Source: Candidatus Melainabacteria bacterium
GTDB lineage: Bacteria; Cyanobacteriota; Vampirovibrionia; Obscuribacterales; Obscuribacteraceae
DNA: 64,000 nt
Assembly (NCBI GenBank): GCA_013288645.1
Contig: JABDBL010000008.1
Coordinates: 25,454 to 89,453, forward strand
Reading direction: 5' to 3'
Shown here: piece after piece, positions 1-64,000 of the stretch
How the letters are laid out: every line of letters starts with the position of its first letter
Position numbering within the stretch: position 1 is the stretch's first letter
Program-made: the position numbers and the translations under genes
Notes under the pieces: model-generated
Seen by the model: the letters and a program-made list of their open reading frames with translations, nothing else
Database searches by the model: none
What the model was told of the DNA's origin: nothing

Positions 1-2
1 AA

Positions 3-326
3 GCGCTGTTTTTTTGTTAGCTCATTTTTTGCCTGTTCTTCACGTTGCCTGTCATTTGGATTAATACCTTGTCGTATCTCAAGTAAATATTTGTGCGCAG
101 CTTCCCTAGCTTGATTTACTGTCCAAGGATCGCCGTGCCTGCCAATAATTACTTTTACTACTTTATTGCTGGCACCTTTTAGCTTAGCCCGCACCCGATA
201 TATTTTGCTAGCGTTAGTAACTACCAGCTGAAAGCCCGTAAGCAAACCGTCGTGATATACTCCGGGTTGCTTTCTGGTTTCTACAAAAGTCTTTGATAAT
301 TTGGTTGGAATTGATGATTTACGCAA
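3..326 (-). CDS. Tyrosine-type site-specific recombinase/integrase, N-terminal Arm DNA-binding (DUF4102-like) part; runs off the left edge, start codon uncertain (TTG at 326 possible)
   Basis: Hand translation of the minus strand: LRKSSIPTKLSKTFVETRKQPGVYHDGLLTGFQLVVTNASKIYRVRAKLKGASNKVVKVIIGRHGDPWTVNQAREAAHKYLLEIRQGINPNDRQREEQAKNELTKKQR. The pattern 'K..F.e....G.y.D..l.GF.L.Vt...K.Y......G...kv.iGrhg..t...AR..A...l..i..GinP' is typical of phage-type integrase N-termini. Absent from the ORF track. Confidence 0.75.
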   Translation of the reverse strand, partial: MRKSSIPTKLSKTFVETRKQPGVYHDGLLTGFQLVVTNASKIYRVRAKLKGASNKVVKVIIGRHGDPWTVNQAREAAHKYLLEIRQGINPNDRQREEQAKNELTKKQR

Positions 327-670
327 AATAAGACATAAGCGTCTGCACAATCTTTAAATAGCTCTAAAGCTTTGCGAGCTAATTGTAATCGTCTCTTTCC
401 TGAAGCATCCCAAGCTTCATAAACTAAATCTTCTGCTTCTTCTTTAACCGACTTGCTTCTTGCAGCCAGGATTGTATTTCCTCCTCTAGACATGAAGGTA
501 TCCTGTAAGAATTGGTTGGCTTCTTCAATTGACTCGAATTGTTTATCGCTCATAGCTCTATGTATATCGGCAAATATTTTATCTATCCCTTGTGCGCTTG
601 CTGGATTATTGTCTACAGAACTTGTGCGTTTAGATAATCTTTTTAATTTACCTGTTTTAGACTTTGGCAT
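281..670 (-). pseudogene. Truncated ST7/TPR-like protein; the last residues are out-of-frame reading into the integrase region
   Basis: 'RRLQLARKALELFKDCADAYVLF' resembles the TPR-like family 'R..LARkALe.spDCADAYVLLAEE', then stops abruptly where integrase coding begins in another frame. Confidence 0.5.
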
Positions 671-749
671 TTGATATTCCTTTTAAATGAATCAGGATTG
701 TTTAGGAAATAAAGAATAACTCTTCATTCTGTCACGCCGGCTTTGCAAT

Positions 750-1259
750 TTATACACCCTTGGGCCATTTGCGAGTTACTTCTAGAGCCTCACCCGTTTC
801 CATAAGACTTTTGAGACTGGCAAGAATTTTTGGCCAGCCATATGATACCCCGGCTATAAGTTTTGAGTCTTTACAATCAATTTCATGTGTAATAGCAAGT
901 TTGACAGTATCGCCAATAGGCTCTAAATCAATAGCGCATGTCGAATACCCCTCTGCCATAAATTCTGGCTTGAATTCATTACGCCATGTAAGAGCCAAGT
1001 GTTTCGGTTTTTCGATTTCTAAAATTTCGCCACTGTCACCCATGCGCCCGTCCGGAATCATCAGTTTCCACGACGAGCCAACTTTCCAGTCGCAATCTTG
1101 CCAGGTCTCGCACCAATAAAGTTTGGTAAATTCCGGCTTTGTCAGTGCCTTCCATAATTTTTCTTGCGTTGTGCGTATGTAAGTAACATAAACAAATCTT
1201 GAATTGTTTATTGAGCCTTTATTTTTAACAGATTCTCTTACGGTTGTAGCTTCAGGCAT
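750..1259 (-). CDS. SRPBCC / AHSA1 (activator of Hsp90 ATPase 1-like) domain protein
   Basis: RFVYVTYIRTTQEKLWKALTKPEFTKLYWCE...GSSWKLMIPDGRMGDSGEILEIEKPKHLALTWRNE is typical of AHSA1-family START-like proteins. Confidence 0.88.
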   Translation of the reverse strand: MPEATTVRESVKNKGSINNSRFVYVTYIRTTQEKLWKALTKPEFTKLYWCETWQDCDWKVGSSWKLMIPDGRMGDSGEILEIEKPKHLALTWRNEFKPEFMAEGYSTCAIDLEPIGDTVKLAITHEIDCKDSKLIAGVSYGWPKILASLKSLMETGEALEVTRKWPKGV

Positions 1260-1315
1260 TATGATTCTCCTCTTTCAGATGTTTGTTTGGGTCTCCGGAT
1301 AGCCAAAATAATTAT

Positions 1316-2551
1316 CTAAACTAATGCAGCTGACTTCACCCCAAAACGTTCTTCGACATAATTATCAACTAAATTAATGAAATCTTGCGCCAGCGTAGGA
1401 CCGGCAAGTGTATTGAAATACTGACCATTGATAAATACGGGAGCTTTTGGTTCTTCGCCAACACCGGGTAAAGAAATACCTATATCAGCGTGCTTAGATT
1501 CACCAGGTCCATTTACTATGCAGCCCATAACCGCTACTTTCAGTTCTTCAAATCCTGGATAACGCTCTTGCCAAAGTTTTCGTCTTTCTTGTAAATGCTC
1601 TTCGATTTGTTTAGCTAATTCTTGAAAGACAGTACTTGTGGTGCGTCCACAACCCGGACAAGCAGTTACAGTGGCAGAAAATGATCGAAGATCTAGTGCT
1701 TGTAGAACTTGTTGACACACGGTAACCTCTTGTGTGCGTGCACCACCGGGCTCAGGTGTAAGACTGGCACGAATAGTATCACCGATGCCTTCGGTTAATA
1801 ATAGAGATAAAGCAGCTGTTGATGAAACAATGCCTTTAGAAGACATACCTGCTTCAGTTAATCCAAGATGTAATGCATAGTCACAGCTTTTAGCAAGCTC
1901 ACGATAGATATCCACTAGCTGGTTTACTTGCGATACTTTAGCGCTTAGAACAATTTTGTTGTGAGCTAAGCCATATTCTTCTGCTAACTTGGCCGACCGC
2001 AACGCGCTTTCTACTACGGCCTGGTTTAATACAGTATCAGAGTCAGCAGGTTCTTTAGATTTTGCATTTTCATCCATCATTTCAGCCAGTAATTCTTGGT
2101 CTAGTGATCCCCAATTGACCCCTATACGCACTGGCTTTTGCCATTTGATGGCTGCTTCAATCATTGTTTTGAAATTGATATCGTGCTTTTCGCCTTTGCC
2201 GACATTTCCTGGATTAATGCGGTATTTGGCTAAAGCAGAAGCACATTCGGGATATTCAGTAAGCAATAAATGTCCGTTATAGTGAAAGTCTCCCACTAGT
2301 GGCACATTGATTGATTTTTTCTCTAGTTGTTCAACAATTTTTGCTACACAAGCAGCTGCTTCTTTTGTATTGACTGTTATGCGAACAATTTCTGAACCAG
2401 CATTAACTAATTCTTCAATCTGTTTAACTGTACCTGCTACATCTTCGGTTGAAGTATTGGTCATTGATTGCACAACAATGGGGGCTTGCCCGCCAACGGG
2501 GACATTACCAATGTTTACGCAAGTGGATAGACGTCTTTTATTAACTGGCAT
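1316..2551 (-). CDS. ispG: 4-hydroxy-3-methylbut-2-en-1-yl diphosphate synthase (flavodoxin/ferredoxin)
   Basis: [41 protein letters not shown] and [13 protein letters not shown] motifs. Confidence 0.97.
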
Positions 2552-2630
2552 AAATATTTGCTAGTTGAGGATTGAAACTAGCTCATTTTACCAGAAATTA
2601 GATATATTCCCTATATTTAGAAGCTTTGTT

Positions 2631-3146
2631 TTAGTCGACTTCTAAGTTTGTTTTTTCTAACCATAAATCAGGGTGTCTTTCGCGAAAGCTATATATTTTA
2701 TCTGTCGAGAGATCACAGCCCAAAATCAAATGATCGATCAACAATACACCAAGCAATTTACTAGCCTTTATTAGCTGTCTGGTTGTTATATAGTCTTCTT
2801 GACTGGGAGAAATAATCGAGCCTGAGGGATGGTTGTGACAAACAATGACCGCGAAACTATTAGCTAATAGAGCGCCTTTAAACACTTCTCTTGGGTGTAT
2901 CAAACTTTCAGTTAGCGTACCGTGTGCAATTTCATTGACGCCTATTACTTCGTGTTTAACGTTCAAATGCAAAGCAATAAAGTACTCTTCTGCAGCTAAA
3001 GATAGAGGAGTCAATAGCTGTATAGCGTCATTTGGTTTGGATATCTTGACTGGTTTAAAACGATTGTTTCGTTCTTTAACCATACAAAGTGTGAAAGTTG
3101 GTATAGGATAGCTCAGCTTGCGGAGCAAGGTTTTTGGTTTCATCAT
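2631..3146 (-). CDS. RadC-like JAB/MPN domain protein, short form
   Basis: YFIALHLNVKHEVIGVNEIAHGTLTESLIHPREVFKGALLANSFAVIVCHNHPSGSIISPSQED; JAMM HxHPSG...S..D motif. No N-terminal helix-hairpin-helix segment. Confidence 0.85.
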   Translation of the reverse strand: MMKPKTLLRKLSYPIPTFTLCMVKERNNRFKPVKISKPNDAIQLLTPLSLAAEEYFIALHLNVKHEVIGVNEIAHGTLTESLIHPREVFKGALLANSFAVIVCHNHPSGSIISPSQEDYITTRQLIKASKLLGVLLIDHLILGCDLSTDKIYSFRERHPDLWLEKTNLEVD

Positions 3147-3280
3147 ATATTGTCCTAGGGTTTGTCCATTTATGGGATTTACTATTAATTACGGTAGCTG
3201 TGCAAATAAGTTCATTTTTTGCACCAAAAACTGCTCTTTTATCGGTTTATAAGCCATTCTGAGAATGTTAGAATAAGCGC

Positions 3281-4420
3281 GTGGTTAGTAAATTACCTTT
3301 TAGCTTGAAAAGCAGAGTATTAGACAATTTATGGTCTTTTTATCAGAGGTTTCTTGTTTTTGAAGAGCCTGCTCGAAAGTGGTTGCATATTATTAGAGCC
3401 GCTAATCAAGGCGGCTATGCTGACTTTTTGACTCAATCAGGAAGTTTTGATACAGTCCAAGATAAGTCTAAAAATAGCATTTCGAGTCGTTTAGTAAATG
3501 TCTTATTGGCTTACGAAGAAGCTAGGCGTTTTCAAACAAGTATATTGCAGCAGCTAAAGGACTTGAATTTAGAAAAATACTTGCCTGCCAGGCGAATTGA
3601 CTATTGGCAAAAGGTGTCACAAGTTGATCGATATTTAGCGCAGTGGTTAACATTGGCAGAAATATATTGGCCTGATAAGGCTGCGATCATAGCTTTGAGC
3701 GATCAAGACAGCCGTTTAGAATTCTTGAGATATTCGTGGCAAACCTTTGAAAATGTCAAAAATCAAAATGTAAGAAAAGATTGGCATCAGTCAATCAAAT
3801 TATTTCAGAAGTGCTTGTCTTTATACAGAAGCAAACTACCGGCAGATTTTTTGCCAAGAGCAATAGTCTTGGTAGAAGGTCTTACTGAGCAAGTCTTATT
3901 GCCCTGTTTTGCTGCCAGTTGTGGTCTCGATTTACTAGGCAAAGGGGTTATGATTGTCCCTGCCGGTGGTGCCAATAAAATAGTACGTAAATATATTTAT
4001 TGGAAAGAAAGGGTAAATTTATCTATTTTTTGCCTGTTTGATGCAGATGCAATAAATTTGGCAAATTCGATTTTACCGGGTCTTAGAGAATCTGATAATA
4101 TTTATATACTCTCTGATGGCGAGATAGAAGATCTGATGCGATTAGATTTTTTAGTTGATAGAGTGAATAGCTACCTTGCTGAGGATCCTTTATTTGATAA
4201 AAGCAAGTCAGTTTCTGTCGACGATTTTGTCACTGCTGAAAAGCGCACCCTTATACTAGATAAAATTTGGCGACAAAGAGAATTAGGCAAATTTGAAAAA
4301 GTTAAGTTTGCCCAATTTATTGCTAATCAATCCTCTAAAATGGACTGTAAATTTCTATCTGATGGTGGAAAGAATATGTTAAGCGAATTAGCCAAATCCA
4401 TTGGTGTTACAAGCAAATAA
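3281..4420 (+). CDS. TOPRIM-domain protein, OLD-nuclease-like, without an ATPase domain
   Basis: IVLVEGLTEQVLLPCFA...GVMIVPAGGANKIVRKYIYWKERVNLSIFCLFDADA: TOPRIM Glu followed by DxD. GTG/ATG start uncertain. Confidence 0.6.
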   Translation: MVSKLPFSLKSRVLDNLWSFYQRFLVFEEPARKWLHIIRAANQGGYADFLTQSGSFDTVQDKSKNSISSRLVNVLLAYEEARRFQTSILQQLKDLNLEKYLPARRIDYWQKVSQVDRYLAQWLTLAEIYWPDKAAIIALSDQDSRLEFLRYSWQTFENVKNQNVRKDWHQSIKLFQKCLSLYRSKLPADFLPRAIVLVEGLTEQVLLPCFAASCGLDLLGKGVMIVPAGGANKIVRKYIYWKERVNLSIFCLFDADAINLANSILPGLRESDNIYILSDGEIEDLMRLDFLVDRVNSYLAEDPLFDKSKSVSVDDFVTAEKRTLILDKIWRQRELGKFEKVKFAQFIANQSSKMDCKFLSDGGKNMLSELAKSIGVTSK

Positions 4421-4834
4421 ATGAGAAAACCTAGCAAAAGATCGACCATTTTAGCGGCAGTTATTTGGATTATAAGTCTTATTCTTGCTTTTAGAATTCC
4501 CCCTTCAAGTAGTTTTATCTGGCTGCCGGATGCCTTGCTTTTACTGGGCTTCTACCCGCTATTTATAAGTACCAAGAGCCCTTGGTTGTGGTTTATTTTT
4601 GGTCTCATAGACACTTTCGTTGGATTTATGTTGTTGATAGTTCGCAGTGCGCCTAAAGAAGAACTAGTTCGCCTTCATGTGCTTGAAATAAATGCTCATA
4701 TGCAAAGCTATCACCCTTATTATGTATGGACAATTATTGGTATTTTGTCCACAATAATCGGTCTAGCGCAATTGCAATTTAGATTATTTGTTTGGCTATA
4801 TGGTTGTTTAATGAGACGAAAACAAAATCGATAG
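4421..4834 (+). CDS. Small membrane protein, unknown function
   Basis: Several hydrophobic segments; ATG immediately follows the TAA of the TOPRIM gene (taaatg). Confidence 0.6.
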   Translation: MRKPSKRSTILAAVIWIISLILAFRIPPSSSFIWLPDALLLLGFYPLFISTKSPWLWFIFGLIDTFVGFMLLIVRSAPKEELVRLHVLEINAHMQSYHPYYVWTIIGILSTIIGLAQLQFRLFVWLYGCLMRRKQNR

Positions 4835-4863
4835 CGAAGACTAGTAATAAGGAGATAATAGAT

Positions 4864-5532
4864 TTAATACGGCTGTTGCTTGCTTTGCGTTAATTCAGTG
4901 TCAAGATCCATATCGTCGTTATCTTTCTTCTTAAAATGCTTAGCAGGCTTTATGTCCTTGTCCTTAACAGTTACCTTTGACTTGTTATTTTCGTCTCGCA
5001 TTACTCGAGCCAGAAATTTTTTGTTGTTTTCCCAGTGCCTGGGTTTAGTTTTAGTAAGATTAACTATGCTATCCAGTCCTAACATCTTTTGATCATAATA
5101 CTCTGACTTGTTATAAACAAATAGCCACTGTTTTACGAGAAAGTTAAATAGCTTGGGATCTTTTTTATCTTTTTGCATTGCTAATTTCTTTTCTAATGTT
5201 TGCGCATATAAAATTCGAACATCCATGTCGAGAGGAGCTAGCTCAACTGAACGCTGCAAAACAGTGAGTGCACGGTTAAGACTACCCTGTCTTAATGACT
5301 GCTCGCCCTCGATAGATAAAGCACCTGGTGTTAACGAGCCCAATTCGAGCAATTGCTCTGAACGAAGAACACCATTATCACTATTGCCTATGTCAGTAGT
5401 GTCCATAATATAGTCTGGAGTTTTTTGTTCTTCAGCACTTTTTTGATCTTCAGCGAAAATCGGCACATTATTACTACCGACGCCGCCAATTGTCAGTAAA
5501 AGGCTAGTGATTATTATTGCGGTTTTATTCAT
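4864..5532 (-). CDS. Secreted TPR-like protein
   Basis: N-terminal signal-like sequence MNKTAIIITSLLLTIGGVGS; 'GSLNRALTVLQRSVELAPLDMDVRILYAQTLEKKLAM' TPR-like helix pair. Confidence 0.6.
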   Translation of the reverse strand: MNKTAIIITSLLLTIGGVGSNNVPIFAEDQKSAEEQKTPDYIMDTTDIGNSDNGVLRSEQLLELGSLTPGALSIEGEQSLRQGSLNRALTVLQRSVELAPLDMDVRILYAQTLEKKLAMQKDKKDPKLFNFLVKQWLFVYNKSEYYDQKMLGLDSIVNLTKTKPRHWENNKKFLARVMRDENNKSKVTVKDKDIKPAKHFKKKDNDDMDLDTELTQSKQQPY

Positions 5533-5554
5533 ATTGCTCCTTAATATGTTGTGC

Positions 5555-6217
5555 TTATTGTTGCGCGGCCTTTCGGAGATTGCTTATTGCCTCCTTTACA
5601 TTAGCAGAGCCATAAATACTGCTACCGGCTACTAACACGTCAGCACCAGCGGCGGTGACTAGTTTAGCGGTTTCGCTATTGATACCACCATCTACCGAAA
5701 TATGGATATCCTTTTTTCCTGCTTTTTCAAACATTTGTCGCAATTTAGAGATTTTTGGCAAAATAGCCGGAATAAATTTTTGTCCACCAAAACCCGGATT
5801 AACTGACATTATCAAAACCAAATCTAAATCATCCAACACATATTGTAATGCTTCAGGAGGCGTGGCTGGGTTTAATGATACCCCCGCTTTCTTGCCCAAT
5901 TTTCTAATGTGAGCCAAAGTTCTTTGCAAATGAACACATGCTTCAGTATGGACTGTTATATATGATGCGCCCGCTTCAGCGAAGTCTTCTAGATATCGAT
6001 CTGGATTAGTTATCATTAAATGTACATCCAAAGGTACAGTAGCAATTTTATTTAAGCAGCGAATTACAGGAAGTCCAATAGATATATTGGGTACAAAATG
6101 GCCATCCATTACATCCACGTGAATCCAGTCACAACCAGCCTTTTCTACCTTTTCAATCTCTTGTGTGAGATTGGCAAAATCCGCTGAAAGAATTGATGGT
6201 GCAATAATTAATGACAT
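5555..6217 (-). CDS. rpe: Ribulose-phosphate 3-epimerase
   Basis: IIAPSILSADFANL, DWIHVDVMDGHFVPNISIGLPV, MSVNPGFGGQKFIP, HISVDGGIN. Confidence 0.97.
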   Translation of the reverse strand: MSLIIAPSILSADFANLTQEIEKVEKAGCDWIHVDVMDGHFVPNISIGLPVIRCLNKIATVPLDVHLMITNPDRYLEDFAEAGASYITVHTEACVHLQRTLAHIRKLGKKAGVSLNPATPPEALQYVLDDLDLVLIMSVNPGFGGQKFIPAILPKISKLRQMFEKAGKKDIHISVDGGINSETAKLVTAAGADVLVAGSSIYGSANVKEAISNLRKAAQQ

Positions 6218-6299
6218 AAGTCTTAGTTACAATTAGAAAGACAATAATAAAATAGAATTCTAGAGGCCAGCCCACTGTCCAATTATAGAAGAAAGCTTA

Positions 6300-7508
6300 G
6301 TGTTAAAAGTTCTTTTTGATATCCTCTTTAAAAATATTATGTTGCCTATATATGCATTAACGGCCGAACAAATAGAGATTCAAAGCTTAGCGCGCGATTT
6401 TGCAAGCAAAGAAATTTTGCCCAGTATTCAACGTTATGAACAGGAATATATAGAGCACAGCAATCTTTTAGATAAGATTTGTCAATCAGGATTGGTAAAT
6501 ACTCGCATTCCGGAAGAATTTGGCGGACTTGGCTTATCTTTGTTGGAAACATGTTTAATCGCTGAGGAATTTGCTTTTACTTGCAGTGGGATAAGCTCGA
6601 CAGCAGAAGCTTCAGAGTTAGCAATAACACTTTTATTAGCAGCTGGCTCACAAGAACAGAAAAGTAAATATCTAACCGTGCTGACAAAGGAAAACGGTTT
6701 AGCCGGGATTGCTCTCACCAATAGTTGTGAAATCTCAAAGGGGGATCTTTCGGCTGAGGAAAAGGGAGGTGCAATAGTTCTAAACGGCTATTGTCCTCTC
6801 GTATTAAATGCGGCGTTTGCTCAGTGGTTGGTAGTGACTTGTCCTTTTACAGAGAAATCCAATGAACAAATAAATAAAAATGATTTATCAGTAAAGCTAT
6901 CACATTTCATTGTCTCAAGAAATATTAAGGGGTTAAAGATATTAGAGCCAATTGTACAACTGGGGCGTAGGGCAGCTAATATCTGCCCGGTGCATTTTGA
7001 TAAAGTAGAGTTGGAGCCAATGGCAAGAATTGATATGCCTGACTTGCAATGCTCCGATGATATTGCGCCTTTAAATATTATCAGTATAAGTCTTTCAATA
7101 AACGCTCCTATCATTAGCTCTGGCTGTTTAGGACTTGGAAATGCAGCATTCGTACACGCAAAAAAATATGCGCAAGAGCGTGAGACATTTGGCATTCCCT
7201 TAGCTAAGCACCAGGCAATAGCATTTATGATGGCAGACATGAGAACTGATATAGAGGCAGCGCGTATGATGACATATACAGCTATTGAAAGTGTGAGTGC
7301 GGGAAGCAATAATCGTAAACTCGCGCTTAGCACTTTAATATTTGCTTTGGAAATGGCTGCTCGCGTTTCAAATGATGCGGTTCAAATTTTTGGTGCTTAT
7401 GGATATACCAAGGATTATCCGGTTGAAAAACTTATGCGTGACGCAAAGACTTATCAAATGTTTTATGGCTCAGGTAGAAAAGAATTTTTAGCAGAAGCCT
7501 TAATTTAA
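6300..7508 (+). CDS. Acyl-CoA dehydrogenase family protein (ATG at 6339 is the likelier start)
   Basis: RIPEEFGGLGLSLLETCLIAEEFA, GLAGIALTN, ERETFGIPLAKHQAIAFMMADM, FGAYGYTKDYPVEKLMRDAKTYQMFYGS. Confidence 0.92.
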   Translation: MLKVLFDILFKNIMLPIYALTAEQIEIQSLARDFASKEILPSIQRYEQEYIEHSNLLDKICQSGLVNTRIPEEFGGLGLSLLETCLIAEEFAFTCSGISSTAEASELAITLLLAAGSQEQKSKYLTVLTKENGLAGIALTNSCEISKGDLSAEEKGGAIVLNGYCPLVLNAAFAQWLVVTCPFTEKSNEQINKNDLSVKLSHFIVSRNIKGLKILEPIVQLGRRAANICPVHFDKVELEPMARIDMPDLQCSDDIAPLNIISISLSINAPIISSGCLGLGNAAFVHAKKYAQERETFGIPLAKHQAIAFMMADMRTDIEAARMMTYTAIESVSAGSNNRKLALSTLIFALEMAARVSNDAVQIFGAYGYTKDYPVEKLMRDAKTYQMFYGSGRKEFLAEALI

Positions 7509-7536
7509 AGCCCTTAGACTAGTATTATCGATTCTT

Positions 7537-7989
7537 CTATTTGCCTTTCACTTTGTTACTCTTATTCCTTTGTTGTCTTTTCTTATGTTGGTCAGGTTTA
7601 TGCACTACATCTGCTTGCTGTTGAGTTTGCAATGGCCACTTATGAGGAAATTCAAAATGACGGTTTTTTATCCATGGAGTCACAACATTATTTATGTTGT
7701 CTGAGCCATAGAAGTCCAGGGCTTGTTTCGCTGCACAAAAGATGAGGGTGCCTGCAATTATACCGCCAATAGTAGCTTCAACAACTGGTTTTACACTTCT
7801 GTGAAATCGTAAGGATTTCTGTGGATCAATTTCATCCTCATAAAAAGGATCTTCTAGTCGCTGCGTCGCGTCAGTATTACGTGCAGTGGTACGGAGGTGT
7901 CCCATTTTATTGAGCTTACTATGACGTCCACAAACAACACAAAACTTTAGTTTGAGAACAGCACCGCAATAGGGACAAGAAGAACTCAT
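7537..7989 (-). CDS. Zinc-ribbon protein with one predicted TM segment
   Basis: CPYCGAVLKLKFCVVCGRH (two CxxC knuckles) followed by a hydrophobic helix. Confidence 0.6.
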   Translation of the reverse strand: MSSSCPYCGAVLKLKFCVVCGRHSKLNKMGHLRTTARNTDATQRLEDPFYEDEIDPQKSLRFHRSVKPVVEATIGGIIAGTLIFCAAKQALDFYGSDNINNVVTPWIKNRHFEFPHKWPLQTQQQADVVHKPDQHKKRQQRNKSNKVKGK

Positions 7990-8013
7990 TTCAATTTCTG
8001 AGCCTATTTATTC

Positions 8014-8232
8014 TTACTTTTTATCTTCTTCAACATAACGCTGGAACATCTCACTTATAGATGTTCGGTCATGCGTTAATGTCTCTTGCTTTCCTCTTAG
8101 CTCAATTATTTTTTCACGCAATTCATTTATCTGTTCATCCACCAGCTTGATTTCCTCAGTAGTTTCAGCTTCACTAAGATCAAGAGCATCAGTTAGAGTT
8201 TGAAATGCTTTTTCGAGCTCGTTTCCCGCCAT
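8014..8232 (-). CDS. Small coiled-coil protein, unknown function
   Basis: 72 aa, heptad-rich ETTEEIKLVDEQINELREKIIELRGKQETL. Confidence 0.5.
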   Translation of the reverse strand: MAGNELEKAFQTLTDALDLSEAETTEEIKLVDEQINELREKIIELRGKQETLTHDRTSISEMFQRYVEEDKK

Positions 8233-8367
8233 CTTCGTTCCTTTCTATCTTCCAATTTAGCTAGATCGTAAACCCAGAATTTTTCTTATTCTACATGCTT
8301 ATTTGCTATTTAAGTGCTTGGTCAAAATTTGTATTTGATCCTCCAATTTGGTTAATTTAATAAACTA

Positions 8368-8943
8368 TTATGACTGAGCCAAAGTATTTGCGATATTTTC
8401 GCTTTTCGATTGTTTAGAGATTATTTTGCTGCTTGGGCCAATTACTAACGAACCAGGTGGGATGTTTTCCAGAACTATTGCCCCTGAGCCAATGCGGCAA
8501 CCATCACCAATCTCAATATTACCTAAAATTTTTGCTCCAGCTCCGATTATGACGTTATTACCTATAGTAGGGTGGCGTTTTTTATTTCGTGTAGCAGCAC
8601 CCATATGTCCAGCTGCGGCAGCTCCGATAGTAGCACCCTGATAGATTAATACGTCGTTACCGATGATAGATGTCTCGCCAACCACCACGCCCATGCCGTG
8701 ATCAATAAATATACGACGCCCAATTTTTGCTCCTGGGTGGATCTCAATACCGCTTATCATGCGGCTATAAAAAGCGACCATAGAAGCCAGTAGCCTCAAG
8801 TTTTTATTAAAAAACCAATGGGCTATGTCATGAAGCACCATGGCATGAAAACCTGGATAAAAAAGCACTATCTCCAAACGACTTTGAGCAGCGGGGTCAA
8901 GTTCCCAGATTTTATCGATTAATTCTTTCCATTGAGACAACAT
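8368..8943 (-). CDS. cysE: Serine O-acetyltransferase
   Basis: Hexapeptide repeats; SGIEIHPGAKIGRRIFIDHGMGVVVGETSIIGNDVLIYQGATIG; KRHPTIGNNVIIGAGAKILG. Confidence 0.94.
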   Translation of the reverse strand: MLSQWKELIDKIWELDPAAQSRLEIVLFYPGFHAMVLHDIAHWFFNKNLRLLASMVAFYSRMISGIEIHPGAKIGRRIFIDHGMGVVVGETSIIGNDVLIYQGATIGAAAAGHMGAATRNKKRHPTIGNNVIIGAGAKILGNIEIGDGCRIGSGAIVLENIPPGSLVIGPSSKIISKQSKSENIANTLAQS

Positions 8944-9055
8944 AGAAAATAACGGTCCTACGTATTTTAGATATTGGACTTTAGGGTGCTGCTGTTACCA
9001 AGAGAACTATAAATAGCCTAATATATACCTTGACAGCGGGTATATTGCTAGCCTT

Positions 9056-10321
9056 TTACGCAAATTTTTTCATTACTAAAACTGTATTATGCCCACCAAA
9101 ACCCAGTGCTTCGACCATTGCATAGTTTATCTTGGCTTCCCGATAAACGTTGGGAACGTAATCAAGATCGCACTTTGGGTCTGGCCTGTCGTAATTAATG
9201 GTTGGATGGACTTTTTGATGCTTAATACTCAAAGCAGTTACCGCTGCTCCAAGAGCACCAGCTCCGCCTAATAAGTGTCCGACCATTGACTTTGTGCTGG
9301 AGACCGCAAGCTTATATGCGTGATCTTTGAATACTTTTTTAATAGCTAATGTTTCTCTTTCGTCGTTAAGAGGAGTAGATGTGCCGTGTGCATTTATATA
9401 ATCGATCTCGGAGGGGGAGATTTGTGCTTCTCTTAGTGCCTCCTCCATGGCTCTAGCTGCCCCGGCCCCAGTTTCTTCTGGAGCTACTATATGAGAAGCG
9501 TCACAGCTAGCACCGCCCCCAATAATTTCAGCATAAATATTAGCATTGCGACGCAAAGCATGTTGTAATTCTTCCAGAATAAGAATTATTGCTCCCTCGC
9601 CGATCACAAACCCATCGCGATTAGCACTAAAAGGTTTGCTTACTTTTTCAGGTGGTTCACTGGATTTAGAAAGGGCCATCATATTAGTGAACGAAGCAAT
9701 GCTGAATGGGTTTATACAAGCTTCAGTGCCACCGGCAATCATAGCGTCCGCTCTATCGGCCTTAATATACATAAAAGCGTCAAATAGACAATCCAAGCCA
9801 CTTGCACACGCTGTGGCATCGCTCTTGGCTCTACCTTTAGCACCATATTCAATGGCAACTTGTCCCGAAGCAGCATTAGGCATTAAACGAATGATAGAGC
9901 GTAGACCGATTTTTCGTGGTCCTCCTTCCATAAGTTTTAAGTGGTCAGTAGTAGTTGTAATCAAACCACCCACACCAGTGCCAATAAAAGTACCCACGCG
10001 TTCTGGGACAGTAGATCTAACTTCTAAATCCGCATCTTCAAGAGCAAGTTTAGATGCGGCCATGGCAAATAAAGTCACTCTATCCATTTCTTTCAGCATA
10101 GACCCGACTTTACGCTTGTCTGAGTAGAAGTTATTGATATCAAAACCCTTAATTTCAGCTGCAATCTTCACTTCTAATCCACACGCATCTGGATCAAAGT
10201 GACTAATAGGAGCCACCCCACTTTGTCCTGTTAAAAGTGCATTCCATGCATCCTGATGTCCAATCCCAACTGGACTGATAACGCCTAAGCCTGTTACGAC
10301 GACTCGTCTTTCATTATTCAT
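9056..10321 (-). CDS. fabF: Beta-ketoacyl-ACP synthase II
   Basis: RRVVVTGLGVISPVG, ATACASGLDCL, INAHGTSTPLND, STKSMVGHLLGGAGALG, ALGFGGHNTVLV. Confidence 0.97.
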   Translation of the reverse strand: MNNERRVVVTGLGVISPVGIGHQDAWNALLTGQSGVAPISHFDPDACGLEVKIAAEIKGFDINNFYSDKRKVGSMLKEMDRVTLFAMAASKLALEDADLEVRSTVPERVGTFIGTGVGGLITTTTDHLKLMEGGPRKIGLRSIIRLMPNAASGQVAIEYGAKGRAKSDATACASGLDCLFDAFMYIKADRADAMIAGGTEACINPFSIASFTNMMALSKSSEPPEKVSKPFSANRDGFVIGEGAIILILEELQHALRRNANIYAEIIGGGASCDASHIVAPEETGAGAARAMEEALREAQISPSEIDYINAHGTSTPLNDERETLAIKKVFKDHAYKLAVSSTKSMVGHLLGGAGALGAAVTALSIKHQKVHPTINYDRPDPKCDLDYVPNVYREAKINYAMVEALGFGGHNTVLVMKKFA

Positions 10322-10396
10322 TTAAATTCCCACAGAATCACTCAATATTGTACCTGAAGCAAATACTTAAGGCAGGATTAATTATGGAAAGATAAC

Positions 10397-10999
10397 TTAT
10401 TCGACCGTCCAATCAAGGAAATTTTCCAATTCACAGTCATAGGATGGCACACCAGGCTCATCTTCCTTGTACTGAGCAATGACGCCTGATAAGTCCTCAT
10501 CATAATCGCTGCTGCGAATCATATGGTCTTCAGATATACTGTGTTTAGATAGTAGAGATAAACTCGGTGTTTGCACATAAAAAAGACTACTTTTTTCTTC
10601 TTCTTTAACATTTTGTTTAAAAGCACTTTCCAAATTTTTGCCGATGTTACGGTAATCAGGTTCATATTTTTCTACTAATTGCCAAAACTGTTTAGTATGA
10701 TTCACTTCCTTAACATGCGCCAACTCATGCAAAACGAGATATCGCCTACCCCTTTCTGGCACGTTTTCAATAGCATAGCGAGAAAAGGTAATCACGCGGC
10801 TTTTCAAGTTTATTTGGGCCAGACGCGAGTATTTTGCTAGCCCTATTCTCACACCACCAATAGGAACATTGAAAGTGGCTTCATTAATGCGTTTCACATA
10901 ACCGGTCATGAAAGCGCGATACATTTCTAGTTTTTCAGTCATTTTTTCTGACTGATAAACGGGTTGACTAGCTTTTAGAGTCCTGATCTTATTTTTCAA
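10397..10999 (-). CDS. YgjP-like (M48/DUF45) metallopeptidase domain protein
   Basis: GRRYLVLHELAHVKEVNHTKQFWQLVEKYEPDYR: HELAH..E zinc motif of the YgjP/DUF45 family. Confidence 0.85.
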   Translation of the reverse strand: MKNKIRTLKASQPVYQSEKMTEKLEMYRAFMTGYVKRINEATFNVPIGGVRIGLAKYSRLAQINLKSRVITFSRYAIENVPERGRRYLVLHELAHVKEVNHTKQFWQLVEKYEPDYRNIGKNLESAFKQNVKEEEKSSLFYVQTPSLSLLSKHSISEDHMIRSSDYDEDLSGVIAQYKEDEPGVPSYDCELENFLDWTVE

Positions 11000-11271
11000 A
11001 TCCTGTTTCCTTCATCCAATAGCATAGCGAAATCTCTTTTATTTGCAAAGGCAATATTTTCATCACATATGGTGCTTGCATGGGGCATATTTTTGCAATG
11101 ATTTATCTATTTATAAACTGCTCAGTTTGTATAAATACTCTCATTTGAGCGCCCTATTATGGGGTGTCTTGTTTGTTTTAAACTTGAATTCCAGTCCAGA
11201 AAATGGTAAGTTCAAAGAAAGAAGCAATTTGAGGCCTAGGCGGCCCTTGTATCTAATGAGGTTTTCACAAT

Positions 11272-11892
11272 ATGGCTAAACTTCAGCTTAAATATTATCC
11301 TGCTGATGTACTCAAGCAAAAGGCAAAAAAGATTTCCAGATTTGACGCATCCGTCCGCAAACTAGCGGCTGATATGTTAGACACTATGTATCAATCTAAT
11401 GGTTGTGGACTGGCTGCTCCACAAGTGGGCGTCTCAAAACGCATAATGGTTATAGACGTTAGTAGAAAAGATGATGAAGAGAGCGAATTGACTGAAAAGC
11501 AAGAGCAAAAACCAAGCAAACCTTTTATATTTGTCAACCCAGAAATAATACAAAAAGAGGGTGAATTGACCGGTTTAGAAGGATGTTTAAGTTTTCCTGG
11601 AGTATTTTTTGAAGTGAAAAGAGCTAATAGGGTGCTTGTTCGCTATCAGAATTTAGCTGGTAAGGAGCAAAAGATGGAAGCAGAGGGTGATCTCCTCTGC
11701 CGAGCTATCCAACATGAAATCGATCATCTTAATGGTGAGCTTTTCATAGATAAGGCTGTGTCTCCTTTAGCAGCGCAATTGGAATTAAGTAAACATGGCT
11801 TTGGTGCTGAAAATATTAATCCATCTGCTTTTGAGGGGGAAATACCAATCTCTCTCGAAGAAGAAACAGCTCCCTCTGTTCTCCTAGGCTAA
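11272..11892 (+). CDS. def: Peptide deformylase
   Basis: GCGLAAPQVG, EGCLSFPG, QHEIDHLNGELF motifs. Confidence 0.97.
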   Translation: MAKLQLKYYPADVLKQKAKKISRFDASVRKLAADMLDTMYQSNGCGLAAPQVGVSKRIMVIDVSRKDDEESELTEKQEQKPSKPFIFVNPEIIQKEGELTGLEGCLSFPGVFFEVKRANRVLVRYQNLAGKEQKMEAEGDLLCRAIQHEIDHLNGELFIDKAVSPLAAQLELSKHGFGAENINPSAFEGEIPISLEEETAPSVLLG

Positions 11893-11896
11893 TGGG

Positions 11897-12277
11897 TTGG
11901 TTGATTCCTTGCTTGCGCTTTACCTACGAGGACATAGCATGGCTTTTACAATTCCATTAACATTTGACTGGCTAGGACATCGCCTCCTTGCCGCTCGAAG
12001 AATTTTATTCCGACAGAGCCCCCTTTATTTTATTGATAAAAATCCAGTTTTAGCCCAAATCAAAAATCAAGATAATACATATATACTTTGTCCAATATGT
12101 GGTTTTTCTATGGCCGAATTAGCCCTAAAAGAAGGTTGGTCAGTGAGAGCCTGTTCTGCCATTGGCTTTAATCAAATCATTGGCAGTGCCGGTGTTGATC
12201 AGTGGCTGACCGAGGTTAATAATAAAGAGCCCGGCAAGACTGCGATTAGCAATCATTTGTCAATAAAGTTAAAATGA
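11897..12277 (+). CDS. Hypothetical protein with one CxxC motif (ATG at 11939 likelier)
   Basis: Open frame between def and the RapZ-like gene, same strand; LCPICGFSMAELALKEGWSVRACS. Confidence 0.5.
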   Translation: MVDSLLALYLRGHSMAFTIPLTFDWLGHRLLAARRILFRQSPLYFIDKNPVLAQIKNQDNTYILCPICGFSMAELALKEGWSVRACSAIGFNQIIGSAGVDQWLTEVNNKEPGKTAISNHLSIKLK

Positions 12278-12333
12278 AACTATACTTTACAAAGTAAAAA
12301 GTGAGTCTAATGCTTAAGCAAAAATTTTCTTAA

Positions 12334-12843
12334 ATGCCAGCCATCGACAAAAACATACCATCTAGCGGTACAAATAACCGGAAATTAAAGATACAAGTAA
12401 TATCTTTTGCCTATAAATCGAATTCGCCACCCAAAGCCAATTTACTCTTTGATGTGCGCTTTATAGACAATCCTTTCTGGGTGGAAGATTTAAGACCCCT
12501 CAATGGACTGGACAAAAAAGTGCAGGACTTTGTGCTGAAGCAAGACGTAAGCCAGCAATTCCTCAGTGCTTTTAAGCAGATGGTAAAAATGATTATTCCT
12601 CTGCAAGCCGCAAGTATAGTTGCTAAGATTGGTACGCCATCAGAAGTGGAAACAGTTTTTACTATCGCCTTTGGTTGTACTGGTGGTTGGCATCGTTCTG
12701 TAGCTGTTTCAGGCGAAGCCGCTAGACTAATAAATGAACTCTTTCCTGAATATGAAATCGAGGTGGTACATAAAGAAATTCCATCTGCAGATACTTCGCC
12801 AGCTACTACCAAGCAAGTGGCCAGGGAGGAAACAAGACCATGA
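12334..12843 (+). CDS. Stand-alone RapZ (YvcJ) C-terminal domain protein
   Basis: VISFAYKSNSPPKANLLFDVRFIDNPFWVEDLRPLNGLDKKVQDFVL...FTIAFGCTGGWHRSVAVSGEAARLINE matches the RapZ C-terminal domain; no Walker A N-terminal domain present. Confidence 0.85.
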   Translation: MPAIDKNIPSSGTNNRKLKIQVISFAYKSNSPPKANLLFDVRFIDNPFWVEDLRPLNGLDKKVQDFVLKQDVSQQFLSAFKQMVKMIIPLQAASIVAKIGTPSEVETVFTIAFGCTGGWHRSVAVSGEAARLINELFPEYEIEVVHKEIPSADTSPATTKQVAREETRP

Positions 12844-14213
12844 ACGGTGGGTTTAAGTACCGCCTGCTAAGTTTTATGCTTCCTGGGCTTAAGCGCTGGA
12901 TTCTATTTATCCTTATTGGCATTGCTTTCATCGTTTTTGGCGTATTCTTATTGCTCGGCTATCACCCCATTATGGTAAGTGGTTTGTTCTTGCACGATTT
13001 AATTCAGGATGCCACCCATGTTTTACCGCACCGCATAAGTGGCATTATTGTCATTACAGGTGGTGCGCTTGTAGTTATTATTGCTATCGCTAGAATGACA
13101 ATCTCGGTTTTGGGAGCTTACTTACCTGATGATCGTGAATCCATACCAGATGTGCTTTTTCGCCGACAGCTATTAGGGCGCGGTCCTAAGGTGGTTGTAA
13201 TTGGCGGCGGCACTGGACTTTCTACTTTATTGAAAGGTATAAAAAATTACACCAATAACATTACAGCTATTGTCACAGTTGGCGATGATGGTGGTAGTTC
13301 GGGTAGACTGCGTCAAGAATTAGGTGTATTGCCTCCTGGCGATATTAGAAACTGTATTACTGCTCTAGCCGATGAAGAAAAGCTTGTCACCGAATTATTT
13401 CGCTATCGTTTTCATTCTGGGCAAGGACTGGAGGGTCACAGTTTTGGCAATCTTTTTCTCACTGCAATCTATGAAATAACTCATGGTGATATGGTCCAGG
13501 CAGTGAAAGTGGCTGGTCGTATTTTAAATAGTCGCGGACAAGTGGTGCCCTCTACTTTAACCAGCATTGCCCTAGTGGCACAAATGAAAGACGGACGTCT
13601 CATCAAAGGTGAATCGCAAATTTCTGCTTCAGGCGGCCAAATTGAAAAACTGAGTATAGAACCATTAGCTGATTCTACCCCTGAAGCCATTATTGCTATA
13701 GCAGAAGCTGATTTAATTATCATTGGTCCGGGCAGCCTCTACACTTCTGTTATTCCTAATCTACTAATTAGCAAAATAGTCAAAGCAATTCAAAACGCCC
13801 ACGCTAGAAAAATATATGTCTGCAATGTTATGACCCAACCAGGCGAAACCATGGATTACACTGCCGCCGATCATATCGAGGCGATTTTGTCTCATGCCGG
13901 TGTTGAAAAATCTGAAGCAAATAAGCTTATTCAAACAGTGGTAGTAAATAGCGAATTGCCTACGGTTGACGATAGTTCTCTATGCAAACCTGTCTCTCTA
14001 GATGAAGAAAAGATTCATGCCATGGGTATCGCAGTAGTAAGCAAGCCTCTATTAAATAGGCAGCCAGTGAGTGAACAAAATTATCAACATGACAGTAATA
14101 AGTTGGCTCAATATATTATGCTTGAAATTTATAAAGACAAAAAACCACGCTCTCTCACTAACATCGATTATCTAGCAGCAGAGCCTGAGACAGTTATATC
14201 TATGAAAAATTAA
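12840..14213 (+). CDS. yvcK: Gluconeogenesis factor / UDP-GlcNAc-binding YvcK family protein with N-terminal TM segments
   Basis: KVVVIGGGTGLSTLLKGIKNYTNNITAIVTVGDDGGSSGRLRQELGVLPPGDIRNCI; ATGA overlap with the upstream gene. Confidence 0.95.
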   Translation: MNGGFKYRLLSFMLPGLKRWILFILIGIAFIVFGVFLLLGYHPIMVSGLFLHDLIQDATHVLPHRISGIIVITGGALVVIIAIARMTISVLGAYLPDDRESIPDVLFRRQLLGRGPKVVVIGGGTGLSTLLKGIKNYTNNITAIVTVGDDGGSSGRLRQELGVLPPGDIRNCITALADEEKLVTELFRYRFHSGQGLEGHSFGNLFLTAIYEITHGDMVQAVKVAGRILNSRGQVVPSTLTSIALVAQMKDGRLIKGESQISASGGQIEKLSIEPLADSTPEAIIAIAEADLIIIGPGSLYTSVIPNLLISKIVKAIQNAHARKIYVCNVMTQPGETMDYTAADHIEAILSHAGVEKSEANKLIQTVVVNSELPTVDDSSLCKPVSLDEEKIHAMGIAVVSKPLLNRQPVSEQNYQHDSNKLAQYIMLEIYKDKKPRSLTNIDYLAAEPETVISMKN

Positions 14214-14224
14214 ATATCTTATAT
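14151..14224 (+). repeat. 74-bp direct repeat, left copy: 3' end of yvcK plus following bases
   Basis: tctctcactaacatcgattatctagcagcagagcctgagacagttatatctatgaaaaattaaatatcttatat; 64/74 identical to 20137-20210 in a hand ungapped alignment. Confidence 0.9.
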
Positions 14225-14244
14225 TAGTTAAAAACTATCTTGTG

Positions 14245-16251
14245 CTATGACTGCTTGTTCGGCTGCACTAAGGATTCAACATTTAACCTGCCAAGAATGT
14301 ATAGAAATCCGTCGTTATCTATCTTTCCTAAATCTCCCGTGTGAAGCCATCCTTCTCTATCTATAACAGTAGCTGTTAGATCATCCCTTTTATAATATCC
14401 TTTCATAATATGCGGACCGCGTGTGCAGATTTCGCCCACCGCATTATCATTTTCTCCATCAACAGGTTCAATCTTAATCTCAACGCCTGCAACAGCTCTG
14501 CCAACAGACCCTAATCTATTGGCTACTAATGTGTTGCAAGCGATAACGGGACTGGCTTCTGATAGTCCATAGCCTGATAATACCGGCATCCCTATTAATT
14601 GGAAGAACTGAGCAACAGCAATATCTATAGGAGCACCGCCAGAAAGTAGGATTTTGAGTTTACCTCCCAGAATCTTTCGCAATGGGCTAAAAATAAAATA
14701 ACGTATTCTTCTGCTCGACTCCCTGTCAGAAGGCAATATTTTGGACCATAAAATTGCTGTTTTCCAATAGTATTTACGGACAATATTTTTATCTAAAAAA
14801 AATTTTTCGATTGAATGCTTGAAGGACTCATAAAACGCAGGACCAGCAATTATGCCAGTTAATTTACGCTCCTTCATTAAGGTTATTATCTCAGATGCGG
14901 AATAATTACGACTGCAACATATGGTACCACCGGCATGTAATACCGCCAGAAATCCTTGAGCTAACCAAAGCAGTTGATTGAGAGGAGGTATTGCAATAAA
15001 TCTTTCCCCCTGCTTTAGATCAGCAATCAATTCAAATAACTTAGCTTGAAAAATTAGATTTTGAAAAGTAGTCATTACCCCTTTTGGCATACCGCCAATG
15101 TCGGAGGTGTAAGTGATAACTGCCACTTCTTCAAGATTGCGATTGACTGAAGCCAATTTGTTCTTTGGTATCAGTGTATCTATGTATTCAAATTGACTAT
15201 TGCCTGTTAATTGCTCATTGATTAAAAAGCAGTTCTGAAGACTGTCAATAGAAGTCTTGATTGATTCAATTCTTGCAGCCATCCTTCCAGATACAAATAC
15301 TATTTTAGGATGACACTCTTGTAATATCTTCTTTAATACCGAGTTTTCTGTGTTTGTATCAAGAGATACAATGGTAGCGCCGGCGCGCCAGGCTGCAAAA
15401 AAGCATATGGCAAATTCTGGACGCCATTCAGATAAAATGGCAATATGATCGCCAGGTCTAACACTGTTTTCAATTAAGTAAGATGAAAGTTTAGTTGCTC
15501 GACGGGATAATTCCGCATAGCTTATTTCATTCCATTTTCCATCTCGTTCTTTCAAACTTACTGCTGGACGAGCAGAGAATGTATCAGATTTATATTGAAT
15601 CAAGTCTAATAGGCTTGCCTCATATCCAGAGACATTGTCTATAGAATGTCTGCGATAAAGAGAATCTTTCATATTTGTGACTATATCTTGCAATTCACGC
15701 CTTGTTTCGGTTGCATCAGAATCAATACGGTTCAAGGGCACACCAAAATGAATTGCTATTTTGCACAGCCGGGGCAATCGACGATTATAGGGCCATGCTT
15801 CAAAACTACCATAAATAGCAAACGGTACAACAGAACAGTTGCTAGCTCTATGTAACCTAGCAACTCCGCTGCGAAACTCAGCAATTTTACCATCAGTTGA
15901 AAGAACACCTTCCGGAAAAATACAAATGTTTTCCCCGCGCGCAAGACATTTGATGGCTTTCTCTATAGCATAACCACCCTTATGCGGACGAACAGAAATG
16001 CCACCAAATGCAGAAATTATCGCTCCTAAAACAGGCAACTTTAAAACCCATTCAGCTACCAAAAAGCGAACGCGGTGGTTACAAGCAACACACACAATAA
16101 GAGCATCAAGCCAACCTGTATGGTTGCCGGCCAGAATAACGGCTCCCGGCTGCTCCTCTATGTAGTGTAAACCATCACATTCCAAAGAGAAAAGCAAGCG
16201 CATGAATAAACGTACAATGATTCTTAGCTGGAAATATATAAATGTCATCAT
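14245..16251 (-). CDS. Fused PlsC-type acyltransferase + AMP-binding (acyl-CoA/ACP synthetase-like) protein, Aas-like; lacks the C-terminal lid domain
   Basis: NHTGWLD (HX4D), FPEGVLS; then YAELSRRATKLSSYLI..GDHIAILSEWRPEF, TYTSDIGGMPKGVMTT, LSGYGLSEASPVIACN, GWLHTGDLGKIDNDGFLYILGR and stop. Confidence 0.85.
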   Translation of the reverse strand: MMTFIYFQLRIIVRLFMRLLFSLECDGLHYIEEQPGAVILAGNHTGWLDALIVCVACNHRVRFLVAEWVLKLPVLGAIISAFGGISVRPHKGGYAIEKAIKCLARGENICIFPEGVLSTDGKIAEFRSGVARLHRASNCSVVPFAIYGSFEAWPYNRRLPRLCKIAIHFGVPLNRIDSDATETRRELQDIVTNMKDSLYRRHSIDNVSGYEASLLDLIQYKSDTFSARPAVSLKERDGKWNEISYAELSRRATKLSSYLIENSVRPGDHIAILSEWRPEFAICFFAAWRAGATIVSLDTNTENSVLKKILQECHPKIVFVSGRMAARIESIKTSIDSLQNCFLINEQLTGNSQFEYIDTLIPKNKLASVNRNLEEVAVITYTSDIGGMPKGVMTTFQNLIFQAKLFELIADLKQGERFIAIPPLNQLLWLAQGFLAVLHAGGTICCSRNYSASEIITLMKERKLTGIIAGPAFYESFKHSIEKFFLDKNIVRKYYWKTAILWSKILPSDRESSRRIRYFIFSPLRKILGGKLKILLSGGAPIDIAVAQFFQLIGMPVLSGYGLSEASPVIACNTLVANRLGSVGRAVAGVEIKIEPVDGENDNAVGEICTRGPHIMKGYYKRDDLTATVIDREGWLHTGDLGKIDNDGFLYILGRLNVESLVQPNKQS

Positions 16252-16300
16252 GGAAGGAGTAATTATGTTCTATTTCATTTTTATCATTTTATACATTTGC

Positions 16301-17740
16301 TTATTCAGTTATTAGCTTATTACAATGCTCAAACCAGTCACTCCAAAAAAGTCCCTTGGGATCATAGTTAGTCTTATGTTTGATAAACTCAGGCATTTCT
16401 GGATAACAGGTTAGCAGTTGATCTCGCCCAGCAAATCTATGATAAGTAAGAAAATAAGAACCACCAAAACTGATAGCTAATGAGATTAAATCACAAAATG
16501 CTTTGCTTGCCCAAGCAATTTGATGTGGAGTGTGTTCTACATGCAAATTGATTACAGTACAAGCATATCTCTGCTTCGCCCATGGCATAAAGGTCTCATT
16601 ATCTTTTTCGATAATACGCACAGTACCATAGATGACGTCTGCGCATCCTTGCCGCAACAACTTACCAGCATCGCGCATAAAGTCACCAAGTTTATTTCTT
16701 GGTACATACAACTCACTTATCATTTCTGTTCCCTGACAACAACCAGGAAGCTTTTCATCTAGAGCCTTGTGATAATCTTCAAGATATGTTGCTAGTTGAA
16801 ATGTGTCAGACCAGTATAATTGACCGTTGGTAGCTAAATAGTGATTGACATATTTATCAAAGGCAACAGATTTATTAGTGTGGGCAAGATAAAGCAATTG
16901 GCGCCAGTTTTCAAGCGACAGCAATTTATTGTTAGGAGATGGTTCTTGCATTTCATCTGCTGGAGTATAGACGCTTAATATGCCTTTGCTTAAGAAGTCC
17001 TTTGATTTATGATCAATACTAAATTGAAAGTCACCATAAGCAGCACCAGTACTTTTATAGAACTCAAGTTTTTCAATTGCTTCGTCAGCGCTTACTAATT
17101 CTACTGTACGTCGCAATTTTCTTCGTGGTATTAAGCGGAGGGTAACAGATGCTATGACGCCAAACATTCCGTAGCCGCCTATTGCTAGACTAAATAATTC
17201 TATATTCTCGTCACGGCTGCATTCAACAATCTCTCCATCTTGCAAAATCAATTCAAAGCTTTCCACATCTGCTACTAGAGGTGGCATCGAAAGCCCACGA
17301 CCGTGTCCGTTAGCTGATATAGAACCAGCAATACTTAAATTATCCCCACCAGTTTGTTTTTGAGCAATCGTCCACTGATGATCTTTGCCCTGTTGTTCTT
17401 TCTGCAAGTAAGAAATTAAATCGGTCCAGAATATGCCACCTTCGAGTTTGATCAATCCGTGCTCATAATCAAAGTCAATAATATTCTTCATTGCATTAGT
17501 ATCTATAAGCAATCCAGATGTTAGAAATTGCTGTCCTCCCATAGCGTGCCGCCCTCCGGCAATGCAAATGCGATCGCCATCAGAATGTGCAATCTGAATT
17601 AGATCAATTATTTCTTGGCAAGATTTTACTGCTACTCTCTTCTTAACAATGGTTGGATTCAAACGTGAATGCACATCATTAACCAGCTCTCCAGGAAACT
17701 GCCTACTATTTTGTTCAAATTGTTCTGTGACTCCAGACAT
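16301..17740 (-). CDS. FAD-binding (PCMH-type) oxidoreductase
   Basis: SCQEIIDLIQIAHSDGDRICIAGGRHAMGGQQFLTSGLLIDTNAMKNI; GDNLSIAGSISANGHGRGLSMPPLVADVESFELILQDGEIVECSRDEN. Confidence 0.87.
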   Translation of the reverse strand: MSGVTEQFEQNSRQFPGELVNDVHSRLNPTIVKKRVAVKSCQEIIDLIQIAHSDGDRICIAGGRHAMGGQQFLTSGLLIDTNAMKNIIDFDYEHGLIKLEGGIFWTDLISYLQKEQQGKDHQWTIAQKQTGGDNLSIAGSISANGHGRGLSMPPLVADVESFELILQDGEIVECSRDENIELFSLAIGGYGMFGVIASVTLRLIPRRKLRRTVELVSADEAIEKLEFYKSTGAAYGDFQFSIDHKSKDFLSKGILSVYTPADEMQEPSPNNKLLSLENWRQLLYLAHTNKSVAFDKYVNHYLATNGQLYWSDTFQLATYLEDYHKALDEKLPGCCQGTEMISELYVPRNKLGDFMRDAGKLLRQGCADVIYGTVRIIEKDNETFMPWAKQRYACTVINLHVEHTPHQIAWASKAFCDLISLAISFGGSYFLTYHRFAGRDQLLTCYPEMPEFIKHKTNYDPKGLFWSDWFEHCNKLITE

Positions 17741-20067
17741 TATTTGTTTTCTAATCCTCTGACAATGGGCAAGATCAGTCTTGATGGATAACGTAAGTCA
17801 TGATGGACGTTTTGATGGGCAACAATTACGGTAATCTCTTGAGCTATAGGATTACCAGTATTTGGATTACGATCATATCTTGGGAAATTACTACTGGATA
17901 CTTCTAACCGAATACGGTGCCCTTTGAAGAATACTGTACTTGTTGGCCAAAGTTGAATCTCTAGCTTCTTAATGGGAGAGTTTTTTGTTGCTTGATTTGG
18001 TAATTTATATTGGCGCCGGATAATTCCATCAGATATATTATATGTGCATCCATTGGGATAAACATCTACAAGTTTACCGGTGAAATCAGTATTAACTGCT
18101 GAAGTAGAAACATAAAGAATGAGAGTAATAGGTCCTGTGACTTCAATATCTTCTTTTAATATGGGTGTTGTAAAGACTAATACATCTGAACGAGATTCAA
18201 TCTCGTTTTGCTTGGCAACACCGGCAGCTTTACCGAGCATTGCTCCCCCAGCGGTCGGCACAGGATTGCGTGGATCATAGGTATATGTATCCTTCGAATC
18301 CTCCTTTGTGGAAGGAGACACGTCAAGACTGCCATCACCAGCGACACTATTAGCCTTCACATTACTGGATAAATAAAAAGGCACATAGCGAGCCCTGGCT
18401 AATGGCCATTCTTTTTCCAAGCGCCATTTATTTATACCCATGACAAAGATTTTTACGGGAAAATTGTCTTGTTGTCCGCTTGGTGGTGGGCATAAATTAG
18501 CGTCGAACCATGGCAAACTAATGGCTAGGCTTTGCAGTCTAAAGTTTTCTGCCTCTTTGCCATTCGGGAAAATAACCTGACCAGCATGCGTCCACGGTCC
18601 AATGATCAATCTACTTCTAGATGCTATCTCTAACGGGGCAGACTTTTTAATTTGTACGAAGTCATTTAATTGTGTGGGAAGAAAGGGATCATACCAACCA
18701 CATAACAATAGAGCTGGAGCTTTGAGAGTTTTATTTCTGTCATTGCCATCAATATCTATCCAATAGGAATCGCGCTGAGGATGATTAGCCCAGTCACGAA
18801 AAAATGAGATTTCTGCGTCAACAGCACGTTTGTCCGCATCTACCATAGGAAAACCAGTAGCTGCTTTTAGAATTTCTTCCGTACTTGGCCATTCTGTCCT
18901 GTCTTCATGCCCATTACTTGTTAGGGCCCAACTAAGAGCACTGTAGAGAGAAAAGGCGCTGCCCGGATAAAACATTCCATAAAAGTCAGTACTAGCGAGA
19001 TAAATAGTTAATGCCGATGGTCCTGGATTTGTTTGATCGGCTATTATCCATTGAGTATAACCGGAAGCAGAGCCGCCCCACGTGACAATCTTGCCGTTGA
19101 ACCACCGTTGTTTGGAAAGCCACGCCAAAGTGTCAATTCCATCCTGTCGCTCATTTCGTAATGGATAGAAAATGCCCTGCGATCCAAAACGTCCTCGTGT
19201 TCCTTGAATTACAACGGTGTAGCCGTGCTCAGCCCACATTCTGCCAATGACATCAGCGAACATAGAGTGTTCAAGTGTTCGTGATAAAGGAATACGAATC
19301 AATATAGTAGCCGTGTGCTCAAGATGTTGTGGATGATAAATATCGGCTACTAGCTTGATACCATTCCCGGTGACCATGGAGACACACTTTTCTGTACGAA
19401 CCGCATATTGCGCGCTTGGAAAACCAAGGTTATAAGCAACCAACGATGGAACAATTTGATAAATCATCCATAACACTATTGCTATGGCTATACAAATTAT
19501 TGTTAACCATCGAATAATTCGTTTGATTAACGAAGGTTCAACACGACTATAATTTGTTTCAAGTTTTCGACTAGAAGACCAATGATAATATCCAAGTATT
19601 AATAAGAACGAAGCTAAATCCCAGTGAAAAAATATGGGAATTGAACCGCCTATCCACCTTTCATGAGGATACAACAACATGCGCAGTGCGTAGCGAAGAA
19701 CCATCACGCCTAAATAAATTGCTCCGAAATTTAATAAACCGACTCCCAGCCGTAGCTTGGGCATTACAAAATACCCAGTTCCAGTGGCAAAATCAAAACA
19801 CACTTTGCCGTAAAGAATAACAATCAATATTTGACTAGCAAGAAGAAGTGGATAAGATAGTACACCGGAGAACCATTCTTCCATCGGTGGCAGAAATGGT
19901 ACGTGAAAAAATGCCACTAATAACTGACCTAATACACGCAGGCAAAAGAGCACTAATAAAAGGGATAGAACTAGGGCGTATTTTTGTTTCAACATAATAA
20001 ATGATCTAATTTCGTCTAATATTCGGATTATCCCCAAGTAATATCCAGAATAACCAGATAAAGGCAC
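17740..20067 (-). CDS. CocE/NonD (X-Pro dipeptidyl-peptidase S15-like) hydrolase with an N-terminal multi-TM domain (internal Met MLKQKYALV at about 19995 may be the true start)
   Basis: GNGIKLVADIYHP, YTVVIQGTRGRFGSQGIFYPLRNERQDGIDTLAWLSKQRWFNGKIVTWGGSASGYTQW, RLIIGPWTHAGQ; several hydrophobic N-terminal helices. Confidence 0.85.
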   Translation of the reverse strand: MPLSGYSGYYLGIIRILDEIRSFIMLKQKYALVLSLLLVLFCLRVLGQLLVAFFHVPFLPPMEEWFSGVLSYPLLLASQILIVILYGKVCFDFATGTGYFVMPKLRLGVGLLNFGAIYLGVMVLRYALRMLLYPHERWIGGSIPIFFHWDLASFLLILGYYHWSSSRKLETNYSRVEPSLIKRIIRWLTIICIAIAIVLWMIYQIVPSLVAYNLGFPSAQYAVRTEKCVSMVTGNGIKLVADIYHPQHLEHTATILIRIPLSRTLEHSMFADVIGRMWAEHGYTVVIQGTRGRFGSQGIFYPLRNERQDGIDTLAWLSKQRWFNGKIVTWGGSASGYTQWIIADQTNPGPSALTIYLASTDFYGMFYPGSAFSLYSALSWALTSNGHEDRTEWPSTEEILKAATGFPMVDADKRAVDAEISFFRDWANHPQRDSYWIDIDGNDRNKTLKAPALLLCGWYDPFLPTQLNDFVQIKKSAPLEIASRSRLIIGPWTHAGQVIFPNGKEAENFRLQSLAISLPWFDANLCPPPSGQQDNFPVKIFVMGINKWRLEKEWPLARARYVPFYLSSNVKANSVAGDGSLDVSPSTKEDSKDTYTYDPRNPVPTAGGAMLGKAAGVAKQNEIESRSDVLVFTTPILKEDIEVTGPITLILYVSTSAVNTDFTGKLVDVYPNGCTYNISDGIIRRQYKLPNQATKNSPIKKLEIQLWPTSTVFFKGHRIRLEVSSSNFPRYDRNPNTGNPIAQEITVIVAHQNVHHDLRYPSRLILPIVRGLENK

Positions 20068-20090
20068 AAGAATTAGAGGACTGAGAACAC

Positions 20091-20108
20091 TTTATCAACT
20101 GTTTGCTA
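20091..20108 (+). repeat. 18-bp direct repeat copy A (tttatcaactgtttgcta)
   Basis: Exact match with 21638-21655; the two copies bracket the LRR gene. Confidence 0.7.
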
Positions 20109-20136
20109 GAAAACAGACCTTCCATAGCTGACTTAT

Positions 20137-20210
20137 TCTCTAACGAACATTGATTATCTAGCAGTAGAGCCTGAGATCGCTATATCTGTAAGAAATTAAA
20201 TATCTTATAT
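20137..20210 (+). repeat. 74-bp direct repeat, right copy: orphan yvcK tail remnant
   Basis: tctctaacgaacattgattatctagcagtagagcctgagatcgctatatctgtaagaaattaaatatcttatat; in the yvcK frame reads SLTNIDYLAVEPEIAISVRN* versus the genuine SLTNIDYLAAEPETVISMKN*. Confidence 0.9.
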
Positions 20211-20280
20211 GGCAAAAATATTCCCCATTCCATTTTTTACCTAGCAGAATTTTTGACATAGAGGATATTCTTTGCACTTC

Positions 20281-21579
20281 TCAATATTTGATTTTGGGGA
20301 CTGGTAAATTATACTTGCGGAAGTACGGAAGCACTGGCGTCATATCCATTTCATCGCCTCGTCCGATTATTTTGCAATTAGGCAATGCTTTTCTCAAAGA
20401 AGCCAACTCAGAAGAGCTTATTTCTGTAGCAGTAACCCATAGCTCTTGTAATCGTTTCAATTGCCCCAGCTCTGGCAAGGCTGCCACAGTGATTTTTGTA
20501 CCTCCTAAGTGTAAACTCTTAAGTTGAGGGAACTTCTTTAAAAAGCCAATACTTTCGTCACCAATTTTGGTGCCGCCAAGATTTAAATTTTCTAGATGTT
20601 TAAGTCTGAACAGATTTTTTAATCCCTTGTCGGTTATTTTATTGCCAGACAGATCAAGTGATTTCAGTTGAGTGAGCTGTGCAAGATAGATAGTACCAGA
20701 GTCATCAATTGAACAAGGCTTTCCCCAATATGTACAACCGAGGTTGAGTTCGCGCAGAGCGGGAATCGTTGCAAGTGACTCAAGTCCTGGTCCTCTAATG
20801 TTAGGATCCGAATTTAGATTAATCTTCCTTAGGTTACGAAGGTTTCCCAGATACTTCAGACCATGGCCGTAAATGTATGTATGTGATAAATCCAACTCTT
20901 GCAGCTCCTGCAACCCTTGCAAGTTAGACAAACTATTATCGTTAATGTAAGTAAGATGAAGATTTAAAGTTTTTAAGTGCGGCATTGTTCTCAAAACACC
21001 TAATCCACTTCCTCTAATATTGTCATTTGCAGATAGATCCAGAACCCTTAGATTGTGCATCCCTTGTAAATTTTGAAGAGTGCAGTCACTAATTCCTGTT
21101 CTCATCAATGTCAATTGCTGGAGCTGCGTCAAGCCCCTGAGACACTTGAGATGTTGATAAGCGGCAGAATGTGAATCATCAGTGCGGCGAAACATGCTTT
21201 CCCAAAAACCAAGCAAACCTATATAATCCCCTATAAAATTCAGGTTTGTTCTTACTATAAGGTGGTCAAAAGCATTCGCAGGAAGCTTTTCAAGGAAAGA
21301 CAGGTCAGATAACGCAGCCGGCAACAATACAGCTTCTGTAGTTGTTGAAGGTGGCACTATAATTTTGCCCATCGGTGGATCTACCGACTTTTTCTCCCCA
21401 GTTGCATTCACCAAATACAGTTTCAGCACAACCCGATCAGTCGGCAAATCTAGAATACGAGTGCCAGATTCGGCATAGGCAGTATTTCCCAGTTCATTTC
21501 CCATTATCGATACCGCTAATGCTATTAGTAATGTTATTAGTCTGAACTGTCTTGAGTTGCATATCATGCCTTTCTCCAT
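20281..21579 (-). CDS. Secreted leucine-rich-repeat protein
   Basis: Signal-like N-terminus; tandem LRRs such as LRVLDLSANDNIRGSGLGVLRTMPHLKTLNLHLTYINDNSLSNLQGLQELQELDLSHT. Confidence 0.9.
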   Translation of the reverse strand: MEKGMICNSRQFRLITLLIALAVSIMGNELGNTAYAESGTRILDLPTDRVVLKLYLVNATGEKKSVDPPMGKIIVPPSTTTEAVLLPAALSDLSFLEKLPANAFDHLIVRTNLNFIGDYIGLLGFWESMFRRTDDSHSAAYQHLKCLRGLTQLQQLTLMRTGISDCTLQNLQGMHNLRVLDLSANDNIRGSGLGVLRTMPHLKTLNLHLTYINDNSLSNLQGLQELQELDLSHTYIYGHGLKYLGNLRNLRKINLNSDPNIRGPGLESLATIPALRELNLGCTYWGKPCSIDDSGTIYLAQLTQLKSLDLSGNKITDKGLKNLFRLKHLENLNLGGTKIGDESIGFLKKFPQLKSLHLGGTKITVAALPELGQLKRLQELWVTATEISSSELASLRKALPNCKIIGRGDEMDMTPVLPYFRKYNLPVPKIKY

Positions 21580-21637
21580 CGCGTGCTTAAAATGATCTTA
21601 GAGCAAAAATGCAAATCCAAACTGATGCGCCGAACAG

Positions 21638-21655
21638 TTTATCAACTGTTTGCTA
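21638..21655 (+). repeat. 18-bp direct repeat copy B, part of an inverted repeat aacagt-ttatca-actgtt
   Basis: Exact match with 20091-20108. Confidence 0.7.
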
Positions 21656-21776
21656 AAAGTAATCCTGTGTCATTTGTTAAAATTATCCTTGATCCGCTGA
21701 ATTATTGTAGGAAACCAGCGATTTAATATATGAACAGGCTCATACAGTCTAATCAGTCTTGCACAAACATGTTTTT

Positions 21777-24626
21777 TTAAGCGGTATATTGATTATGTAC
21801 CTTGTTTAAGAAGCGAGTAATGCTTGCTTGAAACAATAATTCTACATGTCCAGTAGGACCATTACGTTGTTTGGCAATAATGATTTCCGCTTCGCCGCGT
21901 CTTTCGCTTTCTGGATTATAGTATTCGTCGCGATATATAAACATAACCAAGTCCGCATCTTGCTCGATTGAACCAGATTCGCGTAAATCGGATAGCATGG
22001 GTCTTTTGTTTTGTCTGGTTTCTACTGCGCGTGATAACTGTGAAAGAGCAATTACTGGTACATTGATTTCACGGGCGAGAGTTTTTAAACTGCGCGAAAT
22101 TTCAGAAACTTCTTGCACGCGATTATCTGTTTGTTTGCGTCCTTGTAAAAGCTGAATATAGTCAACCACAATTAAACCTAGTCCCTTATTTTCTGCTTTT
22201 AGTCTTCTGGCTTTGGCTCTAATTTCCAACACATTCAATAAAGCTGAATCATCAATATATATGGGAGCCTCACCTAATTTTCCCATTGCCATGGCCAAAT
22301 GAGTCCAATCATTTGTGTGCAGATGTCCTGTACGTAAACGATTAGCATCAATAGATGCCTCTGAGCAAAGCATACGCTGTACTAATTGTTCTTTGGACAT
22401 TTCTAAACTGAATATAGCCACCGGTATTTTTTTCTCGATAGCCGCATACTGTGCTAGCCCGAGACAGAGAGCCGTATTGTGGACACAAATATCGTTGGCG
22501 ATAAAATTATGTGTTTCGGGTATTGTTAAGTCATAGACTTGCTTCACACCTATTGCTTCAATAGATACTATTTCATCCCAATAAATGTCACTGGTAGCGA
22601 GGTTGTTAAGATCACTATCGTTCAAACTTCGAGCCAGACTGCCCAATCTATTTCTGGATAGTGCTCTTTTATTTACATGAATATTACTGTCGTCAATAAA
22701 GTTAGAACGACGTGCTAAGGAAGCCCAGGATTCATTGCCTTTCTTTTCAATTAATTGCTGCCAAACTTGTATTGGAATCAGATCACAATTGGTTTGTTTC
22801 CTTTTTTGTAAAACAGCTCTTTTTACTTTTGCTACTGCTAATTCTTTTCCATATATACCAATTTCATCGACAAATGTTTTTATTGACTGACTATCAGTGA
22901 TGTCCAGTTGAAAACATTCTCTATGACCTAGTTTGTATTTGACCTTGCGCAGGCGCAATTTGGCTATAATACCGAACCTTAGCAATAAATGTTGTAATTG
23001 AGTTGCTAATTTCTTACTTACCGTTGCATAACCTAATTGAGCTTGTCCTGACGCCAGAACAGTTGCCCAGCCGTCAGTGGCAAATAGTCTATTAATGAAT
23101 AAAGCAAGTTGTGCTTTTTCAAGTTTAAATATCTCCGCAGGTATATTTTTATTATGGGCAGTTTTTCCCCACAATCCTAATTTATCTAACCAAAGCACAA
23201 TTGGGTTTTTACTACTACGGCTTATAGTGGTGATGGGGAAAGGAATTAATTCATTTGGTTCTATTTGCAGTGCAGCACAAATCTTGCCAAATCTTTCTGT
23301 TGATGGTACGCATTTGCCCATTTGCCAATAATATATGCTTGCTTCGCTGAGTTCTGATACATTAGCAAATTGAGTAGCAGTATTATATTTAGAGCGTATT
23401 GCTAATCGCAACCTGTTCCCGAACTCAATACGATTTGACCTAATAAATTCTGCATTACTCCTAACATTGAAAGATGTCGCTCGATTATCTGAACCAAGCC
23501 GAATATTAACCCCACCAAAAGCTTCTATAGCTTCTAAAAAGTCCTTTTGTATACTTGGATTAGTATTTGTGAAACTAGCTTTGTTATTACTTAGGCAACC
23601 ATCACCTATAAAATAAGCAAGAAGTTTTACTTCACATTCGCGTATAACTTTTGTGCCAAAAACAGGAATTATTCTTGGAACAGCTATTTTTGTACCTACC
23701 GTGATTTCGCTTAATTTTTTCCAACCAGTAAAAGTGAGAAAAGGATGAGAAAGTGTAGTTTCTATACTTCTGCCTAATCTAGTTGTCACTTTATAAACTG
23801 GCTTAAGCCCGTCGTCTATATATGCGCTTGCTTGTGTCTGTGATAGTTTGAAGTTGTCTTTTAATGTTAACAAAGTGCCCGAACGCGCTTTGTATATTGA
23901 TTCAATAGTAGAAAGCGAGCCATCATCTAAGACAATTTCTGAATCAAAAGATAGGCATTTCCCCATTGACGGTCTAGCAGCGACAATTATCAGATCAGAT
24001 GGTTGGAATCCAGATGTAAGAGCATCTAGATCATAAAATCCGCTTGGTATGCCAGATAAGCTATCTCTATTTTCATAACGTTCTTCAATGCGTTGAAAAG
24101 ATTGCTCCACAACATGCTTGATATGCACAAGTTGTTGCATGCCACGTCTTTGTGCCAAATTAAAAATCATATGTTCAGCTTTATCTAAGGCGCTATCAGC
24201 ATCTACTTGGTCGTAGCAATTGCCAACGATTTCAGTACCGGCCTTAATTAAATTGCGCAATAAAGCTTTTTCTTGCACAATTTTTGCATAATATTCAAGG
24301 TTAGCTGTAGTGGCTACAGATAGAGACAAATCAGTAACGTACTGCCTGCCCCCTACCGAATCTAGCTTTCCGTCGTCTTGCAAATATTGAGAAATAGTCA
24401 ATATATCAATTGGTTCATTATTATCAAATAAGCTAACCATAGCAGCATATATTTCTTGATGCGCTTTGCGATAAAAATATTCTGGCTCAAGAAGGTCTAA
24501 GATGCGTGTTATGCCATCGCCACTAACCAAAAGTGAGCCCAAAACCGCTTGTTCCGACTCAATTGACTGAGGCGGCAAACGTTCTATATTTGTTTCTGTG
24601 AGCATTTGTTCAGTTTTCATAATCAA
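21777..24626 (-). CDS. dnaB: Replicative DNA helicase DnaB precursor containing an intein
   Basis: [34 protein letters not shown], then intein, then [65 protein letters not shown]. Confidence 0.97.
22476..23957 (-). mobile_element. In-frame 494-aa intein in the DnaB Walker A motif (GK^C...HN^T) with LAGLIDADG motifs and an embedded XRE-like HTH
   Basis: First intein codon TGC (C) at 23957-23955, last codon AAT (N) at 22478-22476, followed by Thr. Splicing signatures [46 protein letters not shown] motifs [11 protein letters not shown] and [13 protein letters not shown]. Confidence 0.96.
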
Positions 24627-24721
24627 GTGGATGACAGATATGGATTAGCTAAAATTAGTTAGAGATTTTGCTGTATATGTATATACGTAAGTAGTCTGGG
24701 AAAGTTCATTAAAAGCAGAGA

Positions 24722-26446
24722 CTATTCATCTTCTAAGGCAGAGATGTCTCCTGTGGGCAAACCGAGCTCCCAAGCTTTTAATAGGCGGCGCATTATTTTA
24801 CCCGATCTTGTCTTTGGAAGACTTGTTTTTATTTCAATCTCTTTAGGATAAGCATGCGCTGCCAATTGATTTTTTGTGTGATTTTGTAATTCTGCGATAA
24901 GTTTATCTGAAGCAGCTACATTATTTTTTAAAACAACAAATGCTTTAATTATTTCTCCTCGTTCCTTATCCGGTTTGCCGATTACACCAACTTCTGCTAT
25001 GGCAGGATGTTCGAGTAAAGCAGACTCTACTTCAAAGGGTCCGACACGATGTCCAGATGTATTTATTACGTCGTCTGCTCGTCCAACGAACCAAAAATAT
25101 CCATCTTCATCTTTCCAAGCGTTATCGCCACTTGTATACCAGCCAGCTATTTTAAAATACTCTTGAAATTTTTCTTCGTTACGCCATATACCTTTAAGCA
25201 TGGCAGGCCAACCTGGCTTAATGACTAATTTTCCTAGTTTGTGTGCTGGTAATTCAAGACCTTTATCATCAACAATGCTTGCATATATGCCAGGGAGTGG
25301 TTTGCCCATGGAGCCGAGCTTGATTGGTAAGCACGGCAGATTAGCAATTAGTTGCATACCGGTTTCTGTTTGCCACCAATTGTCATGGATAGGTAAATCA
25401 AATGCCTCCATCCCCCAGCGTATTACTTCTGGATTTAAAGGTTCTCCTACACTGGCAATATGACGCAAACTATTTAACTCGAAATCATTAATTGCTTCCA
25501 CCCCTGCTTTCATAAGCATTCTTAAAGCAGTGGGAGCCGTATACCAAACTGTAATTTGTAACTTATCAATTAATGAGTACCACTCGTGAGCATTAAATCG
25601 TCCCTCATAACAGACTACCGATATACCATTGGACCAAGGAGCAAAGATACCGTATACAGTACCAGTCACCCACCCTGGATCAGCCGTACACCAATAGATA
25701 TCATCTTCTTTTAAATCAAGCACCCATTGTGCGGTCATATGATGACCAATGATATCTCCATGGGCATGCAATACACCTTTTGGTTTACCAGTCGTGCCTG
25801 AGGTATATAGCAGGTACAAAGGATGGTCCAGAGGCAAAGCTTCACAGATAGGATCATTTGGTGCTTGCGATATCAGCTTGTCATAAGTGATTTCAGATTC
25901 TTTTAAATCTTCGTCTTTATCACCAACAACAATTACATGCTCTAGATCTTTTAATCCATGCTGTATCTCTTGTAATTTCGCTTTTAAAATCTTATTAGTG
26001 ATAATAACCTTTGCTTCACTATCTATCAGTCTGTCCCGCAAAGCATCTGGACCAAAAGCAGAAAACAAAGGACCAACAATGGCTCCTAATTTTGCGATGG
26101 CTAACGTACTTACATACAGTTCTGGAATACGCGGCAGGAACACAAAGACACGATCGCCACTTTTTACACCCAAAGACCGCAAGGCATGGGCCAATTTATT
26201 CGACTGGTTAGCAATTTCTTGAAAAGTAAATTTTTCTAAGTGCCCTGTTTCGTCTATTGCATATAAGGCAATTTTATTAGCCCTGCCTTTTTGTAAATGC
26301 CGGTCGACCGCATTGAAAGCAGCATTTATCTTGCTGTTGGTGAAATAATCAATCTCTCCCTGGCAATTATTCCAATCAAATGTGGCACAACTGAGCTCAT
26401 AGTTTTCTAAGTTTGCTCCCCTGCCTGATTTTCTAATTATTTGCAC
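24722..26446 (-). CDS. acsA: Acetate--CoA ligase (AcsA-like AMP-binding enzyme)
   Basis: LYTSGTTGKPKGVLHAHGD, WCTADPGWVTGTVYGIFAPW, WWQTETGMQLI, WYTSGDNAWKDEDGYFWFVGRADDVINTSGHRVGPFEVESAL, KTRSGKIMRR. Confidence 0.9.
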   Translation of the reverse strand: MQIIRKSGRGANLENYELSCATFDWNNCQGEIDYFTNSKINAAFNAVDRHLQKGRANKIALYAIDETGHLEKFTFQEIANQSNKLAHALRSLGVKSGDRVFVFLPRIPELYVSTLAIAKLGAIVGPLFSAFGPDALRDRLIDSEAKVIITNKILKAKLQEIQHGLKDLEHVIVVGDKDEDLKESEITYDKLISQAPNDPICEALPLDHPLYLLYTSGTTGKPKGVLHAHGDIIGHHMTAQWVLDLKEDDIYWCTADPGWVTGTVYGIFAPWSNGISVVCYEGRFNAHEWYSLIDKLQITVWYTAPTALRMLMKAGVEAINDFELNSLRHIASVGEPLNPEVIRWGMEAFDLPIHDNWWQTETGMQLIANLPCLPIKLGSMGKPLPGIYASIVDDKGLELPAHKLGKLVIKPGWPAMLKGIWRNEEKFQEYFKIAGWYTSGDNAWKDEDGYFWFVGRADDVINTSGHRVGPFEVESALLEHPAIAEVGVIGKPDKERGEIIKAFVVLKNNVAASDKLIAELQNHTKNQLAAHAYPKEIEIKTSLPKTRSGKIMRRLLKAWELGLPTGDISALEDE

Positions 26447-26661
26447 AAGCTAATGTCCCGCTCAGTTAAATTGGTACCTGTGAAAACTATATAGTGAAAT
26501 AATCAAGGCAACAAGCCCAATGCACGGTACATGCAAATGGCATAAGTTCTATAATTACTGTGCGCGCGACATGATTCCTAATAGTAAATTTATCAAATTT
26601 ACTCACCTATTTAGTGCTTCATACAAAGCCTGATAGCAAAATCGTCAAATAAAGTGCAGAG

Positions 26662-27327
26662 ATGAAAACCTATTGTCCTTATCTAGATTGTATAGCAGTC
26701 TATGAAACCGAAGCACGAGATACGTCTTCCCTATTTAATGCTATCTGTCCTAAATGTGACCGTTTAGGCAGAGTAAAGGCGCTTGAGATCGTTGATAAAC
26801 TGAAGAGCAAAGAAGCAAAAATGAACCAAAGGGCAAATCAAGATTTTGAGCCAAGCCTTAAAGGACAATTTCACGTATTGCTAGAAGATATTCGTAGTTT
26901 ATGGAATGTTGGTTCCATATTTCGAACAGCTGATGCTATTGGTATTTCAAAGCTATATCTATGCGGTATTACAGGCTGTCCACCAAGACCTGAAATTAGT
27001 AAAACAGCATTAGGCGCAGAAGAAGACATACCTTGGACATATTCGTCTCAGCCACTGGCGGCCATAAATATGCTCAAGAAAACTGGAGTAATTATTCTTG
27101 GCTTGGAACGTACCCATGAGTCCGTTAATTTGGTTAAACTCCTAAAGGAGCAAAAAATTAAAACACCTTTTTGTTTGGCAGTAGGGAATGAAGTGGCAGG
27201 ACTTTCTCCTGAACTTATGCACAGTTGTGATTATCTTTGCGATTTGCCAATGAAGGGCAAAAAAGAATCGTTGAATGTAGCTTCAGCCTTTGCTGTAGCT
27301 GCATATTTTATTGACGAATTTATCTGA
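26662..27327 (+). CDS. SpoU/TrmH-family RNA 2'-O-methyltransferase with an N-terminal Cys-containing segment
   Basis: FHVLLEDIRSLWNVGSIFRTADAIGISKLYLCG, FCLAVGNEVAGLSPELM, LPMKGKKESLNVASAFAVAAYF. Confidence 0.92.
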   Translation: MKTYCPYLDCIAVYETEARDTSSLFNAICPKCDRLGRVKALEIVDKLKSKEAKMNQRANQDFEPSLKGQFHVLLEDIRSLWNVGSIFRTADAIGISKLYLCGITGCPPRPEISKTALGAEEDIPWTYSSQPLAAINMLKKTGVIILGLERTHESVNLVKLLKEQKIKTPFCLAVGNEVAGLSPELMHSCDYLCDLPMKGKKESLNVASAFAVAAYFIDEFI

Positions 27328-27499
27328 TACTGCCCTTGGTGCAACTGAAGATTATTTAATGCAATGACGGAGCGCAGCAAAAGCGCCGTTGGCGATCAGC
27401 GGAGCGATTTAATGACATGCTCGTATGCGGCTGCGAAACAAAGACACATAAAGCTTACGATTTAAGCCGTTGCGCACTTGAAGCTTCAAAGGAAGCGCT

Positions 27500-27754
27500 T
27501 TAAGAGAAATGCTTATCATCTGTTAGGAAGCCAAGTATAAATCCTGATATACCGCCAACAACGATTCCCCACCATGCTCCTCCAACAAAACCAAAAGCTG
27601 GAGCAACACTTGCTGGTTGTGGCCAGAACTTGATAACCACAAAACTAAAGCCCACGACCAGTGCCGAGATAGCCGCCATGACGATGGCGCCCACTAGCGG
27701 CATAGGCAGACTGTCAGTTAACGATTTATCTGTACTTTGGGTTTGCTCAACCAT
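27500..27754 (-). CDS. Small membrane protein, unknown function
   Basis: 84 aa, two hydrophobic helices with Gly-rich second helix. Confidence 0.5.
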   Translation of the reverse strand: MVEQTQSTDKSLTDSLPMPLVGAIVMAAISALVVGFSFVVIKFWPQPASVAPAFGFVGGAWWGIVVGGISGFILGFLTDDKHFS

Positions 27755-27790
27755 AATGTTCTGAATTCTAACACTTTGCTACAATTGATT

Positions 27791-28357
27791 TCAAACTAAC
27801 ATTGCTATTCCTGCAATAGTCTTGGCATCGCGAATTTGTCCATTCCTTACCCGCTGCCAAGCGTCTTTAACTGGAATGACGATTACTTCCGTCTCCTCGT
27901 CATGATCAGGTGTTTTATCACCTAAAGTCACGTTTTGTGCTCGATAAACATGTAAAAGTTCGTCACAAAAGCCTGGGGCCGAATACATTTTGCATAAATC
28001 TAACCATTCAGAAGCTAAATAGCCAGTTTCTTCTTTGAGTTCTCTTTTAGCCGCTTCTAAGGGTAATTCACCTTTTTCAAGTCTTCCAGCTGGAAGTTCG
28101 ATTAGTTCACCATTAATAGGGTAACGATATTGTTTTACCAGTACAACCAAACCGGGCTCTGGTTGGCAAGCTATTACTACGCCACCATTGTGTTCCACAA
28201 CTTCCCTAATTACCGTATGATCGCCCTTTTCGACTTCATCAACACGTAAATTGCAAATCTTACCCTGATAAACTAATCTGCTTGCTATCCTGTGTTCTTG
28301 GGTGAATACAGCCATAATATTTTCCTTTTCTTCTTCTCTTCTGTTAGGACTTTTCAT
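27791..28357 (-). CDS. NUDIX hydrolase, ADP-ribose pyrophosphatase-like (likely start MAVFTQEHR at about 28313)
   Basis: NUDIX box GRLEKGELPLEAAKRELKEETGY. Confidence 0.94.
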   Translation of the reverse strand: MKSPNRREEEKENIMAVFTQEHRIASRLVYQGKICNLRVDEVEKGDHTVIREVVEHNGGVVIACQPEPGLVVLVKQYRYPINGELIELPAGRLEKGELPLEAAKRELKEETGYLASEWLDLCKMYSAPGFCDELLHVYRAQNVTLGDKTPDHDEETEVIVIPVKDAWQRVRNGQIRDAKTIAGIAMLV

Positions 28358-29708
28358 TATGGACTATCAACAAGCAATTCTATATATTGAACAACTTGTT
28401 CTCATAGAGCAAAAACGCCCGAGTTTGCCCAGTTCAGAACGGATACAAGCTTTTTTATCTTATTACAGTTCTCCTCAAGATTCCTTTACGTCTTTCCATG
28501 TAGCTGGCACTAATGGCAAAGGTTCTACAGTAGCCATACTAGATTCTATTTTACGGCAGGGACAATTCAAGGTAGGCAGATTTACTGGTCCTCATATCTT
28601 GCGTTTTAATGAACGATTTCATGTAAGTGGCCAACCAATTGCCGATGAAGAATTAGCAAGGCTTGTATTAGACCTAAAACAAAAATCAGAAGAATTTGCT
28701 TCCTTGCCTACAGAACCCGGTGCTTTATCCTGGTTTGAATTTTTGACTGCTCTGGCTTTTTTTTATTTCGCTCAATCTGGTGTAGATGTGGCAGTAATCG
28801 AAGTTGGGTTAGGCGGACGTTTTGATGCAACGAATAGCTTAAGAAAACTCTATGCTACAGGTATTACTAATATTGAATTGGATCATCAAAAAGTACTTGG
28901 ATCTACGTTGGAAGAAATTGCTATGGAAAAAGCAGGCATTATCAAAACTAATGTGCCTATTGTCACAGCCGCTAATGGTACAGCTTTAAGCGTTATTGCT
29001 AAACGCGCAATTGAAATGAATGCCAACTTGACCGATAGTAATGAACAAAGTATGGAGAGATCTAATAAATATGCAAGAATTTTAACTGCTCTAAGCAAAA
29101 TCAAAAACGATCTAAATTGTCATGGCTTATACCAATATAAAAATGCTCTCACAGCTCTGTGCATGTTAACAGAAAGCGGACTAGTGAGCCTTGATACCAC
29201 AAATGGTACTAAAGCCCAAATAACTGATAATCAGATGACTATTGAATGCGCATTAGATGGACTACAAAGTTTTTATTGGCCCGGGCGTTTTCAATTAATC
29301 GAATCAGAGCAAATTATTTTAGATGGTGCGCATAATCCAGCGGGCATCAAGGCATTACGTGAGAGTCTTGATCATTTATTTCCCGATCAGCATTTTCATT
29401 TTGTTTTTGCTTGTTATCACGATAAAGATGGTTTGACTATGCTTTCTAATCTATTGAAGCCTGGTGATCGACTTTATTTAGTCGACTTATTGGCCAAGAG
29501 ATCATTCTTTCCTCTTTCGGATTTAGCCGAACATGCAGTAGCGCTTGGTATTGACGCCAATGTTTTTCCCAGTGTTCAGGATGGTTTAGTTAAAGCAAGA
29601 AATAATCGAAACAAAGAGCAGTTTATTGTCGCCACCGGCTCTTTCTTTTTGCTAAGAGAATTAATGCAGCTTTTAGGTTGGACGACTGTGGAAGACCGGA
29701 TAAATTAA
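28302..29708 (+). CDS. folC: Folylpolyglutamate/dihydrofolate synthase (likely start MDYQQAIL at 28359)
   Basis: FHVAGTNGKGSTVAILDSIL, GRFTGPHILRFNERF, VIEVGLGGRFDATN, ILDGAHNPAG. Confidence 0.94.
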   Translation: MNTAIIFSFSSSLLLGLFIMDYQQAILYIEQLVLIEQKRPSLPSSERIQAFLSYYSSPQDSFTSFHVAGTNGKGSTVAILDSILRQGQFKVGRFTGPHILRFNERFHVSGQPIADEELARLVLDLKQKSEEFASLPTEPGALSWFEFLTALAFFYFAQSGVDVAVIEVGLGGRFDATNSLRKLYATGITNIELDHQKVLGSTLEEIAMEKAGIIKTNVPIVTAANGTALSVIAKRAIEMNANLTDSNEQSMERSNKYARILTALSKIKNDLNCHGLYQYKNALTALCMLTESGLVSLDTTNGTKAQITDNQMTIECALDGLQSFYWPGRFQLIESEQIILDGAHNPAGIKALRESLDHLFPDQHFHFVFACYHDKDGLTMLSNLLKPGDRLYLVDLLAKRSFFPLSDLAEHAVALGIDANVFPSVQDGLVKARNNRNKEQFIVATGSFFLLRELMQLLGWTTVEDRIN

Positions 29709-29811
29709 CATTCTGAAAAGTAGTTTAGGATATTTTGCAGATTCATCGTGGTTTAATGACAATACGTCGTAATAATAACTTAGCCACTATAGACGTGGAG
29801 ATTCTAGAGAT

Positions 29812-30174
29812 ATGGAAGTTCTTGGTCCAATTCACTGGATTTGTTTTGATAAGGCACACGATTTTGGCTTAGATGATGCCGAGACTTCGGTTTTAGAGCG
29901 ATTGTATCTTAGAGATAAAGATATTCAAAGCGATTTGGAAATTTCGGATAAACTCCTTAAGAGCAATATCGAAAGCTTACTCAACAAATTGGATGCTTCT
30001 ACTAGATTAGGCATCATCATGCGTGCTAGCATTCTTGGAATTGTTGGTATCAATGCTCCGCCCGAAGATAATATGCCACCGATGGAGGGTGCAGGTGTGC
30101 CCCGCAGACTTTTTCCTAATGATGGCGAATCTTCAATTGCACTGTCGCCACCGACTTCAGATGGAAATGAGTAA
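29812..30174 (+). CDS. LuxR-type HTH-like protein without a receiver domain (possibly degenerate)
   Basis: LDDAETSVLERLYLRDKDIQSDLEISDKLLKSNIESLLNKLDASTRLGIIMRASILGIVGI aligns by eye with the HTH of the response regulator at 41534-42346. Confidence 0.55.
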   Translation: MEVLGPIHWICFDKAHDFGLDDAETSVLERLYLRDKDIQSDLEISDKLLKSNIESLLNKLDASTRLGIIMRASILGIVGINAPPEDNMPPMEGAGVPRRLFPNDGESSIALSPPTSDGNE

Positions 30175-30244
30175 CCGATCAACAAGAGTGAAACTGATTA
30201 ATACAGATAAAGTAAAAGGCGCAGACTTTCGCATTTTTAATACA

Positions 30245-30261
30245 AATGGGTATTGCCCATT
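30245..30261. promoter_or_regulatory. Palindrome upstream of a toxin-antitoxin pair, candidate operator
   Basis: aatggg-tattg-cccatt, followed by atcccatt; 59 bp before the antitoxin start. Confidence 0.4.
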
Positions 30262-30319
30262 ATCCCATTATTTGCTAATATAAGATTGGGTATAGAGTGT
30301 TCGTTGCAGAGTATGGAAC

Positions 30320-30601
30320 ATGAAAGCAGGGGAATTTCGATACTTAGGCAAAGAAGTTGAGCCAGATGAAAGAAAAAGGCTTGCCTTATCTTCCGCTATG
30401 CCAACTTCAATAAAAGGTTTGCGTTATCGCGTCTTTAAGAACTCTCAAGGCCAGATTCTTTTAGATCCTGTTAAATCTGTTCCTGCATATGAAGCCTGGA
30501 TCTATGAAAATCCAAAAATTTTGCAATCCATTCTTAAGGGAATTGAAGAAGTGGAAGCAGGTCAAACCTATGCTATAGACTTGCCTGAGGACGACGATTA
30601 G
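30320..30601 (+). CDS. Probable type II antitoxin partner
   Basis: YRVFKNSQGQILLDPVKSVPAYEAWIYENPKILQSILKGIEEVEAGQT pattern typical of small antitoxins paired with RelE-fold toxins; ends 1-2 bp before the next CDS. Confidence 0.7.
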   Translation: MKAGEFRYLGKEVEPDERKRLALSSAMPTSIKGLRYRVFKNSQGQILLDPVKSVPAYEAWIYENPKILQSILKGIEEVEAGQTYAIDLPEDDD

Positions 30602-30602
30602 A

Positions 30603-30905
30603 GTGAGTTTTACCTTACGCTATGGCGAAACAGCTGCGTCGCAGTTGCAGCAACTCGAAAAATCTAAGCATCTTAAAGCGCAATTGAAAGCTGTTTGCAA
30701 AGCATTGCGTTTGCTAGGGCAGAATCCTAAACATCCCGGGTTACATAGTCACGAATACACCACTTTAGTTGGACCAGGTAATTCAAAGGTTTGGGAAGCA
30801 TATGCTCAGAATCGCACACCCGGGGCATATAGAATTTTCTTCAGCTATTACCCTCCTAAAAGTAATATCATCCATATAATTGCAATCGTGCCGCATCCTG
30901 ATTAG
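30603..30905 (+). CDS. RelE/ParE-superfamily toxin-like protein
   Basis: LKAVCKALRLLGQNPKHPGLHSHEYT...VWEAYAQNRTPGAYRIFFSYYPPKSNIIHIIAIVPHPD. Confidence 0.75.
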   Translation: MSFTLRYGETAASQLQQLEKSKHLKAQLKAVCKALRLLGQNPKHPGLHSHEYTTLVGPGNSKVWEAYAQNRTPGAYRIFFSYYPPKSNIIHIIAIVPHPD

Positions 30906-30935
30906 AAAACATAAACAAAATATAGTGCTCTTGCC

Positions 30936-32078
30936 TTAAGCTAGCAACAGATTTTCCATCGTTTGCTTATATATTTTGCTTAGCTTATCGAGATCGCTCA
31001 CGGAAGCACATTCATTTGCTTTATGAATAGTGGCATTAATTAACCCGAATTCAGCGACTTCACAGCCAGTTGTAGCAATGAAGCGCCCATCTGATGTGCC
31101 GCCAGTAGTAGAAAGCTCAGGTTCTATATTTTGTATAGATTTGATGGCTTTGCTAAGAGCCGTAGCCAATTTTCCTTTGCGAGTTAAAAAAGGATTGCCC
31201 GAAAGACGCCATTGTATAGAATACTTTAGGTTATGCTTGTTCAATATTTCTTCCACTCGTGTCTTTAATTGTTCAGCTGTAAGTTCGGGTGAAAAACGAA
31301 AATTGAATATTAGTTTCAAATCGCCGGGTATTACATTATCTGTACCGGTACCGGCATTTATATTCGATATTTGAAAAGAAGTAGGTTGAAAATATTCATT
31401 ACCCTTGTCCCATTCTACTTTGCATAACTCAGTCATAGCACTAGAAAAGAGATGTATGGGATTCGCTGCTTTGTGTGGATAAGCAATATGTCCTTGTATT
31501 CCGTGTATTGTGAGATTCGCATTTAAGGATCCGCGTCGGCCTACTTTAATGGTATCACCCAGAGTGTCAGCACTGCTTGCTTCACCAACGAGACACCAGT
31601 CGATTTTTTCCTTACGTGCTTGCAGCGCTTCTACCACCTTTACAGTCCCGTATTTAGCGGCTCCTTCTTCGTCGCTAGTAATGAGAAACGCTATCGAACC
31701 CAAATGCTTTGGATGCTCAGCGACAAAGTTTTCACACGCATCAATCATAGCTGCAATACAACCTTTCATATCGCAAGCACCACGCCCATATACATGACCA
31801 TCTTTTATAGTAGCTTCAAATGGTGGTGTTTTCCATTGTTCTAATGGTCCAGTAGGAACCACGTCAGTATGTCCGGCAAAAACGAATAAGGGACTGGCAT
31901 TGCCTCTGCGTGCCCAGAGATTATCAACATCGCCAAAACGCATATGCTCAAGAGAAAAGCCAATGGCGGAGAGCCTGTCTCCAATAAGTTGTTGACAGCC
32001 GGCATCATTAGGAGTGACTGATTGGCGATTGATTAGGTCACACGTTAAGACTACAGAAGTTGACTTAGTTTCTAACAC
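30936..32078 (-). CDS. dapE: Succinyl-diaminopimelate desuccinylase
   Basis: [63 protein letters not shown]. Confidence 0.94.
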
Positions 32079-32998
32079 ACACTATCCCTCAATAATTCAT
32101 TAATGCTGACTTTACTTCTTGTTTTTTCGTCTACTTGTTTTACTATAACAGCGCAATAGAGGCTGTGGTTGCCATCTTTAGCGGCTATATTACCAGCTAC
32201 AACAACAGAGCCAGCGGGCACGCGGCCATAAGTTATTTCACCAGTTGCGCGATTCAATATTCTTGTACTTTGGCCAAGATACACACCCATTGATATTACC
32301 GAACCTTCCTCTATTATTACACCTTCAGCTACTTCTGAACGTGCACCAATGAAGCAATTATCTTCAATGATAGTAGGAGTAGCTTGTGGTGGTTCAAGTA
32401 CGCCGCCGATGCCTACCCCGCCTGATATATGTACATTTTTTCCTATTTGAGCGCAAGAACCCACTGTGGCCCATGTGTCTATCATCGTTCCTGAATCAAC
32501 ATAAGCACCAATATTGATGAATGAAGGCATAAGTATAACGTTGCTGGCTATATATGCTCCTTTTCGCACTGTAGCACCTGGTACAACTCGTGTACCTAAC
32601 TTGCGGAAGTAGTCTGCTTCTTTCTCTTCATATTTCATTGGTACTTTGTCGCAAAAATTAGTATAACCAGCTTTCATTAAAGTGTAATCTTCGATTTTAA
32701 AGGAGAGCAAAATGGCTTTTTTTGCCCATTCGTTTACTATCCATTTACCATTTTTCTTTTCGGCAACACGTAATTTGCCCGTGTCTAAATCTTCAATCGT
32801 GTCGCGAATTATTTTTTTTAATTCTGGATCAATATTTTGAATCGTCAGTTCAGCACGTTTTTCAAAAGTCGATTCAATTATTTGTTGGGCGCTTGCTTGT
32901 TGCGTATTACCCATTTGTTTACTCCTTAAACTGTGAGTATTTGATTTGTTTTTAATTCCTGAATTAATAGCTTTATGCGATTTAGAGCATCGCGACAT
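32072..32998 (-). CDS. dapD: 2,3,4,5-tetrahydropyridine-2,6-dicarboxylate N-succinyltransferase (likely start MGNTQQAS at about 32914)
   Basis: [92 protein letters not shown]. Confidence 0.96.
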
Positions 32999-34137
32999 TC
33001 ATCTAAAGATGAAACTAAAGCTATACGAACATAATTAGCACCAGGATTAATACCATGTACTTCACGCGATAAAAAACTGCCGGGCATTATGGTTATATTT
33101 TGTTTTTTGAATAATTCTTGTGTAAAAGTCAAATCATCTATGGGCGTTTTGAGCCACAAATAAAAGCCACCATCTGGCAAATTTAGCTCTGTGAGCGGAC
33201 CTAGAATTTCTTTGGCCATAGCGAATTTTTGTTTGTAAAGTTCGCGATTGCTTTTTACATGTTCTTCGTCTTGCCAGGCCACTGTGCTTGCAGCCTGAAT
33301 AGGTAAAGCCATAGCACAACCCTGATAGGTTCTATAAAGCCTAAACTTTTCTATGAGTTCTGCGTCTCCTGCCACAAAACCTGATCTCATGCCAGGCAAA
33401 CTTGAACGTTTAGACAGGCTATGAAAAACCATACAACGCTTAAAATCTTTGTGATTATATTCGTAAGCAGCTTGCAATAAACCAGGCGAGGGTTGATTTA
33501 AATAGATTTCAGCATAGCACTCATCACTGGCCAGAATAAAATCATAGCGATGAGCCAATTCCAACAAGTCAGCCATTTGCTTGGTGGTCATAATGGCTCC
33601 GGTGGGGTTTCCCGGTGAACATATGAATAATAGCTGGCAGCGTTGCCATATTTCTGTAGGAACACTTGAAAAATCAGGTAATAATGTAGATTTATCTATA
33701 TTGATGTACCAGGGTTTTGCGCCTGCTAAATAAGTTGCCCCTTCGTATATTTTATAAAAAGGATTAGGCATTAATACCAGAGCATCATCAGACTTATCGA
33801 CAGTAAACTGTGTAAAAGCAAATAATGCTTCCCGTGTTCCGTTTACTGGTAATACATTACGCTCGGGATTGAGTAAGCCAGACTGAATGTGAAAGCGCTT
33901 ATTAAGCCAATCTATTATTGCTTGCCTTAATTCAATGGACCCCTGTGTAACCGGATAATTTGAAAAGCCAGCGCGATTATTTTGTATAGCTTGTAATATG
34001 AATTCTGGGGCTTTATGTTTGGGTTCGCCTATATGCATAACAATAGGTGTCTTATCGGCAGGCGGTATAATGCCTTGATTTAGCTTTGCCAATTTTTCAA
34101 AAGGATAAGGCTCAAGCTGGTTGAGATTCGGATTCAT
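32926..34137 (-). CDS. dapC: Succinyldiaminopimelate transaminase (DapC-type aminotransferase)
   Basis: PLP aminotransferase class I motifs ([30 protein letters not shown]); located with dapD and dapE. Confidence 0.88.
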
Positions 34138-34155
34138 TATGCTTGTTACTTGTTA

Positions 34156-34929
34156 CTACGCTGCTTCAATTGTACCAAAATTGATGCTGCTCTTTGGCAA
34201 AGCGCTAGTCATAGGAAAGTTTATTTGTTGACTAAAAATATTATGCCAACGCATTTTGGCAATTCCTGATTTGTATAAGTCTTGATGAGTGGCAAGTATA
34301 ATGCTATTGACATTTGGGTGATTCTGCAAGCCTTTTAGGGCCTTTTGTAAATTTTCTTGATGTGCTCGGTCACGCGAAACAATCATTATATGAGTCATGG
34401 CTTTGTTATTTAATTCCTGCTCTAACAAAGGAAAAAAGTCATTGCCTAATAGAGGATGACTAATCAGTCCAATATTGCAATTAATGGTTTGGCAGGTAGC
34501 AGAAATGGTCGCGCTATAGATTTTTTGCTTGTTGTCGTCCGAACATGTTTTCCATTGAAATGTATTTAAATAACCTTCTGTTTTCGCGATAAGAAAGATC
34601 ATTCTTATATTAGCTATTTCTAGGTGATCACGTTGCCAATCATTATTATAAACATCGCCTTCATTTTGGTGGGCACCAGATATAGTGCGCGCTAAAGGGG
34701 CTAGCATATAAACCAAAGGTTTAGTTGGAGTACTCCACCAGGGAAGTCTATTGTCGTGGCGCTGACAAATAAGATAATCGAGATAGAACAATTTTCTTAA
34801 TCGATCTCGTATAAGAACTGGTTTGTCTTCAGAAGCAACAAACCACGATATATGCTTTTCCAACAAGACTTGATGCTCATCTAGCAGTTTGAATATTTGA
34901 TAGTCTCTTTCATTTAGCTGGATAGCCAT
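34156..34929 (-). CDS. Replication-relaxation-like winged-helix protein
   Basis: LNERDYQIFKLLDEHQVLLEKHISWFVAS...IRDRLRKLFYLDYLICQRH...YMLAPLA resembles the replication-relaxation family. Confidence 0.5.
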   Translation of the reverse strand: MAIQLNERDYQIFKLLDEHQVLLEKHISWFVASEDKPVLIRDRLRKLFYLDYLICQRHDNRLPWWSTPTKPLVYMLAPLARTISGAHQNEGDVYNNDWQRDHLEIANIRMIFLIAKTEGYLNTFQWKTCSDDNKQKIYSATISATCQTINCNIGLISHPLLGNDFFPLLEQELNNKAMTHIMIVSRDRAHQENLQKALKGLQNHPNVNSIILATHQDLYKSGIAKMRWHNIFSQQINFPMTSALPKSSINFGTIEAA

Positions 34930-34944
34930 CGCAATGTCCTCAGA

Positions 34945-35619
34945 TTATTTACGTTGCGCGAACTTTTGTACTTCATCATCTTCTATTGAGGCAGGTACTT
35001 TATGGGCTGCTCGAATTTCTCTATCCATGCTTTTAAGACTAAGCATAGTACTCCCAAGTCCTTCTGCGCGTTTTTTAACGCTATCAAGTTCTTCTTGTAA
35101 GTCCTCAATAGTTTTAGCTGGTGGGCGAGGACGAATCAGATCTATATAGATACCGGCTGAGTCCTGGAACCAGTCTGCTAGTAGATCGCGATATTCTTTA
35201 ATGTCCGACATACCAGGCGGAACGGCAAGACTTCTAATTGATTTAGCAGCCAATAAGTAACTCTTGGACATCTTGCTAGCTGTGCTAACCCATTGTTGAA
35301 CACGACTTGCATCTTGCGTAAGTGGTCTTGTGAGAATTACTTTGTCTCTTTCCGAAGGACGATACTGTTCACGCAAATGATCAAATTTTTCAAACCAAAT
35401 TACAGCTGGGTTGGATCCGTTATTGTTTTGAAATGCAGAGTTGTTTGTGCTGACACTGCCTTTTGGATTGGATTGAGTTGCAGAATTTATCGAAAACACA
35501 TCAACTGCTCTAGGTTCAGCCTGAACTCTAGCATTTGTTGTGTAAATAGTAGCGACAAAAAGAATTGACAGTATTTGCCAGTGTTTTTTGTGTTGTTTTT
35601 TTAATTGATTTGATGACAT
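34945..35619 (-). CDS. Secreted protein, unknown function
   Basis: N-terminal hydrophobic signal HWQILSILFVATIYTTNARVQA; 20 bp downstream of the rpoB-like gene on the same strand. Confidence 0.55.
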   Translation of the reverse strand: MSSNQLKKQHKKHWQILSILFVATIYTTNARVQAEPRAVDVFSINSATQSNPKGSVSTNNSAFQNNNGSNPAVIWFEKFDHLREQYRPSERDKVILTRPLTQDASRVQQWVSTASKMSKSYLLAAKSIRSLAVPPGMSDIKEYRDLLADWFQDSAGIYIDLIRPRPPAKTIEDLQEELDSVKKRAEGLGSTMLSLKSMDREIRAAHKVPASIEDDEVQKFAQRK

Positions 35620-35638
35620 ATTTGATTACCTGGAATTT

Positions 35639-38600
35639 TTACTCAATTTCGTCTTTTTCATCAGTGGTAGTAGAGACAGCCTCTTTACTGAATTCATCAA
35701 CAAATGTTTCTATTCGCCTCATTACCGCAGAGGTAGACGCTTTTTCTTCGCCTGATTCGGGGACTATATTAATGAGGTCAGTAGCTAACGACTGCCAATT
35801 ATTGGAAGACGGAAAGCCGTTTTCTAAAACCATTTCTAAATTTTTGTAAGTACTGCTTGCAGAGAAGACGTTTCTTGTTTCAGTATTTATAAATGCAGTG
35901 GTTGTTTCATTCTCATCTACATAAGCTTCGTCGATAAGTTCATTTGGATCTTCAATGTCATCTATAAGAGATGTTTGAAGCAAATCATCGCTTTGCTGAC
36001 GTCTCTTTTGTCCATAGACCAAAGGAGGTAAAATGGGGGTTATTGATGGAATTGTTGCCGGCTCATAATCGCCAGCTGGTATTTCGAGCAACTTTGTGCC
36101 GTCATTTTGCTCAAATTCATGGACATGGGAGACCAAATATTTTTCTGCCAAACTATTTACTTGGGGCGCTGAGCAGATTTTGTCGTCGATCGATTCGAAA
36201 GTATCTACAATTTTTCCTAGTGTGACTTCAAACCCTAAGCCGCGTATTTCGCAGCACAGACCATCAAAAGCGGCAGTTCTGCCACCGGTTGCTATATTTC
36301 TGCCTTGTACTATGTCGGCATATGCCTGATGACGTCCATCAATATCATCTGCTTTAACAGTCATCATTTCTTGCAATACATTTGCTGCGCCATAAGATTG
36401 AATAGCCCAGACTTCCATTTCTCCCATTCGCTGACCACCATGATTGGCTTTCCCACCTACCGGTTGCTGAGTAACGGCAGCATAAGGGCCACCCAGTCCA
36501 GAGCGGGCATTTATCTTGTGCAGGACTAATTGATTGAGTTTGAGCATATATTGTCTTCCGATCAAAACAGGCTGATCGAAAGGTGCACCGGTGCGACCAT
36601 CGTATAAGGTAACTTTTCCGTTATCTCCCAGCCAACGATAACCAGGTAATGATTTCGCTTCCTTGAGTGCGTCCATAACTAGATTGTAGGAAGCATCAGC
36701 ATTTTGTGACTCATCAAATTGATGAATGCGATAATAGCGATTTAAGATGTCGGCATAAAGACCTAGTTGTGTGTCAAAAACTTGTCCCACATTCATACGA
36801 CTTGGCACACCCAAAGGATTTAAAATTATATCGACTGGTGTACCATCAGGTAAAAATGGCATGTCTTCATCAGCTAAAATAAGCGACACTATACCTTTAT
36901 TGCCATGGCGTCCAGCTAACTTATCCCCTGCTTCAATAGGACAAAGGCTAGCTACTAGAATTTCTATTTCGCAAATTACGCCGGGTTTTAATTCAGGCGT
37001 TGTTTCTTGAGTGAATATACGCACATCAATAACTCTTCCCCCAGAGCCGTGCGGAACGCGCAAACTTGAATCTGCCATTTCATCGGCAACTTTACCGAAT
37101 ATCGCTTGTAGAAGCTCTTCTTCAGCATTCAAAGCTTTATGCTCTTTCGGAGATAACTTAGCAACAAGGATGTCGCCTGGTTTGACGAAGCTGCCGATTT
37201 TAGAAATACCACGTTCATCTAAATGTTCTAGGTCTTTGCTTGCTACATTCGGCAGTTCTGGAGTAAGTATTTCTGGACCGCGTAAAGTTTGAAAAACCGA
37301 AATAGAATGTTTTTCTATTTCTATATGGCTAAGCTTTTGATCTTTAACGAGCCCTTTTCTAATAACAATAGCGTCTTCATAATTAAAGCCCTCCCAAGGA
37401 AGAAACGCCACCAACAAGTTTCGTCCTAAAGATAATTCCCCACTATTTATAGCGGCTCCATCAGCTATTACCTGACCAGCATCTACTCTATCGCCCACAG
37501 CAACATTTGGTCTTTGATCTAAAATAGTATTTTGATTAGTGCGATCGTAGCGAACTAGTGGATAGGAACGAGATTCACCACTAGCTTGAGCAATAACTAT
37601 TTCGTTTCCAGTTACTTTTGTCACTGTGCCAGTTCTTCTAGCTATAGCAGAATGACCTGATGAGCGCGCCACCATTTTTTCCATGCCAGTCCCGATACGT
37701 GGACGCTCAGGGCGAATCAAAGGCAGGGTTTGCTTCATCATACCTGCACCCATTAAGGCTCGATTAGCATCATCATGTTCTAAGAAGGGAATAAGGGCTG
37801 AGCCAACTGATATAAAACCTTGCGGAGCAATGGCAATAAAATTAACGTCTTCAGGTTCGACCTGATAGAAATTCTCACCTCTTCTAACTGTCACTGTAGG
37901 ACCAGCTACGCAATTATTTTCTATTCTTGAATCTGGTGGTGCTAGAGTATACAGTTTATCTTCCGCTGGACCTAAATAAACAATCTCATCAGTTAACTGT
38001 CCACCCACGACTTTTCGATAAGGGACTGTCATAAAGCCATCACCGTCTATACGGCAATAGGTAGCGAGATACCCTACGATACCGCAGCTTTTACCTTCTG
38101 AAGATTCAATTAAACACACACGCCCAATTTGACTCGGGTGCACATCTCTCATTTCCACAGGCGCTGAGTTAGCGTCAATACCACCAGGACCAAATGAGGT
38201 AATGCGGCGACGATGAGAAAGTTCTGAAAGAGGATTTTGTTGATCTAAATATTGCACTAATGGATTAGCTGTAAAAAACTTGTTGATAGCATTGACCAAG
38301 GGACGCGAATCTATAAGATCAGTAGCAGTAAAAGTTTCTGATTCATCTTTTAATTCCAATCTTCCTCTAACTGAACGAGCAATTTGCAACATCGCCGGTC
38401 TAACAGACCGCAAGAGCAGTTCGCCTACACCGCGCAGGTGCCGGTTTTCCAAGCTATCCATATTGTCGCACTCGCCCATACTCAAAGGCAGTCCCAATAT
38501 GTATTCAACTGCTGTAAGCAAGTCATTAGCATTTAATTGGAGAGAATCTTCTTCTAAAGATAATTTTTTATTGACACGCCTGCGTCCTAGTTGTCCAAGC

Positions 38601-39379
38601 GAATAACGTCTCTTTTCGGTTATTTCTTTTAAAGCGGCAGTACCACTGCTCGGTCCATTGCTGCCGTCCGGCTTCCATGCTCGTCCAATTAAAGTTAAAG
38701 CTTCAGTTTGGCTAATTTCTTTAAAATCAATTCGATTTATTGTAAGCAACCGACCCAATCTTTTATTTAGGGTAGGCCAATCAATACCCATAGCAGTTAA
38801 TAAGTTAGTGGCCGACACCCAGCTACGTTTTGGTAATTTAATCCGACACTTTGCCCGGCTTGTTTTAGAAGAACTTGTATCTAAATGCAATTCGATTGTT
38901 ACTGGTGCACCTTGTTCCGCTAGAATCAAGGTTTTATAGCTTGATGGTCCAGTGCTTTGATAATAGATGCCTGGCGCTCTTACTAATTGACCAAGGACAA
39001 CCCGTTCTGAACCGTTGATTACAAAGGTGCCTCTGTCTGTAATTACTGGCAAGTCAGCTAAATAACAAGTTGATTTGCGTAATTCATTTGTATTAGTATC
39101 TCTTAACCAGACATCGAGAAAGAGTCGCCTTGAGTAAGTCATATTTGTGCGTCGGGCTGACTCTGCTGAAGCAGGGTAGCCAGAGTCTGCGTGATAGTCT
39201 TCAAAGCGCCAATTTACCTTACCGTCAGGGCTTACGAAAGACATTTCAAAATGTCTACTAAAATCACTGGTAATTGGTGATATTTCGGCAAATAAATTGC
39301 CAATACTTTCTTCTAAGAAGCGTCTATAAGAACGCCTAGGAAATTCCGCTAAATCTGGTGGTTGAAAATAAAAACTCAT
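35639..39379 (-). CDS. DNA-directed RNA polymerase beta subunit-like protein (divergent, orphan RpoB)
   Basis: DRGTFVINGSERVVLGQLVRAPGIYY, LDQQNPLSELSHRRRITSFGPGG, ALIPFLEHDDANRALMG, PWEGFNYEDAIVI, GDKLAGRHGNKGIVS, GTPVDIILNPLGVPSRMNVGQVF, GGQRMGEMEVWAIQSYGAANVLQEMMTVKADDIDGR. No rpoC in the window. Confidence 0.93.
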   Translation of the reverse strand: MSFYFQPPDLAEFPRRSYRRFLEESIGNLFAEISPITSDFSRHFEMSFVSPDGKVNWRFEDYHADSGYPASAESARRTNMTYSRRLFLDVWLRDTNTNELRKSTCYLADLPVITDRGTFVINGSERVVLGQLVRAPGIYYQSTGPSSYKTLILAEQGAPVTIELHLDTSSSKTSRAKCRIKLPKRSWVSATNLLTAMGIDWPTLNKRLGRLLTINRIDFKEISQTEALTLIGRAWKPDGSNGPSSGTAALKEITEKRRYSLGQLGRRRVNKKLSLEEDSLQLNANDLLTAVEYILGLPLSMGECDNMDSLENRHLRGVGELLLRSVRPAMLQIARSVRGRLELKDESETFTATDLIDSRPLVNAINKFFTANPLVQYLDQQNPLSELSHRRRITSFGPGGIDANSAPVEMRDVHPSQIGRVCLIESSEGKSCGIVGYLATYCRIDGDGFMTVPYRKVVGGQLTDEIVYLGPAEDKLYTLAPPDSRIENNCVAGPTVTVRRGENFYQVEPEDVNFIAIAPQGFISVGSALIPFLEHDDANRALMGAGMMKQTLPLIRPERPRIGTGMEKMVARSSGHSAIARRTGTVTKVTGNEIVIAQASGESRSYPLVRYDRTNQNTILDQRPNVAVGDRVDAGQVIADGAAINSGELSLGRNLLVAFLPWEGFNYEDAIVIRKGLVKDQKLSHIEIEKHSISVFQTLRGPEILTPELPNVASKDLEHLDERGISKIGSFVKPGDILVAKLSPKEHKALNAEEELLQAIFGKVADEMADSSLRVPHGSGGRVIDVRIFTQETTPELKPGVICEIEILVASLCPIEAGDKLAGRHGNKGIVSLILADEDMPFLPDGTPVDIILNPLGVPSRMNVGQVFDTQLGLYADILNRYYRIHQFDESQNADASYNLVMDALKEAKSLPGYRWLGDNGKVTLYDGRTGAPFDQPVLIGRQYMLKLNQLVLHKINARSGLGGPYAAVTQQPVGGKANHGGQRMGEMEVWAIQSYGAANVLQEMMTVKADDIDGRHQAYADIVQGRNIATGGRTAAFDGLCCEIRGLGFEVTLGKIVDTFESIDDKICSAPQVNSLAEKYLVSHVHEFEQNDGTKLLEIPAGDYEPATIPSITPILPPLVYGQKRRQQSDDLLQTSLIDDIEDPNELIDEAYVDENETTTAFINTETRNVFSASSTYKNLEMVLENGFPSSNNWQSLATDLINIVPESGEEKASTSAVMRRIETFVDEFSKEAVSTTTDEKDEIE

Positions 39380-41274
39380 TGATTGGCACCAATTGTGGTG
39401 TTTGATTGCGATTTTGAACTACTTATACCAGCAGGTCCTTTGTCGTTAGAAAGAGCTTGTTTATTGATATTTAAGGCTTGTGCTAAATCAGCAGCATAAT
39501 TTTTTTGGTCCGGAGCCAGAGCGCTGGCTATTCTAAATTCTGAAATTGCTTCTCCTATATCACCAGTGCTCATCAAGTCTACCGCTAAGTGATGATGCAT
39601 TTCAGAGTTTTCAAGATTATTGCTTACTAATTCTTTAAGAGTGATAATTGCTTGATCGTAATTGTGTGACGCTTCCAAAGCTTGTACTTTGTCGAGGATT
39701 ATATTTTTTTTCGCGTCGCTCACATTACCAGCATTGTCAAAGTTAGATTGCTGAGCGACAATGTTATTTGTATCCTGCTTTACAGAATTTTGGTTTATAG
39801 CGCTTGCATTTTGGCTGCTTCTCGCAGATGACTCTTGCAATGCTTTGATACGTGCAGCAGCTTCTCTATTGTTTTCTGGATCAATCAAAACGCATGTTAA
39901 GTAAGCTTGATGCGCGCCTTGCAAATCGCCACTTGCTTCTAGACATTCAGCCAAAGAAAACTGATATTGAGCATTTTTAGGCTCAATTCTTACTGCTTGG
40001 CTCATTTCTGTTAAAGCCTCTGGCCTCAAGTTTTGGCCCCATAAAGTGTTTGCAGCTTGCGCGTGTCTTTCTGCTTCCGCATGTTGATATGCGTTCTTTA
40101 AGCTTGCTTGTGCAACCGGTAATGCGGGATTATGAGGATCTAGAGCAACTACCTTCTTATATTCTAATTCTGCAGCGGGTAAGTCTCCGGTTAATTGCAG
40201 GCTTGACGCTAATCCCAAATGATTCTCGGCTATTTGAGGGTTAGCTGCTACTTGCTTGCGCCACAAATCGACTAAAGCAGCTCCAGTTACTTTGTCTTTA
40301 TTATCCAAAATTACTGCTTTGCGCATAAGACTGGCAGCTTGGCTTTGATCTTGCTTAGCTAGAGCAATGAAACCCAGCTGTCTATAAGCAGGAGCATAGT
40401 CAACCTCTTTAACAGTTGCTTGGCTATACCAGCTGGCGGCTGTATCTATCTGACCCAAACGATAAGCATAATCACCCATTTTTACAAAAGTGCGGGCAGA
40501 CTGTTCTAATTGCTCGGCTGCTTGATATTCTATTCCGGCTCCGCCGATGTCGCCTTGGGCTACAAGAGAATCTCCTAAACTCATTCTTTGTTCAGCTGAA
40601 TTTGGGTTAACACCCATTTTTATTAAAGAGTCAATGAGCAGCTTGCCTGCAAGCGCATTATCAGAAGCTGCTACCAGTGATTTTCTGGCGAAATGAGTAG
40701 CACTGGCAAAATCCTTTGCCGCTGATAGTTTTTGTCCATAAGCACAATAAGCTGCTGATAAATTTATACGGAATTGTTTATTCCCAGGATCTAATTGCAC
40801 AGCTTCTTCATGGGCGGCTATGGCTTCGTCAAATTTACCTGCATTTCCTAACTGAACACCCTTATTGTTAGCTGCTAAGGCTTGAATTTGTATTTGCTTG
40901 TCAGCCTTAGCCTGTTCAATTTCTTGCTGCCTGGCAGCTTTCTCTTGGCTGTTTTTACTTTGATTGCTATTTGAATCACCTTGGTTGTTCGAATTTGCTG
41001 CGGCTCTTTTGTAACGGCTGACCGGTGGTTGTATCTCTTGCCCATTCATTGGTTTGAATGAAGAAGAAGAGGAGGAAGAAGAGGAAGAAGAAGAGGAAGA
41101 AGAACGGTGGGGCAAACTTTGCGCAGACACTCGTGTAATGCTTAAGGAGGAGCTCAAACTAAGCATTAAAGGGAGAAATGCAATTATGATTTTTAAATTT
41201 GCTTGGTTCATTGCTTGGGTTTCTTGAGTTTGGACAATTATTTCTTGTTTTATGTTTAAATCGACCCTTGCCAA
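39376..41274 (-). CDS. TPR-repeat protein with a poly-Ser tract
   Basis: Multiple TPRs (NNKGVQLGNAGKFDEAIAAHEEAVQLDPGNKQFRINLSAAYCAYG etc.); overlaps the rpoB-like start by 4 nt. Confidence 0.85.
   Translation of the reverse strand: MARVDLNIKQEIIVQTQETQAMNQANLKIIIAFLPLMLSLSSSLSITRVSAQSLPHRSSSSSSSSSSSSSSSFKPMNGQEIQPPVSRYKRAAANSNNQGDSNSNQSKNSQEKAARQQEIEQAKADKQIQIQALAANNKGVQLGNAGKFDEAIAAHEEAVQLDPGNKQFRINLSAAYCAYGQKLSAAKDFASATHFARKSLVAASDNALAGKLLIDSLIKMGVNPNSAEQRMSLGDSLVAQGDIGGAGIEYQAAEQLEQSARTFVKMGDYAYRLGQIDTAASWYSQATVKEVDYAPAYRQLGFIALAKQDQSQAASLMRKAVILDNKDKVTGAALVDLWRKQVAANPQIAENHLGLASSLQLTGDLPAAELEYKKVVALDPHNPALPVAQASLKNAYQHAEAERHAQAANTLWGQNLRPEALTEMSQAVRIEPKNAQYQFSLAECLEASGDLQGAHQAYLTCVLIDPENNREAAARIKALQESSARSSQNASAINQNSVKQDTNNIVAQQSNFDNAGNVSDAKKNIILDKVQALEASHNYDQAIITLKELVSNNLENSEMHHHLAVDLMSTGDIGEAISEFRIASALAPDQKNYAADLAQALNINKQALSNDKGPAGISSSKSQSNTTIGANQ
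41059..41103 (-). repeat. Trinucleotide low-complexity tract encoding about 15 consecutive Ser
   Basis: tgaagaagaagaggaggaagaagaggaagaagaagaggaagaaga in the TPR gene. Confidence 0.9.
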
Positions 41275-41533
41275 TAGGTTAACGATTAATAGGGGTTGCG
41301 GTCTATTGGGGTTTATCCCATGGCTTTCGTATAAATCCCATAATAATTCGCAAATATGGCACGTTGCTCAACTGGCATGATAAAAGCAATGTTATATAGA
41401 TACTCCGTGTGGAAACATATTTATAGTAGGTTTTGTATCCGGGTAATAGACATCAAATTTATACATACTATGTAGGCAAGGCTTTCAAAATTTGACACTG
41501 TTACAATAGGGAAAAATCAATCAGGCGGGGAAG

Positions 41534-42346
41534 TTGGAATCAGCAGTACCATCAAGTAGTAAACCATCAGCTTTTAGGCCGCGCACTATCATTTGTGAGC
41601 GGCATGAATTAATCAGATTTGGCTTAAAAAGGGTCATTTCTGAAGTATTGGATATTGCTGGCGAGGCGTCTGACGGCATGGCTGCCTATGAAATAGTCAA
41701 GCGGCTCCGCCCTGATTTTGTCATTTTGGACGTAGATTTAGACGTCCTAAATGGGGTGGAAGTGAGCAGACGTATCAACCAAGAATTGCCTGAATGCAAT
41801 ATTCTGGTTTTAACCGACTCGTATCATGCTACTAAGTATCACAATCAACTCTTACGAGCCGGAGCGAGGGGATTTTGTTTAAAAAGCTCAGGTCCTAGGA
41901 CTTTATTTGAGGCTATTGAGCAAGTGACCAGATCACTTCCTTATTGTGACCCTAAAATTACCCAATTAGTAAAGCAAGTCCCGGTTATATCCGCGCCAAA
42001 TACCAATTTAACTGATAGAGAGATTGAAGTTCTGATACGGTTGGATTTGCGCAACAAAGAAATTTCAGAAGAACTGAACATGAAGCTTCGTACTGTAGAA
42101 AAGCATATAGAGTGTATCTTAGCTAAATTGAAAGTATCTACCCGCACTGGTGCTGCTCTGAAAGCTGTGCAATTGGGTTATGTACTCTTACCTAAAATGC
42201 CCACAAGAGATCCTGTCACTGGGGTTTCGCATGAACAAACTTTGGCTGAATTACAAGCAGAATTGTCCATTGCCAATGATCATCTTAAAGCGCTGCTTAA
42301 GCAGAATGATTTGTTGAAACAAGCGTTGAATCAAAAGCCTCAATAA
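41534..42346 (+). CDS. NarL/LuxR-family response regulator with a C-terminal coiled-coil extension (TTG start)
   Basis: REC: PDFVILDVDLDVLNGVEVSRR, VLTDSYHATKY, GARGFCLKSS; HTH: LTDREIEVLIRLDLRNKEISEELNMKLRTVEKHIECILAKLKVSTRTGA. Confidence 0.9.
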   Translation: MESAVPSSSKPSAFRPRTIICERHELIRFGLKRVISEVLDIAGEASDGMAAYEIVKRLRPDFVILDVDLDVLNGVEVSRRINQELPECNILVLTDSYHATKYHNQLLRAGARGFCLKSSGPRTLFEAIEQVTRSLPYCDPKITQLVKQVPVISAPNTNLTDREIEVLIRLDLRNKEISEELNMKLRTVEKHIECILAKLKVSTRTGAALKAVQLGYVLLPKMPTRDPVTGVSHEQTLAELQAELSIANDHLKALLKQNDLLKQALNQKPQ

Positions 42347-42348
42347 TT

Positions 42349-43335
42349 ATGTTCAAAGAAAGGTATTCAAAAACTGCGCAGACAGGCAGACATTTTATCC
42401 TCCCTTTCTTTTTAATGATTTGTGTGACTTCTAGCACTCTGCCGCTTTATGCCGCGGATTTGGCAGAGCCTAGTTCTCCCAAAGCTGATGCCGATATTAA
42501 TACGGGAGCCAAAGTAAAAAGCCGAATTGAGCCACCATTCAAAATAACCGGTTCTTTTAGCCGCCGCTTTCAAGCATATTCAGGCATGACCAGCACCTCC
42601 GAATTTATAACAAATCTACTATTGCATTACACTTTGAAAAAGCTATTCGGGGGCAAAATTAAAGTCAGGATAAAAACTTATAGCTTCACAGATTTATGGT
42701 ACTTAAAAGTAAAAAAAGCCAAAATTAGTTTAATAGGTAGTCATTACAAAGATATTCCTCTAGGCAAAGTAGAAGTGGAAAGCCAGACACCATTTTGGTT
42801 TGTCTTTAAGCATAGACGTCTGGAAGTAAAAAACCCATCGCTATTTAGTTTTAAAATGTCGGTCAGCGAAAGCGAATTGGATCAAATCTTACATAGTCCA
42901 AAAGTAACTAATTCATTAAAAGCACTAAGACTTGATTTAACTAATATTGGTCCAGGTGCAGGTGAGCAAAGAATTCAAATGCATGAGCCTCAAGTGACGA
43001 TCAATGACGATTCAATCATGGTCAAAGCCAGACTAATCACGCAGGGAGCCGATCCGTCAACAGCAGTGCTTATGACTATAACTGGTAAGCCTAAATTGCA
43101 CGGCAACGACTGTATTGTTTTAGAAGAAGTGAAAATAGATTCTGAAGATATTACTGATCCTGAAAAATTTTCTAAATTTGTAGAAAATTTGATTAATCCG
43201 CTCATTAACTTACATCGCTTTGATAAAGCCAATTTTGCTCTCCGTTTGGATGACATAAGTGTTAAGTCAAAATCACTCTCAGTAGCTGGGCGGCTTATAA
43301 TAGGACCACGTGTCCAGAACAAAGCGCTGAACTAA
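42349..43335 (+). CDS. Secreted protein, DUF2993/LmeA-like
   Basis: Signal peptide-like N-terminus; 'FTDLWYLKVKKAKISLIGSHYKDIPLGKVEVESQTPFWF' and repeated beta-rich segments suggest a DUF2993-like lipid-binding fold. Confidence 0.5.
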   Translation: MFKERYSKTAQTGRHFILPFFLMICVTSSTLPLYAADLAEPSSPKADADINTGAKVKSRIEPPFKITGSFSRRFQAYSGMTSTSEFITNLLLHYTLKKLFGGKIKVRIKTYSFTDLWYLKVKKAKISLIGSHYKDIPLGKVEVESQTPFWFVFKHRRLEVKNPSLFSFKMSVSESELDQILHSPKVTNSLKALRLDLTNIGPGAGEQRIQMHEPQVTINDDSIMVKARLITQGADPSTAVLMTITGKPKLHGNDCIVLEEVKIDSEDITDPEKFSKFVENLINPLINLHRFDKANFALRLDDISVKSKSLSVAGRLIIGPRVQNKALN

Positions 43336-43416
43336 TATGGTAGACTTAGTCGATAGGCTATAAGCAAATCTAATCAGGTTTCTGGTCCTATTTGCTGTTT
43401 TTATAAATTTGTCATT

Positions 43417-43656
43417 ATGTTGGTTATTGAAATGAAAGAAGGAATCCATCCACAGTATTTTGATGTAACTGCCACCTGCGTTTGTGGTAACCAGGTTTTA
43501 CTTGGTTCGACAAAAAACCAAATTCGGGTTGAAATTTGCAGCAACTGTCATCCTTTCTATTCGGGTACACAAAAAATTGTTGATACCGAAGGACGGGTAG
43601 ACCGTTTTGTCAAAAGATATAAATTGGATAAGAATGGCGAGAAAGCTGCCAAATAG
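43417..43656 (+). CDS. rpmE: 50S ribosomal protein L31 (likely start MKEGIHPQY)
   Basis: KEGIHPQYFDVTATCVCGNQ...VEICSNCHPFYSGTQKIVDTEGRVDRFVKRY. Confidence 0.97.
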   Translation: MLVIEMKEGIHPQYFDVTATCVCGNQVLLGSTKNQIRVEICSNCHPFYSGTQKIVDTEGRVDRFVKRYKLDKNGEKAAK

Positions 43657-43882
43657 TTACACTTATTACTGTAATTCTTAACCATAAGCAAAAGTTAATC
43701 ACCGATATTATATATCTTTTCTCTTGACGTTCTTGTTGAGCTAAACAGGCTGTGTTTTTGTCATTTGGGCAAAACGAGCTCATTAGCTATTCAAATATGC
43801 TTTTAATTAGACAAGCTTTTAGTAAAGAACCATAATTGAAAGTTGGATAATCCCTGCCAATAAATTGCGGTGCTGAATAATC

Positions 43883-44143
43883 TTGTTCAGAGCAAAGAAA
43901 TCAGAAATCCAACGTCGTGCTAAGCGTTTATTAAGCGCATTTGCCAGTGAAACTCGTAGGCGAAATTCGATGTGCTGCAAAAGAAAGGTAATAAGAGCCC
44001 ATTATGAAAATGGGCATTTGATCGTAAAAGAAGATTTTGTTAGATTGCCTAATTTATACGCGTCAAATTTGCAATTTCAAATTGTCAATAATTTGTTTAG
44101 TGTTTTAAAAAATCAATTGCGCGCCAAGAGGTATCGGACTTGA
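43883..44143 (+). CDS. Hypothetical basic protein (TTG start; weak)
   Basis: Open frame, 4-nt overlap (ttga) with the next ORF. Confidence 0.3.
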   Translation: MFRAKKSEIQRRAKRLLSAFASETRRRNSMCCKRKVIRAHYENGHLIVKEDFVRLPNLYASNLQFQIVNNLFSVLKNQLRAKRYRT

Positions 44144-44544
44144 TTAGATTGCTACCAGCTGTAGTGGCAGTATTTCTTATGCTAATATTTTTAGCCGCTA
44201 ATCAAGCTATTATTTCACATCAGGCGAGCAAAGATATTGCTACCCTGCCAAATGCGAAGACTTATATGTCTCCGGCTATAGAACCTGTTTCTATAGACAA
44301 TGATCAGCGCGGTGCTCATTCATATTTTCTCCCTGCCCGCATATTCAGCGCTAGATATTCTACTAATGGTGGTGCTCTAGCGGTCAGTCAGTCTAAAGAG
44401 AATCCGGAAAATTGTGTGAATCCTTCGAATGCTGTTCAAGGGACGCCTATGCGTGCTAACGCTCAGGATTTATTGCGCTCAGGTTATTTACGTGACAATA
44501 CAGCTGTCTATAAGCCCGACTTTGGTGCTTCTGGCAAAAACTAA
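44140..44544 (+). CDS. Hypothetical protein with an N-terminal hydrophobic helix
   Basis: LLPAVVAVFLMLIFLAANQAII then a low-complexity soluble tail. Confidence 0.4.
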   Translation: MIRLLPAVVAVFLMLIFLAANQAIISHQASKDIATLPNAKTYMSPAIEPVSIDNDQRGAHSYFLPARIFSARYSTNGGALAVSQSKENPENCVNPSNAVQGTPMRANAQDLLRSGYLRDNTAVYKPDFGASGKN

Positions 44545-45263
44545 CCATCTGCAGCCTGAGCTAAATTTTCATCAGTTTGCGAATCGTCATCGTCACTAAG
44601 CTTAGATTTCATATGGCTGATATTTGGATTGTTCAAATGACCATCTGAATCTATAGCTTGTGTTGTAATCTGCAATTGGCTGTAAAATTGAGTCAGATAG
44701 TCAGTAACTTCTTCAGCCTTTTTGCATGGTAAAAGTTTGCCTTGATAGGCAACAGATACCGAGCCAGTTTCTTCAGATACGACTATACATAGGCAGTCCA
44801 AAATCTCAGTCAGCCCAAGAGCAGCTCGGTGTCTTGTTCCGTATATATGGCTAAGTTTGCGATTATCTGTAATTGGCAAAATTACGCCGGCCGCTTTTAT
44901 CTTATCTTTTTGAACGATTATGGCGCCATCATGCAAGTGCGATCGCGGAGTAAATATGGTCAAAATCAAATTACTTGAAATATCGCCATTTATTTCAGTG
45001 CCTGGACTTAAATAATCGTGTTCGGTTTCTGGCGGCTCAATAACTATGAGAGCGCCATATTTATCCCTCGCTAATTCTTTTATAGCTATTACTATCTGAG
45101 TAATGTCTTTGGCAAGTTCGACAGGATTTAGATCTCCAGGCACTAATCCAATAAAAAACAGTTTTAGTCGTCCTAAATACTTAAGCCCACGCCTTATTTC
45201 TGGTTGAAAAATTATTACCAGGGCAATCAAAATGAAAGGCAGAAATAAGTACTCATGTCCCAT
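44541..45263 (-). CDS. cdaA: Diadenylate cyclase (DisA_N/DAC domain), CdaA-like, with a single N-terminal TM segment
   Basis: LARDKYGALIVIE, TPRSHLHDGAIIVQKDKIKAAGVILPIT, YGTRHRAALGLTE (DGA and RHR motifs). Confidence 0.92.
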   Translation of the reverse strand: MGHEYLFLPFILIALVIIFQPEIRRGLKYLGRLKLFFIGLVPGDLNPVELAKDITQIVIAIKELARDKYGALIVIEPPETEHDYLSPGTEINGDISSNLILTIFTPRSHLHDGAIIVQKDKIKAAGVILPITDNRKLSHIYGTRHRAALGLTEILDCLCIVVSEETGSVSVAYQGKLLPCKKAEEVTDYLTQFYSQLQITTQAIDSDGHLNNPNISHMKSKLSDDDDSQTDENLAQAADG

Positions 45264-45300
45264 ATTGTCTGTCCCCTACGATTAGAATAAATGCTTGTAC

Positions 45301-46671
45301 CTAAGTCTTATCTATTAACCTTTTGGGGACTTTATCGCGGACTATTAGATCAGCATTAGATTCCCGTTCAATAATAGTCTCTGCTTGCCCATCATTTACT
45401 AAAACGCAGGCTGGACGGCCAGTACGATTATAATTCGATGCCATACTTGCGTTATAAGCACCGGTATCAAAAACCGCTATAAGATCCCCTGCTTCAGGTG
45501 CAATTAATGATTCCCTTATAATTATATCGCCTTGTTCACAATACTTGCCAACTATTGTGACGGGTGTGTCCGCTATTGCCGCGCCCATCCGGTTTGCCAG
45601 GCATGCAGTGTATTGAGCCTGATACGTAATTGGGCGAGGATTATCAGCCATACCTCCATCCACAGCAATATAATGTGTATTTTTTGTTGTCCATTTATCA
45701 TACCCAACTCTATAAAGAGTGACTCCGGCAGTCCCAACAATCGCCCTGCCTGGTTCCACTAATAAAGTCGGTAGACTTAAATTAACTGTTTTGAATTCTT
45801 TTATTACAGTTTGGGCCAATACTTGTGTCCAAGTTTCGATTGGTATTGGCTTTTCCTGCTCTGTGTAGGCTATACCCAGGCCACCGCCTACATTTAATTC
45901 AGTAAGTTCTATGGCGAATTCGTTTTTAACATTGGCATATGTTTGCGCCAATATCTCAATGCTTTGTTTGAAAGGTTCTAAATCATGCAATTGACTGCCG
46001 ATATGACTGTGGAAACCTAGCAATTGAAGGTTTTTGTGTTTTTCTATTATGGATCGCAAAAGCTGAGGTATTTGACCTAAAGCAAGCCCAAATTTTGATT
46101 GATCTTGCCCCGTTTGAATATATTTGTGAGTTTTTCCTGTCACCCCAGGAATTATGCGCAAAAGAATTTTTGCTGGTTTATTTTTCTGCGCCGCTAATAA
46201 AGCAACGGTTTTAAGCTCCGATTCGTTATCAATTACGATGCGCGCGTCAATATCTATTGCTGTTTCAATTTCTTGTGCGCTTTTATTATTACCGTGCAAA
46301 ATAATATCTTGCCCAGCCATATTTGCTTTAATGGCTGTATATAATTCACCTTCAGAAACAACATCTATACCCACTTTTGCTTTCTTAAGCAAATGACACA
46401 TTGCTAAGCATAGAAAAGCTTTACCGGCATAGAAAACTCTTGCCTTGGGGTAATTTGCTAATCCCCGTTTACAAACTTCGATGGCTTGCAAAATTGTTTT
46501 TTCATCCATAACCCATAATGGAGTGCCAAAGGTTTGCGCTAATTCAACTGTATCGCAACCACCGATAATTAAATGGTCTTTAGTAACCTCAGCTGTAATG
46601 GGTCTAATATTGACGTTAGGAGAACTATGCATTACCAGGTCTTTAGCCTGAGCAGATTTATTGAAGCTCAT
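45301..46671 (-). CDS. lysA: Diaminopimelate decarboxylase
   Basis: FYAGKAFLCLAMCHLLKKAKVGIDVVSEGEL, HGNNKS, GFHSHIGSQ, LNVGGGLGI, EPGRAIVG, GKYCEQGD. Confidence 0.96.
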   Translation of the reverse strand: MSFNKSAQAKDLVMHSSPNVNIRPITAEVTKDHLIIGGCDTVELAQTFGTPLWVMDEKTILQAIEVCKRGLANYPKARVFYAGKAFLCLAMCHLLKKAKVGIDVVSEGELYTAIKANMAGQDIILHGNNKSAQEIETAIDIDARIVIDNESELKTVALLAAQKNKPAKILLRIIPGVTGKTHKYIQTGQDQSKFGLALGQIPQLLRSIIEKHKNLQLLGFHSHIGSQLHDLEPFKQSIEILAQTYANVKNEFAIELTELNVGGGLGIAYTEQEKPIPIETWTQVLAQTVIKEFKTVNLSLPTLLVEPGRAIVGTAGVTLYRVGYDKWTTKNTHYIAVDGGMADNPRPITYQAQYTACLANRMGAAIADTPVTIVGKYCEQGDIIIRESLIAPEAGDLIAVFDTGAYNASMASNYNRTGRPACVLVNDGQAETIIERESNADLIVRDKVPKRLIDKT

Positions 46672-47198
46672 TGCACAAAACCTATTATGTGCTGAATTTC
46701 AGGTTCTATCTTTTCAATTGACTTAGAAAAACTAAGCTTGTCTATTTGCCGGATAGGCGGATAACAGACAACGAAAGCGTCAAAACGACAACCTTGAATT
46801 TGTATTTTATTTAAAGACATCCTTTTTGCCATATAAAGCCGAGCGCATACCAACAACTTTTGTATTTTCCTTTTGTCCAGCTTGTCATAACCTAAACTGA
46901 CAAAGCCGCTTCTTGAAGCTACCGCCATTCTTGTCTTCACTTCTATAAAGACAAGTGTTCCATGGGGATCATAAGCTATGATATCAATTTCTGCGTAGCG
47001 ACCGGCTCGCCAGTTACGTTCTATTACTTGCCAGCCTTTCTTCGCGAGCAACTTTACTACATATTGCTCACCCGCTTTTCCTAAATTCTGTCGCCAAAAT
47101 AAGCTATCAACAGCTTTCCTTTGTGGTAATAAGCTCATTTGTGTGATTTTACTTTCCATTTTTCCCTGTCTTTTGCGTACTGTTTCTATTTGAAGCAT
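46668..47198 (-). CDS. YraN/UPF0102 family endonuclease-like protein
   Basis: GKAGEQYVVKLLAKKGWQVIERNWRAGRYAEIDIIAYDPHGTLVFIEVKTR; 4-nt overlap with lysA. Confidence 0.93.
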   Translation of the reverse strand: MLQIETVRKRQGKMESKITQMSLLPQRKAVDSLFWRQNLGKAGEQYVVKLLAKKGWQVIERNWRAGRYAEIDIIAYDPHGTLVFIEVKTRMAVASRSGFVSLGYDKLDKRKIQKLLVCARLYMAKRMSLNKIQIQGCRFDAFVVCYPPIRQIDKLSFSKSIEKIEPEIQHIIGFVQ

Positions 47199-47219
47199 TT
47201 TTTGCCTTAATTTGTCTAA

Positions 47220-48572
47220 TTGCGTTTACACTGTTTAGTTATCCCGAGTTATTCACGGGATTATTTATACGTAATTGGGCTCAGAAAAGTTCAAAGCATG
47301 CTAGATATAAAATTAATTAGAGAAAAAACTGAGCTTGTAGAGAAGTCCTTGGCTAGACGCAACGGTGGTTTTTCAGTCAAGCCATTATTAATCTGTGATG
47401 AAGAATTTAGGCAGGTTCAAATCGAGTGGGAAGAACTAAATAGACGCACTAATGAAATATCTGAACATTTCAAAAAAGGCAAATTAGAGCCCTCTGAAGC
47501 AGAAGCCTTAAAAGAAGAAACAAAAAAGCTAAAGGTACGTCGACAAGAAATTGAATCTTTGCGACAAGATCTTGAAAAAAAACTTTTTGAATTGCAATTA
47601 GGCCTGCCAAATTTGCCTGATCAAGCAGTGCCAGATGGAGCTGATGAAAAAGCAAATAAAGAAATTAAACGCTGGGGAAATTTGCCCAAACTGCAAAACC
47701 CTATGCACCACTATGAGATTGGCAGTCAACTGAAAATATTTGATTTTGAACGAGGAGTGAAAATATCTGAATCACGTTTTACTGTTTTGCTAGATAAAGG
47801 GGCAAAAATTGAGCGCGCTTTGATGAATTTCATGCTTGATTTTCACAGCAAACGCGGCTATTTAGAAGTCTTTCCGCCCATTTTAGTCAACAGAGATTGT
47901 ATGGTTGGCACCGGACAATTACCTAAATTCGAAGGTGATTTCTATAAATGTGCTGATGATGCGCTTTATCTTATTCCTACAGCCGAAGTGCCTGTAACTA
48001 ATTTGTATCGCGAAGAAGTATTAGCCGAAGAACAATTGCCCATATTACATTGTGCTTATACGCCCTGTTTTAGAAGAGAAGCAGGTTCAGCTGGCAAAGA
48101 TACTCGTGGCTATATAAGACAACATCAATTCAATAAAGTCGAACTAGTTCGCTTTACTACCCCAGAAAAGGCTGCTGCCGAGCACGAGCAGCTCACTTTG
48201 GACGCAGAAGGCATTTTAGAAGCATTAGAATTACCTTATAGACGGATATTACTTTGCAGTGGCGATCTTGGCTTTGCTGCCCAAAAATGTTACGACTTAG
48301 AAGTCTGGTTTCCTGCTCAAAATCAGTATCGCGAAATTAGCTCCTGTAGTGTTTTTGGCGATTTTCAAGCCAGAAGAGCAAATCTTAAATATAAGCCAGC
48401 TGACGGCGGCAAAGCTCGGTACATGATCACTATGAACGGCTCTGCCTTAGCTATTGGACGTACGATGGCCGCTATTTTAGAAAATTATCAACAAGCAGAT
48501 GGCTCCGTTCTAATACCAAAAGCTCTACAGCCTTATTTAAATGGCATGACAGCACTTAAACCAGAGCTTTAA
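47220..48572 (+). CDS. serS: Seryl-tRNA synthetase (likely start MLDIKLIRE at 47298)
   Basis: MLDIKLIREKTELVEKSLARR, PTAEVPVTNLYREEVL, CFRREAGSAGKDTRGYIRQHQFNKVE, EISSCSVFGDFQARR, NGSALAIGRTMAAILENYQQADGSV. Confidence 0.97.
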   Translation: MRLHCLVIPSYSRDYLYVIGLRKVQSMLDIKLIREKTELVEKSLARRNGGFSVKPLLICDEEFRQVQIEWEELNRRTNEISEHFKKGKLEPSEAEALKEETKKLKVRRQEIESLRQDLEKKLFELQLGLPNLPDQAVPDGADEKANKEIKRWGNLPKLQNPMHHYEIGSQLKIFDFERGVKISESRFTVLLDKGAKIERALMNFMLDFHSKRGYLEVFPPILVNRDCMVGTGQLPKFEGDFYKCADDALYLIPTAEVPVTNLYREEVLAEEQLPILHCAYTPCFRREAGSAGKDTRGYIRQHQFNKVELVRFTTPEKAAAEHEQLTLDAEGILEALELPYRRILLCSGDLGFAAQKCYDLEVWFPAQNQYREISSCSVFGDFQARRANLKYKPADGGKARYMITMNGSALAIGRTMAAILENYQQADGSVLIPKALQPYLNGMTALKPEL

Positions 48573-48612
48573 GTACAAAGTCATTAAGCTAGCCTTAAAG
48601 GAAAGCTATTAA

Positions 48613-48641
48613 GTAAGCCTGGTATAAGCTTAAGGGCTTAC
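48613..48641. other. Inverted repeat gtaagcc...ggcttac between serS and pdxS (terminator or leader hairpin candidate)
   Basis: 7-bp perfect arms separated by 15 nt. Confidence 0.35.
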
Positions 48642-48694
48642 AATTAGAAGATAAAAGTAGAAATACGGGTTTCGATAGGGGACTTGGTGAAATT

Positions 48695-49609
48695 ATGGCT
48701 TCGATAACAGCAGATAAAAAAGGCAAAAAAGAAACAGGCACACTGTTAGTTAAAAAAGCTCTGCCGCAAATGCTCAAAGGCGGCGTGATCATGGATGTGG
48801 TAAATGCCGAGCAAGCAAAAATCGCTGAGGAAGCTGGTGCAGTAGCAGTGATGGCATTAGAGCGCGTACCGGCCGATATTAGGGCAGACGGTGGAGTTGC
48901 TCGTATGTCTGATCCTGAACTCATTATTCAAATTATTAAAGCGGTCACTATCCCTGTTATGGCTAAAGCACGCATTGGTCATTTTGTCGAAGCACAAATC
49001 CTAGAATCATTGGGTGTTGATTGTGTTGATGAAAGCGAAGTCTTGACTCCAGCTGATGAAGAATTTCATATTGATAAAAGCAAATTTAAAATTCCATTTG
49101 TTTGCGGAGCCCGAAATTTGGGCGAGGCCCTAAGGCGCATCGGCGAAGGTGCTGCTATGATTCGCACTAAGGGTGAAGCTGGTACAGGCGACGTGGTAGA
49201 AGCGGTAAGACACGCTCGTGCTATTTTAGGCGACATCAAAAAACTAACCGTAATGCCGGCTGAAGAATTGATGACCTTTGCTAAAAATATCGGTGCACCA
49301 TATGAATTAGTGAAAGAAATAGCTAAAACAGGCAAATTACCAGTAGTGAATTTTGCTGCTGGTGGTTTGGCTACGCCAGCTGATGCTGCATTGCTTATGC
49401 AATTGGGTGTAGACGGTGTATTTGTAGGCTCTGGTATTTTTAAATCTGGCAATCCACTTAAGCGTGCTCAAGCCATAGTAAAAGCAACTACTCACTATCA
49501 AGATCCTGAAATATTAGCTGAAGTGAGTCGCAATTTGGGTGAACCGATGGTCGGGCGGACTGCTGCCAGCTTAAGCGAAACAGAAATGCTAGCTATTCGC
49601 GGCAATTAG
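48695..49609 (+). CDS. pdxS: Pyridoxal 5'-phosphate synthase lyase subunit
   Basis: [63 protein letters not shown]. Confidence 0.98.
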
Positions 49610-49621
49610 TCTTTTAACAAT

Positions 49622-50218
49622 ATGAAAATAGGCGTCTTAGCTTTACAGGGTGACTTTGCCGAGCATTTACAGGCGCTAGAGCGATGCGCAGTGCAAGGCT
49701 CACCTATAAGAAGGTCATTTCAACTAGAAGACATTGACGGACTGATTATTCCTGGCGGCGAATCGACTACAATTGCCAAATTAACCAATAGTGACAATAC
49801 CATATTTGATACTATCACTAATAAAATAAAATCCGGCATGCCGGTTTACGGCACCTGTATGGGCGCCATATTTCTTGCCAACGAAATCGAAGGCTCAAGC
49901 CAAGGCAGACTTGGCTTAATGTCCATAAAAGTTCGCCGCAACGGTTTTGGTCCACAAAAAGCCAGCTTTGAAAGTTATATTGATATACCCTGCTTAGCAG
50001 AAAATGGTGCCAAAAGCGAACCATTTCATGCCGTATTTATTCGTGCTCCACTTATTCTGTCACACTCACCAGAAGTGAATGTTTTAGCAAAGCTTGATCA
50101 AAGTATAAGCGAAAATATCATCATGGCCAGCCAAAATAATATGTTAGTTAGTACTTTCCATCCAGAACTAACCGGTGATTTACGTATCCATAAGTACTTT
50201 TTATCAATGGTTGAATAG
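49622..50218 (+). CDS. pdxT: Pyridoxal 5'-phosphate synthase glutaminase subunit
   Basis: IGVLALQGDFAEHL, GLIIPGGESTTIAKL, GTCMGAIFLA, STFHPELTGD. Confidence 0.96.
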   Translation: MKIGVLALQGDFAEHLQALERCAVQGSPIRRSFQLEDIDGLIIPGGESTTIAKLTNSDNTIFDTITNKIKSGMPVYGTCMGAIFLANEIEGSSQGRLGLMSIKVRRNGFGPQKASFESYIDIPCLAENGAKSEPFHAVFIRAPLILSHSPEVNVLAKLDQSISENIIMASQNNMLVSTFHPELTGDLRIHKYFLSMVE

Positions 50219-50740
50219 ATCGGTCGTTTGTAGAGATAATTGTTTTATCGGCAGTTGCATAAAATCATCCAACAACTTAAATAGAAATGGACGAAGTGAT
50301 TCTGCGGTCTCTCCATGCCAATGAAATACGCAAAGGGAATCAGGAAGACAATTAGTTAAAGATACATGCTTAGCATCGCCCGTTTTTTCAATATTAAACC
50401 AACCGATTTCCTTATGCTTATTGAGATAAACTCTGGCACCAAAAATGGATGCTATTAATTGTGCCCCCAGGCACATTCCCAGTATCTTTTTGTCAGCTTC
50501 AATTGCTTGCTGGATGAATGCTTTTTCTTGTTTTAGCCAGGGATATTGTGCTTCATCATTTACGCTCATTGGTCCGCCCATAATTACAAGCAAATCAAAG
50601 TCTGACATTTGTGGTAATGTCCACTCTTTATCAAAGAATTTAGTTCTTGTAATAGAGAACTTATTGAGATTAGCCCAGGTTTCTATTGTGCCTGGACCTA
50701 AAAAAGACGCATGCTGCAATATGTGTATTTTTATTTGCAT
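50204..50740 (-). pseudogene. Type 1 glutamine amidotransferase, apparently truncated after HWHGET
   Basis: LVIMGGPMSVNDEAQYPWLKQEKAFIQQAIEADKKILGMCLGAQLIA...VFHWHGE present; no downstream QFHxE catalytic segment; tail overlaps the pdxT 3' end on the other strand. Confidence 0.6.
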
Positions 50741-51023
50741 GGAAAAGCCTTGCTCCCCAACTATCCTTGAATGGACCTTATCTCAATTTATCAATTCAAC
50801 ATTATCAAATTGTACTATCGCTCAGTCACTTTTATTAAATTCATGATGATTTTAAGCAGAGATTTTGAACTTGTCTGATGCAGATTTGTATCTATCTTGT
50901 AGCGCCCTTGTTATGGAAATATGCGCAGACGCAGATAGGACATTCGGTAAACTTGGTATCTAAATAAAATACTCTTTCATAGCGGCAATATGCAAAACCA
51001 AATTTCTAATAACCGTAGTTTAT

Positions 51024-52541
51024 TTATTGCTTTGTCTTTAATTTTCTCTTTGCTAATAGTTCTTCTATGTCTTTATCTATAATGATACTCTCATCGACAC
51101 CGTCATATTTTTTATACATAGATGTGCTGCCGTCCGCTCGCCCAGCGATGACGTGATTGGCAGGCAGATCATAAATATCTACGATTATATCTTTGCCATC
51201 GCCGCGCTTGAGGATGTAACGATATAAGAGATCCTTATTTTCTTTGCGAGCCTGTTCTATCTCTGTTTGCTTAAGCTCGCGATTGAAACTTTCTCTTGTT
51301 TTAAACTTTGCTAATCCATCAGTTGGAGTATAGGCTTTCATCGTGTACCGATCTGAATCTCCTATGTTGCGCCCAATAGTTCTATCTAAATCGCGTAAAT
51401 AAATCGCTTCTAGTTTAAGTGGATTTTGGTGCAAATTATCGAAAGCCCCCAAGCCTAGATCTACTACTTTGCGATGTAAAAAGGGAATATTCAGCGATGC
51501 CTTTATTAGAGCTAATTTGTCTGGATGGGGTAAGGCAATGGTGTCATCTCTATGTTGGAATATTAATACGTGCTGTGCATTGTCATCATTTATTTTATAC
51601 GGATCAACAACATAGCCATCGGGAGGCAAGTGTATTTCGCTAGCATTGGCTTCAGCACTGCTGCCTATGATATAAACATTGGCCATATCGTGAAAGCGAT
51701 CATCACCACAAAGTCTAGTGATCAGATCTCCTCCTTGAGAGCCGCCGACAAATGCTCGGGCACGTGGATCTTTATCGACTGGCGCCAGCTCAGCACATGT
51801 AGCTAACACGCCAGCGACATAATGGCGATCATCATAGGCTATGCCTGTTCGCTCTTTATTTTCCTTCCTGAGCTCTGCTACTACTTCTGGTTTTAAGAAG
51901 CAGCCATCTGCTACCCAGGCGCTAGACTTTATGCCTTTCGCTTTAGATTCAGGACCAATTTCACGTTTTTCGGTAAGCAAGGTGAGCACTGCATATTTTT
52001 CTTTGCCTTCATCAGCCAATTCATGAAAATGGGTTTCCATTAAATAATTTTCTGAAAGCTGATCTTTATTAGATACACCAGGTACAAGCACTAGCAAGCC
52101 CAAATCTTTTCCTTCTGGGATATGTAATAAAGCGGCTCTTTCAATGCTCTCACCTGATTTAGGATCTTTGCCTATCTTCCAAAAAATTTTATAGTCTCCT
52201 TTGGGTAAAGGCTCTCCTTCTTTTAGTTTTACTGCATCACCGGTTTTGATGCCTTCTTTAGTTACTGAAATTTTCATGATCTTAGAAATTTTTTCTGCGC
52301 TGAATAATTCTTCCGCTGGATTACCCACTTTATTGGGCGGTTGGTCAAATCTAGGCATTGCATCAGGCGCTTCTACTGTCTGACGCAAACCACCGAAATT
52401 TCTTCCTTCTTGCAAAAGAGCTAAGCCAGAAAAGATCGGATCATTATTCTCTGTGCTTTCTTCATCAAATTCGTTAGCAGCCGTAAGTTTTGCACCGGCG
52501 CTTGATTGATAGGGGGATTCACTTGTACTATCGCCAGTCAT
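51024..52541 (-). CDS. Alpha/beta hydrolase-like protein, unknown substrate
   Basis: LGLLVLVPGVSNKDQLSENYLMETHFHELADEG; AFVGGSQGGDLITRL nucleophile elbow. Confidence 0.55.
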   Translation of the reverse strand: MTGDSTSESPYQSSAGAKLTAANEFDEESTENNDPIFSGLALLQEGRNFGGLRQTVEAPDAMPRFDQPPNKVGNPAEELFSAEKISKIMKISVTKEGIKTGDAVKLKEGEPLPKGDYKIFWKIGKDPKSGESIERAALLHIPEGKDLGLLVLVPGVSNKDQLSENYLMETHFHELADEGKEKYAVLTLLTEKREIGPESKAKGIKSSAWVADGCFLKPEVVAELRKENKERTGIAYDDRHYVAGVLATCAELAPVDKDPRARAFVGGSQGGDLITRLCGDDRFHDMANVYIIGSSAEANASEIHLPPDGYVVDPYKINDDNAQHVLIFQHRDDTIALPHPDKLALIKASLNIPFLHRKVVDLGLGAFDNLHQNPLKLEAIYLRDLDRTIGRNIGDSDRYTMKAYTPTDGLAKFKTRESFNRELKQTEIEQARKENKDLLYRYILKRGDGKDIIVDIYDLPANHVIAGRADGSTSMYKKYDGVDESIIIDKDIEELLAKRKLKTKQ

Positions 52542-52623
52542 ATCACTCTATTCCGTTGAAATAAACAACAATCATAGGAAAGTTTCGTGAGAATTCTGTG
52601 AGTCCGCTAGCAATTTGTCGGGG

Positions 52624-54006
52624 TTAGACGCTTTGACGTTTCCATTTACCCTGTTGAAACGAAATCACTGTGAATATAGCTGCCAGCACAGAAGATAACG
52701 CCATTGCTATCCAGGTACCGTTTGCGCCAAGGCCGACTATAACAGTCAAATACCAGGCAAGAGATAATCTAAATATGCAATAGCAAATTATGGTTATCAG
52801 CATTGGTATCCGGGTATAGGCAGCCCCTTGCATAGCTCCGGAGAGAATGCACCATATGGTACATGGTTCAGTCCAGGCAATGAAATAAATATAATCGACA
52901 GTCGCCTTAGCTACAGCTGCATTACTACTCATCAAGCTAGCTATATTCGGAGCGAATAAATAAAGCAAGGCTGCAATAAGAGCATTGATTCCCACTCCTG
53001 CATAGACCATTTTCCAGCTTGCTTGCGTTGCTCGTTCAATTTGATTCGCTCCCAAATTTTGCCCGACAATAATCGAAATAGCCGTACTTAAAGCAAACAT
53101 TGGCAAAAAGACAAGCAACTCTTCCAGCCGCCAACCAATTCCCCAGGCAGCTTGATTGATTGCCGGCTGATTAGTAAAAGCAAGAATAGAAAACAGTCCA
53201 AAACTCCCTAATATCAGTGCTATTTCTTGGATACAGCCAGGCACACCTATTTTCATGATTCGCAAAAGCCAATCTTTTGAAATGCCCCAGGCAAAAGAGT
53301 TAACTATATTTAGGCATGCTCTCATTTCGCAGTTTGCTAATTGAAAAAGATTCCAGGCAAAGGAAATAGATCCTGCTAAAATCCAGGATATACCAATGCC
53401 GCCAATTCCCATGTGCATCGGATAAAGGCAAAATAGATAATCGAACAAAATAACAAGCACTGTGCCAAGAATAGTTGTTTCCATTGCGGTGCGAGCATTG
53501 CCAACAGCACGAAATATTGATTGAGTAGTCCATAACAAAGTCGATGGAATATTTGCCACTAGAATAAATTTTAAATATTCCCAACCCTCTTGTTCAACTC
53601 CCGCACTGGCGCCAAGCAAATGCAATAAACCTGTGCAGGTGGGCAGCCCTATACATACAGAAATTATGCTAAAAACACTTCCCCAAATCAGACTCTGCCG
53701 AGCAGCTTCTATAGTATTAACTTTGTCGCGCGCGCCATAATATCTACTTATTAATGCAGTAGCGCCTACTTGCAATGCAATAGTAAACATCATCATAAAA
53801 TAACGAATTTGCCAACCAATGGCCATGGCAGCTTGAGCATTGGCACTGAGCTTTCCAGCAATCCATGTATCAAAAAAGGTGCCTATGCCGAAAGCACACA
53901 TATTGATCATAATTGGCCATGTTAAAACCCAAATAACATTCCAAAGTGGACCTTCAATAATATGAAAGTCTTTTCTGTCTGTGGCGTTGCTTGGTGCAGT
54001 TGACAT
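52624..54006 (-). CDS. MATE family efflux transporter
   Basis: 12-TM pattern; WPIMINMCAFGIGTFFDTWIAGKLSANAQAAMAIGWQIRYFMMMFTIALQVGATALISRYYGA; IIVGQNLGANQIERA. Confidence 0.93.
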   Translation of the reverse strand: MSTAPSNATDRKDFHIIEGPLWNVIWVLTWPIMINMCAFGIGTFFDTWIAGKLSANAQAAMAIGWQIRYFMMMFTIALQVGATALISRYYGARDKVNTIEAARQSLIWGSVFSIISVCIGLPTCTGLLHLLGASAGVEQEGWEYLKFILVANIPSTLLWTTQSIFRAVGNARTAMETTILGTVLVILFDYLFCLYPMHMGIGGIGISWILAGSISFAWNLFQLANCEMRACLNIVNSFAWGISKDWLLRIMKIGVPGCIQEIALILGSFGLFSILAFTNQPAINQAAWGIGWRLEELLVFLPMFALSTAISIIVGQNLGANQIERATQASWKMVYAGVGINALIAALLYLFAPNIASLMSSNAAVAKATVDYIYFIAWTEPCTIWCILSGAMQGAAYTRIPMLITIICYCIFRLSLAWYLTVIVGLGANGTWIAMALSSVLAAIFTVISFQQGKWKRQSV

Positions 54007-54026
54007 AGATTATTTGGATGTAAGTC

Positions 54027-54491
54027 TTATGACAATTCTAAAACGGAAAAACCTTCTATCTGAGCTGCTTCTAGAAGAATAATATCAGCAGCGATAAAAG
54101 CATGTTTTCGAGGGCTGTTACTACACCATGTTAGGGCTGCAGCTAGCTGTAACGCATCGGCGGCGCGAAGTTTGTGCATGCGAAGCAACCTTTCTGCTTG
54201 CTCCCTTAATAAGTCGGTCGGCTGAATCTCGCTCCAACGGTCACGAAGATATTCTAATCGAGCATACGACTGCGCACTTTCTTGAGAGGATATATGTCCT
54301 TCTCTCATAAGTCTGTTCAACGCACTAATTGCTTCAATTGGTGTTGTCCACCAAACTACTTGCTTTCCGTAAGTTCGTGCTATCTGCCTTGCCTTACTAC
54401 TTGTTTTTTGAAAGCAACATAACGGAACAATCGCACTTGTGTCCCAGAATGCGGTAAGCACAGATTGCAATTGCTTTTTCTTTTCAGGCAT
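54027..54491 (-). CDS. PIN-domain (VapC-like) toxin
   Basis: LTAFWDTSAIVPLCC, TPIEAISALNRLMREGHIS, LRAADALQLAAALTW. Confidence 0.85.
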   Translation of the reverse strand: MPEKKKQLQSVLTAFWDTSAIVPLCCFQKTSSKARQIARTYGKQVVWWTTPIEAISALNRLMREGHISSQESAQSYARLEYLRDRWSEIQPTDLLREQAERLLRMHKLRAADALQLAAALTWCSNSPRKHAFIAADIILLEAAQIEGFSVLELS

Positions 54492-54765
54492 CTTCGCGCT
54501 CTGCTACCATAGCATCGTGCAAAGCTTCTGCAGAGATCTGTGGTGCTGGTAATTGCCAGAAATGATCTTCTATTTCTCCTTCACCGAGAAGGATCATTCC
54601 CTGACTAGCTAGTGCAAGTAATTCATCATCCTGGTCACCGTGCCAGGGAATGATCCTTGCCACTGGGACATCTCGATCCCTCACAATAATTTCTTCTCCA
54701 GTCCGTACTTTTCTCAAATACAGGCTGAGATTGTTTTTAAGTTCTGCTATATTTATTGCTTTCAT
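54484..54765 (-). CDS. Phd/YefM-family antitoxin
   Basis: MKAINIAELKNNLSLYLRKVRTGEEIIVRDRDVPVARIIPW; 8-nt overlap with the PIN gene. Confidence 0.88.
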   Translation of the reverse strand: MKAINIAELKNNLSLYLRKVRTGEEIIVRDRDVPVARIIPWHGDQDDELLALASQGMILLGEGEIEDHFWQLPAPQISAEALHDAMVAEREDA

Positions 54766-54793
54766 AATGTGACCATGATAGCCATGAGTATAA

Positions 54794-54806
54794 AGCTATT
54801 ATAGCT
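54794..54806. promoter_or_regulatory. Palindrome upstream of the Phd/PIN operon, candidate operator
   Basis: agctat-t-atagct, 28 bp upstream of the antitoxin start. Confidence 0.4.
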
Positions 54807-54842
54807 CAAATTAGCAAATCAGGCAAATACGTGAGACAAAGA

Positions 54843-55289
54843 CTATGAATCTTCCAATAAGCACAACTCAACTCCAGCTTCTTTAAATTGCTGTGTGGCT
54901 AATTCAAATTCTTCTACCCAGCGCGGATTCTTACTATAAGGAGCAACTTCTCGTGTTATACCGGCTTGAATAACCATAGCTGCACAAGCGGCGCAAGACA
55001 TAAAAGGCCAGGTATAAATAGTGCAATTGTCCAAGGGACGAGCAGCAAATAGAATGGCGTTTCTTTCACAATGCAAAAACATCTTGTATTTAATTTCTCT
55101 ATTATCTAGGCGTTCGGCTAAGTCTTCTACACCTTGGGCTAAACCGTTATAGCCAACCGATACGATACGCCGCTTATGATCGACTATCACAGCGCCAGTT
55201 TGTGTACTGGGATCTTTTGACCAGCTAGCTATATGCTTAGCTAATTCAAGAAAGCGCTTATCCCATTTTTCTTTATCTTCGTTTGTCAT
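54843..55289 (-). CDS. dCMP/cytidine deaminase-like protein
   Basis: HCERNAILFAARPLDNCTIYTWPFMSCAACAAMVIQAGI zinc-binding motif. Confidence 0.88.
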   Translation of the reverse strand: MTNEDKEKWDKRFLELAKHIASWSKDPSTQTGAVIVDHKRRIVSVGYNGLAQGVEDLAERLDNREIKYKMFLHCERNAILFAARPLDNCTIYTWPFMSCAACAAMVIQAGITREVAPYSKNPRWVEEFELATQQFKEAGVELCLLEDS

Positions 55290-55314
55290 TTTTGCTTTAC
55301 TACAATAATCAAAG

Positions 55315-55935
55315 TTATCTGGCTAATTGTAACCAATTTTCTCTGGCGGGCAAAGCTGGTGAGCCTGAAGCGCATAGAAGGCAGTCAGCGGGTTCCCAGA
55401 TATTTACTTCTTGTTCTATCAAAGAAATAATTAGCCTGTCAGTAAAAGTTTGCTTACCACTAAGGTTAGCTATTACAGCAATCGTATCAAGAACTTTTGC
55501 TCCTTTGTTCGATGCTGCATTGATTACTTTTTTAATGCTTGTTCCACTAATTATGTCATCTGCGCAAAGTAATGCTGTTTCGTCTACCTTCAGATCAAGG
55601 TGGATTTCAGGCTTTTGCACAGACTGTATATAGCCGAATTTGCAGTTAAATAATTCAGCCAAACAAAGACCAATATGCAGACCAAACGGTGGATATGTTA
55701 GCACCCAGTCCGGATTAATTGTCATTTTCTTATTTACTATGTTGAATAAAGATCGAGATATTTCTCGTATTAAAGACTGATTATGTGCCAAATAATCACT
55801 GTTGATATAAAAATCAGAATGATTATTGTTTAGAGAGAATATTGCATGAGGTCCGTATCCCGGATATGTCCAAGTTACCTTGTGTTCTAATAATATCTTG
55901 TGCCAATCAATCATTGTCATGGTTTTCTTGTACAT
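55315..55935 (-). CDS. Phosphoribosyltransferase (orotate PRTase-like)
   Basis: FSLNNNHSDFYINSDYL and PRPP-loop-like ALLCADDIISGTSIKKVI. Confidence 0.65.
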   Translation of the reverse strand: MYKKTMTMIDWHKILLEHKVTWTYPGYGPHAIFSLNNNHSDFYINSDYLAHNQSLIREISRSLFNIVNKKMTINPDWVLTYPPFGLHIGLCLAELFNCKFGYIQSVQKPEIHLDLKVDETALLCADDIISGTSIKKVINAASNKGAKVLDTIAVIANLSGKQTFTDRLIISLIEQEVNIWEPADCLLCASGSPALPARENWLQLAR

Positions 55936-55960
55936 CGTTATATTATATGCAATATTGAAA

Positions 55961-56344
55961 TTAGTTGTCTTGGCTCTCCTTAGGTTTTAGCGTTGGACTA
56001 TCAACTGCATTTTTTGCAGAATCTTCCTTGCGATGCAAGATCACACCATGAACCGACCACCATACGGGTGGTAAACAATATTTACAGGGGGCAAAATGGG
56101 CCTCGATTGCTTCTTTGCGGAAGTGGAATCGAACTAGGTGAGACTTGCTAATACACATACCGAAAGGGCAGCTTGGTCGATGGAATTTGTGAGAAAAGCT
56201 ATTACCGTAGTACTTGTATGGTAATGGCTCTTCTATTGGCTGCAAAAGCTCTTGGGCTGAAATAGTTCGACTAAATTCAAACCAAGCTAATAGCGCGATC
56301 ACTAAAGCAGCAATGTAGCGATGAAAATTTTCAAAACATCTCAT
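55961..56344 (-). CDS. Secreted protein with an Ada-type Cys-rich zinc-binding-like motif
   Basis: Hydrophobic N-terminus; KFHRPSCPFGMCISKSHLVRFHFRKEAIEAHFAPCKYCLPP resembles 'yH.psCp.a..i...nr..F.s.eeAi.aGyrPCk.C.P'. Confidence 0.5.
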   Translation of the reverse strand: MRCFENFHRYIAALVIALLAWFEFSRTISAQELLQPIEEPLPYKYYGNSFSHKFHRPSCPFGMCISKSHLVRFHFRKEAIEAHFAPCKYCLPPVWWSVHGVILHRKEDSAKNAVDSPTLKPKESQDN

Positions 56345-56430
56345 GTAGGAGCTTTATCAGAAGAAACATTTTACTAAACGCAATTGCTAGTAAAAAAGTT
56401 CAAATCTTAAGGCTAAGAGTTATTACTGAA

Positions 56431-56811
56431 TTAACTAAAGGTATGTCTGCCGGCAGTAACTAGTTCTTTATCAAAAGTTCTTAAGCGCATGCGATCTTCT
56501 ACCCCAATTATCCAATCTGATAGAAGTTCAAGATGTCCTCTTCCACGCTTTCCTAGGCGGCTTCTATGAACCTTAAGTTGTCGATAATACTTAAGCAATA
56601 CAGTAAATAGTCTAAACAAAGCTTCACTCTGACTAGTACCGTAACAGTGTAAACCAAGCTCAGGCACACAAGCAATTGTTTTTTTACCCACGGTCCATAA
56701 CTTAGCTGACATGTTGCCATTGCTCCAAGGCAATGAAACAACTTTAACTTCACTAGATTCATTTGATTTCATCAAGTGCCTCTCCAACAGGTCGTCGACA
56801 CTTAGTGGCAT
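56431..56811 (-). CDS. Hypothetical protein, possibly HicB-like fold
   Basis: TIACVPELGLHCYGTSQSEALFRLFTVLLKYY resembles a HicB N-terminal pattern; weak. Confidence 0.35.
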   Translation of the reverse strand: MPLSVDDLLERHLMKSNESSEVKVVSLPWSNGNMSAKLWTVGKKTIACVPELGLHCYGTSQSEALFRLFTVLLKYYRQLKVHRSRLGKRGRGHLELLSDWIIGVEDRMRLRTFDKELVTAGRHTFS

Positions 56812-56916
56812 TCCTTCAACCAGTATAGCTCTTTAATCCGGCGCGTCTAGAGATAGACGCATAATTAGTAATTGATTTCTGATAATAATCATAAATAGTG
56901 ATTTTCCTCATCAATA

Positions 56917-57864
56917 CTATCGATGCAAAAGGTAGTCTGGCAACATTTTTGTTGACTTATCCATTGTATTTGTAAAGGAGTGAGTTTCGTCTATTAGAAT
57001 CCAGTTAATAAAAGGACGAGTTCTAAACCAAATCATTTGTTTTCTAGCTAACTGAAAATTGTTCCTTATACATTGTGTGCAAGCTTCATCCAGAGATTCG
57101 CTGCCGTTTATATGTGGAATAAATTCCTTATAGTTAATAGAGTTGCTTAATACAGCTTGGTAATTTGAGTTTGGCCAAAGCTTTGTAACCTCTTCAAGTA
57201 AACCCGCCTGCAAATGCTTATTAAGCCGCTCAGTGAGGATTTTCTTGTGTAAGTCTCTATCATTCCAGTTTAACCCTATCCAGGTTGTCTGGAAAGGAGA
57301 TTCAACTTGTGTGGCTAATTGGGAAAAGGGTTTACCACTAATAATAGACACTTCAAGTGCTCTAATAATCCGTCTAAGATCGTTAACGTTTAATCGTGCA
57401 GCTGAAACTGGATCTATTTCGGCCAGTCTAGAGTGAAGCTCTTCATTACCTTTTTGCTTTGCTAATTCATCTAATTGCGCTCTTAATTCGGTCTGCGGTT
57501 TAACGGTAGGAATTTGTATTCCTTCCAATAAGGCTCGTGCGTATAGTCCAGTCCCACCACATAATATGGGTAATTTGCCTTGGGCACTTATTGTGTTAAT
57601 GGCTTCTTTAGCTATTTCTATATATTCAGCAACGGTAAAAAACCTAGTTGGTTCTAACAAATCTAAGGCATGGTGCTTAACTTCAATTTGTTGTTCAACT
57701 GAAGGTTTGGCAGTGCCAATATCCATCTTTTTATAAATTGTGCGTGAGTCTAAAGCGACAATTTCGCCATTAAACTGTTTAGCCAATTCAATGCTTAAAT
57801 CTGTTTTGCCTGTGCCCGTAGGTCCAATGATTGCTACGACAGCAGTTTTATTTTTGGAAGTCAT
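56917..57864 (-). CDS. miaA: tRNA dimethylallyltransferase
   Basis: IIGPTGTGKTDLSIELAKQFNGEIVALDSRTIYKKMDIGTAKPS; LCGGTGLYARALLEG; RRIIRALEV. Confidence 0.96.
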   Translation of the reverse strand: MTSKNKTAVVAIIGPTGTGKTDLSIELAKQFNGEIVALDSRTIYKKMDIGTAKPSVEQQIEVKHHALDLLEPTRFFTVAEYIEIAKEAINTISAQGKLPILCGGTGLYARALLEGIQIPTVKPQTELRAQLDELAKQKGNEELHSRLAEIDPVSAARLNVNDLRRIIRALEVSIISGKPFSQLATQVESPFQTTWIGLNWNDRDLHKKILTERLNKHLQAGLLEEVTKLWPNSNYQAVLSNSINYKEFIPHINGSESLDEACTQCIRNNFQLARKQMIWFRTRPFINWILIDETHSFTNTMDKSTKMLPDYLLHR

Positions 57865-57879
57865 AGGAAGGTCTTTATT

Positions 57880-58482
57880 TTAAAAGAAACCTTCGCTTAG
57901 CATTACGCCAGCAAAGATCATACAAATAAAATATGCAAAAAATAGGCAAGGTGGCAAAATTAGAATTATACCAAGAGTTTTAAATCGTCCTAACTTAAGC
58001 ACGGAATCGAAAGCAAAAAGCTGCAGCAGCAAAAACCAAATCGACAGGCACCACGAAAGTACATCACCAAACTCAGTGGCATTAGAGAAACAAGTTGTGA
58101 TTGCTTTGAATACTAGAGGAACGAAGGCCCAACCCGTGACTAAATAACACGAACATATAGATGTTGGTTGTTTTAAGAAAGCAGCAAGCAGACGTAAAAA
58201 TAAACCAAGTACAAACCAAAAAAACATCTTTCCTACTAGTGAACCAAACATATTGAAGCCGATATTAGGAACAGTAATTGAAGATGGATTAGCGTCTGCC
58301 AATGCAGATAGAGTAACGATCAATATTGGGACTACCAGTGATGATAATCTAGTAGGATATTCAGTGCTCAGTACGTTAAAGGTCCGAATAGGGCTCATTA
58401 ACATGCCGTAGAAAACATCAATACCAGAGTTTAGGACTATAGGTTGTCTTTGTTCATTTGTATCGGCGGAATTTTCGATCAT
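57880..58482 (-). CDS. Yip1-like membrane protein
   Basis: FYGMLMSPIRTFNVLS followed by several TM helices. Confidence 0.55.
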   Translation of the reverse strand: MIENSADTNEQRQPIVLNSGIDVFYGMLMSPIRTFNVLSTEYPTRLSSLVVPILIVTLSALADANPSSITVPNIGFNMFGSLVGKMFFWFVLGLFLRLLAAFLKQPTSICSCYLVTGWAFVPLVFKAITTCFSNATEFGDVLSWCLSIWFLLLQLFAFDSVLKLGRFKTLGIILILPPCLFFAYFICMIFAGVMLSEGFF

Positions 58483-58492
58483 CGCTATGTCC

Positions 58493-59515
58493 TTAGGGCA
58501 TTAGCCACAAAGGCTGATGAGAATACTTGGATTTCAAAGATTCGGGGACTAAAGCACTGAATCCTATCTGATCATAAGAAGCCGATTGGACAAAAGGCAG
58601 ATTCTCTCCGCCAATAACAGATTCTAGAAAGGCAGCTAGGTGACTGCGAGGACTGGCTTCTTTGACTGGAAGTTTTGCTTTATTGCCATAACGTTCTTTG
58701 CAAATGTCTTGTAAAAGATCAACCGCCATAGTGTAACCGCCTAACTTATCCACGAGATTTAGTTTTAAAGCTTGACGACCAGAATAAATTCGGCCGTCAG
58801 CGATTTTACGTACAGCCTCAATGGGTATCTTACGTCCTTGAGAAATTTCACTAGTGAATTGGTCGTAAGCGTCCAATATAAGACCTTGCAATATCGATTT
58901 TTCTTCTACTGTCATTGCTCTGTAGGGAGAACCAATGTCTTTAAATTGACCGGACTTTATTACTTGCGGTTGTAGTCCCAATTTATCGCCCAGTCCTTTA
59001 AAATTGACGGTAGACATAATCACACCTATCGAGCCAGTTATTGTGCCAGAGTCAGCAACGATTTTGTCAGCATTGCAAGAAACATAATAACCACCTGAGG
59101 CTGCAACATCTCCCATCGAGACAACAATAGGCTTTTTCTCCTCTTTTAAAGTTTTGATTTCGTCTGCGATTTCTTGACTGGTTGGTACAGTCCCACCAGG
59201 ACTATCAACCCTAAAGAGCACTCCTTTTATATGATCGTTCTTAACTGCTTTACGCAATTGTTTTAACACTGCTCCAGCAGTATTCTTTTTTGAAAATAAT
59301 GATGAATCATCTTCATCATCAACAATGATTCCTGATAAGCGGATTACCGATATATGATCATAATCAATGTAGCTTGATAAAGATTCTGATTTATTAGATG
59401 CAACTTGGCTGTCTTCATTAGAGCTTCTTTTAGCGGCACCCAAAATACTAACTGGAATAGCTACCAGACAAAGAATCAAGATTGCAATAGAAAGCCAACG
59501 CTGATTAATTTGCAT
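58493..59515 (-). CDS. sppA: Signal peptide peptidase SppA (S49)
   Basis: VLFRVDSPGGTVPTSQEIADEIKTLKEEKKPIVVSMGDVAASGGYYVSCNADKIVADSGTITGSIGVIM. Confidence 0.95.
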   Translation of the reverse strand: MQINQRWLSIAILILCLVAIPVSILGAAKRSSNEDSQVASNKSESLSSYIDYDHISVIRLSGIIVDDEDDSSLFSKKNTAGAVLKQLRKAVKNDHIKGVLFRVDSPGGTVPTSQEIADEIKTLKEEKKPIVVSMGDVAASGGYYVSCNADKIVADSGTITGSIGVIMSTVNFKGLGDKLGLQPQVIKSGQFKDIGSPYRAMTVEEKSILQGLILDAYDQFTSEISQGRKIPIEAVRKIADGRIYSGRQALKLNLVDKLGGYTMAVDLLQDICKERYGNKAKLPVKEASPRSHLAAFLESVIGGENLPFVQSASYDQIGFSALVPESLKSKYSHQPLWLMP

Positions 59516-59521
59516 ATGTTC

Positions 59522-60808
59522 TTAAGATTGTGGACATAGTCCAGAAGCCGTTTTTGTTTTATCTAGTTGAGAGCTAAAATCACCTGCTTGAGAGCTGAAA
59601 GTATCCGTAGGTGTTCCTGATTGGCCGATACTGTCAGGAGGTATTTGTTTAAGTCTCTCTCTCTCTTCTACGATTTGTTTGTCTAATTTAGCTACAGCTT
59701 CTGGTCCTGACAAGTCGACAAGATTTTGTCTATGATGCTGCAAGTCATCAGCGACAGCGTCCATGTCTCGCTGCTGTTTGCGTAATGTATATTCCATCTC
59801 TAATTGCTTAGAGGCATCTTGTCCTGCTTTAGCTTCGGCTACCATATTTTGTAAATCTTGTAAGTCGTCTGCTGCACGACCTAAACTAACCGAACACTTC
59901 TTATATTGTCTATAAAAAGCTACCAACTTGTCACAAGTTGTGCGAACCATGTTGTACATCATTATTTCTTCTTCTTGGCTCAGCTTGGCTTTTTTGTCTG
60001 CTCTGCTTTGGCTAATACCTAAAGCAGTTTGAATCATACTGCTTCCCATACTAGCTCCTGCAAAAGTGCCAATACCTGGGCTCATCATAGACATGGCACC
60101 CAAGCCACCAAAGGCGGCAGTACTCAACATTTTCATTAATATGTTCGTTAAATGAGGAGCGTTGGATGTAGGCTGTAATTTCTGCACAATAAATTGAATA
60201 TCAGGAGAGCGGGTAAGTGTTGCTTCCCAAAGGTCTGCTAATTGGGCTTTTTCAGCATCTACGGCCGCGCCAGCCTTTTGTTGAGCCTCGCCGTCTGACT
60301 GCATTAAAGCCAGCGGTTGCACTTTTACAGCTGCAGCTTGGTCCATCAAAGAACCTTTATCTGCTTTGCCATTTTTGTGCTTGCCATTACCTTTTATACT
60401 TTGTGCTTGCAATACATTTGAGTCACCATCTTTTGGTACATAGTTAGTCTCACTAACGGTTGACTTAAGTACAGCACCACTGCTAGCGCTATCAATATCC
60501 ACCTCTGCTTGTTGCTTAGGGTTAGAGCTATCATTAAGGTTTAAAGGACTTAAATCCGCAGAATCGGAACTATCCAAAGTTTTTTCTGTTGTACCTTGAT
60601 TATCATTGGTCGTTGGTCCAGCCCCTTGAAACAATTTTTCATAAGTTGGTGAGAGCATTGAAGTTTCTTTCGCCGAAGAAAGTAAACTTAGAGCTTGAAC
60701 TGATTTTGCATTCAAAACACTATTTAAAACGGAGCTCAAGAGCAACGTAATACATACGGCCACTCTAGTCCTCTTTTTTCGATTAGTAATGGCGCTCAAT
60801 TTGAGCAA
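59522..60808 (-). CDS. Secreted coiled-coil protein, unknown function
   Basis: N-terminal signal-like helix, low-complexity middle, long charged coiled coil at the C-terminus. Confidence 0.5.
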   Translation of the reverse strand: MLKLSAITNRKKRTRVAVCITLLLSSVLNSVLNAKSVQALSLLSSAKETSMLSPTYEKLFQGAGPTTNDNQGTTEKTLDSSDSADLSPLNLNDSSNPKQQAEVDIDSASSGAVLKSTVSETNYVPKDGDSNVLQAQSIKGNGKHKNGKADKGSLMDQAAAVKVQPLALMQSDGEAQQKAGAAVDAEKAQLADLWEATLTRSPDIQFIVQKLQPTSNAPHLTNILMKMLSTAAFGGLGAMSMMSPGIGTFAGASMGSSMIQTALGISQSRADKKAKLSQEEEIMMYNMVRTTCDKLVAFYRQYKKCSVSLGRAADDLQDLQNMVAEAKAGQDASKQLEMEYTLRKQQRDMDAVADDLQHHRQNLVDLSGPEAVAKLDKQIVEERERLKQIPPDSIGQSGTPTDTFSSQAGDFSSQLDKTKTASGLCPQS

Positions 60809-60903
60809 GACTTCACCATAGCTTTTTTCGACACTATACCAAATATTTTTTCAAGCAGGGCTCAATATAGCATACCTATATTACTTTACAAGTAGACATT
60901 TTT

Positions 60904-61950
60904 CTAACTTAAAACTAGCACAAGCATTAACAATAACACGATGATTTGACCTGCTTGATCAAAGGCAAAAGGAGCTGAGCCAAATGCCGCGCTGCCAAGA
61001 GATATTAAATACCAAACCTTGAAACCCAAAGCTAGAAATATTAGGGAGATTAATAGCATTTTGTTAAGCGGAAATTGACCTTGTATATATTCAATTTTTG
61101 ATGCTGATGAAATTTCTTCTTCGGTGGGCAGTAAAGAATTCGATCCAGAAATTCTTTCTGATTTAATTCTGGATATACTAGCTTGATTGGCTTGGCTCAA
61201 TTTATTAATGCCAGTGATTGATAAAGGAGCGACAAAGCTCTCTTTCTGTGCAAAGTTATTCTGCGCAACATTATTTTGTGTGACGTTAACATTAAAAGGA
61301 TTATTAGGAACTGCTTTAACAGACGGTCCAGTGGCAGAACCTAGTAATGATTGGAGACGACTTTCTTGCCCTGTTGGATTTTCGAGAGCCTCATTTTTTT
61401 CAGGTAATGGAACTTTTGCTTGAAGAAGGGGCGATCGCAAAGATTCATATTCTTCATCTTCTGAAAAGCTCTCTTCATAAGCAACGCTGTAGGAAGCAGA
61501 AATTGGTCCATCAAGCACCGGTGAATGTAGACGTGATTTGTCGACGTGATTTTGAGGAGGATTAGACTGAACATTAGCAGATTCTGCCTCGTCTTGATCA
61601 GGATAGGGATTAGCAAAATGATTTTGTCCATCTAACAAAGGCGAATGTAGCCCATTGCGCGAAATACCGTTAGCACGTCCGGTATTGGCTTCACGCTGGG
61701 TTGCCTCAGCAAACCCAACTGGTTTATTGAGTGGCTTGCTTTTTTTGTTTTCTGCCTGTCCGCCCAAGTCTAATATAGGAGAATGAAGTCTGGCGGAGTT
61801 GGAAGTGTTTATTTGCTGGAAATTAGTAGCAGGTAAAATGTTAGCTGTAATGTGAGCATCTGGGACTTTGGGTATTAAACGTTGGCCGCATTCCAGACAA
61901 AAGAGTGATTTATCTTCATTATTAGCCTTACAAATTGAACATTCGATCAC
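60904..61950 (-). CDS. Zinc-ribbon protein with repeated LHSPxLD motifs and a C-terminal TM region
   Basis: CSICKANNEDKSLFCLECGQRL; ARLHSPILDLGG, NGLHSPLLDGQ, SRLHSPVLDGP, ESLRSPLLQ; hydrophobic C-terminus. Confidence 0.65.
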   Translation of the reverse strand: MIECSICKANNEDKSLFCLECGQRLIPKVPDAHITANILPATNFQQINTSNSARLHSPILDLGGQAENKKSKPLNKPVGFAEATQREANTGRANGISRNGLHSPLLDGQNHFANPYPDQDEAESANVQSNPPQNHVDKSRLHSPVLDGPISASYSVAYEESFSEDEEYESLRSPLLQAKVPLPEKNEALENPTGQESRLQSLLGSATGPSVKAVPNNPFNVNVTQNNVAQNNFAQKESFVAPLSITGINKLSQANQASISRIKSERISGSNSLLPTEEEISSASKIEYIQGQFPLNKMLLISLIFLALGFKVWYLISLGSAAFGSAPFAFDQAGQIIVLLLMLVLVLS

Positions 61951-62237
61951 TTTCTGACTCCTTGAAACTACTTTTCTTAACAGTTATTAGCTGAACCATA
62001 GAGCGGTATGATTTTGCGACCTGCTTTCAGTTTAAGGCATTTACGGGTAATTGTGGGCTTTAGATAAATGAAGATCTCAATTTAAACGAATAAAATTTTC
62101 AGAATATCTAATCTTCACCTTATGGTTGCTAAGGCATGCTAGACTGACAAGGCTTCCGCTTGACTGCTTCCTTTAACTATGCTTAAAGAACTAGACTGAT
62201 CAAGCGTAATTTGTATGACTAAATTGGGGAAAAATTC

Positions 62238-63269
62238 ATGCTCGTTTTACATAAGTCCAAGTTAAAGCCTATTTCCCTCTTACTAATCATGTCTTTAATG
62301 GGCAGCAATTTATTCTTTTGTCCGCTCAGCTATGCAGTGGCAGAAAGTAATGACTTGAATTTTAAGGTTTATAACCCAAGTGAAAATAATTCAATCGGGA
62401 CCACTAGTTCAACCGACACTGCTAATTCTACCGATAACGTTAATGCAACCGGGTCGGCTAAGCCTCCTTCTAACTCAGAAAGCACTGCCAGCCAAGGTTT
62501 AACCGAAGAGAAGCCTGTAAATGATGACGTTAGCCAAATACTTGATCAAGCAGACAGCCACGCATCCGCCCCTTTGAAGTCTGGCTCAGACAACAGTCAA
62601 GATCAAGCCGCCGACAATAAGCCCAGTGAAATTAAAACCGAAGAAGTGAGTAAAAATGAAACCACGGCTCCTTCAGAAAATGAAGGTAAAACAAAGGTGT
62701 TGCAAGGCTATGTTCGCGTAGTACCGAGCGGTACAAAAATTTCTATCATAATGGATACCGCTGTTGATAGCGATACCAGTCAAGAAGGCGACGAATTTTC
62801 TGCGCGCACCGCCGAAGACCTCACCATAGATGGTACTACCGCAGTACCGGCTGGTTCAATAATAAGAGGAAGAATCGCTACTTTGAATGCTCCTAAGCAT
62901 TTGAACCGTTCAGGCTCCGTCGCTTTAAAATTTGATAGTGTCACCACTCCAGACAATAGACAAATACCGTTAGTAGCAAATATAGTGGCTCGCGGTGGAG
63001 TAGTTCACGCTCGTCGTGGATTGAAAGATATAGCTATCGATACAGGTACTTTTGCTTTACCGACAGCGGTAGCTCTGGCTATTGGTGCTGTTGCTGGCCA
63101 CAGCTCAAGCTCTGTAGGCGTGGGTGGCGGTGCTTTAATAGGGGCTGCTGTGGGAGCTGCGATTGGCGTTTGTATATTAATGGCTAAAAAAGGCAAAAGA
63201 GTGGATGTGCGTCCAGGCGATGAGCTCAAAATTGAATTAGCTGAAGACTTGCATATGCCAAGTATGTAA
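62238..63269 (+). CDS. Secreted protein with a C-terminal beta domain and glycine-rich helix
   Basis: Signal-like N-terminus, Ser/Thr/Asn-rich linker, VPSGTKISIIMDTAVDSDTSQEGDEFSARTAEDLTIDGTTAVPAGSIIRGRI, GVGGGALIGAAVGAAIGVCI. Confidence 0.6.
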   Translation: MLVLHKSKLKPISLLLIMSLMGSNLFFCPLSYAVAESNDLNFKVYNPSENNSIGTTSSTDTANSTDNVNATGSAKPPSNSESTASQGLTEEKPVNDDVSQILDQADSHASAPLKSGSDNSQDQAADNKPSEIKTEEVSKNETTAPSENEGKTKVLQGYVRVVPSGTKISIIMDTAVDSDTSQEGDEFSARTAEDLTIDGTTAVPAGSIIRGRIATLNAPKHLNRSGSVALKFDSVTTPDNRQIPLVANIVARGGVVHARRGLKDIAIDTGTFALPTAVALAIGAVAGHSSSSVGVGGGALIGAAVGAAIGVCILMAKKGKRVDVRPGDELKIELAEDLHMPSM

Positions 63270-63426
63270 GTCTTGCATGCTTAACCTAGCAAAGTTCTAG
63301 GCGATAACCTAGGCCAAACATAGGTTTAAGGATGGAAACATCAGTTTTGCGCTTCCATTAGGACCTTATCATGTTATACTTTAGGCCTTCTTTTATAACT
63401 TTTACATAGATTCTGATGATAATTTG

Positions 63427-64000
63427 ATGTCCAGTAGTTCAGCCGGTAATGCAAGCTTTTCACAGCCGCCTCGCGATCCAAATTTAGCTGCTGTCCTTTC
63501 TATACTTCCTGGTATTGGGCAGTTCTATAACGGACAAAGCCGCAAGGGCTTGCTTTTTTTAGGCGTCACGGCAATTAATTTCTTTATTTTTTTACTAATG
63601 GCTACTAACATATATATAGTTAGCGGACTACTAAGCTTTGGTCTTGCTTTGCATATGAGACCAAATTCTGGACTATTAACATCCCTGCAGGCTTTGCAAT
63701 TAGGATCGACTTTATCATTCATTATTTTAGGTCTTGTACTGGCTTTTATTATCTATGCTATACGCGATGCTTATGATAATGCCGTATTTCAGCAGCGCAG
63801 ACAGATTTATCCGGAATATGCTTTAGAGATGCCTGAGGCTGCGAGCAGCTCTTATTTATTGCATTTGATTCTTTTGATTCTTTTCTTTGTTTTTGCCATG
63901 TTTTTTCTCAGGCAAGCTAGGCCCCCTGCTCAAATTACAGATATTGAATTTGTCACGAATCAGCCTCTGACAAAAAAGATAATTCATGCTGAAAAGCGGG
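63427..64000 (+). CDS. Membrane protein, 5' part only (runs off the right edge)
   Basis: Hand translation: MSSSSAGNASFSQPPRDPNLAAVLSILPGIGQFYNGQSRKGLLFLGVTAINFFIFLLMA...; open to the window end and absent from the ORF track. 'LSILPGIGQFYNGQSRKGLLF' is the common pattern of TM2/DUF5683-like membrane proteins. Confidence 0.7.
   Translation, partial: MSSSSAGNASFSQPPRDPNLAAVLSILPGIGQFYNGQSRKGLLFLGVTAINFFIFLLMATNIYIVSGLLSFGLALHMRPNSGLLTSLQALQLGSTLSFIILGLVLAFIIYAIRDAYDNAVFQQRRQIYPEYALEMPEAASSSYLLHLILLILFFVFAMFFLRQARPPAQITDIEFVTNQPLTKKIIHAEKR

Follow-up and report, generated by a model that had tools for sequence, protein, structure and literature searches.

The rpoB2 locus

The window analysed here, a stretch of 64,000 nucleotides, is part of contig C8; the genome, from the cyanobacterial class that includes Melainabacteria, measures 2.78 Mb and is 72% complete. 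On its minus strand lies an intact and uninterrupted open reading frame with an ATG start (35639..39379), which encodes a divergent second RNA polymerase beta subunit of 1246 aa, hereafter RpoB2. Profile searches match all six Pfam Rpb2 domains, and the NCBIfam RpoB equivalog models score above cut-off; judged by this domain set, rpoB2 is confirmed as an intact RpoB paralog and a member of bacterial RpoB. The motifs quoted in the original prediction are all present in the product, and as it had also stated, neither an rpoC nor a ribosomal gene flanks rpoB2. Residues 1057-1246 form a C-terminal extension (35642..36211, minus strand) with family motifs of the type LEIPAGDYxP, LIDDI and DFPSLSxL. 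The extension had been described as about 180 aa of non-RpoB sequence; it does have its own conserved motifs, but a long tail as such does not set it apart, as a long, acidic C-terminal tail is likewise found on the housekeeping RpoB that this genome encodes.

Over 4 nt (39376-39379), as predicted, rpoB2 overlaps a gene for a TPR protein with a signal-peptide-like N-terminus (39376..41274, minus strand; Pfam TPR), which is syntenic upstream of rpoB2 in relatives. The expected gene for a secreted-type protein is present downstream (34945..35619, minus strand), syntenic and without a match in Pfam or NCBIfam; AlphaFold predicts a helical bundle, for which a search of the PDB gave no fold match. 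The last gene of the operon (34156..34929, minus strand) encodes a protein predicted to be HTH/winged-helix-like; across the family, its first ~77 residues hardly vary. The predicted fold of this N-terminal part is of low confidence, and the protein has no fold match in the PDB. An HTH-type gene thus stands where a winged-helix gene had been proposed, but its description as replication-relaxation-like is not supported, since neither Pfam nor NCBIfam returns a match.

In nearly all relatives with enough flanking sequence, the order is TPR gene, rpoB2, a variable secreted gene, a second secreted-type gene and the gene with the HTH-like N-terminus. The variable secreted gene (277-522 aa in relatives) is absent from the window, where 19 bases (35620-35638) are left after rpoB2. 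A LuxR/NarL-type response regulator (41534..42346, plus strand; Pfam Response_reg and GerE), 80-92% identical across the family, is encoded divergently beside the operon. This is its usual place, and in at least two loci (L052 and L092) no such regulator was found beside the operon.

A second beta subunit beside otherwise single core genes

The same genome carries an ordinary rpoB (C2:25822-28974) directly before rpoC1, with a product 44% identical to RpoB2. We therefore find that rpoB2 is a paralog and not the lineage's only beta subunit, which settles the choice left by the original prediction in favour of a second beta over a lineage-specific sole RpoB. Across the Obscuribacteraceae-type family, rpoC1 is single wherever it was found (45/50 genomes), as a split rpoC1/rpoC2, and rpoA is single in 44 of the 46 genomes where it was found, both exceptions being fragmented MAGs. 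In the window's own genome, the one genome searched for rpoC2, there is one copy. Among the core subunits, only beta is duplicated, and no dedicated beta', alpha or sigma partner of RpoB2 was identified.

Within the family, rpoB2 occurs in 46 of 50 genomes at 66-100% identity. The four genomes without it are 66-83% complete, and it is never missing at a completeness of at least 90%. Ca. Obscuribacter phosphatis EBPR_351 has the two rpoB genes together on a single 3.23-Mb contig, which excludes binning error or contamination. That rpoB2 is the lineage's only RpoB, or a foreign, contaminant or phage gene, might be suspected from the missing rpoC neighbour and from the long stem of its branch; given the ordinary rpoB, the single contig with both genes, the conserved synteny and the failure to find an RpoB2 relative among viral contigs, we regard this reading as practically eliminated, and the last three points rule out a phage or contaminant origin in particular.

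A paralog-specific segment, scanned as a pattern against 84,980 species genomes, matched only in records of this family. The titles of the matched records are mostly those of Obscuribacterales, Obscuribacter or Melainabacteria MAGs, with a few contigs under other or unspecific bin names, and the next-best matches are ordinary rpoB genes, at no more than 56% over that segment. Similarly, rpoB2 was not found in about 290 further genomes of the phylum (best match 46%). A copy does occur in the sister family (genome G052) on a 4.5-kb contig. Its sequence nests inside the Obscuribacteraceae-type family, and the near-identical genome G050 (housekeeping RpoB 99% identical) lacks rpoB2; this single contig, the one occurrence outside the family, is therefore probably a contaminant.

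Paired rpoB matches in other phylum genomes (f13, G113, G126) were considered as paralogs and rejected, each being one gene in two alignment pieces. In G113, G126, G101, G105, G110 and G119, the match to the ordinary rpoB consists of two pieces that share one open frame, which suggests insertions at two different points. In three more relatives of the phylum (G084, G168 and G206), the rpoB match runs through in-frame stops at its end, probably an alignment overrun past the stop.

Origin and constraint

Phylogenetic analysis places the RpoB2 paralogs in one clade, with a support of 100 and a very long stem, in keeping with a second, specialised beta. When the tree is rooted with E. coli, RpoB2 joins the long outgroup branch; since two long branches meet here, we do not trust this placement. 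Without E. coli, the stem of RpoB2 branches off within the class, and the test does not reject RpoB2 as sister to the RpoB of the order itself (AU p 0.376). These trees are compatible with either a duplication in the order or an older one. RpoB2 is ancient and very different from the ordinary beta.

Across the 13 genomes that we compared, RpoB2 has a mean core identity of 78% and ordinary RpoB one of 90%, and the mean dN of RpoB2 is 2.1 times that of ordinary RpoB. The corresponding pN/pS values are 0.20 and 0.11, with synonymous sites near saturation. By these measures RpoB2 is faster-evolving yet clearly constrained, that is, under purifying selection.

Catalytic residues are kept while three other elements are altered

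We aligned 34 RpoB2 paralogs with 47 ordinary RpoBs and compared them residue by residue in E. coli numbering. At 109 of the 418 positions that are invariant in ordinary RpoB, RpoB2 is fixed to another residue. Such changes are rare at 1057-1230 (3/48), the best conserved part, and frequent in the Rif/fork segment (22/61). The Rif-cluster/fork segment of RpoB2 residues 372-437 (E. coli 509-574; 38069..38266, minus strand) carries F514Y, S531T, L533F, P567K, I572V and S574Y (each in 34/34) together with a fixed T563S, and all 34 paralogs likewise show W183P, G544P, V547M, N684G, Q686M and H1237Q.

The residues that contact Mg-B, the NTP and the RNA 3' end are retained in every paralog, and R678, Q688, E813, D814, K1065, K1073 and R1106 are kept in 34/34. 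The same holds for R151, D446 and R451 of the CRE. The flap tip, the binding site for sigma region 4, keeps its hydrophobic core LL-A-[IV]F, and its charged residues are altered. A non-catalytic, beta-like decoy, repressing or buffering RNA polymerase through competition for alpha/beta' or sigma, would fit the loss of H1237 and of several DNA contacts, and the extra conserved C-terminal motifs could serve its docking. Full retention of the catalytic residues, with 1057-1230 as the best conserved part, disfavours such a decoy, which we consider improbable.

Fork loop 2 (residues 401-411; 38147..38179, minus strand) is rewritten: the usual LTRERAGFEVR reads IDANSAPVEMR in the window and IDPNAAPxEMR in the RpoB2 family, with R540 and R542 replaced by Pro/Ala or Ala/Ser across all 34 paralogs. 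R542 contacts the downstream fork, and R542A lowers elemental pausing about two-fold and slows escape from the ops pause by a factor of about 2.5 (PMC6336406, PMC11001881). The second element is the CRE, where the codon of residue 159 (38903..38905, minus strand) takes the position of W183, the CRE +1 contact, and encodes Pro in all paralogs. W183 stacks on the +1 non-template base beside the D446 pocket (PMC5101437; on the role of W183 also PMC11001881), and CRE contacts influence bubble stability, pausing and start-site choice (PMC5101437). The third comprises the Rif pocket and the initiating-nucleotide contact H1237, whose position is Gln in all paralogs (codon of residue 950; 36530..36532, minus strand). 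A His there is the rule in bacterial RpoB without strictly defining it. The 5' end of the nascent RNA sits in the Rif pocket; D516 and H1237 are contacts of NAD+, and mutations in the pocket reduce initiation with NAD+ (PMC5737558). Taken together, the fixed changes at R542, at W183 and in the Rif pocket and H1237, and the retention of the catalytic residues, indicate that fork loop 2, the CRE and the Rif-pocket/initiating-nucleotide elements are altered while core catalysis is spared.

Changes in the Rif pocket also bear on the proposal, made in the original prediction, of an antibiotic-insensitive enzyme, i.e., a backup beta chosen for insensitivity to RNA-polymerase antibiotics of the rifamycin, sorangicin or streptolydigin type. 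F514Y, S531T, L533F, P567K and I572V are fixed in the pocket, fork loop 2 also belongs to the streptolydigin site (table in PMC5101437), and a role of this kind has been proposed for the actinomycete rpoB paralogs (PMC5431353). Of the substitutions cited for insensitivity, S531T, L533F and N684G are indeed fixed in 34/34; P564S and N568S are confined to this genus (2/34) and R687K to this genome (1/34), so that P564 and N568 persist in 32/34 and R687 in 33/34. Moreover, Q513, D516, H526 and R529 are unchanged in all 34 paralogs, and S531T, the one change among the principal rifamycin contacts, is conservative. Fixed changes spread over the whole protein, much wider than the drug site, and the gene, never missing from the most complete genomes, belongs throughout the family to an operon that also encodes secreted proteins and has a dedicated operator. 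Because the main rifamycin contacts are kept, insensitivity is weakly supported; S531T, L533F and the streptolydigin-facing fork loop leave the idea some weight, and on balance we think it unlikely.

A composite promoter/operator shared with other genes

The TPR gene is preceded by a composite promoter/operator, TGGGA-N4-TACGAA-N5-TGGGA-N4-CCCCAATAG (41303..41340, minus strand), present in a single copy in the window. It occurs at 30-32 of ~37 rpoB2 loci, within otherwise poorly alignable DNA, and is followed at constant spacing by a -10-like box, GTTAACCTA (family form GTTAAGCTG; 41275..41283, minus strand). The TPR reading frame begins with a TTG directly after this box (41211-41283). Its true start is likely the ATG at 41211, 63 nt downstream of the TTG and before the signal-peptide-like segment. 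On the plus strand, an extended -10-like element, TGTTACAATA (41499..41508), precedes the response regulator; the exact 10-mer is conserved in 14 of 24 intergenic regions (maximum in shuffles, 3).

In 15 genomes, the operator pattern has 1-4 matches each (reversed-pattern control, 0), and these recur at three types of place: the rpoB2 operon, a gene for a 78-80 aa protein and a gene for a ~350-aa protein. The idea of an operator unique to rpoB2 was dropped, as it is common to at least two other genes. The conserved 78-80 aa protein (MSMF..DEEKLCQVLKAYVEEWGP..) belongs to no known family and has the composite operator ~100 bp upstream of its gene (near 8041-8274 of contig C2 in genome G000; also loci L180, L185, L186-L206 and L218-L221). 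At the two of these loci that were read, the gene follows pgk and a TPR gene. A small-RNA promoter had been considered at this second operator locus; Rfam gave no match there, and a conserved small ORF was found instead. The ~350-aa protein, of unknown family, is encoded beside an apparent DAHP synthase gene (L226, L227, L228, L238).

Among the genomes tested, the 78-80 aa gene was found in this order only. Its order-wide occurrence indicates that the regulon is probably older than rpoB2, which would have joined it later. By virtue of its adjacency, the LuxR-type response regulator is the first candidate to bind the composite operator.

A probable exchangeable beta subunit

That the family carries an ordinary and a divergent beta, the latter in its own conserved operon, suggests that its members are able to assemble the central transcription enzyme in a second form. 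We consider it probable that RpoB2 is an exchangeable second beta which forms a condition-specific and catalytically active alternative core RNA polymerase. RpoB2 would replace the ordinary beta in a complex with the cell's only alpha, beta'1 and beta'2, and the resulting enzyme would remain active, with altered initiation and pausing. It may be made under conditions sensed via the conserved promoter/operator, probably through the neighbouring LuxR-type response regulator, and together with the secreted or envelope proteins that the operon encodes and the products of two or more further genes under the same control, with which it would form a regulon. A stronger version, possible but to be held tentatively, makes RpoB2 the basis of a separate RNA polymerase that has a promoter class of its own and factors dedicated to it (the response regulator and the winged-helix-like protein); two RNA polymerases of one bacterial lineage would then divide the labour lastingly, through the diversification of one core subunit.

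The textbook view gives bacteria a single core RNA polymerase, which sigma factors vary, and the recorded exceptions that we found are near-identical rpoB duplicates of some actinomycetes. Similarly to RpoB2, these stand beside an intact housekeeping rpoB, with the other core genes single, differ from it in the fork/Rif region and are proposed to switch global expression, as RpoB2 may do here. The second copy of Nonomuraea, rpoB(R), reprograms expression and is set apart from its partner by five substitutions and a deletion of six residues, with H526N/S531Y as its signature; duplicated rpoB also occurs in Nocardia, under the name rpoB2 (PMC5431353). In contrast, our RpoB2 is no recent near-identical copy (44% identity, long stem), keeps H526 and has S531T, and its gene is family-wide and in a dedicated operon. 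A duplicated beta is thus known in kind, and RpoB2 is new in depth, distribution and organisation; our search of the open-licence literature turned up no paper describing a second rpoB in this lineage.

Nuclear Pol I, II and III likewise use distinct, anciently diverged second-largest subunits in one cell. There the largest subunit is duplicated too, whereas here only beta is. RpoB2 would allow the idea of two RNA polymerases in one bacterium to be tested directly in vitro, and it offers a natural experiment on fork loop 2, CRE, Rif-pocket and initiating-nucleotide contacts with the catalytic residues intact. Compared with housekeeping bacterial and cyanobacterial RpoB, it is alike in domains, catalytic residues, length class and flap-tip core, and distinct in ~110 otherwise invariant positions, among them changes in fork loop 2, W183 and H1237, and in a gene that lies in its own operon and not beside rpoC. 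We note that the closest solved structures to RpoB2 are those of cyanobacterial RNAP beta (PDB 8syi, 8gzg and 8h3v).
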